From: Deltaproteobacteria bacterium
GTDB lineage: Bacteria; Desulfobacterota; Desulfarculia; Adiutricales; Adiutricaceae
Direction of reading: 5' to 3'
Length of the DNA: 49,099 nucleotides
Assembly (NCBI GenBank): GCA_031264185.1
Contig: JAISEL010000043.1
Location: forward strand, 1-49,099
The position numbers were made by a program, and so were the translations under genes. Below are positions 1-49,099 of the stretch, one piece after another (position 1 is the first letter of the stretch; every line of letters begins with the position of its first letter). The notes under the pieces were generated by a model, which did no database searches, was not told the origin of the DNA, and saw only the letters and a program-made list of their open reading frames with translations.

Positions 1-102
1 AATCAAGTTATCCGTTGCTTATTTGCTTATCATATCTAAATTAATGAAATTTAGTATTTTTAAAAACATGGTTTACCTAAGAAGTTTCACCCATCAAATT
101 AA

Positions 103-903
103 AGGTTACGGGGTACTAGTGTCATTTCAAATAACCCATGGAAATTGGCTGATGACGTGGCTCGTGACAATTTTTCCGAAAAGGATTTCGTCCAGACCGC
201 AGAGAGTATTACCGGAAATTTGAATCCAGTCCCTTTTTTGTTTCAAACCGGCTATCTTACATTGGATAAAATTACCGTTGATCCAAGCGGCCGGGAATTT
301 TTTTCCTTTAGAGTTCCAAATTATGAAGTTGAATTTACTTTTAACCATGTATTATATGAAACTTTGTCTCTTTCGTTGACTGAAGACAAAAATGCAGAAA
401 AAATCCGTTTTTATGAGGCAATTAAAAATCAAGACAGCAATAAGCTTTCTGACTTTTTCTCAGCCTATTTGGAAAGAATCCCACCAGAACATCACAACAA
501 AGATGAATCATTCTACCATTTGCTGATCTGGGGTTACCTTTTAGGGCTGACCAAGAAAGTTCAAGCTGAATTTCAAGGAGCTGACGGCTATCTGGATTTA
601 CTGGTGACGTTATACGATGATACTTGTGCAGCCATTGAGATTAAGTATTCAAAAGATGAAGGCCAGAGTGCGAGGAGTCGGGAGAGGAAATTGACAAAAA
701 TGGCTAAAGACGGTCTGACAGCCATAAATGATAAAAATTACGCCCGCGAACTGCGGCTTATAGGAGTAAAAGTATTAGATGTTGGGCTTGGTATTTTTGG
801 CCGAGCCTGCGCCAAGGCTCTTTTCAGGGAAAACACTGAGCAATCGGATATTAAAAGCCCTGATGCTGCCAGTAATAAAAAAACCAGGTCAAAGAATACC
901 TGA
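103..903 (+). pseudogene. C-terminal remnant of an AAA-ATPase/PD-(D/E)XK nuclease gene
   Basis: The frame is open from 103, after a TAA at 100-102. The first usable start is a TTG at 145, giving 252 residues. The product resembles only the C-terminal half of the large AAA-ATPase-like/PDDEXK_9 family found in many copies in host-associated bacteria. The block FLFQTGYLTL marks the linker after the ATPase domain. The later GYLDLLV and AAIEIKY segments fit the D...ExK core of a PD-(D/E)XK nuclease. No Walker A or RRFGKS segment precedes it in the 100 bases available, so the ATPase half is missing or lies left of the window in a broken frame. A second, complementary remnant of the same family lies at 47740-48770. 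The family assignment is fairly sure; the cellular function of the family is not established. Confidence 0.6.
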
Positions 904-1363
904 CAAGGTTAACAAATCCAGTCAACTAGTTATAAATGCATCTTTCTAAAAATAGGAATTTTTCCGAGCCTGTCATTGTTAAATAAGGGTTTCTTTCTGT
1001 AACTGTGTCTTTAGGGATGCTTTCGGCCTGGTATTTATGGCTGTCACTTCCAATTGACTTTTTTCTCAAATTCGCGGACTGTCTTATGAGGCCAGAAACA
1101 ATCACGAGTAGCAAAAAAATAACCGAATTGATTGAATTATTAGTTTTTTGCCTTATCTAATTTTTTAAAAATACTATTTTTGGGGCTGCCTAACACTAGC
1201 ATTTTTGCAGAATCAAACCGTCTGTCCGGCGTTAGAAAAGTTCAATCATCTCCAGACGGTCGCTGATAGAAGGCTCAAAGAATCTGTAAAAATGTTCTTT
1301 AACAGTTATTTTCGGCAATGCTTATAATCCAGATACCATCATTCATTCTCGCCTCCATAAATT
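904..1363. other. Intergenic, no gene recognised
   Basis: This AT-rich stretch holds no convincing coding sequence. The only structure seen is a 7-bp inverted repeat (CCGTCTG at 1218-1224, CAGACGG at 1253-1259), with no T-run to make it a terminator. Confidence 0.4.
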
Positions 1364-1917
1364 TTAATAGATTTCATTTGCCGCTTGCTCCATGCGCGGG
1401 TCACTTATCGCGTCGCCAATGGATACAATGACGGACAGCGGGTCGGCGATGCCCGGATTATCGGACAGCTGAACCGGAGAGTATTTCCAAATTTCCACCT
1501 TCGGTTGACTGTCGCGGGCGGACAAACTGCTCTCGCCGCTTAATTTATTTCTCCTGCTGTAATAAGCGAACGCCGGGACAGTATCGTCTGAGAGCATTGT
1601 CGTCTCCGCTGACGCGCTGATTCCGCCATAAGGCAGTCCCTTCGTCTTGTCATGAGGGGCATACAGAACCTCTCGGACGGGGTCGGCCAGATACGGTTTT
1701 GCCGCCTCAAATAACGCCTCGGGCGCAGTTTGCCTTGAATGACCTCCTGAACGCCGTCTTTTGGGATTTCTCCGTGCGGCTCGGCAAACAGACACACCCA
1801 TATCATCAAGCGTCACCTGCTGAAACTCGTATGTGCCGTATATAATCGGCTGGAGTCCGCCGCCGTTCCAAGGCGCGGCAGTCTCTTTTACTCCAAGCGA
1901 ATAGGCGGGGTTAATAC
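1364..1917 (-). pseudogene. Decayed gene of unknown function
   Basis: Coding-like peptide text runs on the - strand from about 1917 to a stop at 1364-1366, but it switches frame. The block IIYGTYEFQQVTLDDM reads in one frame. It continues best as VCLFAEPHGEIPKDG in the overlapping frame (1540-1809). It then returns to the first frame with the block around LFEAAKPYLADPVREVLYAP and ends with a WKYSP...DPLSVIVSIGD segment. The frame switch and return, and the missing start (an in-frame stop lies just upstream of 1917), indicate a broken gene. The family is not recognised. Similar acidic, DPLS-containing C-termini are familiar only from uncharacterised proteins. Confidence 0.4.
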
Positions 1918-2474
1918 CCCTTTAAGGTATAACCCGTTTTAACATACAGAAGTTAAATTATTTTTTAGAAACTTTTAAGAGCTTCTTTGGTTCGCCTCAA
2001 GCAGACACACGCAGAATGACTGAGCTGAACTTTTCCCAAGTTGGGAAACACACGCAGTGTGAAGTTCAGCCCTTTTTGTCCTGTTTTTATTTTGCTGCCG
2101 TCTGCGCGGTCTGTCAGCCGCGTAGAAGTCCGGCAGTCACCGCTTCAATCTGTACCGGCGGGTTGCCGGGCGGGAAGAAATTTAAGTTCAAATCAGGCCA
2201 GTTTGTTCCCGTTTGCCGGTTTACAGGTTTACTTTATTGCTAAATCGTCAAAAGGCTGTTTTTATTTTTAACAGCCCCGTCTTTTAGTCTCAACGCGCCG
2301 TTAATAAAAAGTTCAGACTTAAATTCCGACCGCTGCTAATTTGAGGATGCGTGTCTTTGGAGCCCCAGATAAACTATTTTATCGTTTTTTAACTTCCAGC
2401 CAATGAGAAAAAGACTTGTTTTTGATGTCTTTGGGTATATTTTTATGAATATATTTATTTTTACATCAAAAATA
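1918..2474. other. Intergenic before atpB, no gene recognised
   Basis: No convincing coding sequence. The short open frames near 2016-2271 lack ribosome-binding sites and protein-like composition. A nested inverted repeat lies at 2024-2070 and is listed separately. From about 2400 the sequence becomes AT-rich and leads into the probable atpB promoter region. Confidence 0.4.
2024..2070. repeat. Nested inverted repeat
   Basis: An outer 9-bp inverted repeat (GCTGAACTT at 2024-2032, AAGTTCAGC at 2062-2070) encloses a palindrome TTCCCAA-G-TTGGGAA at 2033-2047. It is followed by CCTTTTTGTC, so it could act as a + strand terminator. No intact gene ends here, so it may belong to a lost gene or mobile element. 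Confidence 0.4.
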
Positions 2475-2475
2475 T

Positions 2476-2504
2476 ATTTATAATGTCGTTTTTTATGTTA
2501 TAAT
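2476..2504 (+). promoter_or_regulatory. Candidate promoter for atpB-atpE
   Basis: A perfect TATAAT lies at 2499-2504 in an AT-rich stretch. A second TATAAT is at 2479-2484. The -35 position of each is poor, so this is a weak inference supported mainly by the -10 match and by its place ahead of the atp genes. Confidence 0.3.
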
Positions 2505-2674
2505 GAATCTTTAGGGCAAAGAGTTTTCATTTTAGTCCGGGCACGGGGGTCGGGGTCTTTGGCTGTCTTGTTTGAGGCTGCCTTTCTATGGTAATATAGT
2601 CAGCTAAAAGGTGCCCTATGACTCGTTAACCTGGTTTTTAGGTCTTAGAGCGGACTTAGACTTTGGAGGATAAA

Positions 2675-3364
2675 ATGGAACATCCAGTTATGCTGCTGGT
2701 GTGGATCTTGGAAAAGCTGGGGTTCGGCCACTTTGCCCACGAATATCCCCATCTGGTCTACTCCTGGTTCTTTGCTCTGGTCTTAATAGTGGTCGGCCGT
2801 CTGGCCACCAGAAATGTGACCATGATCCCGGGTAAGCTGCAGAATGTCTTTGAGGCCATTGTGGAGGGCTTGGGCAATTTTCAGGATTCCATAATGGGGC
2901 GCCGCGGCCGGCCTTTTTTCCCCCTGGTCTGCACCATGTTTTTCTTTGTCTTTTGCTGCAACTTCAACGGCTTAGTCCCCGGCAGCTTGTCTCCTACTTC
3001 CAATTTAAACACTACGTTAGCCATGGCCTTGATCATCGTGGGCACCACCCACCTGACCGGCATCAGGATGCACGGCTTTCACTATATCAAGCATTTCATG
3101 GGTCCGTCCCCGATTCTGGCTCCCTTGATGATGCCGGTGGAAATCATAAGCCACACGGCCAGGATTTTATCTTTGTCCTTACGTCTTTTCGGCAATATCA
3201 TGGGCGAGGATCTGGTTGTGGCCATCCTGTTCATGCTTGGCGGCCAGTATTTTCTGCCGCTGCCGATGATGTTCCTGGGGCTTTTTACCGGTTTTCTCCA
3301 GGCCTTCATCATCACCCTTCTGGGTATGGTTTACATAACCGAGGCTTTGGAGCCGGCCCACTGA
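2675..3364 (+). CDS. atpB: ATP synthase F0 subunit a
   Basis: This is the membrane subunit a of the F-type ATP synthase, which forms the two ion half-channels against the c-ring. The product is 229 residues of mostly hydrophobic helices. It carries the conserved region around PVEIISHTARILSLSLRLFG, with the essential channel arginine in the SLRLFGN segment, followed by a typical C-terminal helix ending in TEALEP. The ATG at 2675 is preferred over the in-frame TTG at 2663 because GGAGG (2665-2669) sits five bases upstream of the ATG and the TTG overlaps it. Subunit c follows after about 100 bp. The other F0 and F1 genes are not in the window, so the complex is encoded in at least two loci, as in many Deltaproteobacteria. 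Confidence 0.95.
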   Translation: MEHPVMLLVWILEKLGFGHFAHEYPHLVYSWFFALVLIVVGRLATRNVTMIPGKLQNVFEAIVEGLGNFQDSIMGRRGRPFFPLVCTMFFFVFCCNFNGLVPGSLSPTSNLNTTLAMALIIVGTTHLTGIRMHGFHYIKHFMGPSPILAPLMMPVEIISHTARILSLSLRLFGNIMGEDLVVAILFMLGGQYFLPLPMMFLGLFTGFLQAFIITLLGMVYITEALEPAH

Positions 3365-3388
3365 CTGGGTTTAATTTAAGCTTATACA

Positions 3389-3459
3389 CCGGCTGACGCC
3401 GGCTGCGCCACATAAAAAAGCCCAATTATTTTTGGGTCATTAGCGAGGAGAAAACGCTA
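3389..3459 (+). promoter_or_regulatory. atpB-atpE intercistronic hairpins, ribosome site in a loop
   Basis: Three small hairpins are seen: CCGGC/GCCGG (3389-3402), CCCAA/TTGGG (3421-3436) and TAGCG/CGCTA (3441-3459). The last presents AGGAG (3446-3450) in its nine-base loop and shortens the effective distance to the atpE ATG at 3462. This may serve to raise subunit c synthesis relative to subunit a, because the complex needs many c copies. The structure is seen; the function is inferred. Confidence 0.4.
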
Positions 3460-3461
3460 TT

Positions 3462-3821
3462 ATGAAAAAAACCCTGGTCTTCTGCCTGACCTTTCTGTTC
3501 GTGGGCTCGCTGTCCGCTCTGGCTTTAGCCGCCGATGCGGCTGTAACCGTAGCGGCCCTGGACACCATCTCCACCATTGCCCAGTCGGCGGCTCTGGCCA
3601 TCGCTGTCGGGGTTCTGGGGCCGGCGCTGGCTCAGGGGATTACTCTTTACGGCACAACCACCAGCATTGCCAGGAACCCGGAGGCCGCCGGTACTCTGAG
3701 AACCTGCATGCTCATGGGTCTGGCCATTATTGAGTCCCTGGCTATCTACGCTCTGGTTATCGCTTTACTGCTGCTGTACAGCTTCTCGTTCAATGATCAG
3801 CTTTTAAAGCTCATCAGTTAA
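3462..3821 (+). CDS. atpE: ATP synthase F0 subunit c, with leader peptide
   Basis: This is the proteolipid of the rotor ring. At 119 residues it is longer than the usual 75-90 because of an N-terminal signal-like helix (MKKTLVFCL... to about ALAAD, residue 25). The mature part is a two-helix hairpin with the loop RNP at 71-73 and the ion-binding glutamate E91 in ESLAIYALVI. Residues Q58 (GPALAQG), E91, S92 and Y96 match positions that ligate sodium in characterised Na+-type c-rings (Q32, E65, S66, Y70 in Ilyobacter numbering). The T67 equivalent is leucine (L93). Coupling to Na+ is therefore possible but not shown. It follows atpB and ends before a strong terminator. Confidence 0.93.
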   Translation: MKKTLVFCLTFLFVGSLSALALAADAAVTVAALDTISTIAQSAALAIAVGVLGPALAQGITLYGTTTSIARNPEAAGTLRTCMLMGLAIIESLAIYALVIALLLLYSFSFNDQLLKLIS

Positions 3822-3868
3822 CGCGCAAGGATTAATAAGACGGGGAAATAATCCCGCCGCAGTCAATC

Positions 3869-3900
3869 AAGCGGTTGCCTCCGGGCAGCCGCTTTTCCTT
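3869..3900 (+). terminator. Rho-independent terminator after atpE
   Basis: The arms AAGCGGTTGCC and GGCAGCCGCTT form a long GC-rich stem around a TCCG loop, followed by TTCCTTTT. It separates the atp genes from thrC. Confidence 0.8.
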
Positions 3901-3920
3901 TTGAAAGGAGACATTTTGAG

Positions 3921-5414
3921 ATGAAGACGGATCTGTTTCCGGAAGATATCCGCCCGCACCTTCTTCCTGAACCCGGCGGGGACCTGGGCTATGACTGCCT
4001 CAACTGCCGGAGCCGGCTTCAGCCGGACCGGCTTTATTACACCTGTCCCAAGTGCGGCGGCCTGCTGATGCTGACCGACAGTCAGTCCGAGCGTTTAAGC
4101 CAAAAACCGGGTTCTTTCTGGCGCCGTCTTTTCGATTACCGGCTAATGGACAACCGGCAGGCCATCCGGGGCGTTTTCACCTTTCACGAGTTTATAGCCC
4201 CTCTTATTCCCCTGGAAGACATCATCTACTTGGGCGAAGGGCATACTCCGGTGGTGGCCGCCCCGCCCAGTCTGGCCAAAGAGGTGGGGGCCTCATTCTA
4301 CGTTAAGCTCGACGGTTTAAATCCCTCAGCTTCCTTTAAGGATCGGGGCATGGCCGCAGCCCTTTCCTATCTTCAGTATCTGACCCGGAGTCAGGGACTG
4401 ACTCAGGTCATGGCTGTCTGCGCTTCGACCGGCGACACCTCGGCGGCGGCGGCGTTATATGCGGCTTCCTTAGGCGGTCCGGTCAAGTCGGCTGTCCTTC
4501 TGCCCCGGGGCCGGGTGACGCCTCAGCAGCTGAGTCAGCCGCTGGGTTCGGGAGCTAAAGTTTTTGAGCTGCCCGGAGTCTTTGACGACTGTATGAAAGT
4601 GGTCGAGCACCTTTCGGAGCGCTATCAGGTGACGCTGCTCAATTCCAAAAATCCCTGGCGGGTGCTGGGTCAGGAGTCATACGCCTACGAAGTGGCCCAG
4701 CAGTTTGACTATGAGCTGGGGGATCTGGTCATAATTGTGCCGGTCGGGAATGCCGGCAATATCACTGCCATTTTGTCGGGACTTCTCAAATTTTACCGTT
4801 TCGGGCTTATTGACCGGCTGCCGAAAGTCATTGCCGTTCAGTCCGAAAGGGCCAATCCGGTTTTTCTGTATTACAGCCAGAATCAGGCCGAAAGAAAGTA
4901 CGCTCCGGTCACGGTCCGGCCTTCGGTGGCTCAGGCGGCCATGATAGGCGATCCTGTTTCTTTTCCGAGACTGGCGGCTTTGGTTGAGCAGTACGAAAAA
5001 GCGGCCGGAACTTCTTTTTTTGTGGTCGAGGTGACCGAAGAGGCCATTATGGAAGGCATGATTCAGGCTAACCGCCGGGGTCTGCCGGTCTGCACCCAGG
5101 GAGGGGAGGGTCTGGCCGGTCTGAAAACGGCTCTGGCCGCCGGTTTAATTACCCCGTCCGAAACGGCGGTCGTTGATTCCACAGCCCATGCCTTGAAATT
5201 CATGGACTTTCAGAACGCCTATTTCGACGGGCGTCTGGCCCATGAATACGGGATCCCCACCCGGCCGGAACTGACCAACCGGCCCCAGGCCGTCTCAATT
5301 CCCGGAGTTTTGCCGGACGGACACACCAAAATGTCCGAAGACGACCACCGAAAGTTTGTGGCCGCTGCGGCCCGGGAGATTGCGGCGGCTTTAGATCTAA
5401 AGGAATCGCAGTGA
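3921..5414 (+). CDS. thrC: Threonine synthase
   Basis: A PLP-dependent enzyme that converts O-phosphohomoserine to threonine and phosphate in the cytoplasm. The product is 497 residues. An N-terminal zinc-ribbon-like module (C26, C29, C42, C45) precedes the fold-type II PLP domain. The Schiff-base lysine is K140 in SASFKDRG. Glycine-rich phosphate-binding text follows (PVGNAGN near residue 276), and the ending is acidic. GGEG and the ...DSTAHALKF block match bacterial threonine synthases of the longer type. An AAGGAG ribosome site lies just upstream of the ATG, and the gene overlaps the next one by one base, so the two are probably translationally coupled. Confidence 0.92.
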   Translation: MKTDLFPEDIRPHLLPEPGGDLGYDCLNCRSRLQPDRLYYTCPKCGGLLMLTDSQSERLSQKPGSFWRRLFDYRLMDNRQAIRGVFTFHEFIAPLIPLEDIIYLGEGHTPVVAAPPSLAKEVGASFYVKLDGLNPSASFKDRGMAAALSYLQYLTRSQGLTQVMAVCASTGDTSAAAALYAASLGGPVKSAVLLPRGRVTPQQLSQPLGSGAKVFELPGVFDDCMKVVEHLSERYQVTLLNSKNPWRVLGQESYAYEVAQQFDYELGDLVIIVPVGNAGNITAILSGLLKFYRFGLIDRLPKVIAVQSERANPVFLYYSQNQAERKYAPVTVRPSVAQAAMIGDPVSFPRLAALVEQYEKAAGTSFFVVEVTEEAIMEGMIQANRRGLPVCTQGGEGLAGLKTALAAGLITPSETAVVDSTAHALKFMDFQNAYFDGRLAHEYGIPTRPELTNRPQAVSIPGVLPDGHTKMSEDDHRKFVAAAAREIAAALDLKESQ

Positions 5415-7564
5415 TGAATAAAGACCGCCGGGACGGTCCCCCTAAGCTCATAAGGCCCAGGCCGCCCCGGTTAAAACCCCAGCTTCTGGCTCCGGCCGGC
5501 AGTCCGGCCTCCTGGGCCGCAGCCGTGGAAGCCGGGGCTGATGCGGTCTATGCCGGGTTTTCCAGTTTTTCGGCACGGGCTTACGCCGACAATTTTTCTT
5601 TGGCCGAACTGTCCGGAGTAATTGAAGAATCCCGCCGGTGCGGGGTGGATGTCCATATTGCCTTCAATTCCCTCATCAAAGAAGGGGAGCTGGCCCAAGC
5701 CTTTAAGACTCTGATGGCTCTGGCGGCTTTAAAGCCGGCCGCTTTTATCATTCAGGATCTGGGGCTGGCTCATCTGGCCAGAAGCCACTGCCCCCAGATT
5801 CCCATCCATGCCTCAACCCTGACCGCCGCCTATACCCGGGGCGGTTTATACGCTTTAAAAAGCTTAGGCTTCAGTCGGGCCGTCCTGCCCAGAGAACTCG
5901 GATTCAAAGAAATTGAAACTCTGGTTTCTTCCGACATTATGCCTCTGGAGATGTTTGTCCACGGGGCCATGTGCTTTTCTTTTTCCGGCCTGTGCCTGTT
6001 TTCCAGTTTTTTAGGCGGCCGGTCGGCTTTAAGAGGCGGCTGCACCCAGCCCTGCCGCCGCTCTTACCTGAACGCCGGAAAAAAGAGGACTTTCTTTTCA
6101 GCCGCCGACCTTGAAGCCTCGGAATTTATACCGGCTATTTTGTCTCTGCCTATAGGGGCCCTCAAAATAGAGGGCCGGATGAAAGGGCCGGATTATGTCC
6201 GCAACACGGTGCGGGCCTATCGTCTTTTAATTGACGGAGGCCCTGAGGGCTGGGAGGACAGTATCAGTGAGGCCGGGGAGCTTTTGGACGAAGTGGCCGG
6301 CCGCCCGGCCGGTATCGGGTTTTTAAAAGGCTTTTCGGCTCCTTTAGTTCCCCAGGGAGCCAGCGGCCAGGAAGTGGGCAGCTTTTATCCCACAGGCCCT
6401 GACCAGGGTCAGGTCAAGCTTATGAGACCAATCCGCCTCTTGGATCGGCTGCGTCTGGTTCCGGCTCCAGGGCAGGAGGGACTTTCCTTTAAGGTCCGGA
6501 AAATGCTCGTTTCAGATAAGGAAGTTGCTGAAGCCCGGGCCGGGGAGACGGTCGGACTTTTTGTCGGCCGCCGGTCAGAAGCGGGGGATAAAAAGCCGGG
6601 AACAGCCAGAGACCTGAACGTACTGCCTAAAGGGCTTTTGTATCTGACTTCCAGCGGCCGGACGGAAAAGGAATATCTGTCCCGGCCTATGGTCAGAAAA
6701 GTAAAAATTTTAGCTGACGGCTATAAAGCCCCGTCGGTTGCTCTGCCCAGGGAACTGAAAGCCCGGACCCAGGGACAGGCCCACGGTTTTGCCTATCTGA
6801 AGCATTTGTGGTTCTGGGTCCAAGACCTGGACAGCTTTCCGGAAATTTTGAAATCATCTCCGGAAAAGCTGATCCTGCCGCTGACTGCCGACAATGTCCG
6901 GACATTCGGCCGGCTGAAAAGAGCTTTCCGCTCCGGTCCGGATATAGTCTGGAGCCTGCCTCCTTTATTATTTTCCCGCAGTTGGGAAAAAACGCGGCGG
7001 GATCTGGGCAGTCTGACCGAACAGGGGTTCCGGGAATTTATGGTGGCCGGGCTGGGTCAGGCGGCATTTTTGGCCAGAACGGAGAAAAAACTGAAAATAT
7101 GGGGCGACTACCGGCTGGGGCCCATGAACCGTTTTGCCGGCCACAGTCTGGCCGAACTGGGCTTCTGCGGGGTTACCCTAAGTCCGGAACTGGACCAGGA
7201 AACCTACAGCGGTCTGGTCAAAAGTCCCTGGCCGGGCCAGATTCTTATTTATCTTTTCGGAAGACCGGCTCTTTTTACCTCCCGGTTTCAGCCTCAGGGC
7301 CTGAAGCACGGTCCCATAGTCAGCGAGCGGGGGGAAAAATTCTGGGCCGGAACAGAAGGGGACGCCTTTACTCTTTATTCGGAGAGCCGGATTTTTATGA
7401 ACGCCTGTCTGAAAAGTCCGGTCCCCGGGCCGCTGGCCGGTTTGATTGCGGATCTGCGGCAGGAGCAAAGGCCCGGAGAAACGGCCAGAGCTGTCCGCAA
7501 GGCCGTAGCCGAGGGCCGGGGCAGTTTGGGCAGCGGCTTTAATTTTAAAAGAGGTCTCCGCTGA
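5414..7564 (+). CDS. U32 peptidase-family protein (RlhA/TrhP-like)
   Basis: The product is 716 residues. The N-terminal half is a typical U32 domain: PQLLAPAGSPASWAAAVEAG near residue 30, then the family signature region MEMFVHGAMCFSFSGLC and GGCTQPCRRSY with its conserved cysteines. Characterised members of this two-domain size class (RlhA, TrhP) hydroxylate 23S rRNA or tRNA wobble uridine using prephenate-derived chemistry, and other members are annotated as collagenase-like. An RNA-hydroxylation role is therefore likely but unproven here. The ATG at 5414 overlaps the thrC stop TGA at 5412-5414; a GTG at 5411 is an alternative. AAGGA lies upstream inside thrC. The C-terminal third is less conserved. 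Confidence 0.85.
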   Translation: MNKDRRDGPPKLIRPRPPRLKPQLLAPAGSPASWAAAVEAGADAVYAGFSSFSARAYADNFSLAELSGVIEESRRCGVDVHIAFNSLIKEGELAQAFKTLMALAALKPAAFIIQDLGLAHLARSHCPQIPIHASTLTAAYTRGGLYALKSLGFSRAVLPRELGFKEIETLVSSDIMPLEMFVHGAMCFSFSGLCLFSSFLGGRSALRGGCTQPCRRSYLNAGKKRTFFSAADLEASEFIPAILSLPIGALKIEGRMKGPDYVRNTVRAYRLLIDGGPEGWEDSISEAGELLDEVAGRPAGIGFLKGFSAPLVPQGASGQEVGSFYPTGPDQGQVKLMRPIRLLDRLRLVPAPGQEGLSFKVRKMLVSDKEVAEARAGETVGLFVGRRSEAGDKKPGTARDLNVLPKGLLYLTSSGRTEKEYLSRPMVRKVKILADGYKAPSVALPRELKARTQGQAHGFAYLKHLWFWVQDLDSFPEILKSSPEKLILPLTADNVRTFGRLKRAFRSGPDIVWSLPPLLFSRSWEKTRRDLGSLTEQGFREFMVAGLGQAAFLARTEKKLKIWGDYRLGPMNRFAGHSLAELGFCGVTLSPELDQETYSGLVKSPWPGQILIYLFGRPALFTSRFQPQGLKHGPIVSERGEKFWAGTEGDAFTLYSESRIFMNACLKSPVPGPLAGLIADLRQEQRPGETARAVRKAVAEGRGSLGSGFNFKRGLR

Positions 7565-7753
7565 CATTTTGGGTTAAAGGTCAAAAATTACCGCTGCATT
7601 CGATCTAACTGCCAGGCATAAGGAGTTTATGGGTCAGCTGAGCTGTCCGGCGGACTTGATTATTTCGGTTATAATCAACGGCCGGGGCCAGGATTTTTGT
7701 CAATAATCCAAAGCATCTCTTTGGACCGGTCTGTGAGGACACAGGGGTTAAAA
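7565..7753 (+). promoter_or_regulatory. Spacer with candidate thiN promoter
   Basis: A TATAAT at 7670-7675 sits about 80 bases before the thiN start. No clear -35 and no thiamine (TPP) riboswitch were recognised. The evidence for a promoter is only the -10 match. Confidence 0.3.
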
Positions 7754-8434
7754 ATGTTAAGGCCGTCTATTTACTTATTTCTGAACGGCCCCTTCGAGCC
7801 TGAACGGGCCTGGCCCGGAAGGCCCCCGGAAGGCGCCTTAATCATGGCGGCCGACGGCGGAGCCGGACATGTAAAGACCCTGGGCTGGCCTATTGATCTC
7901 TTTGTCGGGGACTTGGATTCCGCCTCCGTCTCTTTGGTTGATTCTCTGGCCAAAGGACCGGGCTTCAAAAGCCTTATCTATCCAAAAGATAAGGATCAGA
8001 CTGATTTTGAGCTTTTATTCTCTCTGGCTGTGGACTACCTTCTGAGTCCGGGGGAGATAACCGTCTGCTGCGGTTTGGGACGGCGCTGGGATATGACTGC
8101 GGCCAATTTGATCCTGCCCTTTGCCGGACCCTGGCGGAAGAGATGGCTGGGGAGCCGGATTGTTTTTCTGGCCGGATTAACAGAGATTTTTTGCCTTCAG
8201 GGACCGGCCGAACTGACCTTACCCGGAGATATTTCATTTTCCCTAATTCCGGTCCGAAAAAGGGCCGGCCCCGTCAGTCTGACCGGCGAGGTCAGTTATC
8301 CGCTGGATAAAGGCTTTCTCAGCTGGGGTCTGACTTTGGGCCTGAGCAATGAAACCGGTTCGGGCGGGGGACGTCTTTTTTTGGAGCAGGGTTTTTTATT
8401 AGTCACCTGCGCTCCCAAAAATGCTCTGGAATAG
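7754..8434 (+). CDS. thiN: Thiamine pyrophosphokinase
   Basis: Transfers pyrophosphate from ATP to thiamine, giving the cofactor TPP in the cytoplasm. The 226-residue product has the family motifs in order: AADGGAGHV, then FVGDLDSAS with the metal-binding aspartates, then YPKDKDQTDFEL, which contains the conserved D-x-T-D. The C-terminal beta-rich region that binds thiamine is present but divergent. The frame is open from a TTG at 7697, but the ATG at 7754 has AGGGG seven bases upstream and starts the first strand of the fold directly, so it is preferred. It stands alone between the U32 gene and birA. Confidence 0.88.
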   Translation: MLRPSIYLFLNGPFEPERAWPGRPPEGALIMAADGGAGHVKTLGWPIDLFVGDLDSASVSLVDSLAKGPGFKSLIYPKDKDQTDFELLFSLAVDYLLSPGEITVCCGLGRRWDMTAANLILPFAGPWRKRWLGSRIVFLAGLTEIFCLQGPAELTLPGDISFSLIPVRKRAGPVSLTGEVSYPLDKGFLSWGLTLGLSNETGSGGGRLFLEQGFLLVTCAPKNALE

Positions 8435-8488
8435 TCTTTTATTTTCAAAAAAGTACAAAATATTTTCTGAACAGTATACAGTTGGCCT

Positions 8489-9310
8489 ATGGCAGAAAAT
8501 AACAACGAAGTAACTTATAATTTAACTGAAATTACTCACCCGGATCAGGACGGCTGCCCATCGGATTACGAATTAAAGGATCCGGTCAGCTCGGTTTTGG
8601 ATGTGGCCTGGGATCTGTGCAAAAATGACCGTCTGGGGCCCTGGTCATCGGTTTTGGCTCCCAGTCAGACTAAAGGAAGAGGCCGGCACGGACGCGCCTG
8701 GGCCTCGCCGCCGGGTCATGTCTACGCCGCCTTAAGACTGCCTTTGGAGTGTCCTTTTGAGGGCACTTTGGCCCCAATGGCCTTAAGTCTGGGTTTGGTC
8801 CTGGCTTTTCGGGATTTGGGCTGTGAATCCGTAAAAATTAAGTGGCCCAATGATCTGCTGGTCCCTCAGGGGAAAGCCGGCGGTATTTTACTGGAAAACC
8901 GCCTGGGAGCAGTAATGGCCGGTATAGGGCTGAATCTGGGGCAGTCGCCTTTTCCGGCCGGCCTAAGAGACCCGGCCGCCCCTCCGCCGGCCGCATTCCC
9001 GGCCGAATTGGGGCCGCCTTCGGCCCTTTGGCCTAAATTGGCTAATTACATACGGATACTATATAATAAGAAATTTCCTGAAAGGGATCCGGATTGGGCC
9101 CGGAACATATGCGCCCTGGCGGAAAAAAATCTGGCCGGAATGGACCGGCCGGTAACTGTCCGGGATCCGGTCGCCGAACCCCGGACTTCCGATACTGTTC
9201 TGGCCGGGCGTCTGCTCGGTCTGGCTCCTTCCGGGGCTCTCCTTTTGGACGGCCCTGCCGGTAAGACGATCGTCTGGTCCGGGACCCTTATTCTGCCCAA
9301 CCAAGACTGA
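8489..9310 (+). CDS. birA: Biotin-[carboxylase] ligase, short form without DNA-binding domain
   Basis: Activates biotin as biotinyl-AMP and attaches it to a lysine of carboxylase carrier domains. The 273-residue product has the biotin/ATP motif GRGRHGRAWASP, then KWPNDLLV and KAGGILLE, all diagnostic of biotin protein ligases. The N-terminal winged-helix repressor domain of E. coli BirA is missing, so it probably does not regulate biotin genes. It ends 8 bases before pyc, whose product carries a biotinyl domain, so the substrate is very probably its neighbour. No good Shine-Dalgarno sequence precedes the ATG. Confidence 0.92.
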   Translation: MAENNNEVTYNLTEITHPDQDGCPSDYELKDPVSSVLDVAWDLCKNDRLGPWSSVLAPSQTKGRGRHGRAWASPPGHVYAALRLPLECPFEGTLAPMALSLGLVLAFRDLGCESVKIKWPNDLLVPQGKAGGILLENRLGAVMAGIGLNLGQSPFPAGLRDPAAPPPAAFPAELGPPSALWPKLANYIRILYNKKFPERDPDWARNICALAEKNLAGMDRPVTVRDPVAEPRTSDTVLAGRLLGLAPSGALLLDGPAGKTIVWSGTLILPNQD

Positions 9311-9318
9311 ACGTTTCG

Positions 9319-12300
9319 ATGACTGATTACCAAGACATTTACGAAAAACTTAAAGGCCAGGCCATTCTGGTAGCCAACCGGGGCATACCGGGCCGCAGGA
9401 TCTGCCGGGCTATCCGGGACCGGTTCGAGGCGGTGGCTGTCATGACGGCCACGGAGATTGACAAAACAGCTCCGGCCGCTTCCTCAGCCCAGGAACTGAT
9501 GCTTTTAGGGCCGGATCCCCAGTCTTATCTGGATCTGGATAAGATTATTACTCTGGCCAGACGCCGGGGCATCATAGCCATTCACCCCGGCTGGGGGTTT
9601 GCCTCGGAAGACGCCCGGTTTCCCCAGATGTGCCAGGAGGCCGGAATAACCTTCATAGGTTCGACGGCCAAGTCCATGAAACTTTTGGGCAACAAGGTCG
9701 AAGTCCGTAAACTGGCCCAGAGACTCGGCATTCCGGTCGTCCCGGGTTCGGAAGGGGCGGTTGACATTCCCAAAGCTCAGGAGATGGCCAGAACCTTGGG
9801 CCTGCCGATCATGCTTAAAGCCGAAGGCGGCGGAGGCGGACGGGGCATCATTGAGATAAACGATCAGCAGGAACTGGCCGGGGCTTTTGTAAAGGCCTCG
9901 GCCATGGCCCATGCCTCTTTCCGTAATCCCCGCCTTTACGTGGAAAAGCTGCTTCAGAATGTCCGGCACATAGAAATCCAGGTCATCGCCGACCGGCACG
10001 GCAATATATTCGCTTTTGACGAGCGCGACTGCTCTATCCAGAGAAATCACCAGAAGCTGATTGAGATAACCCCGTCGCCCTGGCCCGGTCTGACTCCTGA
10101 ACTTCGGGCCAGACTGAAAGAGTACGCCCGGGCCCTGGTCAGGGAAGTGGGATATTACTCACTTTGCACAGTGGAGTTTTTGGTCACCTCGGACGGGGAG
10201 CCTTTCATGATTGAGGTCAACACCAGGCTTCAGGTGGAACACGGCATTACCGAGGTCCGCTACGGCATTGATCTGGTTGAAGAGCAGATCGCCGTGGCTT
10301 TCGGAGGGGTGCTGGAGCTTGATGCGGCGGCTGACCGGCCCAGTCAGATGGCCATGCAGGTCAGGATAAACTTAGAAGATCCCCAGGCCGACTTTACGCC
10401 TAACTGCGGCTTAATAACCCGGTACGTGTCTCCGGGCGGGCCAGGGGTCAGGCTGGACTCCAATCTTTCGGCCGGCTATGATTTTCCCTCCAATTATGAT
10501 TCGGCCGGAGCGCTTCTGATCGCCCACGGCCAGGATTTTTCCAAAGTTTTAGGCATAATGGAAAGGGCTTTGGGCGAGTACACCATAGGCGGTCTGAAGA
10601 CGACCATTCCTTTCCACCGGCACCTGATAAAAGATCCCGATTTTAGAGCCGCCGCTTTTACCACCAGTTTTGTGGACCGGCACCAGAGACTTTTGGAGTA
10701 TCCGGACTTAGTTGCCGAAAGCGAAAGGCTTGGCCGTCTGACGGCCGAGATCTCCGCTCACGGCCACAATCCTTTCATTCAGCTGGGCCGCTACCGTTCG
10801 GCCGATACTCCCCGTCTGGGGCGGTTCGTGCCGGTTTTGCCCAGATTATCGGCCGAGACGGCCAAAACCCCCAACCCTTATCCCAAAGGGGATCGCCGGG
10901 CCCTTTTGGATTACATCCGGGACAGCGGGGCAATCCATTTTTCCGACACGACCTGCCGGGATATGACCCAGTCCAACAGCGGCAACCGGTTCCGTCTGGC
11001 CGAGGATGCTCTGGTCGGACCGTATTTGGACGAGTGCGGACTGTTTTCTTTGGAGACCGGCGGCGGGGCCCATTTTCATGTGGCTATGATGGCCAATATG
11101 ACCTATCCTTTTAATGAGGCGGCCATCTGGAATCAGTTCGCCCCCAAGACCAGCAAGCAGATTTTGGTCCGTTCCACCAATATTTTAGGCTACAAGCCCC
11201 AGCCGGCCGTTTTGATGCGCAGGACGGCCGAGCTGATCTGCCAGCACTTTCACGTCGTCCGCTGCTTCGACTTTCTGAACCACGCCGCCAGCATGGCCCC
11301 CATCGCCCAGGTGGTTTTGGACGACCCCAGGATTTTGTTTGAGCCGGCCTTATCCTTAAGCTGCGGTCCGGGCTTTACGGTCAAACACTACGCTGATGCG
11401 GCCAAAGCGGTCATTGACATGTGCGCCCGGGTTTCGGGCCTGCCCGCAAGTCAGATTCCCGGTCAGCTTTGTCTGGGCCTTAAGGACATGGGCGGAGTCT
11501 GCCCGCCCAGATTTATCGGGGAACTGACCAGGGAACTTAAAAAGACCTGGCCGGACCTGATTATCCACTATCACCGCCACTATACCGACGGTCTTTTTGT
11601 GCCCTCGGTCGGGGCGGCGGCGCAGGCCGGAGCCCAGATCATTGACTGCGCTTTAGGCGCTTCGGTCCGCAGCTACGGCCAGGGCGATCTGCTGGCCACG
11701 GCCGCTTATCTGGAAGAGGAGCTGGGCCTCAAAATCCGGCTCAACCGGGACGCTGTCCGGCAGGCCAATTTCGTTTTAAAGCAGATCATGCCCTATTACG
11801 ACCGCTATGTCCCGACGTTCTTCCGGGGCATTGACCATGACGTCACCCGTCACGGCATGCCCGGCGGGGCCACTTCATCGTCCCAGGAAGGGGCCATGAA
11901 ACAGGGCTATATCCAGTTCCTGCCCCATATGCTGAGGTATTTGGCCGGCCTCAGAAAAATTGTCCGCTACCACGACGTCACCCCCGGCTCCCAGATCACC
12001 TGGAACACAGCCTTTTTGGCGGTCAGTTCCGCCTTCCAGAGGGGCGGTCCGGAGGAAGTGGAGCAGCTTTTAAAGACTTTGGAAGAGACGGTCAGTACCC
12101 GGGCGGCCGAGGTCGGACCCGAACTGGCCAGGGAAAGGCTTAAAATCTACCGGGACTGCAACGACGCTTTCCGGGATCTTCTGCTGGGCCGGTTCGGCCC
12201 TCTGCCTTTGGGTTTTCCGCCGGACTGGGTCTATCAGAGCGCTTTCGGCGAGCTGTGGCGGGAAGCGCTGGCCTCAAGAAGGACTGACTCGCCTTTAAAC

Positions 12301-13017
12301 TATCTGGAAGATCTCAATTTAGACGCCGAACGGAACGGTCTGAGGGAGCTTATCCGCCGGGAACCGACTGAAGAAGAGTTTGTCATGTACTTAAACCAGC
12401 CGACGGACGCCTTAAAGACCATCCGTTTCAGGCAGAATTTCGGGAACCCCAATAATTTGCCGTTGGACGTCTGGTTTGAAGGACTCAGGCCGGACGAATC
12501 GGCTACTTTTACCGACAGTCAGGACAAGCCTCATCAGATAACCATTTTAAACATCCAAAAGCAGGATGAAAAAGGCCAGGTGGCGGTCAGGTATTTGCTG
12601 GATTCCGAGATCATGCTCCACGCGGCTCAGGTCGGGGCGGCCCCGCCCAGCTTTATCCAGGAATCGGACAGCCAGACCGCCTCGGCCGATCCTTACTTAG
12701 TGACCGCTCCGGTTAACGGAGATCTGTGGGTCATGTACGTTAAGGAAGGCGATGCCGTCACCCAGGGGCAGGAACTTTTTAACATCTCCATCATGAAACA
12801 GGAAAAAGGCGTCCGCTCTAAAACTTCGGGGATTGTGAAAAAGATTCACCGGACAGCTGATTTTCAGGCCACCAAGCTTATGGTTCCGGTCCAGGCCGGG
12901 GAGCTGATCGTGGAACTGGGCCCGCTGCCTTTAGCCTGTCCTCACTGCCAGAAGACTCTGCCGACGGAGGGCTTGAAGTTCTGTCCCTACTGCGGCCAGG
13001 GTCTGGACAAAGAATAG
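9319..13017 (+). CDS. pyc: Pyruvate carboxylase with C-terminal zinc ribbon
   Basis: ATP- and biotin-dependent carboxylation of pyruvate to oxaloacetate, an anaplerotic step. The 1232-residue chain has three parts. The biotin carboxylase ATP-grasp domain occupies about residues 1-460 (glycine loop KAEGGGGGRG; catalytic region with EVNTRLQVEHGITE). The carboxyltransferase domain follows at about 530-850 (FSDTTCRDMTQSN, KDMGG, HYHRHYTDG). Near the end is a biotinyl domain whose lysine is about K1160 in the unusual context SIMKQEK instead of AMKM. The last 28 residues add two CxxC pairs (CPHC, CPYC), probably a zinc ribbon absent from classical enzymes. The gene lies between birA and rfbC with gaps of only 8 and 6 bases, so the three are likely cotranscribed. 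Confidence 0.93.
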   Translation: MTDYQDIYEKLKGQAILVANRGIPGRRICRAIRDRFEAVAVMTATEIDKTAPAASSAQELMLLGPDPQSYLDLDKIITLARRRGIIAIHPGWGFASEDARFPQMCQEAGITFIGSTAKSMKLLGNKVEVRKLAQRLGIPVVPGSEGAVDIPKAQEMARTLGLPIMLKAEGGGGGRGIIEINDQQELAGAFVKASAMAHASFRNPRLYVEKLLQNVRHIEIQVIADRHGNIFAFDERDCSIQRNHQKLIEITPSPWPGLTPELRARLKEYARALVREVGYYSLCTVEFLVTSDGEPFMIEVNTRLQVEHGITEVRYGIDLVEEQIAVAFGGVLELDAAADRPSQMAMQVRINLEDPQADFTPNCGLITRYVSPGGPGVRLDSNLSAGYDFPSNYDSAGALLIAHGQDFSKVLGIMERALGEYTIGGLKTTIPFHRHLIKDPDFRAAAFTTSFVDRHQRLLEYPDLVAESERLGRLTAEISAHGHNPFIQLGRYRSADTPRLGRFVPVLPRLSAETAKTPNPYPKGDRRALLDYIRDSGAIHFSDTTCRDMTQSNSGNRFRLAEDALVGPYLDECGLFSLETGGGAHFHVAMMANMTYPFNEAAIWNQFAPKTSKQILVRSTNILGYKPQPAVLMRRTAELICQHFHVVRCFDFLNHAASMAPIAQVVLDDPRILFEPALSLSCGPGFTVKHYADAAKAVIDMCARVSGLPASQIPGQLCLGLKDMGGVCPPRFIGELTRELKKTWPDLIIHYHRHYTDGLFVPSVGAAAQAGAQIIDCALGASVRSYGQGDLLATAAYLEEELGLKIRLNRDAVRQANFVLKQIMPYYDRYVPTFFRGIDHDVTRHGMPGGATSSSQEGAMKQGYIQFLPHMLRYLAGLRKIVRYHDVTPGSQITWNTAFLAVSSAFQRGGPEEVEQLLKTLEETVSTRAAEVGPELARERLKIYRDCNDAFRDLLLGRFGPLPLGFPPDWVYQSAFGELWREALASRRTDSPLNYLEDLNLDAERNGLRELIRREPTEEEFVMYLNQPTDALKTIRFRQNFGNPNNLPLDVWFEGLRPDESATFTDSQDKPHQITILNIQKQDEKGQVAVRYLLDSEIMLHAAQVGAAPPSFIQESDSQTASADPYLVTAPVNGDLWVMYVKEGDAVTQGQELFNISIMKQEKGVRSKTSGIVKKIHRTADFQATKLMVPVQAGELIVELGPLPLACPHCQKTLPTEGLKFCPYCGQGLDKE

Positions 13018-13023
13018 GATGCT

Positions 13024-13563
13024 GTGAAATACCGGAAAACCGATTTGGAAGGGGTCCTGGTTTTAATCCAGGAGCCGATATTAGACAGCCGGGGCGCCTT
13101 TGCCAGGGTGTTTTGCCGGAAGGAACTGGAAGAAGCCGGACGGAACTTCACGGTCTGCCAGATAAATAAATCCTGTAACCGCCTGAAAGGCACCCTGCGG
13201 GGTCTCCACTTTCAACTGCCGCCCCATCAGGAGGCCAAAATAATCCAGGTCACCAAAGGTTCCATTGTGGACGTGGCGGTGGATATAAGACGCGAGTCGG
13301 AGACATTCGGCAAATATCACGCCGAAACTCTGACTGATAAAAACGGCCGGGCCCTACTTATCCCGGAAGGCTGCGCCCACGGCTTTCAGACTCTGGAAGA
13401 CGACACTGAGATTATTTATCTGGTGTCGGCCTTTTACTCCCCCCAGGCCGAGGGCGGTCTCAGGTGGAATAACCCGGGTCTGGATATCCCCTGGCCCCAG
13501 ATTCCTCCTCAGGTCATATCGGACAAAGACAAGGCCTGGCCGAATTTCTCATTTTCTAAGTAA
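13024..13563 (+). CDS. rfbC: dTDP-4-dehydrorhamnose 3,5-epimerase
   Basis: Epimerises dTDP-4-keto-6-deoxyglucose at C3 and C5 on the route to dTDP-rhamnose for cell-surface polysaccharide. The 179-residue product has the usual cupin length. The conserved LRGLHFQLPP carries the catalytic histidine, SIVDVAVDIR follows, and EGCAHGFQTLEDD and the ...FYSPQAEGGLRWN ending are typical. The start is a GTG six bases after the pyc stop, with AGGAT overlapping the end of pyc, so it is probably the last gene of birA-pyc-rfbC. No other rhamnose genes are in the window. Confidence 0.93.
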   Translation: MKYRKTDLEGVLVLIQEPILDSRGAFARVFCRKELEEAGRNFTVCQINKSCNRLKGTLRGLHFQLPPHQEAKIIQVTKGSIVDVAVDIRRESETFGKYHAETLTDKNGRALLIPEGCAHGFQTLEDDTEIIYLVSAFYSPQAEGGLRWNNPGLDIPWPQIPPQVISDKDKAWPNFSFSK

Positions 13564-13836
13564 GGAAAAGGATCATTTTTGGTGTCTGGCGCTGACCGGG
13601 CTGGTGTCGGCCAGAAAACATGACTTATACGTTTTCCGAAGGTTTTGATCGTTGGCGGGAGGCCCGGCTGGCTGAATTCCGTTATGGGCATGGATTGCAC
13701 TTAAAATCAAGGTGTGAGTTATCCGGCTTTAAAAGCGGATTTCAGATAAAAGCAATTGGCCAAAAGGACTGCGATTAGAGCTTTTTGTGAAGCCAATGAA
13801 AAATTTTTGTGTTTTAAAATTAGTTTTCAAAATACA
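13564..13836. other. Spacer between convergent genes
   Basis: A hairpin with arms TCTGGC and GCCAGA lies near 13584-13616. It has no T-run, so it is at best a weak terminator for rfbC. GC content falls sharply towards the AT-rich island to the right. Confidence 0.35.
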
Positions 13837-14916
13837 TTAAATTATTGAAACAGAATTGATTATTTTTTCCCAATATCCAAATATAACGTTATAATCAGGT
13901 AAATTTTGTAGTTTATCATTATCAATATATAGTCTAATTTGGATAAAATTAAAATAAGAATCGGCGTTTGCCTTATCAAAGACACTGAAATTCAGCCACA
14001 TAGCGGCCGGAATGTGTTTTCGGTTGGCAGCCATAGCAACAGTCTCAAGACCGGAAAATGAAGGGGCAAGTTTGATATTTTTTTGCTTAAGCGTCCATCT
14101 AAAACCCGTTAAAATACTATCAAAGTAATAAAAACGCAAACGTGTAAAATAGATAAATTTGTCGATACCAACCAAGTTATCACCATATTGAATGTACTTA
14201 TTTCGTGTATTATTAAATTGAAAAAACAGACGAATTCCGTCAATTGATTTTGGTGCAGGAAAAATATAAGAAATATCACAATGAATGTAAAAATCATTAT
14301 TTGGCTTGATAATTCCAAATATAGTTTTAAAGCCTATGTCTGTATTATCATTTACCTCTTGCCAGATATAATATTTAAAGAAATTTATAACTCTATTTCT
14401 GAATGTTTGATCTCTTTCTTCCACATCTTTTCCTTCAACAGTACTTGAAAGAGCAACAATACCATTGTCCAGATAAATATTTAATTGATAATCAGAACTT
14501 AGTGAAGGAAAAAAATTTGGAGTAGTCAATATAGTATTATATTCAATAAAATCAAATAAGTTAGTATTTATGGTTTCAGTTACATGCGGAAAAATTTTTT
14601 CACTGTTTTTTCTAAAGTTCTCATTTGCGTTGCCTTCATTTTCATATTTATATTCAGTTAAGCGGAAAGTGTAATCTTTATATACAATGCTAGAGGTAAA
14701 ATGATCCGGACGCGCCGGAAAGGGTCTTGAAAAATTTTCTGGCACCTCTACAGAAATAGGGCCAAGCCGGGTCTTTACAAATTTTACATCAGAAGCTGAA
14801 GGGGTTAAATTTACATATGTGTAGTTATACATAATAGTTAAAGCCGCTAAAATTACGAAAAAGACGATGAAAAAATATTTGACCAATTTTTTTAGGGATT
14901 TAAATATTCTGCTCAT
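13837..14916 (-). CDS. Membrane-anchored hypothetical protein, possibly Tli4-like
   Basis: The 359-residue product begins with a basic stretch and one hydrophobic helix (about residues 13-33), so the rest probably faces the periplasm. After the anchor comes KTRLGPISVEVPENF, reminiscent of the N-terminal strand of Tli4-type immunity proteins. Near the C-terminus FSGLETVAMA and a final segment ending in a tryptophan-containing helix also resemble that family's layout. This likeness is weak and is read by eye only. The gene is markedly AT-rich and rich in Asn, Phe and Tyr compared with its GC-rich neighbours, which suggests horizontal acquisition. No toxin gene lies beside it. It is clearly one long open frame, but its function is uncertain. 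Confidence 0.65.
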   Translation of the reverse strand: MSRIFKSLKKLVKYFFIVFFVILAALTIMYNYTYVNLTPSASDVKFVKTRLGPISVEVPENFSRPFPARPDHFTSSIVYKDYTFRLTEYKYENEGNANENFRKNSEKIFPHVTETINTNLFDFIEYNTILTTPNFFPSLSSDYQLNIYLDNGIVALSSTVEGKDVEERDQTFRNRVINFFKYYIWQEVNDNTDIGFKTIFGIIKPNNDFYIHCDISYIFPAPKSIDGIRLFFQFNNTRNKYIQYGDNLVGIDKFIYFTRLRFYYFDSILTGFRWTLKQKNIKLAPSFSGLETVAMAANRKHIPAAMWLNFSVFDKANADSYFNFIQIRLYIDNDKLQNLPDYNVIFGYWEKIINSVSII

Positions 14917-15381
14917 ACCCCACCATCTTCTGACTAAGCCCTGAATCTTCTGGCTTTGAATATCGGGTCAATTCGAAAGTCCAGACAAAACTGTCTGGCT
15001 GCCGGGAAAAAACTAAGTGTTCTGAGTGTACCAAACAGGCAAGAATTCCCTGGCATATTCCAGCCTTCTGTTGTCGGTTCCAGGCGTTTGTAAATTAGAT
15101 AATATTAAAATCAATTAAAAATATTGGGAATAAAAAATTTTCTGAAATTTAATGATGAGTATAATAATGCTATAAATATATTAAAAACATAAATAACTAG
15201 CAAAAGATGTTATTTATTTTATAAGTACTGTTATCAGCAAATTTAACCAAAACAATATCGTGACCATACATAATTAATCCAATAATAATTATTTGGCTCG
15301 CTTGATTTTTGTATTTTAAAGCTTGTAATGTTGATTTCGGCTGTTTAATGGCTTTATCAGCCTCCTGGCTAATAAGTTTTG
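14917..15381. other. AT-rich spacer, no gene recognised
   Basis: Very AT-rich sequence with many short homopolymer runs. No coding sequence, tRNA or clear terminator was seen. Confidence 0.4.
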
Positions 15382-15797
15382 CTAATTTATCAGGACCCAG
15401 GAGAAACCATTATCGGTTTTAGACTCCACTGAGCATTGAGATTTTCGAGATTTTCCATGAGCAGGGCATTCTTCCCAAAATTCCTTATAATTGAATTTTT
15501 TTTGCGCAGCGAACCCGAATGGTATGTCAGTTACTGGATTCATTATAATTTCATTTCTAAATAATTATCGTATCTCAACAGAGGCGGAACATCAAGGTGT
15601 GTTTCTGAAAACAGGCAGTATAATTTTTCGAGGATAGAAGTCTTACCGATGCCGTTTTTACCAGTCAGCATAGTAATTGGCGATAACGAAAGAACGAATC
15701 GTTGATGCCACGAAAGTCTTTGAAAGAAACTGAAGTTATCATGAATAATCTTCCATAGAAGCATTAAGGAAATAAGAAAAATTGAAAATATACGCAA
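15382..15797 (-). pseudogene. Broken AAA ATPase (RecF/SMC/OLD-like N-terminus)
   Basis: The - strand reads LSPITMLTGKNGIGKTS, a strand followed by a Walker A P-loop of the kind that opens RecF/OLD-type ATPases. It continues to a stop at 15543. Just beyond, in another frame, the text PFGFAAQKKFNYKEFWEECP runs on to a stop at 15382-15384 and looks like the continuation. One frameshift and an early end leave only about 130 residues with no Walker B or signature motif. Such ATPases are often part of defence systems, but nothing here identifies which one. Confidence 0.5.
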
Positions 15798-16339
15798 ACA
15801 TCAGATCCCTGATGTCCAAGGTTTAGGAATAGCAGTGTCAGGTCTAGAAAACTTATTGTCAACCCCAACCAAGGAATTTCACATCTACAATTTTTCATGA
15901 GAAGCTATATTTTCAGAAATTATAGCCTGTGAGCTTGAACGAGTATCGCTTAACCCTTCAGCTGAAATTTTTATTGGAACATGCTTACACGTCTGTGCTT
16001 TAATTTCTACCTCCTAATCTAATCCTCTAATGAATTTTAAACTGATTTTCGGTAGTCTTCTGAGGGCAGAAGGCCTCGGCTTCAGTTATAGTAAATTATA
16101 GTTAAATTATTTTAAATATATTAATAATTTAATCTTAAATTAAGACAAATAGCAAATAGTCCTATTGAGAAAAAATTTATCTCATCTCTTTAAGCGCATA
16201 GCTGACCGGACAATAGCGGCCACAGTGGAAAAGTAACTCTGGCGGCTTTTTTTCTCGGTTTTGTTATCTTACTGAGCCGATTACTGTCCGGAATCTTTTT
16301 CCTTATATTTCTTGGAACGGCTAAAAAGGTCAAAAAAAC
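15798..16339. other. AT-rich spacer upstream of the NifH-like gene
   Basis: No coding sequence is recognised. The region is AT-rich up to about 16190 and then returns to typical composition before the promoter at 16340-16368. Confidence 0.4.
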
Positions 16340-16368
16340 TTGACAGGCCTAAGTTTTTCCACTATTCT
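16340..16368 (+). promoter_or_regulatory. Sigma-70-type promoter for the NifH-like gene
   Basis: A perfect TTGACA (16340-16345) and TATTCT (16363-16368) are separated by exactly 17 bases. The predicted start near 16375 gives a leader of about 160 bases before the ATG at 16539. No sigma-54 element, typical of nif operons, was found here. Confidence 0.6.
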
Positions 16369-16538
16369 TTCTCAAGCTCAGGGGTCTGACCGCTCCGGGC
16401 GCAATAATTTACAGAATATAATTGGCCTGTACTTTATGGCTGATTAATAATAAGTCAGGCTGATCAAACTATTGAAGGCTAAAGGCGTATTCGTCTTTGG
16501 TCTTTTTTTGTCCCTGGCTTACCAACGGAGATATGCGT

Positions 16539-17435
16539 ATGGGCAGAAAGGCCGCCTCTAAACCCAAAAAACTGAAGCAGATTGCTGTTTACGGCAAGGG
16601 AGGCATCGGCAAATCCACCACCACATCCAACTTAAGCGCCGCGCTGTCTGATTTAGGCTATAAGGTGATGCAGTTTGGCTGCGACCCCAAGGCCGATTCC
16701 ACCAATACTTTGCGTGACGGAACCTATATTCCGACCATCCTGGAACTTCTGAAGGAAAAAGGCAAAGTCGAGGCCAAAGAAGCAATTTACGAAGGCTATA
16801 ACGGCATTTATTGCGTTGAAGCTGGAGGTCCCTCCCCGGGTGTGGGGTGCGCCGGGCGGGGTATAATCACGGCGGTCCAGCTTTTAAAGCAGCAGAAGGT
16901 CTTTGAGGAACTGGAGCTGGATTACGTCATTTACGATGTCTTGGGCGATGTGGTCTGCGGCGGTTTTGCCGTACCCATCCGGGAAGGGATCGCCCAGCAC
17001 GTCTTTACGGTCACCTCGTCTGATTTTATGGCCATTTACGCAGCCAATAATCTTTTTAAAGGCATCCAGAAGTACTCTAAGGCCGGGGGAGCTTTATTGG
17101 GGGGCGTGATTGCCAATTCCGTCAGCAGCGGATACCAGAAATCCATTGTCGATGATTTTGCAGCCAGGACCAAAACCCAGGTCCTTCAGTACGTGCCCCG
17201 CTCAATTACGGTCACCCAAAGTGAGCTGTCCGGCAAAACGACCATAGAAGCGGCCCCTGATTCGGAGCAGGCCGCCGTGTACCGGGCTCTGGCCAAACGG
17301 GTCGAGGCTCACGAAGAATCGGTCACGCCCAGTCCCTTAGACGCCCAGGAACTCAGAGAATGGGCCACCGCCTGGTCTGATCAGATTCTGGCCATAGAAA
17401 GAGGCGAGGTGCGTTCAGCCGGAGCTCAGATTTGA
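16539..17435 (+). CDS. NifH/BchL/CfbC-superfamily Fe protein (nitrogenase-like)
   Basis: A homodimeric ATPase that passes electrons through a bridging [4Fe-4S] cluster to a nitrogenase-type partner. The 298-residue product has the P-loop GKGGIGKS at 19-26 and both cluster cysteines: C104 in GVGCAGRG and C140 in DVVCGGFA. Thus the reductase itself looks functional. The ATG at 16539 has GGAG eight bases upstream and is preferred over the ATG at 16533 and the TTG at 16497. No nifDK, nifEN or nifB is present. The sequence after it is the eroded remains of a component-1-like gene. It therefore most likely belongs to the non-fixing nitrogenase-like groups, whose members act in tetrapyrrole reduction, methylthio-alkane reduction or unknown reactions. 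The exact reaction is not assignable. Confidence 0.85.
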
Positions 17436-17442
17436 CGGCTTT

Positions 17443-18366
17443 TTGAACTTTAGAGGCTGGAAGCCAAAAACAAATTATTGGGAGAAAACGATTGCCCAGC
17501 CGGACAGCCACCAGGTAATCCGATTCTTCGGCGGCCTTATGGTCGCAGCTTCGGTTCAACCCAGAACCGGGCCTGTTATCTTAAGAGTTCCGGGCTTCGG
17601 AGTTGATCTGTCGGTCAATTATTACCGGGGCGGCAATTTGGCAGCGGGCCAGGGCGGAGGAATACTGCCGCCCTGTTCCAATACGGCCGGCAGGCGACTG
17701 TCTTAGGGGAGCCGAAAAAATGTCCTGGGAAAGAGTAACAGCTCTGGGTGGCATGGACGTGGACCTGTTTGTGGTCACCCCTGCCTGCCTGCCCGGTATT
17801 AAAGGCCCGATGTTCATCTGGTTTTAGCCGGCTACCGGCCGGTATATGTTGTTTATCAAAGCAGGGGGATAGTGACAGCCAGTTAGGCTAAGTCCGGTAA
17901 AGGAAGGCTGGTTTTAGCGGTACGGCCCCCACTTTTACGGAAAACCGGAAAACAGTCAATTTACCGGCCCGGGCTGCGTTCCTTTTTACCGGGGGATTAG
18001 GCAGAAAAAAGGCGGCTTGAACAATTGGATCTGGAAGTGACTATATTCTTTGTCCGGTCAGGATCGTCGAAAGGAAATCCGGCTGGTCAGGGAGCGCCTA
18101 AAGCAAAATCTTTAAACCATCAAGGATAACTTCTGGCCGTTCTGGACCTTGAATGGACGGTCACCCCGCTGCCCCTAAGGGTCAAAGAGACAGACGAATT
18201 TTAAAAACCGCCGGACTCCTTTCAGACATTCCCCAGTTTAAAGTCCTGGCTGTAATTTAAAAAAGATTTGGACATTAATTACGCCTATTTAGACCTTCAG
18301 GCTGTTTTCTGGTCCGAGGCTGATTATCAAAATTACGCTGTTTCGGAGATTAATTCCATTTATTAA
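17443..18366 (+). pseudogene. Eroded nitrogenase-component-1-like (NifD/E-type) partner
   Basis: Recognisable pieces occur in order but in several frames with stops. WKPKTNYWEKTIAQPD and FFGGLMVAASV read in the first open frame (17443-17706), leading to VNYYRG. QATVLGEPKK follows in a second frame. DLFVVTPACLPGIKG is in a third, near 17760-17810, and matches the cofactor/cluster-ligand region of component 1. RRLEQLDLEVTIFF and TPLPLRVKETDEF follow near 18020-18200. A last block (INYAYLDLQAVFW) ends at a TAA at 18364-18366. Multiple frameshifts and stops show it cannot make a full protein. It begins 8 bases after the Fe-protein stop, so the pair was once an operon. Whether one or two component genes decayed here is unclear. 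Confidence 0.6.
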
Positions 18367-18766
18367 GCCCGGCCGGTTACTTCATTTTCAGATCAGAAAG
18401 CCTCTGACAGAACGTTTTAGCCTAAATAACCGATTTGCTGAGATATTTTTCTATTTCGGGGTTATCAGGGCCCTGAACCATTTCACCTTCTGCCCGTGAT
18501 TTTTAGCCGTCCTGGATTTGCTTTGAACTTAAGCCCAAAAAATACGGTTGCCTTTTCGCTGTAAGTGGTATAAAAAGGATTCTTTCCATTATCAGGTTAA
18601 ATCAGAGACAAAAGGCCAGGGGCCGGAGGTTGCCTCAGGCTCTGTCTGGACCCCCGCAGGCGGACTTAACGGTCAGCTCCTAAACCCGAAGGCCTGAAAG
18701 GTCCTTTTTTGAAATCTCCAAAATAGCGGCCAAAAGGTTTTTTGGCTGCGGCCAAAAGGTATGTTA
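18367..18766. other. Decayed spacer with 13-bp direct repeat
   Basis: No gene is recognised. It is probably more remnant of the nitrogenase-like operon. GCGGCCAAAAGGT occurs twice, at 18726-18738 and 18748-18760, 22 bases apart. The second copy provides the AAAGG ribosome site of the next gene. Confidence 0.5.
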
Positions 18767-19828
18767 GTGAAAAAGTTGATTTTTTTGTTTCAGGTTTTTC
18801 TGGCGGCCTTTTTTGTCATTGGACTGATAAATACTGATGCCGTCGCCGGCCGAGACCACCGGGAAAGCCGCTTTTCCAGACTGGACAGGCCGAGTCTGGA
18901 ACAATCGGCCCAAAAAAATCCGGCTCCCTCGGCCGGAGGAGAGGCGGGCCGGCCGGTGACTGTGGCTGTGGTGCCCTCTTATCACCATATCCGCCACGAC
19001 GACCTGACCACGGTCATGGACGGGACACCTCTAAAAAGCGGCTCCGGCACTTCCCGCTTGGGCAGCATCATCTTAACGGCCGCCAAACCCATAAATGAGA
19101 CCGTAAGTTTAAGCTGGATCTATCAGTACACTTTCGGTCACTACCGGGGCGGTCTTCTGGTCCCCGATCTTCCGGCTTTTGACGGCCGGAGCGATCTGAG
19201 CCTGTCTTCCAGCATGACCGGTGTTATCGCGGACTTTTTTCTGGGCCGGGCCGGACATTTAAACGTTAATTTCCTGGTTGCCTGGGACAGTTTTTCCGGC
19301 CAGGAAACTATGACCACTCCATTCGGCCGGGAAACCAGATCTGTGGGCCGCCGGGACACACGTCTGGGATCGGTTACGGCTTGGTATGAGATACCATTTG
19401 ATTTAGGTCAGGGCCTGACTTTAAGTCCTTATGCGGGCTGGCGGACGATCCGGGCCTGTCTCCGAGGACTGGCGGTTTGGACCGAACCGCCTGGAACCAC
19501 CTCGGCCAGTAATGCCTGGTCCCATATCTACTCCGGCGGTCTGACCTTGAGTTATGACCGGGGGCCTTTAAACTGGAAACTCTGGTCAGGCTGGAACCAA
19601 AGGACTAAAAAAGGCAATATCCCAGGTTTTGCCAGCCGGGCTTACTCGCCTGGAGTGGCCAATCTCGGCTGGATGAACAATTGGGATCAGGGAGTCTGGA
19701 CTTACGGCTTTAGCGTCAGCCGGGCCGTAACAGACGGGGTGGTGCTGGATTTTTCCTACAACGGCCATAAAGGTTCACATACTCTGGCCCAGGCCGGCAA
19801 TCTGGCAGTGGTCTGGATTTTTAAATAG
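18767..19828 (+). CDS. Probable outer-membrane beta-barrel protein
   Basis: The 353-residue product starts with a signal peptide (basic KK, then a hydrophobic LIFLFQVFL... core ending near AVAG). From about residue 65 it consists of alternating polar/hydrophobic strands rich in Gly, Ser, Trp and Tyr, separated by turns, and it ends in a hydrophobic strand closing with WIFK. This is the layout of an autotransporter-like or porin-like barrel of about 12 strands. The GTG at 18767 is preferred over the ATG at 18761 because AAAGG (18755-18759) is seven bases from the GTG but too close to the ATG. The substrate or role is not recognisable. It follows the eroded nitrogenase-like genes and might have belonged to the same function. 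Confidence 0.65.
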   Translation: MKKLIFLFQVFLAAFFVIGLINTDAVAGRDHRESRFSRLDRPSLEQSAQKNPAPSAGGEAGRPVTVAVVPSYHHIRHDDLTTVMDGTPLKSGSGTSRLGSIILTAAKPINETVSLSWIYQYTFGHYRGGLLVPDLPAFDGRSDLSLSSSMTGVIADFFLGRAGHLNVNFLVAWDSFSGQETMTTPFGRETRSVGRRDTRLGSVTAWYEIPFDLGQGLTLSPYAGWRTIRACLRGLAVWTEPPGTTSASNAWSHIYSGGLTLSYDRGPLNWKLWSGWNQRTKKGNIPGFASRAYSPGVANLGWMNNWDQGVWTYGFSVSRAVTDGVVLDFSYNGHKGSHTLAQAGNLAVVWIFK

Positions 19829-20559
19829 TCAGCCGCAGGCCGAATAAAAGAAAAAGCCTCAAGAGGAGAAACAAGTCCAAATCCTGTCTTTATTAATAAG
19901 TAAACAACACCATAAAAAACTACTGACGACAAACCGGAGACATAGGCCAAAAACGAAAAGCCCCTGCTCCGGTTTTTGCAATAAAAAGGTCATAGTAGGT
20001 AAAATGGTCCGCTGCCTTGACCAGACTAAGGCAGGCTCTTATGCGGTTCCGGCCGTGGAAGGTTTCGGCAGATCCGGCCACCGGCCAATTAAAAGCTCTC
20101 GGCTTTTGCCACAAGATGGAAAAATTTGTGACAGCTGAAAATGTTCAGCCTGAACCATGCTAAATGCTTGACTTCAGATAGTTGCAATAAATGAGTTTTA
20201 GGTTCAAAGTTATTTGCGGCTATTCATTATAAGTCGCTTTTAAGACAGCAGTAATTAAGTCAATAATGCAGAAATAAAATTATTGATCACAGTTGTGGTT
20301 ATCCCTGAAATAGCCAGTCATAGCTGGTTTTTCTGAGATTAAAGTGAGTGTTACAGCAATGTGAAGTGGCTCCATTGCTGTTATTAAGAATAACTGCTGT
20401 CTTGAAAGCAATTTAGAATCAGTCGGTGGATCCCTGTGATCCGCTCGAAGGGCCGCCAGCCGCATTTAGTGAGGCCGGACAGCCCAGCTTTTCAGCCATC
20501 TTAACCATACTCGCCGAATGCCCTCTCACCTATGCGGGAAGGATAAGATTAGAAACTCA
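19829..20559. other. Non-coding or decayed stretch
   Basis: No intact gene is seen. A 9-bp inverted repeat (ACAGCAATG at 20353-20361, CATTGCTGT at 20373-20381) is present. The string AAGTGGCTCCAT near 20364 recurs near 20601 inside the IS66 remnant, so part of this stretch may also derive from that element. Confidence 0.35.
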
Positions 20560-21290
20560 AAGGCAGTCCAGTTTGATATGACTGGGATCAAAGGCCCGTT
20601 AAAGTGGCTCCATGCAGCTGCCGCCACTGAAGTGGGCCTGTATACGCCCCGCGATAAATTGGCGCGGAAGCAATGAAAGACATGGGAATTAATAGCCGCC
20701 CTGGATGAAGATTCTGTTGCATGTTATTACCGCTGGAAACCTACTTCACTTTCCCTGACTGCGATCGCAGTCTTTGTAACGCTCACATTCTACGTGAGCT
20801 TCTTCGCGCTGAGGCAAGTGATGATATTAAGTGGCCGTTCACGATGGGGAATTTTCTATTTAAGTTGAACGATTCGGTTGAAGAGGCTGGTGGAGTGTAG
20901 GTGAAGCTGGCCAAAAGAAGGCTCAATTCCGTTATCATCCAATAATCCGATTGGCGGAGAAGGAAAACCCCTAAACGAGTGTCAAACGTGGAGCAAGAGG
21001 TCGGGCAGGAAAAGCACCTGCCAGAAATCTCCTTGAGCGCGTAAGGGATTTCGAGCCGGAAGTTCTGCGGTTCATGACAAGAGAAGATGTTCCGTTCACC
21101 AATAATATGGCGGAGAGAGATCTGAGGATGGTCAAGGTCCGGCTAAAGGTCTCCGGATGTTTCAGGAGCAGGGAAGGTGCAGAAGTTTTCTGTCTGATTC
21201 GAAGCTGTCGCATTATCTGCGATAAAAACAATGTAAATCCTAAGGATGCTTTCCGGTTACTGTTTGATGGCAAATTACCGTCATTTATGG
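20560..21290 (+). pseudogene. IS66-family transposase remnant
   Basis: The + strand holds IS66 transposase text in order but in changing frames. VQFDMTGIKGPLKWLHAAAT lies near 20560-20625, then AMKDMGI, then YFTFPDCDRSLCNAHILREL from 20742. After a degenerate stretch comes ARNLLERVRDFEPEVLRFMT and VPFTNNMAERDLRMVK near 21030-21140, which carries the catalytic glutamate region of the DDE domain. Stops and frameshifts inactivate it. The N-terminal part, the small accessory ORFs and the terminal inverted repeats are not seen. It abuts the tail of a methyltransferase remnant on the other strand at about 21290. Confidence 0.7.
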
Positions 21291-21293
21291 AGC

Positions 21294-22030
21294 CTAAAGA
21301 TGCGGGAGCTTGTTGGCCAGCTCTTCCCGAATTTTCCGCCCGGCCCGCTGATACGTTCCCTGCTGATTTCGCAGGCGCTGGAGCAGCCGGCTTTAAGCGC
21401 TTCGCTCTTTTCACCGAGCATTTCGGGCAGCTGAACCGCGATGAAGCTGCTGCTGCTGCCGTCTCCAGCGCTAAGTTGCATGACGGCGCAGGCCGTGGTT
21501 CCCGAGCCGGAGAAGAAATCGAATATGATGTCACCTCCATCCGGTTGGGCGGCGGTGCTGAATAAATGATTGATGGTCAGGTTCGGCTTGGGTGAACGGC
21601 TTTGTCGGCTCTGGAAGCCCCGTCTCTTTGGAACCGTCTTTGTTCATGCCATGCTTGTCCCGCCATGATGAGGGCCGAGATGATTGGCCGAAAGGCCGGA
21701 AGTCGTCCGGAGCCTCTGGGGTCATTATCCCGGCTGGAATGAATTTTTTAACATGCTCTTCACTCAGTGGGAATCCTAAAGTCTCCTCGTCCAGCTCCAG
21801 CTTTTTACAGGCCGTAATGCAGTCATGTACTTGGGGGATAAAGCCCATACTGCTGCCGTTGGTCTTTATTCTTCCGCAGACTCGTTCCCGCAAAAATCTC
21901 TTCGGCAAAAACCTCACCGTACTGATTCCGAATATTGTGCGCTTCCGCATCGTCGATGGAAATGAAGTCCTCTCCGTCGGCCCGCAGGAGGCCGACGGCC
22001 GGACGCAGGCGGGGGTAAACCGTGTTCAGC
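21294..22030 (-). pseudogene. Broken type III-like (Mod) DNA methyltransferase
   Basis: Reading leftward from about 22030, VYPRLRPAVGLLRADG and DFISIDDAEAHNIRNQYGEV match the catalytic region just after the DPPY motif of Mod/beta-class adenine methyltransferases. EIFAGT follows. After a scrambled middle come GLPEPTKP, then the AdoMet motif DIIFDFFSGSGTTACAVMQL and FIAVQLPEMLGEKSEALKAG. Finally RAGRKIREELANKLPHL ends at a TAG at 21294-21296. At least three frame changes, a missing N-terminus and a shortened target-recognition region make it non-functional. No Res subunit is seen. It once modified DNA as part of a restriction-modification or orphan system. Confidence 0.6.
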
Positions 22031-22033
22031 CGG

Positions 22034-22547
22034 TCAGTACTGCTCATACGCTACACCGCAGGACGCAATAACGCCGCTTACCTCTTTAAGAAAGCCGGCA
22101 TCCTCGATTTTCTTCAAGTTGGGAAACTGCTTCAGTTTCTCTTCAGTAAGACATGATATGCAATATAAATCATCCTAACGGCCAAATCTGACCGTAAATC
22201 TCATTGCCCCCATCAATATACATTTCATCCGCTGCCGACGCGAGCTCTCTGTCAATCCGCAAGTCCTGAAAATACTTTTCGGCCTCGGGGATCGGCTCAT
22301 AGCCGTCTGCCTCAATGTCGATTCCGCGCCGGGCATACTTCCCCGCAAAATCCCATACGTTAAATTTCGGCTTCAGCAGTTCCTTGTCATACATAAGAAC
22401 CTGGACGACGGCTAATTTGAAATTGAAGTCACGGAAAACAAGAGATTCGCCTTCAGTCTTTCGGCGGTTTTCCGGCAGGCGCACATCGCTGCCCGCATCG
22501 GTTTTCGGGCAGTCCTTTCTGCCGAACAGTCTGCCGAATATGCCCAT
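22034..22547 (-). pseudogene. DUF6892-like gene, frameshifted
   Basis: The first open frame (22170-22547, 125 residues) begins MGIFGRLFGRKDCP and contains FRDFNFKLAVVQVLMYDKEL. It ends at YGQIWPLG with a premature TGA. In the next frame the expected continuation is intact: DDLYCISCLTEEKLKQFPNL and then VSGVIASCGVAYEQY to a TGA at 22034-22036. A small deletion with a frameshift near 22172 therefore broke the gene. The layout resembles DUF6892 proteins, small cytosolic proteins of unknown function often found in accessory regions. The name is from memory and is moderately sure; the frameshift is directly visible. Confidence 0.5.
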
Positions 22548-22686
22548 TTCGCTTCCTCCCTTTATTGAAATGCGTTTATATTCTTCAATATTACCTCGTC
22601 TGAAGCGCTTCCGGTCATCTCAGTCCTGTCTTGAAATACCTTAGGGTATGAGGCGTGATTCTTTGGTCCGGGATAAAACCTCCCAA

Positions 22687-25263
22687 CTATTTCAGATACG
22701 GCCTTTCGGTTATGAACAGAAAGCCCTTGGCCCGGGCCCGGCAGTTAATGTCGTCCTGCTCGGTCAGGACCACGGCTAAACAGGCTTCGCCTATGGCTCT
22801 GGCGGGCAGACCGTTCAGAAGGCCGGCTATTTTTTGTGGTTCCTTATTTTTAAGATGCTCTATGACGCCCTGGGCTGCCTTTCTGTCCCTGGCGTTAGCT
22901 AAAATATATTCTTCTATTTTCCGGCTGTCCTGGGCGTTATTTATGGCTAAAGCCAGTTTGGTCCAGGCCGTGTTCCGGGTAAGGCCTGTTTCCGGGGCCT
23001 CGGCCAGATATTCCAGCACTATGTCCGGCTCGGCTCCGTCGGAGGCGGCGGCCAGAGTCAGAATAGTTTCCCTTAACGGGCCCGTGGCGGCGGCCAGAGC
23101 CTCTTCCGTCCTGCCCTGAGCCAAAAGGGAATAAGCTTTTTCCTGGCCTAAATCCCGGTCCGGCCGGCTGGGATAAAAGCCCATTTCCAGAACCAGCGTC
23201 TGTCCCAGCTGGGGTGACCAGGGGTTTATTTCGTCAAAGATTTCAAAATCCTCCGCGCCCAGATAATGTTCCGCCCGGGCCAGATCTTCTAAATCAAAAG
23301 CCATGACTGAAGGCTGATTGGTTAAAACAAGCTTCCACAGACGGCAGGCTTCGACGTAATTGCCGGTGCTGAATTCCTCCCGGCCCAGAGCCTGGATCAG
23401 CCAGTCGTCTCTGGCGGATATTTCCATGGCTTCCTTCAAGTGAGGGATCCGTTCTTCGGCCGGCAGACACCAGGTTATCATGTATTGGTCGCCGATATTT
23501 TCCAGATCCATGGCTAGGCGGGCCATGTTTTCCTGACATAAATCTTCCCTGGTCGGACCGTCGGAAATATCAAATAAAATCTTCCGGCTCCAGCGTTCGT
23601 AAGGATAGAGTGACTGCCGGACGAGCATGACGTCCAAGGCCTCCTCCGGGGCGTATTCGGCTAACCGCTGGCCCCAGAAAGAAGCCCACTGCTCCCAGTT
23701 GGGACTCTGGCGGGCCTGGTTGACCAGCAGGTTTTTGACTTCCGGGTCAAGAGGCTGCCGGGCTATTTGACTGGGTTTTAAGGTCTCCATGACGAGGTCG
23801 GGGTGCAGGCCGACCACCGCTCCGACCGAAAAGAGAGACTCAGCCTGTTGGGCTGGGTTCCACAAAGGGACCGGGTTCTGACCGACATTGAATTTGGGCC
23901 AGAAAACGTGGGCCCGGGTATATAAGAGGCGCGGAGCCCCCAAAGGCAGAAGCCTGGCCGTAGTCTGATTCCGGGTCTCCGGTTCGGTTTTGACCAGTTC
24001 CCCCTGCCATTCCACCAAAGGGGCCGCTCCGCCGATATTGTAGATTAAGGTGGTTTGCACATCGCTCTGGGGGGCCGGCTTTAAAATGATATCCTCAATC
24101 GGCAGACCGTCGGTTAAAGACGTGCGGACCTGAGACGGTTCAAAATTCCGAAACAGGAGAACATCCGACTCGGGAGCCAGGAAGAAGGGCTTTTCGCTGC
24201 CCAGTGATATGGTTACCGAGGCCGAAAGGCCGTTGTATATTAAGATCCGTCCGGGGCGGTTGGGGGGGGCATCGGAAGTAATCCGGCCCCAGAATAAATA
24301 AAGAGCCACAGCCAGCATCAGCAAAACGACCGTGACCGCAGTTACTGTTCTGAGACGCGGGCCTTGTTTTTTGGGCGGCAGAGCCACGTTCGGAGTCAGC
24401 CGGGGCACGGCGACCGGTGCCGGTTCCTCGGCCGGGAGGGAAAAACCGGCGTTTTGGGCGGCCAGAAGGTTTTTTTCAGTGACTAAGATTTGGTCCAGAA
24501 CATTGAGGCGCTCCATTTCCAGGTATTCGATGAATTTCCCGGCCGTCTTTCTCATCTGGGCGGTCTGGTTGCTGCGGGGGATATCCAGTCCGGCAATATC
24601 CTGAATTTCCGGCAGGGCCTCTTGGAGCTCCAGCATGGACTTCATTAGAAGCCAGGTGGTATTCCGGGGGCCGGGCCGGGCCGTCTGTTCGGTCAGGTTC
24701 TTCAGGCTGACCAGGTGACGGGCCAGGAACCGGTGGCGCTGGTTTAAGCTGTTTAAATAGTCGGCCCATCTTTGGCTGAAGGATTTAGCCAGCTTAAAGT
24801 GGTTGTATCTCAGTCTTTCCCAGCGCAGAGACAGCCGCCGGTCAAAGGAAGCCAGGGATTGGAGAAGCGTTTGGATCTCCTGAGCATGATCCGCTTTCTT
24901 CTTGCCGGGGCTTTTCAGGACTTCCAAATGGGCCAGAACAGAGGCCCGTTCGGCAATGGCCTCTTCCAGTTCAGGAGGATAGGGATTATCCAGATCGGTC
25001 AGGGAGAAGGGATCCTGGCCCGGACCTCTGGGTTCGGGCAGAGGCCCCAGAAGATAAAGCCCCCGGTATCTGGGGTTCAGATGCTCCGGGGAATCGGGGG
25101 ATTTCCGGTCAATGGAAGCCGGGCCGGCCGTTTCCGGTTCCGGGCAGTTCCGGGCAGGAGGATCCCCTGGCCTTTCCGGGCCTGAATCATTGTTTTGATC
25201 TTCGGGATCATTTAAAGCCAAAAGATCATTTTCATTTTTTTTATCAAAAGTCTGGTCGGACAT
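22687..25263 (-). CDS. Large single-span membrane protein of unknown function
   Basis: The 858-residue product has four parts. The N-terminus is low-complexity, acidic and proline-rich (1-75). A helical, probably coiled-coil cytoplasmic region follows (about 95-270). One transmembrane helix is at about 308-330 (VVLLMLAVALYLFW). A large outer portion then contains helical repeats that look TPR-like in its last 300 residues (EACRLWKLVL, LAQGRTEEALAAATG, EYILANARDRKAAQ). No catalytic motif is recognised. The start ATG has AAGGA five bases upstream. It begins 27 bases after pepA ends, so the two are probably cotranscribed. A scaffold or envelope-stress role is conceivable but not supported by sequence. 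Confidence 0.75.
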   Translation of the reverse strand: MSDQTFDKKNENDLLALNDPEDQNNDSGPERPGDPPARNCPEPETAGPASIDRKSPDSPEHLNPRYRGLYLLGPLPEPRGPGQDPFSLTDLDNPYPPELEEAIAERASVLAHLEVLKSPGKKKADHAQEIQTLLQSLASFDRRLSLRWERLRYNHFKLAKSFSQRWADYLNSLNQRHRFLARHLVSLKNLTEQTARPGPRNTTWLLMKSMLELQEALPEIQDIAGLDIPRSNQTAQMRKTAGKFIEYLEMERLNVLDQILVTEKNLLAAQNAGFSLPAEEPAPVAVPRLTPNVALPPKKQGPRLRTVTAVTVVLLMLAVALYLFWGRITSDAPPNRPGRILIYNGLSASVTISLGSEKPFFLAPESDVLLFRNFEPSQVRTSLTDGLPIEDIILKPAPQSDVQTTLIYNIGGAAPLVEWQGELVKTEPETRNQTTARLLPLGAPRLLYTRAHVFWPKFNVGQNPVPLWNPAQQAESLFSVGAVVGLHPDLVMETLKPSQIARQPLDPEVKNLLVNQARQSPNWEQWASFWGQRLAEYAPEEALDVMLVRQSLYPYERWSRKILFDISDGPTREDLCQENMARLAMDLENIGDQYMITWCLPAEERIPHLKEAMEISARDDWLIQALGREEFSTGNYVEACRLWKLVLTNQPSVMAFDLEDLARAEHYLGAEDFEIFDEINPWSPQLGQTLVLEMGFYPSRPDRDLGQEKAYSLLAQGRTEEALAAATGPLRETILTLAAASDGAEPDIVLEYLAEAPETGLTRNTAWTKLALAINNAQDSRKIEEYILANARDRKAAQGVIEHLKNKEPQKIAGLLNGLPARAIGEACLAVVLTEQDDINCRARAKGFLFITERPYLK

Positions 25264-25290
25264 GTGGTCCTTGGAAACAGAAAAATCCGG

Positions 25291-26775
25291 TTAAAAGGTG
25301 CAAAGAAACTTCAGCAAAGTCGGCACGCCGAACCCGCTGCCGCCTTCGGCCCCGCTGGGGCTTTTGCGGTTTTTGCGGGCCGTGCCGCAGATGTCCAGAT
25401 GAGCCCAGGCGGTATTGGGCTTAATGAACCGCTTTAAAAACAGAGCCGCTATAACGGCCCCTCCGGACCGGGTGGCGGCTTGCTTAAAATCAGCCAGTTC
25501 GCTTTTCAGCTCTTCTTCGTAGTCGTTCAGCAGAGGCATGGGCCAGAAATTCTCACCCACTATCTGCCCGGCCCGCAAAAGGCCGTTTCTTAAAAATTCG
25601 CTGTCGGAAAACAGGCCCGCGCATTTTTCGCCCAAAGCCACCATGCAGGCTCCGGTCAGGGTGGCGATATCAATGATGAAATCCGGCTGGTAGCGCTGGG
25701 CCAAAGTCAGGGCGTCGGCTAAGATCAGGCGGCCTTCGGCGTCGGTATTGACTATTTCCACAGTCTGCCCGGACAAGGTATTAATGACGTCCCCCGGCCG
25801 GTAGGCCTTGGAGCTGGGCATATTTTCGGCCAGGGGGATCAGGCCGATGACCTTGTGGGGGAGTTTCAGTTCCGGAGCCGCTTCCAGAACCGACATGACC
25901 ACAGCCGCTCCGGACATGTCGGTTTTCATCTGAGCCATGCCGTCGGCCGGCTTCAGGCACAGGCCTCCGCTGTCAAAGGTGATGCCTTTCCCGACTAAGA
26001 CCACGGTTTTGGTGCCGCGGGATGTTCCGGAATACTCCAAAATGACCATTCTGGGCGGCCGGGAGCTGCCCTGGCCGACAGCCACCAGACCGCCGGCTCC
26101 CTCGGCTTCCAGCTGAACTTCATCCCAGACGGTCGCTTTTATTTTATTGCGGCTGGCCATCTGGACCGCTCTTTCGGCCATGGCTTCCGGGTACAGGTAA
26201 TTGGCCGGCAGATCGGCCAGATGGCGGGCCTGGATCTGGGCTTCGGCCGCGATCTGGGCCCGGCTTATGACCACTTTGGGTTTGGCGATGACCGCTATGT
26301 AATCAGCGTTCCAGAACGTCAGAGTCCTTAAGGTGTTAGAGGGCTGATCGGTCAGGGTTTTGTAGTTAAAGCGGGTTTCGGCCCCCAGACGGCAGCCGAA
26401 AACGATGAGTTCCAAAATCTGGGTCTGGGTGAATTTGGGAACGATGGGCACGGCGATTAAAGCTTCCTTTAACGCCAGATCGGTTAAGGTGTGGGTGGCC
26501 GTAGCCGCAGCTTCCAGGAGCCGGGTGGTCGACAGCTTTTCGTACTCGCCCAGACCCACTAAAACCAGCCAGTTTTCATGCTCCGGAAAATATAAAGGCA
26601 GGGTCTCCAAATAATTGCCCTTAAAGGAACCGGCAGCCAGCAAAGGCTGGACGGTCAGACGGAAAGAGGCCAGTTCGGGCCGGTCCTTAAGGCTTTGGGG
26701 GCCGGAGGCCAGAAAAATAACAGTAGCCGGGCGGATAGGACCGTTAATAATTTCCGAGTCAAATTTGAAGATCAT
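25291..26775 (-). CDS. pepA: Leucyl aminopeptidase (M17)
   Basis: A hexameric, two-metal cytosolic exopeptidase that removes N-terminal residues from peptides. The product shows the M17 elements: GKGITFDSGGLCLKP (metal and catalytic lysine), KTDMSGAAVV, and the signature NTDAEGRLILADAL, with the usual N-terminal macro-like domain. The ATG at 26775 has AGAGG nearby and gives 494 residues. An upstream in-frame ATG at 26814 would add 13 residues. It sits between the PfkB-family kinase and the 858-residue membrane protein, all on the same strand. Confidence 0.93.
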   Translation of the reverse strand: MIFKFDSEIINGPIRPATVIFLASGPQSLKDRPELASFRLTVQPLLAAGSFKGNYLETLPLYFPEHENWLVLVGLGEYEKLSTTRLLEAAATATHTLTDLALKEALIAVPIVPKFTQTQILELIVFGCRLGAETRFNYKTLTDQPSNTLRTLTFWNADYIAVIAKPKVVISRAQIAAEAQIQARHLADLPANYLYPEAMAERAVQMASRNKIKATVWDEVQLEAEGAGGLVAVGQGSSRPPRMVILEYSGTSRGTKTVVLVGKGITFDSGGLCLKPADGMAQMKTDMSGAAVVMSVLEAAPELKLPHKVIGLIPLAENMPSSKAYRPGDVINTLSGQTVEIVNTDAEGRLILADALTLAQRYQPDFIIDIATLTGACMVALGEKCAGLFSDSEFLRNGLLRAGQIVGENFWPMPLLNDYEEELKSELADFKQAATRSGGAVIAALFLKRFIKPNTAWAHLDICGTARKNRKSPSGAEGGSGFGVPTLLKFLCTF

Positions 26776-26915
26776 GTCGGCCTCTGGGTTCTGAAATAAG
26801 TTGGACTGAAACATAATTTCAGGCTAAGGCTGTTGAACCGGGGTAGATTTAAGGCTGACTCCGGGTCATTTTAAGCCAGCAGGTAAAAATGTTCGTACGT
26901 TTTAGGGCCCGATAA

Positions 26916-27872
26916 TTAAGCCAGACAATTGACCGTCTCTCTGAAAGTCCGGAAATGTCTGGCCAGAACTTCGCCCGGGGAAAAGCGGTGGCCCTGGGTC
27001 CCGGGCGCTTCCACGCAGAAGGAGGCCACCGTGGCTCCCAGACGGCAGGCGGTGATGATGCTCTCCCCGTGAGAGAGGGCTTTTAAAACTCCGGCCCGGT
27101 AAGCGTCGCCCGCTCCGGTCGGATTTATGACCTCCTCGACCGGTCCCGGCAGAATGTGCTGACTGCCTCGGGGGGTGGACAGGCGGCTGCCTTCTCCGCC
27201 TAAAGTGGTCACAATACAGGTTGTGTACTGGAAGAGATCGTCAAATTCGACGCCGGTCTGTTTCAGTAAAAGCTCAATTTCGTATTCATTGGTCATGAGC
27301 ATCAAAGAGCCGTCCATCATTTCCAGAATCTGGGGTCCGGTAAAAGCCGGGGTCTGCTGCCCGGGATCGAAAATATACCTGATGCCCAGCTCCTGATAGC
27401 GGCGGCACAGGCGGATCATGTCGCCCATCCCGCCGGGGGAGACGATGGCTAAGTGCTTTTCCGGGGGCCCGGGCAGACTGTCCGGGTCAAAAGACGTATC
27501 TCTGGTCATGGCCCCGGGATGGAAAAAACTAAGCTGATTGGTGTCCTTGTCGGTAGCTATATAAGCCCCCGAGGTGGGCAGATCGGTTACCAGTATATGG
27601 TCAGCGGTCAGGTTCCAGGACTTAAGCCGGTCCAAGTAATCTTCCCCGTCGCGGTCCGGGCCGACGGAGCTGACCACCAGAGGCTGCTCTTTTAAAAGGA
27701 AAAGGTTGTAGGCGATATTCCCGGCAGTGCCGCCGTGGACTCTTTCCACCTGATCCACCAGAAAGCAGATGTTTAAGTAATCCAGTTTTTCGGCCAGAAT
27801 ATAGTCTTTAAATGAGCCCGGAAAGATGGCCAGACGGTCAAAAGCCAAAGAGCCGGAACAAATTATGGTCAT
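26916..27872 (-). CDS. PfkB-family carbohydrate/nucleoside kinase (adenosine-kinase-like)
   Basis: A ribokinase-fold enzyme that phosphorylates a sugar or nucleoside hydroxyl with ATP. The 318-residue product has the first PfkB signature region (VHGGTAGNIAYNL) and the second signature with the catalytic aspartate (INPTGAGDAYRAG). The compact size and N-terminus (CSGSLAFDRLAIFPG) resemble the bacterial group annotated as adenosine kinase, but substrate cannot be told from motifs alone. It lies about 190 bp downstream of cyaA and 140 bp upstream of the pepA start, all on the - strand. Confidence 0.85.
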   Translation of the reverse strand: MTIICSGSLAFDRLAIFPGSFKDYILAEKLDYLNICFLVDQVERVHGGTAGNIAYNLFLLKEQPLVVSSVGPDRDGEDYLDRLKSWNLTADHILVTDLPTSGAYIATDKDTNQLSFFHPGAMTRDTSFDPDSLPGPPEKHLAIVSPGGMGDMIRLCRRYQELGIRYIFDPGQQTPAFTGPQILEMMDGSLMLMTNEYEIELLLKQTGVEFDDLFQYTTCIVTTLGGEGSRLSTPRGSQHILPGPVEEVINPTGAGDAYRAGVLKALSHGESIITACRLGATVASFCVEAPGTQGHRFSPGEVLARHFRTFRETVNCLA

Positions 27873-28061
27873 AGGTTTCTCCAGATAAAGCCTAAAAAAT
27901 TATTATAGCTGAATGTTCTTTCCTAAAAAAGTTGTTTGCCAGTAAAAACTGGGGCATAAACCCGGCTTAACCATAAATATATCTAGAATTAACTATAAAA
28001 ATGCATATAAAGCAAGAGTAAAATAGTTAAATTAATATAATATATTTTAAAATAGGCATTT

Positions 28062-30083
28062 TTAAAGGTCAATTAAACTTTTGGAGACGCTCTGGCCGGC
28101 GCCGCGCAGCAGGATATTTAACGCGGCCAGAAGATTGGTAAAGGCCCGGGACATCTGGGGCTGGTCCCCGGGCAGAAAGACCAGAGAGTCAGCGGACATG
28201 ACCCCGCAGGCTTCGCTTAAAAGCTGGCTTAATTCAAAAATTTTGTCCGCTTCGGTCTTCAGGGCCGACACGTCCCTGAACTGATGGCGCATCTCGCCCC
28301 AGCCGGTGCGGTAAATGACGTCCATGGTCCGGATGAGCCGCTCGGTCTCCGGTTCCTCGAAATTAAAGGTCACTGAAACCGGACCCTGGGCGTGAGTCTG
28401 CCAGATGGTCTGGGGATTAAGGGTATGAAACTTAATAGGCGGAAACAATTCGGCCAGTCCGGCCAGATATTCGGTCAGCTGGGTCTCGGTCACCCTGGCT
28501 TCGGGGCTTTCAAGCAGGGGGACCTTCTGGGACGGGCCGTAAAGCTGATTGCTGACCAGCCAGGCGCAGGCTTTGGCCGCCCGGGAGGTCTGGTAGATGA
28601 TATTTTTATCCAAAAGAAAATCACCGCCCTTCCGTCCGTCCTGTGGCCGGTGAAAGACAGACCAGATCTCATGGTCTTTGCGGAAATACATCTCGGAGGA
28701 GAGATTTTGCCTTATTATATGGGAGGGCAGAAGTTCAACCGTAGCCTCGGTTCCGCCTAACCGGCCCAGCATCCGGGCGGCCATGGGCGCCAGGACCTCG
28801 TTCTGGGCGTCGACCTGACCAGGAAAATGGGTCATCAGGGTATTGGCGATGATCATATAGCAGCTGAACAGAAGCTTAAGCAGCTCCTGGCCCTGATTGA
28901 GCTGCTCGCGGTTGGACCACCGGTCGTAATTGTAAAGGTGAATCAGCTTTTCTTCCGGCCAGTGCCATTCCCGGATCCATTTGGCCAGAACCCGGCTTTT
29001 CGGGTCATTCCCGTTCAAATCAGGCAGAGGTCTGGAGCTTTGGGCGCGGCCCAGAACCTTTAAGACCGCCGCCTCTTCCACCAGATTCAGCTGCTGGCGG
29101 GACAGCTTGCGGGACACGAAATCAATGACCCGGTCCACAGTGATAATGTATGGATCAACCGGGATGTCGGGGTCTGTATTTAATAGGATCTTCTCTTTGA
29201 CAATATCGCATAGGAGGGGACTGGCGAAATTCGTCTCCACAGCCTCCAGAATAGGCATAATCTTCAGCAGCCCTTTAAAAGGATTGTCTTCCGATTTGCA
29301 GGTCAGCCACATGGCCGAGGCCAGATATTCCTGGGGCCTGGGCTTGGAGGGGAAGCCTAAATCCACGTAAAAAGGCGGCTGGCCGGTCCAGTCCAGGGGA
29401 GCCAGCTTAACGGCCGCTGCCCGGTATTCTTTTTCCGGCCGTCCGGTCGGCCAGACGCACCACAGAGGAATCCGGCCGGCCACATATAATATGGTCCGGT
29501 AAAGCTCTTCCACCAGAAGCATGGGGGCCACTTCCCCGTCCCGTTCTTCATTGTGGGTCTCCAAGCGGCCCTGGGCCAGGACCGACAGATCGATCGGATA
29601 GAAGTTGGCCTCGGTTTCATGCTCGTCCATGGCCCATTGGGAGAGTGCCAGAAGCTTTTCCCGGAACAGGGCCAGACTCCGGCCGTTTAAGCGCGACGGC
29701 CGGTAGCAGACCCAGTAGTCCAGATCCGACTGAGCCGTATGGCCGACCGAACCCGAAGAGCCGATCAGAACGAGGCATTCCACAACCGGATCACTGACGA
29801 CGGTCCGGGTCCAGGGACCGGAGGCCGCAGTTTCCGCTCTCTCCAGCCACTGGTCATAGAACAGAAGGCCGTGGGGCGTGCTGGGATCAGCCTGATAGCC
29901 GGGCAGAGAAGGATGATTGTAGTGAAGGAGAGCGGGAGTCAGATCAAAGACCTGCTTAAAGCCCGGGGTGGCCAGGGCCCGCAAATCCCTCGTTCTGGCC
30001 CGGTTATTGCGGGTCTGGAACTGTAAAGTGGCCGAGATAAGCGAATTTAAGGCCTCAGGTTTTTCGGTTGATGGCTCTCTCAT
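28062..30083 (-). CDS. cyaA: Class I adenylate cyclase
   Basis: Makes cAMP from ATP. The 673-residue product carries the class I nucleotidyltransferase-fold core: GSSGSVGHTAQSDLDYWVC at 108-126, with metal-binding D120 and D122, followed by NFYPIDLSVL, which supplies the third acidic residue. The N-terminal domain and helical middle resemble the CyaA family, but the protein is about 175 residues shorter than E. coli CyaA, so the C-terminal regulatory region is reduced. A good promoter lies so close to the ATG that the message may be leaderless. A likely cAMP target, the PilB fusion, is encoded 11 kb away. Divergent from fliC. Confidence 0.88.
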   Translation of the reverse strand: MREPSTEKPEALNSLISATLQFQTRNNRARTRDLRALATPGFKQVFDLTPALLHYNHPSLPGYQADPSTPHGLLFYDQWLERAETAASGPWTRTVVSDPVVECLVLIGSSGSVGHTAQSDLDYWVCYRPSRLNGRSLALFREKLLALSQWAMDEHETEANFYPIDLSVLAQGRLETHNEERDGEVAPMLLVEELYRTILYVAGRIPLWCVWPTGRPEKEYRAAAVKLAPLDWTGQPPFYVDLGFPSKPRPQEYLASAMWLTCKSEDNPFKGLLKIMPILEAVETNFASPLLCDIVKEKILLNTDPDIPVDPYIITVDRVIDFVSRKLSRQQLNLVEEAAVLKVLGRAQSSRPLPDLNGNDPKSRVLAKWIREWHWPEEKLIHLYNYDRWSNREQLNQGQELLKLLFSCYMIIANTLMTHFPGQVDAQNEVLAPMAARMLGRLGGTEATVELLPSHIIRQNLSSEMYFRKDHEIWSVFHRPQDGRKGGDFLLDKNIIYQTSRAAKACAWLVSNQLYGPSQKVPLLESPEARVTETQLTEYLAGLAELFPPIKFHTLNPQTIWQTHAQGPVSVTFNFEEPETERLIRTMDVIYRTGWGEMRHQFRDVSALKTEADKIFELSQLLSEACGVMSADSLVFLPGDQPQMSRAFTNLLAALNILLRGAGQSVSKSLIDL

Positions 30084-30089
30084 AAATAT

Positions 30090-30117
30090 AGAATAGTATT
30101 TAATATATCTTTGTCAA
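30090..30117 (-). promoter_or_regulatory. cyaA promoter, abutting the start codon
   Basis: On the - strand, TTGACA (30117-30112) and TATTCT (30095-30090) are 16 bases apart. Only six bases separate the -10 from the cyaA ATG at 30083, so transcription would begin at or next to the A of the ATG. Confidence 0.55.
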
Positions 30118-30130
30118 TGATTAACAATCA

Positions 30131-30170
30131 CCCGGCCAGGAAGAGGGCTTACAACCGGGCCGGGGGTTTT
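30131..30170 (+). terminator. Orphan terminator-like hairpin
   Basis: CCCGGCC (30131-30137) pairs with GGCCGGG (30158-30164), followed by GGTTTTTATT. It faces rightward, but no + strand gene ends here, so it may stop antisense or read-through transcription, or end a short RNA. Confidence 0.5.
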
Positions 30171-30456
30171 TATTCAGCCCGTTCGCCTCAAGATGGGGCC
30201 TATGAGTCAGGGAGGATTGACTGAAAGGTCAATTTTTCGGAACAGGAGTCAAATAAGGCCGCCGCTGAACCCTGTTTTAACCGGTTTGTCCGGCCGGGGC
30301 CGTAAAAGCGATCATTTGTCTGCAATTTATTGCTTTTCATTAATATTTACAAAAATTTATAAAAAAATTAATAGTTTTCTGGCTTAACCTCAGGGTCGTG
30401 TTCAGGCAGGCCGAAAGAAAAAAACCAAAAAAAGGAAAAAAAACTTCAGATTTGAT

Positions 30457-30483
30457 TAAAGTTCCCAGGCAGTTCTCCGATAA
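30457..30483 (+). promoter_or_regulatory. Sigma-28 (FliA) promoter of flagellin
   Basis: TAAA (30457-30460), exactly 15 bases, then TCCGATAA (30476-30483) differs from the consensus TAAA-N15-GCCGATAA at one position. It predicts a leader of about 100 bases before fliC. Confidence 0.8.
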
Positions 30484-30587
30484 GATAACTGAGCAAAGAC
30501 TCAAGGTTTGGCTGACAAATCATCTCAGCTCTATCCAAACTGTTCGCCGACAAGGATGCGCGGCGGAAAACATCATGGAGGACCCCC

Positions 30588-32330
30588 ATGGCTTTAATCA
30601 TCAATCACAACATGCCGGCCATGATAGCCGCCCGTAATCTGGGTACCATTTACAATAATTTAGGTACCAGCATTGAAAGGCTGTCTTCGGGCCTGAGAAT
30701 CAACAGCGCCGCCGATGACGCGGCCGGTCTGGCTGTCCGTGAACTCATGCGGGCCGATATTTCCACCACCTATCAGGGCATCCGCAACGCCGCCGACGCT
30801 CTGAGCATGATTCAGACGGCCGACGGGGCTCTGGCCGTCATTGACGCCAAACTGACCAGAATGAAAGAGCTGGCCGAACAGGCGGCCACCGGCACGTACA
30901 CCACCATCCAGAGAGAAATCATCAATTCCGAGTATCAGGCTATGGCCCAGGAAATCGACCGGATAGCCAATGCCACCAATTTTAACGGCATTAAGCTTCT
31001 GGACGGCAGCCTGAACAGTGTCAACGGCGGCCAGGGCATAAGAATCCACTTCGGCGTCGGCAACAACGCGGCCGAAGACTATTATTACGTCAAAACCGAT
31101 GACACCCGGGCCACCTCAACTGACGGACTCAGGATCGGCGGGGACGGGCATAATGACATTTGGAGTACGGGGTCCTATGCCTTGCCATATAGTAACAATA
31201 ATTTAAACGGCTGCTGCGGCGGCGGTGCCGTTACTGATCCTGACGCTAACCTGACCGGCGGGGCTAATGCCGCCTTCATGTTCGGCTACAACTGGGACGG
31301 CCGACAGAACACAGATTCCGCACTTCTGTCCGCCCACTATGTGGCCGGCCGTTACGGACAGGGATGCGCTACTATAACTCTAAATGAGCTGGCAGCCCAG
31401 GTTAACCTTGGCACCCAGAGCCGTGTGGGCATAAAAATTACTGCAGCTTTGTCCGCCTCTTCAGCCGCAGGTGACTACACTGTTATTTGTATTGGAGAGG
31501 ATGAGGCCTATTATGTCGGCTCAAGAAACAGCGCGTCGGCCAAGGCAATGGACTCTTCTGTGCTTATAAAAATGTCCGGCGGTACCGCCGCAGCGTTGAC
31601 CAGCGCTATAAATCATAATTCCAAAAGTTTCTGGGCAATGCAGGAAGGCAGTGCCGTCTGGGTTTTTGCTAAAGATCCGGGCAACCACAATGACTGGGAA
31701 GTAGAGAGAGCCGGTAGCGATGATTCCGATAAATCGGCGCTATCTTTTATCAATGCGGCCGACAATTCTGAGACTTCAGCCGGCGGGAGGTTTTCTATGG
31801 GTGGGCAAAATTGGGGCAAAATGCAGGTCTACCAGACGGCTGCCGGAGGTTACGCCGTTGCCTTACTTGGCCGGGATGTCGGGAATGATATGGATTTATG
31901 GATTGCAGATTCCGGGGATGCGGTTTTAACTAATCTAGTGGGTATGACCGGAGTGAGGGTTATGTCCCAGATTGGCCGAGCGTCTTTTTCTGAAATACAG
32001 AACGCTTCGGAAGGTCAATTCGCCCGAGGCAGCCATATCCGAACCCAGCAGGCAGGCCAGCTGGCTCTTGAGGCCATCAGCGAGGCCATCACCAGAAAGG
32101 ATGTTATCCGAGCCAACCTTGGGTCCATCGCCAACCGGCTGGAGGCCACAATGGAGAACCTGACCATTCAGGCTGAAAATCTCCAGGCCGCCGAGAGCCG
32201 TATTTCGGATGTGGATGTGGCCACGGAGATGACCGAGTTTACTAAAAACAACATCTTAGCCCAGGCCGCCACTTCCATGCTGGCCCAGGCCAACAGTCTG
32301 TCATCTCTGGCCCTGACTCTGCTCCGTTAA
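30588..32330 (+). CDS. fliC: Flagellin
   Basis: The filament subunit, exported by the flagellar type III system. The 580-residue product has the conserved N-terminal D0/D1 helices (about 1-150; NHNMPAMIAARNLGTIYNNL, then LSSGLRINSAADDAAGLAV) and the matching C-terminal D1/D0 helices (about 490-580; AAESRISDVDVATEM, ending LALTLLR). The central 150-480 region is variable, glycine- and serine-rich, and probably surface-exposed. GGAGG lies just before the ATG. It has its own sigma-28 promoter and terminator, so it is a single-gene unit made late in flagellar assembly. No other flagellar genes are in the window. Confidence 0.95.
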   Translation: MALIINHNMPAMIAARNLGTIYNNLGTSIERLSSGLRINSAADDAAGLAVRELMRADISTTYQGIRNAADALSMIQTADGALAVIDAKLTRMKELAEQAATGTYTTIQREIINSEYQAMAQEIDRIANATNFNGIKLLDGSLNSVNGGQGIRIHFGVGNNAAEDYYYVKTDDTRATSTDGLRIGGDGHNDIWSTGSYALPYSNNNLNGCCGGGAVTDPDANLTGGANAAFMFGYNWDGRQNTDSALLSAHYVAGRYGQGCATITLNELAAQVNLGTQSRVGIKITAALSASSAAGDYTVICIGEDEAYYVGSRNSASAKAMDSSVLIKMSGGTAAALTSAINHNSKSFWAMQEGSAVWVFAKDPGNHNDWEVERAGSDDSDKSALSFINAADNSETSAGGRFSMGGQNWGKMQVYQTAAGGYAVALLGRDVGNDMDLWIADSGDAVLTNLVGMTGVRVMSQIGRASFSEIQNASEGQFARGSHIRTQQAGQLALEAISEAITRKDVIRANLGSIANRLEATMENLTIQAENLQAAESRISDVDVATEMTEFTKNNILAQAATSMLAQANSLSSLALTLLR

Positions 32331-32353
32331 TAAAGTCACTTTTAGTGCTCTTC

Positions 32354-32386
32354 AAGCCGCTTCCAAGATAGGAGGCGGCTTTTTTA
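32354..32386 (+). terminator. Rho-independent terminator of fliC
   Basis: AAGCCGCTTCC and GGAGGCGGCTT form a strong stem with an AAGATA loop, followed by TTTTTTA. Confidence 0.85.
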
Positions 32387-33018
32387 GGGTCTTTATTTCT
32401 TTCATCCCGCCGGAATTTCATCATAAACAAAAAGAAGAAGCTATTTTGAGTTATATTTTAGGCTTAAGGCTATAATATTTCTATTTTTACCAAATATTCT
32501 GGGCTAATGGCCGGGAGGAGAGTAGTTTTTTGTCTGCCAGAATAAAAGACGAGAGGATATTTTTATAAGTAACTATCTGTAATAACTGAGTAACTGGCTG
32601 TAAGAGTTTTTTCTGTCCCTTAATAATGAGCAGGTCAAACCACAGGAAGACTGGCAGGCAGAGAGAAAAGCTGCCGAGGCCCAGGAGAGATTAGCTCCGT
32701 AATATGTGTGAATTAAAATTCACAGAATCAAAAATCTATCAATAACTTTGGAAAGAAATGTTCTTTCGGTGTGAACAAAAGTTTACAGTAATAAATAAAG
32801 TAACACACTGTAATTACTGAATATTTTAAACTAAGACATTTTATCAGGCCATAGTCTGCCGAATAAAGAGCCGGGCGGGACCAAATTTCAGGAAAATATG
32901 AACCTGAAATTCCTGTAAAAGGCTTTTGAAGGCCTAAAGTGTGAACTGAGATTCACATAATCTAAGCCGAGATAGAGAATTTAGATGGTAACTAACTGAA
33001 ATCATTAGTTTTTTAAGG
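32387..33018. promoter_or_regulatory. Long upstream region of the DnaJ-like gene with three operator-like palindromes
   Basis: No intact gene is seen. A 27-codon open tail (LSLNNEQVKPQEDWQAERKA...) ending at 32700 may be a gene remnant. Three 18-bp palindromes of form TGTGAA-N6-TTCACA lie at 32707-32724, 32770-32787 (right half TTTACA) and 32940-32957. Their centres are 63 and 170 bp apart, close to whole helical turns. Their position upstream of a sigma-54 promoter suggests activator-binding (UAS) sites. Confidence 0.55.
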
Positions 33019-33036
33019 TTGGCCCAAAAGTTGCTT
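33019..33036 (+). promoter_or_regulatory. Sigma-54 promoter of the DnaJ-like gene
   Basis: TTGGCCC-AAAAG-TTGCTT has the invariant -24 GG (33021-33022) and -12 GC (33033-33034) separated by 10 bases, the spacing required by sigma-54. The predicted start is near 33046, 26 bases before the ATG. Confidence 0.65.
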
Positions 33037-33071
33037 AATATCCTGGCGAAAGAAAACTTTAGGAGGCCGCC

Positions 33072-33665
33072 ATGAACAACATCCAGTCCTGCCAGGAGCT
33101 AAACGTCAGAGCCGGAGCGACTGAGGCTGAAATCAAGGCGGCTTTCCGGCAAGCAGCCAGAGAGAGCCATCCGGACAGCAGCCCGAACGGCGGAAACACC
33201 GTGAGGTTCCAGACAGCCTATAAGGCGTACCAAAAACTTCTGTCCGAGGCCCGGTCCCACCAAAAAAGCGGCGATCTTCCGGGCCGGACGCCTTTTCAGT
33301 TTCTTAACCGGACCCGGAACGGTCTGGACGTTTTCTATGATCTGGCCCTGGTTAAAAAAGAAGGCGCCTTTACAATAGCAGTGCCCTGGACTTCGGAAGA
33401 AGTCTGTCCGCGCTGTTTCGGTCAGGGACAGACTTTGACCCAGCTGAATCAGGGTTCGGTTTACCGGCCGGTTCCTTGTCCCCGCTGCGGCGGCACCGGT
33501 CATGCGGACAAGTTCAGTCATCTGGAAGTTAAGGTCAGCCCGGAAATGGTCCGGGCCGGAAAGATCCGGCTAAAAGGGGCCGGATCCTATGACCCCAAAG
33601 AAGCTCGCCGGGGGGACCTGTACCTGAATTTGAATTTTGTGAGCCGTCTGGCCAAAAGCAACTGA
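33072..33665 (+). CDS. Compact DnaJ-like co-chaperone
   Basis: The 197-residue product has an N-terminal J domain (about 3-62) with the HPD motif at 33-35, needed to stimulate DnaK ATPase. The G/F linker is nearly absent. A half-size zinc region follows: two CxxC-x-G-x-G motifs (C112/C115 in CPRCFGQG, C136/C139 in CPRCGGTG) instead of the four in DnaJ. Then comes one substrate-binding-like beta region ending near GDLYLNLNF. It is therefore about half of canonical DnaJ and probably serves a special client or regulator. AGGAGG precedes the ATG. The sigma-54 promoter indicates conditional expression. It lies downstream of fliC but is transcribed separately. Confidence 0.8.
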   Translation: MNNIQSCQELNVRAGATEAEIKAAFRQAARESHPDSSPNGGNTVRFQTAYKAYQKLLSEARSHQKSGDLPGRTPFQFLNRTRNGLDVFYDLALVKKEGAFTIAVPWTSEEVCPRCFGQGQTLTQLNQGSVYRPVPCPRCGGTGHADKFSHLEVKVSPEMVRAGKIRLKGAGSYDPKEARRGDLYLNLNFVSRLAKSN

Positions 33666-34500
33666 TTCTGCTGATTTTAGCCGGAGTTTAAGACTTATGA
33701 CTGCTTTCGGCCAAAAGACGCCAACCAAATAAGGTGAATTGACATCCTCTTCTGCCTAAAGTCGGGGGGACTCACCCGGAGCCGGAAACGTTACCTGTTA
33801 CGGTCTCCTCGGCGGCTTCCAGCTTCACTAAGCTTCAATCCGCCGCAGGCAGACACGGCTTGCCAGCAGCCGGCTTGAGGTCAGCACGCAGTATTTTTGG
33901 TAAAAACCATTTTATTCTTTGTAAGCGCCGCTCCTTACATCTAAGGCCTGAAGGCCGGGGCTTTACGGCGCTTCTGTTAAAAGTCATGGCCAAAAAGGCA
34001 GAGGCTGTCAGCATTTGCCAATTCCGGCTTAAAAATGCCTTTTTTGCGGCTATAAAAATCCAGAAAAGACAGTTTATTCCTGTATGCTGATTTAATGACT
34101 GCAATTATTGCGGTCCCCAATATTGTTCCATGATGCCCTGTACCTTCAGGAAGAAGGAGGGAACTCCAATTGAACAGAAAAATATAGAGCAGCATTCAGT
34201 AAAGAGGCTGACAGAAAAAGTGCACACTTAAATAGTTATGAAAATCTTATAAAAATCAAACAATGGGAAATTCGGTATATTCCCTCATAATAGCTGGAGC
34301 TGAAAGGTCTCCCGGCGTCTCTTATGACCTGGCGGGTAATTGCCGGGATTACTGTATATGACGGTCATTTGCTAAGTGCGCTGCAAGAGTAACAGGTGCT
34401 ATTATTCGGCGCTGCGGGCGTATACGAGTAAGAATCGCGGTCATCCGAGAAGTGTTTGGCGGAATTTTTGGACGAAAGCGCTTTCTGCCCTGCCGAATGA
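33666..34500. other. Decayed stretch with IS200/IS605-type end
   Basis: No intact gene. The left part carries a TnpB-tail/right-end remnant, listed separately. A hairpin AGCGCCG...CGGCGCT with an inner GGCCTGAAGGCC lies near 33925-33975. The rest shows only short open frames without protein-like text. Confidence 0.4.
33725..33860 (-). mobile_element. Possible IS200/IS605 TnpB tail and right end
   Basis: On the - strand, KLEAAEETVTGNVSGSG followed by a stop resembles the C-terminal tail of IS605-type TnpB. Directly after it lies TCCCCCGACTTTAGGCAG and GAGGATGTCAA, typical of the right end (and of the omega-RNA 3' scaffold) of such elements. The hairpin is imperfect and no catalytic part of TnpB is present, so this would be a fossil. 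The assignment rests on pattern memory only. Confidence 0.35.
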
Positions 34501-35060
34501 CGGTCGCACAAAATTTATTTTGCCGCTTCATCAAAGACTCCATCGTTCAAATAGCAGAGGATGCGGACTTCAATGCCGTCGACGGAGATTAAAATTTCTC
34601 TGTTGTCACTCCCGCAGGAGACTGGCGCCTGACCGGTCACTTCCTTGTGTCTGGCCGCTGGATCTTTGAAGTCATCCTCGTAGACAAAATCATGGCTTTT
34701 GTTATGGGCTGGTCTCTGCAAATCATCATGACTCTGCGCGGGAAGGAATTCAAAATATCCGGATTGTCGACTTTGATGCAAAGGTATTGGTTAGTAACGG
34801 AATTATCGCTTTCGTACGGGCAGGCCGCAGAGCGCCTATGGCGGGCTTCCGGGTCAGCTGCAGGCATTCGGTCTCACTTTGCCGGCTGAAGTTGATCCGC
34901 TCAAAACCGTCGGTGACTTCTGCGCCGCAGATGTTCAGGAGCTAGCTGCTGTCAAGCTGCCTCTCGATGAAGAAGCCGAGGAAAATGCTCTTCAGCTTTT
35001 CACAGGACTCTTGCTCCAAATCATGCGCCGACTGCATATATTCCGGTCATGGCATATCAT
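34501..35060 (-). pseudogene. Decayed gene of unknown function
   Basis: Protein-like text on the - strand is spread over frames. QSAHDLEQESCEKLKSIFLG and LLNICGAEVTDGFERINFSR are separated by a TAG. Then SVTNQYLCIKVDNPDILNSF appears, and, in another frame, SHDFVYEDDFKDPAARHKEV through to VDGIEVRILCYLNDGVFDEA near 34520. At least two frameshifts and one stop break it. The family is not recognised. Confidence 0.4.
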
Positions 35061-35308
35061 TTTGCGGTTTGGCCTTTGACGTAAAAGAGCTTTTAAATTG
35101 CTTTAAGATTACAGCAAAAATATCCGAAATTCTCGGACCATAAAACAGAAAAGACAGGATTCAGCGGCAGCATTAAGTCTGCGTATGTACAAATTTAAGA
35201 ACGGTTTTTCATTCATCAGGCCGAAACAATGAGGGAGCTTGTTCCGGAATTGCTAAAGGTGGTTCAGACCTCAAAACGGGTTTTGGAACTAAAATTTTTT
35301 ACTTTTTA
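35061..35308. other. Spacer, nothing recognised
   Basis: No coding sequence, repeat or regulatory element was recognised in this short stretch. Confidence 0.4.
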
Positions 35309-35808
35309 TTGACAAAGAAAAATTTTCTGGGTATTCTGGATTCAATAAATGTTTCTGCGGAAGAAAACATGTCTGAAGAGCCGAATGCCAAAAAACTCAG
35401 CGAAGGCCTCTTAAATCCTGGCTTGGATCCGTTGGGCTCTCCTGACTCCGCTGCTGAATTTGAAAAAGCGCCGGCGTTTTTTACCGCGCTTGGAAGTTCG
35501 AAACCGAAGCGGGGTATCTGAAAACCCAATTGGAAAGTAAAGCCTCAGGTTTCGATCTGAAAACCATTGTAGAAAGCATTGCGTCAAAAAATATTGAATT
35601 CAAGGCAGAGCTTAATTCCAGAACAGACAAAATTGAGTCCAAAATGGAAAATCTTGAGACTGGGCTTACGTCCAAAATGTCCGAATTGAGTCAGCAGATT
35701 AGAGAATAATTGTCTGTAAAAAATTTCCACTCGTCAGTTGTTACTAGTACTTTAATTAGTATCGCTATACTATTGGCGGATATTTTTATTTCTAACTGGC
35801 TTAAGTAG
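35309..35808 (+). pseudogene. Broken coiled-coil protein with C-terminal membrane helix
   Basis: The first frame (35309-35521) gives 70 residues and stops. The adjoining frame continues as FETEAGYLKTQLESKASGFD and a coiled coil (ELNSRTDKIESKMENLETGL) to a TAA after QQIRE at 35707-35709. The same frame then goes on through a hydrophobic helix (VVTSTLISIAILLADIFI) to a TAG at 35806-35808. One frameshift and one nonsense codon thus interrupt a protein of about 165 residues. The layout, a coiled coil ending in a membrane anchor, resembles DUF1640-type proteins, but this is only a layout match. Confidence 0.45.
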
Positions 35809-36248
35809 ATTTGCTGACAGAGTATTTATTGCCTTGGGTAATAATTATGATAAACAAAATAAAAACAGGAACGGTTCTCCCCTATCCTAATCATTAGGGG
35901 TATTTTAGGGTCCCTGTCGGCTCCGGAGTCTCGAATCGTTTTAACGAGGTTGGAGACAGATCTTTTTAAATTAAAGAAATAGATTCTATTTTACCATTTT
36001 ATTAAGTTAAATAAGCTGAAAATATCACCTTTACCTCGAATAAAAACCTTCCGTTCGAACGCGAACACAATTTCCTGGGTTAAATAAAAGACATTTATCA
36101 ACAAATTGAGGACAGGCTGAAAAAATACCTGGATTTTTAAGAGGGATCAGGTTATAATAGACCTTTTGAGCGGGCAGTTAAGACCGGGCCTTTTCAATGT
36201 ATAGTGTTCTCAAATTTCTGCTGTTATTCTCCAAACATCGGATCTTAA
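35809..36248. other. Upstream region of gyrA
   Basis: No gene is seen. A TATAAT at 36153-36158, with no clear -35, is the best promoter candidate for gyrA and would give a leader of about 85 bases. Confidence 0.35.
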
Positions 36249-38771
36249 ATGAAAAAAAACGATTCTTTTGTTGAAAATTTAGAAAACATTAATATTGAAG
36301 AAGAAATGAAAACTTCTTACCTTGATTACGCTATGAGCGTAATTATAGGCCGAGCCCTGCCCGATGCCCGCGACGGCTTAAAACCGGTCCACCGCCGGGT
36401 ACTGTTCGCCATGAATGAGCTGAGAAATGACTACAACCGGCCCCATCTTAAGTCAGCCAGGATCGTCGGTGATGTCATCGGTAAGTATCACCCCCACGGC
36501 GATCAGGCTGTCTATGATACTTTAGTCCGTTTAGCCCAAGATTTTTCCATGCGTTACCCTTTAGCCGACGGTCAGGGTAACTTCGGCTCCATTGACGGTG
36601 ACCCGGCGGCGGCCATGAGGTATACCGAGGTCCGCCTGGCCAGACTGGCCCATGAGTTTATGTCCGATCTGGACAAAAAAACAGTGGACTTTTCGCCCAA
36701 CTATGACGGATCTTTGGAAGAGCCGCAGGTTATGCCGTCCCGGGTTCCTGGACTTCTGATTAACGGTTCGGCCGGTATCGCCGTCGGCATGGCCACCAAC
36801 ATTCCGCCCCATAACCTGGCCGAGATTTTAAACGGCCTGACCGCTCTAATAGATAATCCGGGCATTACGATCGCCGAACTGATGCGCCATATTCCCGGGC
36901 CGGATTTTCCGACCGGCGGTTTTATTTTGGGCCGGGACGGCATCCGGGAAGCTTATGAAACCGGCAAAGGCATTATCCGGGTCAGGGCTAAAGCCGAACT
37001 GGAGACTTTGGAAAATAAAAGAACGGCTATTATTGTGACCGAGCTGCCGTATCAGGTCAATAAAGCCAAACTGGTTGAGGCCATTGGGGAACTGGTCTCA
37101 GAAAAGAAACTGGAAGGCATTCAGGAAATAAGAGACGAAAGCGACCGCGACGGTATGCGGGTGGTCATGGAGATCCGCAATTCCCAGACCAGCATGGCCG
37201 ACACCATCTTAAACAGGCTCTACCGACTGACCCAGATGGAAATAAGTTTCGGGATCATCATGCTGGCGATCGTCAACCAGTCGCCCCGGATTTTAAGCCT
37301 GAAAGAGGCTCTCCAGCAGTTTTTGGATCACCGGCGGGATGTGGTGACCAGAAGAACCAGATTTTTGCTGGCCAAATCCGAGGCCCGGGCTCATATACTG
37401 GAAGGTTTGCGCCTGGCTTTAGATCATATTGACGCCATCATCGCCTTAATCCGGCAGAGCAGAAACCCGGCTGAAGCTAAAACCGGCCTCATGACTAAGT
37501 TCGGCTTGACTGAGATTCAGGCTCAGGCGATTCTGGATTTACGCCTCCAAAGACTGACCCAGCTGGAACGCCAGACCATTGAAGATGAGTATGCGGCTAT
37601 TTTAAACGACATAGCCGGCTACCGGGCCATTTTAGGTTCAGAGGCGCTTTTGAATAAGGTCATTAAAGAAGAGTTTCTGGTTTTGAAAAGCGAGTTTTCC
37701 GATCCCCGCCGGACGGAAATAACCGATTCCGGTCCGGTCAGCTATAACCCCGAAGATTTCATAGTGGACGAAGAGATGGTCGTCACCATCTCCCACGGCG
37801 GTTACATCAAACGGACAGCGGCTTCGGTCTACAGAACTCAGAAAAGAGGCGGCAAAGGCATAGCGGCGGCGGCTAAAAAAGACGATGACTTTGTGGAACT
37901 GATGTTTGTGGCTTCGGCCCACACAAATCTGCTGTTCTTCACCAACCGGGGCCGGCTGCACTGGCTGAAAGTTTACGAAGTGCCCGATGCCAGCCGGACG
38001 TCCAAGGGCAAGGCCATGATTAATGTGCTGCCCATGGCGGACGGGGAGAAGGTGACCGCTGTCCTGCCAATAAATGATTTGGCTGAAAAGGATCGTTTTG
38101 TTATAATGGCCACCAGAGCCGGGATTGTAAAAAAAGTCGATTTGGCCGCTTTCCAGAACCCCAGGCGGAAAGGCATCATTGCCATAACTTTAAAAGACGA
38201 TGAAGATGAATTAGTCTCCGTGGGTCTGACCGACGGCTCTAATTCGGTCGTTTTATCCACCAGAAGAGGCAAAGCTATTTGCTTCAAGGAAGATGACATC
38301 CGCTCCATGGGCCGTTCGGCCGCCGGGGTAAAAGGCATTTCTTTAGTATCCGGGGATAAAGTTGTGGCTATGGAAGTCATTTCCAAGGACCGCTCCGAAG
38401 AGCTTATGACTGTGACCGAAGGCGGAATCGGCAAGCGCACGCCGGCTACTGAATACTCCATTCAGGCCCGGGGCGGGCAGGGAAGCGCCACCATCAAAAC
38501 CACGGCCTCCAGCGGGGTGGTCGGGGTGTTTAAGGTCGACGATCGCGATAAGCTAATGATCATCACCCAGACCGGACGTCTCATTGCCTTTAAAGTGTCT
38601 GAGGTTAAATCCCAGCACCGTCTGACCAGGGGAGTGAAGCTTATCGGTTTAAACGAAGGGGAGATTGTAGTGGATGTGGCCAGATTGGGTGAAAAGGACG
38701 ATGATTCGGAAGAGGTCTCAGGCAACGGCAAACCTCAGGACAATTCTCTTTTTCCGCCGGATCTGAAATGA
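36249..38771 (+). CDS. gyrA: DNA gyrase subunit A
   Basis: The breakage-rejoining subunit of gyrase. With GyrB it introduces negative supercoils. The 840-residue product has the N-terminal topoisomerase core with the active-site tyrosine Y125 ([10 protein letters not shown], equal to E. coli Y122). The C-terminal beta-pinwheel carries the GyrA box QKRGGKG, needed for wrapping DNA and so distinguishing gyrase from topoisomerase IV. In the quinolone-binding region [10 protein letters not shown], position 86 (E. coli 83) is glutamine instead of the usual serine or threonine; D90 (E. coli D87) is kept. The ATG has only a weak ribosome site. A terminator follows. Confidence 0.96.
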
Positions 38772-38810
38772 TTTAAGGTAAAGTCTGAACTACTTTTTTT
38801 GCCTTAAGTG

Positions 38811-38847
38811 AAGCGGGCTGGGGATAAAACCCCGGCCGCTTTATTTT
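38811..38847 (+). terminator. Rho-independent terminator of gyrA
   Basis: A GC-rich stem (AAGCGG and GGGG pairing with CCCC and CCGCTT around ATAAAA) is followed by TATTTT. It lies between the convergent gyrA and znuB. Confidence 0.7.
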
Positions 38848-38878
38848 AGGGCTTTTTTTATTTTCGGGCTTGGAAAAG

Positions 38879-39709
38879 CTAAATCCGGCCTCTCAGCTTA
38901 CGGAATAAAGAGGCCAGAGCCAGAAAGGCCAGACTGACCAGCACCACCGTAGCTCCGGTCGCGGTATTGACCTCCGGACGGCGGGAGAGCCACAGGCCCA
39001 GTTGCCCCGCAGCCAGGGAAAAAAATAGGGCCAGCCAGAAAAACGACCGGCCCGAGGCGGCTAAAACCCGCCCGGTCGCAGCCGGGGTGACTAATAAGGC
39101 CGTAGCCAGAAGCACGCCCACCACCTGTACTGCCAGAACCGAGACGACGGCTAAAAAAGCCCCGAACAGATAATCGGCCCAGGGCGTCTTTTCTAGACCG
39201 GCCGGAAAAACAGCTGACAGGATCAGGCGGTTATAGAACAGAAAAAATATTAGATAGGCGATTATGTCTAAAACGAGCAAAGCGGCAATCTCCTCGTTTC
39301 CCACAGTCAGGATGTCGCCCATCAGCCAGCGGGTCAGTCCGGCTGTGGCTCTGGGATTGCGGCTGATTAGGGCCAGACCTAAAGCTACGGCTCCGGAGAA
39401 GACCAGAGCTAAGGAAGTATCGGAGGCCAGCTTGGCCCTTCTGGTCAGAAAAGTGATCATAAGGCCCAGTAAAAGACCGAAAATCGCAACTGCCGTCTGA
39501 GGATCCAGGTTTAAGACCACGCCCGCAGCCAGACCGGCTAAAACCGAGTGACCCACCGCATCGGGGAAAAAGGCCATTCGGCGGCTGACGGCCAGAACTC
39601 CGGCTCCGGACACGGCCCATGACAGAAGAAAAAGAGCCGCCATAGCCCGGCGCATAAACAGGGGTTCATAAAAGACAGCCAGGGCGCTGTAGAGATGCTC
39701 AAAGATCAT
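38879..39709 (-). CDS. znuB: Zinc (or manganese) ABC importer, permease
   Basis: Inner-membrane permease of the ABC-3 family. The 276-residue product shows about eight hydrophobic helices and the family text FFPDAVGHSVLAGLAAG near the cytoplasmic coupling region. It begins one base after znuC ends and is the last gene of the unit. Metal choice between Zn and Mn cannot be settled from the permease. Confidence 0.9.
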   Translation of the reverse strand: MIFEHLYSALAVFYEPLFMRRAMAALFLLSWAVSGAGVLAVSRRMAFFPDAVGHSVLAGLAAGVVLNLDPQTAVAIFGLLLGLMITFLTRRAKLASDTSLALVFSGAVALGLALISRNPRATAGLTRWLMGDILTVGNEEIAALLVLDIIAYLIFFLFYNRLILSAVFPAGLEKTPWADYLFGAFLAVVSVLAVQVVGVLLATALLVTPAATGRVLAASGRSFFWLALFFSLAAGQLGLWLSRRPEVNTATGATVVLVSLAFLALASLFRKLRGRI

Positions 39710-39710
39710 T

Positions 39711-40460
39711 TCAGGCGGCCCCGACCAGAGGGGAGCTTATGGGAGGTTCCTGTTCCGAACCGAATATCAGCCCCTGGTGGAGTCCGAATGTAGCTGAGAG
39801 GATGCCGGGCTGAAATATATCCAGGGGCGGTCCCTGGGCCACTACCCGGCGGTTAAGGCAGATGACCCAGTCCCCGTGGGCTCTGGCGGTGGCCAGATCG
39901 TGACTGACCATGATGACCGTAAAACGGTCCTTAAAGCCGTCTAAAAGTTCGCATAGAAGCTGCTCGCCGTAGACGTCCACCCCGGTGGCCGGTTCATCTA
40001 AGATTAAGATGTCCGGTTCGGTCAAAAGGGCCGCAGCCAGAAGAATCCTCTGGGTCTCGCCGCCGGAAAGGCCGCCCAGCGGTTTTTTAAAGAGCTTTTC
40101 GGCTTTAACCAGTTCCAGAGCCTCATCAATCCTTTTTTTAATCCCTCCGGATATGCCCAGCCAGACCGGTTTTCGGGCCAGGCCCAGGGCCAGAAATTCG
40201 CCGGAGGTCAGGGGCAGGAACCGGTCAAAATCCGGCCTCTGGGGTACATAGCCGAGTCTGGGCTTCAGGGGATCGAAGGTAATCCGGCCGGTGTGGGGCA
40301 GCTGTCCAAGGAGGCAGTGCATCAAAGTGCTTTTGCCGCCGCCGTTGGGCCCGATGACTACGGTCTGCCGGCCGCAGGGCACCTGGGCCGTAACATCTCT
40401 CAGAACCTCAAACTCTCCTAAGGCGGCCCCCACTCCGGTCAGTTCCACCGCCGCTTTCAC
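39711..40460 (-). CDS. znuC: Zinc (or manganese) ABC importer, ATPase
   Basis: Cytoplasmic ATPase that drives the ZnuB permease. The 249-residue product has Walker A GPNGGGKST, the Q-loop in YVPQR, the ABC signature LSGGETQR, Walker B DILILDEPATG and the switch histidine in VSHD. Its ATG overlaps the znuA stop by four bases, so translation is coupled. Confidence 0.93.
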   Translation of the reverse strand: MKAAVELTGVGAALGEFEVLRDVTAQVPCGRQTVVIGPNGGGKSTLMHCLLGQLPHTGRITFDPLKPRLGYVPQRPDFDRFLPLTSGEFLALGLARKPVWLGISGGIKKRIDEALELVKAEKLFKKPLGGLSGGETQRILLAAALLTEPDILILDEPATGVDVYGEQLLCELLDGFKDRFTVIMVSHDLATARAHGDWVICLNRRVVAQGPPLDIFQPGILSATFGLHQGLIFGSEQEPPISSPLVGAA

Positions 40461-41548
40461 GGGGCACCGGGATCAGGATAACTGGCTTCGGTCTCCGGCA
40501 GGGAGGCATTGGCCGGCAGAAGACGGGCTAAAATTATGAGGTTTTCCCTCATGACTTTCTGGTAATAGTCCGGCTCCGGTTCGGCCGGCCCCGAGGCGGC
40601 CGGATCTATGACTGCGGCCTGAACCCGGCCCTCGCCGGCTAATGTCCTGGCCAGACTGAGATCCCCGTAAGGGTCGGCTAAAACGGCGCTGATGGTTCCG
40701 TTTTTAATTAAACCGGCCAAAGCTTCCAAGCGGGCCGCCGAGGGCGGAGTTTCCGGGGCCGGTTCAATGTCGGCCAGAATAACCAGACCCAAGTCCTGGG
40801 CCAGATAATCCATGAACCCGTGGGATGTAATGAGCCTGTAGCCTTTCCGGCTGCGACTGAAGGAGTTTATGAAGCTGGAAATATAGTCCATATCGGCCTG
40901 AAAAGCCGAGGCCCGTTCCCGGTAAAAGCCGGCTCCGTCGGGATCGGCTTTGGCCAGGCCTTCGGCTATGTTATTGGCCATTCCGGCGGCTAATCTGGGA
41001 GAAGAGAAAATATGGGGATTGGGCGATAAGGATTCCAAACTGCCCTGGGGGGCGGTCCTTTGACTGTCCCGGTCGCCTAAATCCAGGCGGCCCCAGGTCA
41101 GAGCCAGGGTCGGGAGGCCGGCGCTGGCGTCAATAATAATTATGTCTTTGGGCGCGACTTTTATGGCCCGGTCTAAAAAAGTCTCCAGACCCAAACCGTT
41201 TTTAACCAGGACTTTAGACTGGGACAGGCGCTCTAAATCACGCGGCGTGGGGGCGAACTCATGGGGGCAGCCGGTGGCCGGATCTGTCAGAAGTTCAACC
41301 CGGAAATAATCCCGGCCCAACGTCAGATAGCGGGTGAACAGCCAGACCGGATAGCTGGCGGCCATGAGCCTGGGACCGTCGGCCCGGGCTGCCGGGATCA
41401 GAGCCGGCAAGAAAAAAATTGTCAATAAAATCAAAAGGACCGAAAAAACAGCCGGAAGGCTTTTTTTCGGTCCCTTAAATGGTAAGAGGTCCGGCCGGCC
41501 GGATGGGCCGTCAAACTTTACCGGGCCTGGGTCGCTATCTTTGCACAT
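40457..41548 (-). CDS. znuA: Zinc (or manganese) ABC importer, periplasmic binding protein
   Basis: Captures the metal in the periplasm and delivers it to ZnuB. The 363-residue product has an unusually long, polar N-terminus (about 30 residues) before the signal-anchor helix (VFSVLLILLTIFFLPAL, ending near AARAD). The cluster A-I metal ligands are visible: H96 (CPHEFAPTP), H179 (NPHIFSS) and H243 (SHGFMDYL). The histidine-rich loop of many zinc binders is missing, so the metal is not certain. The chosen ATG overlaps the end of pilB by 14 bases; a later start nearer the signal peptide is possible. Confidence 0.87.
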   Translation of the reverse strand: MCKDSDPGPVKFDGPSGRPDLLPFKGPKKSLPAVFSVLLILLTIFFLPALIPAARADGPRLMAASYPVWLFTRYLTLGRDYFRVELLTDPATGCPHEFAPTPRDLERLSQSKVLVKNGLGLETFLDRAIKVAPKDIIIIDASAGLPTLALTWGRLDLGDRDSQRTAPQGSLESLSPNPHIFSSPRLAAGMANNIAEGLAKADPDGAGFYRERASAFQADMDYISSFINSFSRSRKGYRLITSHGFMDYLAQDLGLVILADIEPAPETPPSAARLEALAGLIKNGTISAVLADPYGDLSLARTLAGEGRVQAAVIDPAASGPAEPEPDYYQKVMRENLIILARLLPANASLPETEASYPDPGAP

Positions 41549-44234
41549 CCCGGACTTCCCTCAGTATTTTGGCCGCCGGAGCCGAATCAGGCATGACCCG
41601 GAGCTGCTGAGTCTGATCGGCCGGCAAGAGATTTCGGACAAAGGAGCTTCTGGTCATATCAGCGGCCGGAAGGGCGGCCGAGACCGGCTTGGGCTGAGAG
41701 GCTGCGGGTCTGGGCAGGGCCGTCTGAGCCTGGGGCGGAATCAGGGTCGATTTGGCTAAGCCGGCGGCCGCATCCTGACCCGAGACCGGTCTGGCCATCA
41801 GCACAGGCCCTTTGCCGGCCCCGTTGCCGTTGCCGCCGGCCGGTTTGGCGGCCTCGGTTTTTTTGGCCGCCAGTTTGGCTAAAGCCGAAGGTTTCGAGGA
41901 GGTGGCGATATTGCCGATGCCTCCCTTGGGGGCGCTGGCTATGGGCCGGGAACCGCCGGGAAAACCGCCGGCCGAGGCGATGGAAGGAGACAGCTGGTTA
42001 ACGTAGGTCCTTTCCAGTTCTATCCGGTTCTGCATCATCTCCGACAAGCGGTTGCCGGATTCGTTGAGCCTTAAAACCAGGGTGTCGATTATCTGCTTGG
42101 AGATATCCGGATAGTTTTCCAAAACCTCCCCGAGTTTGTCGCCCGGAAAAACTTTGACAATGGAGCGGCCCTGGCTTTTGATGGTGGCGCTGCGGCGGGA
42201 ACCCACCAAAGCGCTCATTTCCCCGAAGTAGGTATTGGTCTGGGAAATTTCGGCAATGAGGTTCTGGCCTTTGTAAACTTCCAGGCAGCCTTGGATGAGC
42301 CGGTAGAAAGCCGTGTCGGTGTTGCCTTCTTTAATTATAACGTCCCCGTTCTCAAAAATCTGCTCATCGGGATTCAGAAGATAGTGAGGCAGGGATTCTT
42401 TCTGGATAACCGTTTTCTCCAGCACCTGGTCCAGAGTCGTCATGCCCTGCTGGGCTTTCAAAAGACCGTCCTGCCTTAGGGTCAGCATGCCTTCTTTCAG
42501 GGCGATTTTCCTTAACTGGCTTTCCGGAACTTTTGAGGCAATAGCGTCGGATACGGCGGGGGTGTTCTCCATGACCTCAAAAACCCCCAGCCTTCCTTTG
42601 TATCCGGTGCCTTTGCAGGTCGGGCAGCCCCGTCCTTCATAGAGCTGGACCGTCCCTATTTCTTTGGAGTCATAACCGGCTTCCGCCAGCTTGTTTAAAG
42701 GCAGTTTCGTAATGGTATGGCGGCAGTTGGGGCAGACCCGCCGTAAGAGCCTCTGGGCTGAACAGACGATCAGAGCCGCCGCCACGTTAAAAGGAGCCAC
42801 GCCCATATCCACCAGACGGGTAACGGTGGACGGAGCGTCATTGGTGTGGAGGGTCGACAGAACCAAGTGGCCGGTCATGGCTGCTTCCACAGCTATTTCG
42901 CCGGTTTCGATATCCCGGATCTCGCCGATCATACAGATGTCAGGGTCCTGCCGTAAAAACGCTTTCAGGGCCTTGGCAAAGGTCATGCCCACATCCTTGA
43001 CCACGTTCACCTGATTCACGCCGGGGAAGTTAAACTCGACCGGATCCTCGGCCGTTAAGATTTTGACGTCATCGGTATTGCGCAGGTTCAAGGTGGAGTA
43101 CAGAGTCACGGTCTTGCCGCTGCCGGTGGGGCCGGTAACCAAAAGCAGGCCGTTGGGCCTGTACGCAGCCCGCATGAACTGGTCCAGGTTTTTTTCCGTA
43201 AAGCCCAGCTTGGTCATATCTACGTTTAAGCCGGATTTATCCAAAATACGGAGAACGACCGATTCGCCGAACAGAGTCGGCAGAGAGGACACCCGGAAAT
43301 CAATCTCTTTGTTTTTGCCCAAACGCAGCTTGATACGTCCGTCCTGAGGCACCCGGCGTTCGGTAATGTCCAGACTGGCCATGATCTTCAGACGGGCAAT
43401 TAAAGCGTTACGGATTTCCAGAGGCAGCCGGGTATGCTTGTAAAGAGAGCCGTCCATGCGGTAGCGGACATAGAACTGCCTTTCAAAAGGCTCTATGTGG
43501 ATATCCGACACTCCGGCCTGGACAGCCTGGATGAGGATTTGGTTGGCCAGGTTAATTATGGCGCTGTTTTCGGCTGAGTATGTATCGCTGGAGATGTCTT
43601 CGTCTTTGGATTCCCCGAAAGCGAAGTCGTCCAGAGCGTCGGAGATAAGGGCCCCCAGGTTGTCAACCGTGACCGGGCCGGTGTCTTCGGCAACGGCGTT
43701 GGGATCCAAGGGGAGGTAGAAGGATGCCTCTTCGGCTTCGGAGATTTTATAGTGAGTCTTAAAGGCATTGACCAGATCTTTTTCCGTTGATACGGCCGGC
43801 ACGACAGAAAGCTTAGTCAGATTAGTCAGCTCCTCCACCACTTTGCTGTTAGTGGGCTCAACCATGGCCATTAAGACTTTGCTGTCTTTGACCTGATAAG
43901 GCAGGACCATGTAACGCTTGGCCAGATCGTAAGAAACCAGACTTAAAACCTGAGGCGGAATTTCCCGATCAGTCAGGTTAACCATGGGGTAGCTGTACTG
44001 GCGAGACAGAACACTGGCAATAGTGTTATTTTCTACGTAGCCTTTTCTCAAAAGGAAACGGGACAAAAGATCCTGAGGGTGAACTTTAAGCCATTTTGTT
44101 GCTTCCTCCAGATGACCGCGGGTTATCTGACCGGCCTTAAGCAGGTATTCTCCTAAAAGAAGCTTATAATTGTCTCCGGACTGATCTTTGACCGTACCTG
44201 ACAGAGTTGAGCGCCGACGAGTGATCTCTGCCAT
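41535..44234 (-). CDS. pilB: Type IV pilus/type II secretion assembly ATPase fused to a cyclic-nucleotide-binding domain
   Basis: A hexameric motor ATPase for pilus extension or pseudopilus assembly. The 899-residue product has four parts. An MshEN/T2SSE_N domain (about 20-130) has the two repeat motifs around LLGEYLLKAG and LLSRFLLRKG. The GspE/PilB ATPase domain (about 220-600) has Walker A at 368-375 (GPTGSGKT), the Asp and His boxes and the C4 zinc site (C501, C504, C537, C540). A Crp-like cNMP-binding domain follows (about 625-740), with phosphate-binding cassette FGEMSALVGSRRSAT at 670-684, including the arginine. A Pro/Ala-rich tail makes up the last 130 residues. Ordinary PilB ends at about 570 residues. 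GGGAGG precedes the ATG. It overlaps znuA. Confidence 0.9.
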   Translation of the reverse strand: MAEITRRRSTLSGTVKDQSGDNYKLLLGEYLLKAGQITRGHLEEATKWLKVHPQDLLSRFLLRKGYVENNTIASVLSRQYSYPMVNLTDREIPPQVLSLVSYDLAKRYMVLPYQVKDSKVLMAMVEPTNSKVVEELTNLTKLSVVPAVSTEKDLVNAFKTHYKISEAEEASFYLPLDPNAVAEDTGPVTVDNLGALISDALDDFAFGESKDEDISSDTYSAENSAIINLANQILIQAVQAGVSDIHIEPFERQFYVRYRMDGSLYKHTRLPLEIRNALIARLKIMASLDITERRVPQDGRIKLRLGKNKEIDFRVSSLPTLFGESVVLRILDKSGLNVDMTKLGFTEKNLDQFMRAAYRPNGLLLVTGPTGSGKTVTLYSTLNLRNTDDVKILTAEDPVEFNFPGVNQVNVVKDVGMTFAKALKAFLRQDPDICMIGEIRDIETGEIAVEAAMTGHLVLSTLHTNDAPSTVTRLVDMGVAPFNVAAALIVCSAQRLLRRVCPNCRHTITKLPLNKLAEAGYDSKEIGTVQLYEGRGCPTCKGTGYKGRLGVFEVMENTPAVSDAIASKVPESQLRKIALKEGMLTLRQDGLLKAQQGMTTLDQVLEKTVIQKESLPHYLLNPDEQIFENGDVIIKEGNTDTAFYRLIQGCLEVYKGQNLIAEISQTNTYFGEMSALVGSRRSATIKSQGRSIVKVFPGDKLGEVLENYPDISKQIIDTLVLRLNESGNRLSEMMQNRIELERTYVNQLSPSIASAGGFPGGSRPIASAPKGGIGNIATSSKPSALAKLAAKKTEAAKPAGGNGNGAGKGPVLMARPVSGQDAAAGLAKSTLIPPQAQTALPRPAASQPKPVSAALPAADMTRSSFVRNLLPADQTQQLRVMPDSAPAAKILREVRDVQR

Positions 44235-45534
44235 TAGTGCCTCCCAAACGAACTACTAATAAATACAAAGAGAATAAATTAATTAACTGAAATAACAGAA
44301 AAATTACAAAAATTAAGGCGGATTATAGAAAGTCCGGTTGACCTAATCTGTGGGAAAATTCGGCCTTTACCCTAATTTAGTATTATACAGAAATGGTTCG
44401 GATTATCAAGAAAAATCAAATCTGTTCCATTGTAGAAAAATTGGAAAAAACTATTCTCATCATCCCGCAGCTTAGGACAGCTGGATTACGGGATCAGCGA
44501 AGAGCGCCGACTGCGGCCGGTCTTACGGCTTCTCCCCGAGAGCCGGTGCCCCGGCTCTGCGGCGCCTGCCTCCCGGTCAGGCCGGGGACCGCATTCCGGA
44601 CTGACCTGTTCCCGCGTCTTCAGATCGAACTCGTCCGGCAAGAGCTTGCAGAAAGAACAGGTCCTGGAACCCGGGAAAAACCGTGGGCGCCTCATGAGCT
44701 GGGCGCCTGGCTTAAGCGCTGCCGCTCCAGCCTGTGATGAAGCCGCCGGCACCCAGGTCTGTCGTAAAAAAATTAAAAACAGCCTGCTGATAATAGTCCC
44801 AAGGTTCAGGAGCCAAATTTCTTAGGCCGGGGCGGGATACAGAGCCGTCTTGAAATGGAAGTCCCTCAGGCCGAAGTCGGGGCCGACGCTGTCACCCGAA
44901 TTTTGCTATGCCGGCCTGAACTCCTGATCCGTGAAGTACAGCCGGAAACCGCCTGCGGCGTCCCGCTTCGCCATAAGCCGTCTTATCGCTTGAAACGTTC
45001 TTTACTCATGCGGCCAGTTTTAATACACGCATGCTCCTAAGTCAAGAAGACGGGCAAAAAGGCCCCCGACTCTCATCCCGGCAGCTAAAGCCTTGGATTC
45101 TCCCGGCGTAATCTTCATAAATTCGGGTCAAACCCATGGCGAAATCAGTCTTTTCCCGGGCCGCAGGTCTCATGACCCGGGTCAAACAGTCCAGGACTTA
45201 AAAATAAGTCTTACTTCCAAAGGGGATAATTATCGGTCTGAGGAGGCAACTTACTTATAAATTATGACCATAGATTATACCCCGGCCAAAGAAAAAAGAA
45301 AATTTATTGGCTAAATATACTGCCGTCATCAGCCGCCGGGTAGCTTTCGGTCCCGGTCTGGATGAGGCGGCAGACGAAAAAGTCGGGGACCTTCCCTTGA
45401 CCGCAGCCCCGGCAAGTGTCAAACTGGCCCGGTCTTAAGTGGTGTTCTGTTTCAAGGGGGAACCCCCGGCTGTCCGGGACAATGAGGCTGAAATACAGTT
45501 TAATTATGCCCGGGCTCCTAAAAAAGGAAATATT
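44235..45534. other. Long spacer between divergent pilB and radA, decayed
   Basis: No intact gene is recognised in 1.3 kb. Two TATAAT strings on the - strand (at 44322-44327 and 44382-44387) could serve pilB. On the - strand, the text EKTDFAMGLTRIYEDYAGRI near 45090-45160 and, further right to left, PEPWDYYQQAVFNFF near 44770-44815 look protein-like but are broken by stops. A lost - strand gene may lie here. No stable RNA gene was recognised. Confidence 0.35.
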
Positions 45535-46926
45535 TTGGGTAAAAGCGCATCCCGGTTCATCTGCCGTCAGTGCGGACATCAGGTATCCGGTTGGCTGGGC
45601 CGCTGTCCGGCCTGTCAGGCCTGGGAAAGTTTTGATCTTATAAACCCCGGTCCCCGGTCAGGCAGGACGAACGGACGAAAAGCTCAGGTCTTAGCCGAGG
45701 TGCCGGCGGAAGATACTGTCCGTCTGTCCACCGGTCTGGCCGAACTGGATCGGGTTTTAGGGGGCGGATTGACTCCGGGCGGGGTTATCTTGCTGTCCGG
45801 GGAACCGGGGGTGGGCAAATCGACTCTTTTATTGGCCGCTGCCGCCGGTCTGGCCAAAAACGGACGGAAGCTTTTGTATGTAACCGGCGAGGAATCGGCG
45901 GCTCAGGTCCGGTTAAGGGCCGAAAGACTGGGTCTGGATTTAAAAACCCTCCACGTTCTGGCTGAAACCGAAGTTACCGGCATCATTGAAGTCTCTCAGG
46001 CCGAAAAGTGGGACGCTCTGGCTGTGGACTCCATCCAGACCCTGAAAGTGGCCGAGCTGGGCAGCCAGTCCGGCAGTCCCAGCCAGATCCGGGAGTCGGC
46101 AGCCCGGCTGACTAATCTGGCCAAATCCAAAGGCTGGCCGCTGTGGCTGGTGGGCCACATCACCAAAGACGGCCAGATAGCCGGACCGAAGCTTTTGGAG
46201 CATCTGGTGGATACGGTGCTGTACTTTGAGGGGGAGAGGGACCGGCCGCTGAGGATTTTACGGTCATTTAAAAACCGGTTCGGCTCAGTCAATGAAACCG
46301 GAGTCTTTGAGATGACCGGAGCAGGCCTGGGGGAAGTCAAAAATCCCTCGGCTCTGTTTTTGGCCGAACGGCCGAACGGGGCCTCAGGTTCGGTCGTATC
46401 TCCGATTATGGAAGGCCACCGGCCAATACTCATGGAAATTCAGGCTCTGGTCAGCCCCAGTTCTTTGGCCATGCCCCGGAGGCAGTCCCTGGGGGTAGAT
46501 CCGGCCAGGGTCAGTCTTTTGGCCGCCGTTTTGGAGAAAAAAGTCCGCCTGAAGCTGTATGACCGGGATATTTTTGTCAATGTGGCCGGCGGAGCCAGAG
46601 TCAGCGAGCCGGCCGCCGATCTGGCCATTGTGGCGGCCCTGGCCTCCAGCTGGATGGATAAAGCCCTGCCGAAAGATCTGGTGGTGGTGGGGGAAGTCGG
46701 TCTGGCCGGAGAAGTGCGCCGGGCCGGACGTCTGGGCGACCGGCTTAAGGAAGCGGCCCGGCTGGGCTTTAAAAAAGCTGTGGCCCCAGAATCGGAAATA
46801 GACGCTGTCCGGGAAAAAGGTCTGAATCTGACCGGGGTCGGAAGCGTTTCGGAGCTGCTGGTGGATCAGCTGGGCCTGACGCCTCACCAGAGGTCTGGCA
46901 GCCGGTTTCCTCAGGAGGAACTTTGA
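45535..46926 (+). CDS. radA: DNA repair protein RadA
   Basis: A RecA-like ATPase with a Lon-like tail that helps branch migration and processing of recombination intermediates. The 463-residue product starts with the C4 zinc finger (CRQC and CPAC within the first 30 residues). Walker A GEPGVGKST, the RadA-specific KNRFG motif and the Lon-protease-like C-terminal domain (MPRRQSLGVDPARV, VNVAGGARV) follow. The frame is open from 45439, but the TTG at 45535 has AGGA six bases upstream and places the zinc finger at the start as in other RadA proteins, so it is chosen. Confidence 0.93.
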   Translation: MGKSASRFICRQCGHQVSGWLGRCPACQAWESFDLINPGPRSGRTNGRKAQVLAEVPAEDTVRLSTGLAELDRVLGGGLTPGGVILLSGEPGVGKSTLLLAAAAGLAKNGRKLLYVTGEESAAQVRLRAERLGLDLKTLHVLAETEVTGIIEVSQAEKWDALAVDSIQTLKVAELGSQSGSPSQIRESAARLTNLAKSKGWPLWLVGHITKDGQIAGPKLLEHLVDTVLYFEGERDRPLRILRSFKNRFGSVNETGVFEMTGAGLGEVKNPSALFLAERPNGASGSVVSPIMEGHRPILMEIQALVSPSSLAMPRRQSLGVDPARVSLLAAVLEKKVRLKLYDRDIFVNVAGGARVSEPAADLAIVAALASSWMDKALPKDLVVVGEVGLAGEVRRAGRLGDRLKEAARLGFKKAVAPESEIDAVREKGLNLTGVGSVSELLVDQLGLTPHQRSGSRFPQEEL

Positions 46927-47523
46927 GATTACCGCTGGGGGAAAAAGAACAGCAGTTCCAAACAGCAGCTGACCGGTTTGGACGTGAGCCGGAACCGCGA
47001 CCTTTACTGGCTGGATGTGTCCGGCTGCGGGCGCCCCTTAAGTTAAGCCAGCTGCATATCATGGCCTCACTGCCGGCTGTAGCCGAATCTTAATCCGGGC
47101 ACCCGAGCAGAAGTGATTTTACCTGTTATCCCTGTCGCTCCGGTTCCTGGCCAGAGCTGCAATCTGGATGCGGAGACCGGCTTTGGCGGTCAGCAAACTG
47201 CCTTTTCCCTCACATGAAATGGTATTACGATTGTCTGTACCTTAGGGAGACCTGACGCAGCTTTGAAAGAAGGGCTTGTCCTTATTAACTCCCAAACCCA
47301 GGAGGCGGCAATTTTTTATTGGAGCCTGCCCCGGATATCCCTGACCGGTTTGTGGTTTTCCTGTTTCATGCCTCACCCTGCAGTAACAGCCTGCCGATGC
47401 CTGAAGGTCTGCTCTGAGGCCAAGATTACTTTCTTGGTTTTTGCCGGCCAGGGTCAGGACCTGATTTTAGCCAAAGGTCTTCTCCAAGCCCTGACCGCCA
47501 TAGTCGGTCCCTGGTCGGTTTGA
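46927..47523 (+). pseudogene. Decayed gene of unknown function
   Basis: From about 47105 a protein-like + strand frame reads RAEVILPVIPVAPVPGQS and TGFGGQQTAFSLT. It hits a TGA near 47214 and then continues in the same frame as NGITIVCTLGRPDAALKEGL, up to a stop at 47521-47523. Parts of the following text read better in another frame. The start is lost. The gene is not recognised. It may have followed radA. Confidence 0.35.
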
Positions 47524-47739
47524 GTGCCTTCGGCGGTCTGATCGCGCCGGGCGCTCCCGTTGCTCCATCGGCCCCCACATATATGTCTCCGTGGATTCTT
47601 TGCTCGCAGGTACAGTCACGGCTCGGATTTCAAATGCGGGCGTTTAACCTTTGGGGCCGTTACCGAAGGCGGGCAGAGCAGCTGAGACTCCTGCGGTTTC
47701 TTGCCTAAGGCAGTTAAGGAAGAAGGCGATTGGTTATCT

Positions 47740-48770
47740 TTGCGTAAGGTCATGTAACCGGCCTGGTAAAGAAGCCCTTCCGGGGGTGTAACTCAAATTT
47801 CTCCTGGAGAATCGGCGAAATCTTTGTCTGTCGCGATTCCGGAAAATTGTTCAACCGTGAGTTCCTGGCCTTTCAGGAATTTTCGGATTAGGGTGTTGGA
47901 ACCGGACCATGACCAGTATTTTTTAAAATCCATTTTGCTGAAGAAGAGCAGAGTGGATAAAGGATTGTTGACTCTGGTCTCACCATCAAAAGAAAGACCG
48001 TCATAGCAGTTTCGGATCTGTTCCAAAAGCTCTTTTTCATTCATTTGAAGCTTCTTGGCCGTTTCCTTAAGGTGCGGGGCGAAATTATACTCAAGTTCCG
48101 CCTGAGTAAGGCCCGTAAAGGCGGCGAATTCAGGCCCAGTTGAGATATACACAAGGCTATTGAGAGTGGAAAAGACCGCCATACCGGAAAACTTGGAAAC
48201 ACCGGTGATGAAGACGAAATCCAGGTACTTAGCATTGGCCTTGATTAAAGAATAGAAGTTCCGCATATAGTCACGGGTTTTTTCAACCAGCTGCGGATCA
48301 TAGGTCAGTTCTCTTTGGATAGATCCCAGAACGGGGCTGTCAAATTCGTCAATCAACAAGACGATTTCTTGGGAAAAAGATCTATGAAGATCCTCTGTCA
48401 GGCAGGAAAAAATATTACCGGGATAGGTCCCTCTGGCGGCTACTTTATGACGATCCGCGTTGGATTTCAGACGGCTGATTAATCTTTCTTCAAGAACTTC
48501 CAGGCTTTTGCTGTTGGCAATTTCACTCATGTCCAGATGAATGACCGGTTTTGGGGTGAATTCAGGGGACTTCATTAATTCCAGAGCCGCCAAACCTTGG
48601 ATATAGCTCTTTCCGGCCGGAGTAAAACGCGTCCAGAGTGGAGACAGGCAGGGATTTTCCGAAGCGCCTGCTGGGCCGGACACAAAAGACGACTTTTCGT
48701 CCCCCTGGCAACAGAGGAAGATAATTAGTCTTGTCAGCTATACAGTATTCCTTTTCTGCAACTCCTAAAA
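47740..48770 (-). pseudogene. Broken AAA-ATPase/PD-(D/E)XK gene, N-terminal part
   Basis: The - strand starts with ADKTNYLPLLPGGRKVVFCV and the P-loop-like RRFGKSLPVSTLDAFYSGRK (within 48562-48770). Near 48600 a one-base frameshift moves the reading to IQGLAALELMKSPEF. It runs on through VLLIDEFDSPV (Walker B) and FVFITGVSKFSG (sensor) to a TGA at 47793. After that stop the same frame still gives TPPEGLLYQAGYMTL, the linker before the nuclease domain. The frameshift, the nonsense codon and the loss of the nuclease half make it inactive. It is the same family as the C-terminal remnant at 103-903. Confidence 0.7.
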
Positions 48771-48922
48771 TATCTGCATTCCAGTGGGCAGTTCTGGCAG
48801 CATATAATCCGTCTTTTGCTTTAGGAACATGATAAAATTTTCTACAATCAGGCTTGACAAAAAAGCACAAATCATTATGTATTTTTATCAATCAAACCTT
48901 CTTTCTTTTTTGCAGCCTGGAT

Positions 48923-49099
48923 TTATTCCGTATCTTCAGTCGGCGTTTCACGGAGCTGCAACAAATCCTGACTGTCCAGGACATGGGTCTGTCCGTTTTT
49001 TTCAAAGACGCAGGCCCCGATATTCCGGGCCTTCAAATCCACGGCCACAGAAATGAGGATGGGGTTTTTGGAGGCGCCGCCGTAGTTACGGTCCCGTAT
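48923..49099 (-). CDS. C-terminal end of an unidentified CDS (cut by the window edge)
   Basis: A clean open frame enters from the right edge and ends with TAA at 48923-48925. It encodes 58 residues with text such as NPILISVAVDLKARNIGACV, then THVLDSQDLLQL and an acidic tail. The smooth beta-alpha pattern suggests a real protein end. The family is not recognised. Confidence 0.5.
   Translation of the reverse strand: MRDRNYGGASKNPILISVAVDLKARNIGACVFEKNGQTHVLDSQDLLQLRETPTEDTE

Follow-up and report, generated by a model that had tools for sequence, protein, structure and literature searches.

Several sigma-54 stress switches, PspF/psp among them, place a protective protein under enhancer-dependent control, and bacterial DnaJ-type co-chaperones are usually expressed together with the general heat-shock genes. 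The verified AtoC sites of E. coli read, on the other strand, TGTGCA-N6-TGCATA and TGCGCA-N6-TGCATA (PMC3118216). The sigma-54 regulome of Desulfovibrio vulgaris contains many dedicated activators with small regulons, a situation akin to the one described here, and neither DnaJ nor the box sequence reported below appears in the text of that paper (PMC4641369). Our literature searches for sigma-54-controlled DnaJ turned up only general regulon surveys. Here we analysed a stretch of 49,099 nucleotides (hereafter the window) from a deltaproteobacterial genome, G000, in which a short DnaJ-like gene (mini-DnaJ) stands behind a -24/-12 element and three upstream boxes. Activator, boxes and product differ from those of PspF/psp. 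Our results make it probable that this arrangement is a sigma-54 switch specific to the lineage and dedicated to a single gene, that of a minimal J protein. Relatives include Candidatus Adiutrix, which belongs to the order Adiutricales of the class Desulfarculia. Termite guts are a known habitat of its family (PMC9137090) and presumably the origin of the window's genome as well.

The coordinates of the features are collected in Table 1. Domain matches and conservation throughout the order indicate that the gene is real and encodes a J protein. Its product carries a J domain at residues 10-59, with the HPD motif at 33-35, and a C-terminal domain I (CTD I) at approximately residues 75-190 with a single zinc site (C112, C115, C136, C139). 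PF00226 is matched at 4.1e-09, the CXXCXGXG and DnaJ_C matches are partial, and the best PDB matches are DnaJ proteins. The AlphaFold model (pLDDT 87) shows, after the J domain, a beta domain with a hairpin that bears the cysteines, the orientation of the two domains being uncertain because pTM is only 0.56. In an alignment of 30 mini-DnaJ homologues the HPD motif and the four cysteines are invariant, as is the GDL motif across the order. The protein shares with type I DnaJ a J domain with HPD and a CTD I with CXXCXGXG zinc motifs, but it has two of these motifs instead of four and lacks CTD II, the dimer segment and the G/F-rich region; its score against the NCBIfam DnaJ family (68.8 bits) falls below the cut-off of 377.2. 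Aligned to the full-length DnaJ encoded in its own genome, it ends after CTD I. The software alignment pairs its first motif with DnaJ motif 2; our own reading, by position, is that the retained motifs would be motifs 1 and 4, that is, the outer Zn1 site, because the first mini-DnaJ motif comes after the strand that precedes DnaJ motif 1. In Salmonella DnaJ the stress phenotypes tested do not depend on the Zn1 cysteines, and the oxidoreductase site is Zn2 (PMC8262869), so that mini-DnaJ would have kept the zinc site that is the less essential one there. An ordinary full-length DnaJ coexists in the window's genome and, besides this canonical protein, there is a second DnaJ-like protein (339 aa; G000:C34; L203:882-1901), which has just two CXXCXGXG motifs.

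Table 1. Features of the mini-DnaJ locus and of related genes.
Feature	Location	Strand	Remarks
Distal box 1, TGTGAA-N6-TTCACA, TGTGAATTAAAATTCACA	32707..32724	.	exact; kept in paralogue with changed spacer
Distal box 2, TGTGAA-N6-TTTACA, TGTGAACAAAAGTTTACA	32770..32787	.	one mismatch; compared with paralogue
Proximal box 3, TGTGAACTGAGATTCACA	32940..32957	.	exact; centre 72 bp from GG of -24 element
Putative sigma-54 -24/-12 element TTGGCCC-N5-TTGCTT, TTGGCCCAAAAGTTGCTT	33019..33036	+	kept in 41/44 homologous upstream regions
Ribosome-binding site AGGAGG	33061..33066	+	read from sequence
mini-DnaJ gene	33072..33665	+	197 aa; profile matches, homologue alignment, predicted structure
Three tandem mini-DnaJ genes	L066 (G029:C1:743690-746396)		each with own sigma-54 element and boxes
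Paralogues without J domain	L053:12381-12836, L056:6124-6597, L056:7061-7519, L082, L083, L084		

The preliminary description had proposed an enhancer-type sigma-54 promoter with GG-N10-GC spacing, and both points hold: GG lies at 33021-33022 and GC at 33033-33034, and the -24/-12 element and the boxes are conserved in relatives. In the homologous regions the element takes the form TGG[CT]-N8-TGC, most often 45-64 bp upstream of the start codon that was chosen, with a family consensus close to TTGGCACG-N4-TTGCTA. The strict form TGGC-N8-TGC is found within 125 bp in 37 of the 44 upstream regions and in 0.7% (0.007 per region) of shuffled sequence, although the promoter and box counts are not independent events because the homologues are related. 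The promoter is presumably used by sigma-54. Loss of the palindromes and of the GG-N10-GC element in relatives had been named as what would speak against this reading; instead, 41 of 44 upstream regions keep the element and the boxes are enriched.

All three of the 18-bp palindromes described upstream are present, one of them (at 32770) being imperfect by one mismatch, and the distances reported were accurate, with centres 63 and 170 bp apart and the last box ending 62 bp before 33019. Beyond these three, the window holds no further box within two mismatches (1.06 sites are expected by chance at ≤2 mismatches, and 0.07 for the refined consensus). A search of the whole genome (4.4 Mb) yielded 10 sites at ≤1 mismatch, versus 3 for the reversed pattern, and half of the 10 are upstream of the genome's two J genes. 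Other genes were discarded as targets, since most of the exact palindromes away from J genes are isolated or within coding frames. In another genome, four boxes, three of them exact and one weaker (L192, G009:C327, 40-401), lie about 620 bp before the gene of a 1,491-aa protein, which by reading of its N-terminus has the look of a BcrA/BadF/HgdC-type activase; TGG[CT]-N8-TGC has no match there on the relevant strand.

Comparison of the 44 upstream regions revealed 44 copies of TGTGAA-N6-TTCACA at ≤1 mismatch (0.05 expected) and 83 at ≤2 mismatches (0.55 expected), with spacers other than N6 near zero and without comparable enrichment. The refined box YGYGMA-N6-TKCRCR at 11/12 or better gives 98 copies against 2.05 expected, the unrefined count being the cleaner test because the refined box was derived from the same sequences. 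Several homologues, chiefly those without a J domain, have the promoter and no boxes. Of the 41 promoters, 13 have the centre of the nearest box 71-74 bp from the GG and 8 have it at 82-87 bp, so that the proximal box occupies two registers, which differ by about one helical turn. Helical phasing among the palindromes, which had also been suggested, does not extend to the family (46 adjacent box distances, period 10.5 bp, Rayleigh p 0.18). The conserved quantity is the distance between proximal box and promoter, rather than box-box phasing.

The combination of promoter and proximal box, hereafter the composite, is tied almost exclusively to the mini-DnaJ gene. Demanding TTGCT and a 12/12 box, we recovered it at 6 places in 43 genomes, 5 of them at the mini-DnaJ family, and at 1 place in the reversed control; such a strict pattern overlooks many true cases and hence gauges specificity, not frequency. 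In the window's genome it occurs once, at the mini-DnaJ gene. The idea of a dedicated J protein is supported. The sole composite away from a known J gene is at G040:C530:15780-15895 (L323).

From the order, probably Adiutricales, 41 genomes were compared, mostly incomplete metagenome assemblies; 32 of them contain a homologue, and we found none outside the order. Outside the Deltaproteobacteria and Ca. Adiutrix records, the alignment scan contained no close members, the remainder being ordinary DnaJ-like proteins of 20-30% identity, and a single-sequence scan of named genomes gave no match. A paralogue in the window's own genome (86-87% amino acid identity) has the same boxes, and between the two copies the half-sites are largely kept while spacers and flanks have changed. 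Tandem copies, three in G029 and two in G017, each have their own promoter and boxes. Furthermore, the genus contains paralogues of about 155 aa without a J domain, in which the zinc-bearing CTD and the -24/-12 element are kept and the boxes mostly lost; this suggests that the client-binding part is useful without DnaK.

The neighbourhood of the gene points to a single-gene unit. In relatives the conserved neighbours (lytic transglycosylase, HAD phosphatase, PrmA) are mostly hundreds of bases away, and none of the 16 downstream transglycosylase genes checked has a sigma-54 element, so an operon shared with downstream genes was rejected. Mini-DnaJ is therefore probably transcribed alone. In the window, the J gene and gyrA are separated by approximately 2.6 kb (33666-36248) in which there is no ORF of at least 100 aa and of which the other loci compared contain no copy; neither this interval nor the rest of the window matches Rfam.

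To look for the activator, for which the preliminary description had proposed no particular protein, we compared the eight clear sigma-54 activators of the window's genome, which also has weaker matches, with their orthologues in the J-bearing genomes G003, G006 and G018 and in the J-less G023. Only two of the eight are present in the first three and missing from the last. One, an orphan with a degenerate receiver (L011), was dropped, as it is absent from the J-bearing G007 and G010. The other is an AtoC-like response regulator (L013, G000:C115:9316-10731), found in all 14 J-bearing genomes that are at least 90% complete, absent from the J-less G023 and G026, and 59-82% identical over the order. 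It has a receiver, an AAA+ domain with GAFTGA and a Fis-type HTH, and its gene adjoins that of a GAF-PAS histidine kinase. Its recognition helix, LSRRAL-K-Q-Y, resembles that of AtoC, GISRRALMYKLQEYGI; we call it AtoC-like, not AtoC, because it scores 467.6 bits against an equivalog cut-off of 714 in NCBIfam. Moreover, the E. coli ato sites match the box consensus at 11/12 positions, and only 0.1% of random 18-mers reach 10 or more. The association with J presence over all 41 genomes is not significant (Fisher p 0.30), because the regulator also occurs in seven genomes without J, none of them complete (70-87%), and the absence signal comes from two small genomes of one genus (G023 and G026). 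When only the last 70 residues are compared, it is a different activator, L016, that comes nearest to AtoC; we take its helix to be like that of flagellar FlrC, and it was rejected, being missing from the J-bearing G003 and G006. Taken together, there is about an even chance that the AtoC-like regulator, with its neighbouring kinase, acts on the boxes.

It is also quite possible that a different activator of the genome binds the boxes, or that they are the sites of a regulator unrelated to sigma-54 that only modulates the promoter. Indeed, L012, L014, L015 and L018 are likewise present in most of the J-bearing genomes compared, and in G004 an L018 orthologue is found some 5.7 kb away from the J gene, the one case of an activator gene beside J, for which reason adjacency was not retained as a guide to the regulator. 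All four, however, are also kept in the J-less G023, and the likeness of the boxes to AtoC sites, together with the AtoC-type helix, favours L013.

A flagellar role, suggested in the preliminary description, would make mini-DnaJ an accessory chaperone co-regulated with fliC. In the window fliC is indeed the upstream neighbour of the J gene, and genomes that lack full-length flagellin (G023, G026 and, with a trace, G028) tend to lack J as well (Fisher p 0.02). However, fliC has no sigma-54 element, its adjacency to J is not conserved in relatives, where the neighbour is mostly the lytic transglycosylase, and in 43 genomes no composite switch was found at flagellar genes. The genomes without flagellin and J are few and include related reduced genomes; the joint absence may stand for one or two events and may reflect genome reduction. 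We therefore consider the flagellar tie unlikely.

It is more improbable still that the palindromes are CRP/FNR-type sites. CRP sites have the form TGTGA-N6-TCACA. The boxes contain TGTGA and TCACA half-sites, and 3 kb upstream, at 28062-30083 on the minus strand, lies the gene of a class I adenylate cyclase (673 aa). But in the window these half-sites are separated by N8, and over the 44 upstream regions the CRP spacing yields 1 site at ≤1 mismatch where the box spacing yields 44. Furthermore, the half-sites vary towards TGCGCA and TGCACA, a tendency shared with AtoC sites, and locations as far as about 540 bp from a -24/-12 promoter fit an enhancer. Finally, although mini-DnaJ is half-length and lacks CTD II and two zinc motifs, the notion that it is a decaying fragment of dnaJ is virtually untenable and is already refuted by conservation: the ORF is full, HPD, cysteines and GDL motif are invariant across the order, the gene has its own conserved promoter and several intact tandem copies, and a full-length DnaJ is present beside it.

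The single-gene sigma-54 switch would operate as follows. Upon a signal, an enhancer-binding protein of the NtrC family would bind the YGYGMA-N6-TKCRCR boxes, the proximal one at its fixed distance and the distal ones serving as additional enhancer sites. Its AAA+ ATPase would then open the promoter, kept closed by sigma-54 RNA polymerase, and only mini-DnaJ would be transcribed. Through its HPD J domain the protein should recruit DnaK, a partnership that the HPD motif makes likely, while the retained CTD I and zinc site predict client binding. Because CTD II and the dimer segment are missing, mini-DnaJ is predicted to be a small, probably monomeric, conditional DnaK co-chaperone. More tentatively, an AtoC-like two-component system might have a regulon of about one gene, that of a minimal monomeric J protein, kept order-wide and amplified in tandem in some genomes, as a line from signal to chaperone outside the heat-shock regulons, with the paralogues lacking the J domain as DnaK-independent holdases.

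That a J protein should have an enhancer-dependent promoter to itself, conserved throughout an order, would mean that one specific signal switches some of the recruitment of DnaK. The two registers of the proximal box and the nearly single-gene target set offer a clean test case for assigning boxes to activators, and the paralogues that have lost the J domain but retain the promoter type separate J and substrate-binding functions.

Among the closest described systems is AtoSC of E. coli. As at atoDAEB, a sigma-54 promoter with upstream boxes, paired in E. coli, stands before the target, and in both cases the (candidate) activator is an NtrC-family response regulator encoded beside a histidine kinase; the boxes and the candidate resemble AtoC in the architecture of its 18-bp site (TGYGCA-N6-TGCATA) and in the recognition helix. 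Unlike AtoSC, the candidate pair has a kinase with GAF and PAS domains and the regulator gene is not adjacent to its presumed target. And while AtoSC governs acetoacetate catabolism, here the target would be one chaperone gene.

Follow-up and report, generated by a model that had tools for sequence, protein, structure and literature searches.

The 49,099-nucleotide stretch of DNA analysed here (the window) carries on its minus strand, as with all features described below, a pilB-cNBD fusion gene (41535..44234) consisting of one 899-aa ORF. The order of domains in the protein is MshEN, complete PilB motor, canonical cNMP-binding domain (cNBD) and Ala/Pro-rich tail. Pfam searches, which had been proposed as a check in a preliminary description of this DNA, place MshEN (PF05157) at aa 80–166 (43737..43997; 62.6 bits), the T2SSE motor at aa 222–605 (42420..43571; 437 bits) and cNMP_binding (PF00027) at aa 626–708 (42111..42359; 48.4 bits, against a cut-off of 27.5). 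The motor has a Walker A motif, GPTGSGKT (aa 368–375), and a zinc tetracysteine, C501/C504/C537/C540; these and the catalytic core are invariant in all 46 aligned fusions. The protein scores 684 bits with the NCBIfam PilB model TIGR02538, above the curated equivalog cut-off of 675.65, and the match stops at aa 608. As this is position 562 of 564 in the model, the cNBD comes after the normal end of PilB, in agreement with the preliminary description.

Geobacter PilB (5tsh, 5zfr) and TIGR02538 share with the fusion the MshEN and T2SSE domains, Walker A, His box and zinc tetracysteine, and the Geobacter proteins are 52–54% identical to its motor (model match). However, Geobacter PilB ends past the motor, its 582–588-aa chains matching to query aa 610, whereas the fusion continues into the cNBD. 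The two are joined by a short junction (aa 606–625; 42360..42419) containing ESLPHYLLNPDE, which is the most conserved stretch measured, with 79% mean pairwise identity in 46 fusions. Junction residues P616, Y618, P622 and D623 are present in all 74 distinct fused sequences.

Genes for ZnuA, an ABC ATPase and an ABC-3 permease (38879..41548) lie immediately downstream, and the ZnuA and pilB-cNBD ORFs overlap by 14 bp. Read-through or an assembly chimera was considered as the source of the fusion, and was rejected because an independent genome-collection scan recovers the same architecture at 54 of its 72 loci (one further locus is cut by a contig end and 17 encode different proteins); it is also present in near-complete genomes, for example CP026657 (L093). 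This survey across genomes, another suggested check, places the fusion in several phyla: it is found in Adiutricales, other Desulfobacterota, Nitrospinota and records labelled Tectomicrobia and Nitrospirae. None of 26 viral-contig stretches that fit the search pattern encodes a relative.

In a tree, a single branch (support 100/100) divides 43 fused motors from 23 unfused T2SSE proteins of the author's selection. Next to the fused clade stand eight unfused PilB-type rows (95/88, starred); the TfpB/GspE-like motor (L198) of the source genome lies apart from it. The fusion is thus one deep lineage with a single origin. The fused ORF is the top PilB match in each of the 34 fusion genomes examined, and the source genome also encodes one PilC-type platform (T2SSF) protein and a PilT pair.

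The cNBD contains a phosphate-binding cassette, FGEMSALVGSRRSAT (aa 670–684; 42183..42227), which is well formed, as first described. Residues F670, G671, E672, R681 and A683 are invariant in 74 distinct fused cNBDs, drawn from 94 collected; the canonical motif, with FGE and Arg, is that defined in the available part of PMC2246266. Conservation of the beta-roll equals that of the motor: its mean pairwise identity is 72%, compared with 71–76% for T2SSE and 45–53% for MshEN. An unusual FPGxK segment is also invariant in the fused cNBDs. Downstream of the beta-roll, the isolated-domain model predicts a long C-terminal helix (aa 709–744; 42003..42110) like the C-helix of CRP, in which R722 is present in 74/74 sequences.

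When modelled in isolation with AF2, the cNBD reaches a pLDDT of 88.6, although two of the five models are poor (about 46). In VIA-align, the isolated model best matches cAMP-bound Vfr of Pseudomonas aeruginosa (Z 17.1, rmsd 2.8, 124 aligned) and CRP-cAMP (Z 16.6). The predicted domain shares with these cAMP receptors the cNBD fold, the long C-helix and the complete phosphate cassette; unlike them, the fusion lacks a DNA-binding domain and its output domain is a secretion/pilus ATPase. Structure prediction, which had also been suggested as a check, was less informative for residues 1–745: mean pLDDT was 73, with values below 50 at 611–643 and 672–704, and the cNBD was not folded confidently in this context, so the model shows no coupling interface. 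The motor part of the model is usable; the full-length model was excluded from any interface claim, its cNBD part being unreliable.

According to the sections of PMC2246266 that were available, Gly169 of PKA is co-conserved with the cassette Arg in cAMP binders. The matching position of the fused cNBDs, in the beta2–beta3 loop, appears by hand alignment to be an invariant Asp (D640). CRP, which binds cAMP, is not known to have this Gly either. The base-contact positions of the C-helix vary (S/A/T at 726; N/D/G/S at 727), and nucleotide specificity may therefore differ among lineages.

The long CRP-like helix, the invariant FPGxK and the invariant junction hint at protein contacts, and the cNBD could be a structural or docking module without nucleotide sensing, acting for example in hexamer assembly via the helix or in partner recruitment. 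Some other cNBDs do have altered cassettes or different ligands (PMC2246266, available part). This explanation is improbable: the phosphate-contacting Glu and Arg are kept in 74/74 sequences across phyla, which is unexpected for a purely structural domain. Moreover, in stand-alone tandem-cNBD proteins (L167–L179) the first, N-terminal, cNBD is degenerate with a changed cassette, indicating that cassette drift does happen in this group once constraint is lifted.

The most economical reading is direct control by a cyclic nucleotide, since the cNBD is canonical, constrained across phyla, CRP/Vfr-like in prediction and carried on the genome's PilB. It is fairly probable, from sequence and modelling, that the protein drives pilus extension under the direct control of a cyclic nucleotide, probably cAMP. 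In this view, the six cNBDs of the PilB hexamer would bind a cyclic mononucleotide (cAMP is the most probable); the ligand-driven movement of the cNBD helices would pass to the motor via the short conserved junction; and the ATPase cycle or platform docking would be altered, switching pilus extension directly and not by transcription. We infer which ligand binds, whether it activates or inhibits the motor, the geometry of the hexamer and the timing.

The Ala/Pro-rich tail (aa 745–899 and stop; 41535..42002), delimited from alignments and ORF lengths, is long and of low complexity in Adiutricaceae, and its end, SF.R.LLPADQTQ...AKILRE, is fairly well conserved. This terminal sequence is a possible docking peptide, and the tail might be the real effector-binding part, with the cyclic nucleotide signalling no more than localisation or turnover and leaving ATPase kinetics unchanged. 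Such a role is very improbable. By alignments and ORF lengths, most fusions outside Adiutricaceae stop shortly past the cNBD, so the tail is not needed for the ancestral function.

Gating of the motor by cGMP, or by a cyclic dinucleotide of the sort that Clp-type relatives of CRP bind, in place of cAMP is rather unlikely, although several features are compatible with it. Class III cyclases are able to make cAMP or cGMP. In 63 of 74 fused cNBDs, the cassette Arg is followed by Ser or Thr, a pattern also printed for the PKG families, GELALLYNDPRTATVIA and GERALLYDEPRSATIKA, in Table 1 of PMC2246266. Apicomplexan cGMP-dependent kinases are among the best-scoring solved sequences for the cNBD profile, and the fold comparison also picks up CLP, which responds to c-di-GMP (Z 14.9). 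However, Ser/Thr after the cassette Arg is compatible with cAMP, as in HCN and CRP, the top fold scores are those of the cAMP-bound CRP/Vfr set, and 35 of 41 Adiutricales genomes encode class I cyclases, a class known for adenylate cyclase activity.

One of these class I cyclases is encoded in the window (28062..30083), as noted in the preliminary description, and matches Adenyl_cycl_N at 139.9 bits and Adenylate_cycl at 84.6 bits (PF12633, PF01295; cut-off 27). The product misses the NCBIfam class I equivalog cut-off (270.9 bits for the best model, against 802) and, judged by these scores, is a short, divergent class I cyclase relative. It contains GS..GSVG....SDLDYW, which we take to be the nucleotidyltransferase motif, apparently intact. 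The gene is a candidate source of cAMP and not an operon partner. It had been described as near the fusion gene; this holds in the window, where the two are about 11 kb apart, but a shared contig is seen solely within genus g1 (G002, G003 and the window), and in G029, a near-complete relative, the genes are about 2 Mb apart. An operon with adenylate cyclase as a general link was rejected on these grounds.

Co-occurrence at the level of the genome holds better than gene linkage. Class I or class III cyclases are present in 35 of 36 Adiutricales genomes carrying a fused cNBD, neither class being found in G025 (87% complete). Class III cyclases are present in 37/37 distant fusion genomes and in 18/25 unfused Desulfobacterota (Fisher p=0.001; p=0.0096 when limited to 25 fused Desulfobacterota), a comparison that is confounded by phylogeny and uses a convenience sample as its unfused set.

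The N-terminal region holding the c-di-GMP motif pair (aa 27–79; 43998..44156) is degenerate by curated-model score and alignment. The first motif lacks its leading Arg, as first reported, and the alignment shows the same loss in the second motif, together with loss of the first-motif Gln and replacement of the second-motif Gly by Ser (motifs as defined in the available text of PMC5013675). A regular expression for the motifs was dropped as too strict, as it found both in just two of seven ordinary PilB controls, and a curated HMM was used in its place. With this MshEN c-di-GMP receptor model (NF053729; cut-off 38), the whole protein scores 28.9 bits and the N domain 31.2 bits. The suggestion that the 899-aa protein reads a second messenger through MshEN was therefore not upheld.

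None of 26 Adiutricaceae fusions (E<=1e-9) passes the model, a further difference from Geobacter PilB, whereas 28 of 31 fusions outside the family do. The ancestor of the fusion may thus have read both c-di-GMP and a cyclic mononucleotide. For most of the lineage, c-di-GMP is probably a further input, read by MshEN; in termite-gut Adiutricaceae the site would have decayed, leaving the cyclic nucleotide as the remaining direct input. More tentatively, and with slightly less than even confidence, we propose an ancient class of pilus motor that integrated two messengers, reading c-di-GMP through its N-terminus and a cyclic mononucleotide through its C-terminus. In the insect-gut Adiutricaceae the c-di-GMP input would later have been lost, in line with their small set of GGDEF proteins, leaving a type IV pilus motor under direct control by cAMP/cGMP only.

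In known systems, the control of type IV pili by cAMP is transcriptional, via Vfr, and that by c-di-GMP goes through MshEN or FimX/PilZ-type proteins. The transcriptional route has been described for P. aeruginosa (PMC11656802, available part). Vibrio cholerae MshE and other c-di-GMP-binding MshEN motors (PMC5013675, in the part available) have a related N-terminal domain and likewise read a second messenger directly, as is predicted here, but the messenger and the domain differ and the sensor is at the opposite end of the protein. HCN, CNG and SthK channels and PKA/PKG, which are sequence and fold matches, likewise carry a cNBD sensor in cis with a working domain; the fusion has a hexameric pilus motor in that role. 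No description of a PilB/GspE-cNBD fusion was found in searches of the open-access PMC literature, which omits most subscription papers and all bioRxiv preprints, and no mention of pili, secretion, GspE or type IV was found in the available part of PMC2246266.

If the motor carries its own cNMP receptor, cAMP could set pilus extension post-translationally. A natural two-input motor would offer a way to ask how ligand binding alters the PilB hexamer. The breadth of the lineage, with several Desulfobacterota families and Nitrospinota, makes relatives available for testing, and Adiutricaceae, having naturally lost the c-di-GMP site, provide a built-in comparison within it.

The tandem-cNBD proteins occur in other Desulfobacterota. 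The second of their two cNBDs clusters with those of PilB (97/93) but is not fused to a motor. A fused PilB and a stand-alone tandem cNBD were not found together in any of 395 genomes; with just a few dozen of each, this is not significant (hand estimate). The tandem proteins are encoded beside miaB or chemotaxis genes.

The pilB-cNBD ORF (41535–44234, reverse strand) encodes a protein of 899 aa in which the Pfam domains MshEN (aa 80–166), T2SSE (aa 222–605) and cNMP_binding (aa 626–708) all exceed their curated cut-offs. The NCBIfam PilB equivalog also scores above its cut-off; its match runs as far as aa 608, stopping two model positions before the end of the model and about 20 residues before the cyclic-nucleotide-binding domain (cNBD). 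The cNBD therefore lies beyond the normal end of PilB, as proposed in the preliminary description. In the Adiutricaceae, an Ala/Pro-rich tail follows and continues to the stop codon (41538–42002, reverse strand); its terminus is fairly conserved (SF.R.LLPADQTQ...PAAKILRE) and is a possible candidate docking peptide.

Upstream is presumably radA (45439–46926), named from its sequence and Pfam domains. Downstream are genes for ZnuA, an ABC ATPase and an ABC-3 permease, of which ZnuA is first, its ORF overlapping pilB-cNBD by 14 bp (the pair spans 40457–44234). Of 24 Adiutricaceae loci in which a downstream ORF was called, 15 have a ZnuA-type gene as the next ORF on the same strand. Since PilB-type motors such as EpsE bind zinc in a tetracysteine, this pairing may not be idle. 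Elsewhere in the window, 16497–17435 (forward strand) encodes a NifH-like protein (405 bits; nitrogenase iron protein cut-off, 394.35).

A survey across genomes, as proposed in the preliminary description, recovered the fusion repeatedly. Sixty related genomes were compared for the cNBD: 41 of the window's order, taken as Adiutricales, with Candidatus Adiutrix among the nearest named loci, and 19 others of the class. The domain is present in 36/41 of the former (68–100% identity), within ORFs of 606–1221 aa in 33 of the 36; the remaining three ORFs are smaller, and at least two of them lie at the end of a contig. In the 19 others, cNBDs reach no more than 39% identity, and the six proteins inspected from these were cNBD-PAS and other proteins. 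A search through GTDB species genomes found 72 loci, of which 54 have the same T2SSE/cNBD fusion and 17 encode other proteins; one more is truncated at the cNBD, where its contig stops. MshEN is present in the 54 fusions, several of which are N-terminally cut, wherever the contig reaches it or the start was read. The record titles are those of Deltaproteobacteria MAGs (which we take, from the isolate series, to be of insect-gut type), Candidatus Adiutrix, Nitrospinota/Nitrospinales, Tectomicrobia and 'Nitrospirae'. Amongst 395 Desulfobacterota genomes, 31 give a match at E≤1.1e-44 in an ORF that is PilB-sized or contig-cut, and T2SSE was verified in the 30 obtained as loci. In eight Nitrospinota-type loci (L100, L103, L105, L108, L110, L113, L114 and L119), a TolC-like outer-membrane gene follows fused pilB, and most of these loci also have an ATP-grasp-like gene, a sigma-54 activator or both downstream of it.

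When 43 fused motors were placed in a tree with 23 unfused ones, all fused sequences fell on one side of a single branch (support 100/100), adjoining unfused PilBs. The simplest reading would be one fusion event, then descent with some transfer or loss. In one genome, G352, a fused PilB coexists with a plain one. Matched against the PilB part, the fused ORF scores highest in 34/34 fusion genomes (497–1175 bits), whereas the highest unfused match anywhere has 468 bits, and the fused ORF is predicted to be their pilus motor. The window's genome encodes five T2SSE proteins above the cut-off, and one weak match falls below it. These comprise the fusion, a motor of 605 aa, a PilT-family pair and one judged to be conjugation-type from its neighbouring genes. 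The 605-aa motor is nearest to the TfpB and GspE models, yet falls below their cut-offs. The T2SSF platform is a single protein, with two adjacent matches within one ORF. A second, distinct extension motor, TfpB, is described in Acinetobacter baylyi (excerpt of PMC8213720), so a two-motor system is possible in the window's genome. In genome G414, a GAF-MshEN-T2SSE gene (L186:6474–8780, reverse strand), a second motor with a sensor domain of its own, abuts fused pilB directly upstream.

Conservation of the pocket was assessed in 74 distinct fused cNBDs of 94 collected (numbering of the 899-aa protein). F670, G671, E672, R681 and A683 are invariant, and so are R722 on the last helix and, within the FPGxK segment, P697, G698 and K700; position 696 of that segment varies (F in 69 sequences, Y in 5). 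Mean pairwise identity amongst 46 fusions is 72% in the beta-roll, 71–76% in the motor, 45–53% in MshEN and 79% in the junction. The best AF2 model of the isolated cNBD has a pLDDT of 88.6 (three of five models good, two poor), and Foldseek and VIA-align group it with HCN/PKA and, judged by Z, with Vfr-cAMP (Z 17.1) and CRP-cAMP (Z 16.6). The full-length model, while reproducing a Geobacter-type motor, lacks a confident cNBD.

A junction this short and this conserved speaks against a cNBD loosely tethered to the motor. In CRP, PKA and HCN, ligand shifts the helices that follow the beta-roll. A ligand of the fused cNBD could shift the equivalent helices, and in each of six subunits this shift would be relayed to the point where the motor's C-terminal domain ends. 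On the sequence, cAMP might either start or stop extension.

The proposal that the motor reads cAMP directly can be set beside the distribution of cyclases. Of the Adiutricales genomes, 35/41 have class I adenylate cyclase domains, versus 0/19 others of the class, and 53 of the 60 have class III cyclases; at least one of the two is found in 35/36 Adiutricales with the fused cNBD. Amongst distant fusion genomes, class III cyclases are present in 25/25 Desulfobacterota and 12/12 Nitrospinota-type genomes, compared with 18/25 unfused Desulfobacterota (Fisher test, P 0.001 for all 37 and 0.0096 for the 25 Desulfobacterota); this co-occurrence is supportive but falls short of proof, since the unfused set was taken in order of handle and the genomes share ancestry. 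The base-contact positions leave cAMP versus cGMP undecided. PKA Gly169 is linked to the cassette Arg (excerpt of PMC2246266); by hand alignment, the equivalent position in fused cNBDs is an invariant Asp.

A second messenger, c-di-GMP, had been suggested for MshEN, for which two 24-residue motifs are defined (Wang et al., excerpt of PMC5013675). In the window protein, the leading Arg, correctly described as missing from the first motif, is gone from the second also; the first Gln is gone and the second-motif Gly is Ser. With N-terminally truncated fusions left out of both sets, the curated motif model was matched at E≤1e-9 (about the 38-bit cut-off) by 0/26 Adiutricaceae fusions versus 28/31 of other lineages; the 31 include two Adiutricales of other families, and L092, an Adiutricales locus from outside the Adiutricaceae, is one failure. 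The dual-messenger idea therefore suits most members of the lineage; it does not suit the window protein. GGDEF matches number 1–15 per genome in Adiutricaceae (4 in the window's genome) and 8–32 in the 19 class members outside the order.

In the cNBD tree, where many forks are weak because the alignment has only 106 columns, the PilB cNBD is most closely related, outside PilB, to the second domain of stand-alone tandem-cNBD proteins from other Desulfobacterota families (97/93). These proteins, of 250–300 aa (L167–L179, e.g. L168:4908–5747 and L172:4978–5811), have a degenerate first and a canonical second cNBD. Several of their genes adjoin miaB, and in family f39 they are near CheA, CheY and a PilZ-domain gene. 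The cNBD-PAS proteins (L059–L062, L180 and L181), found elsewhere in the class and phylum, are of about 440–460 aa with a hydrophobic segment, and their phosphate cassette resembles the fused one: FGEMSFLLGSRRTAT.
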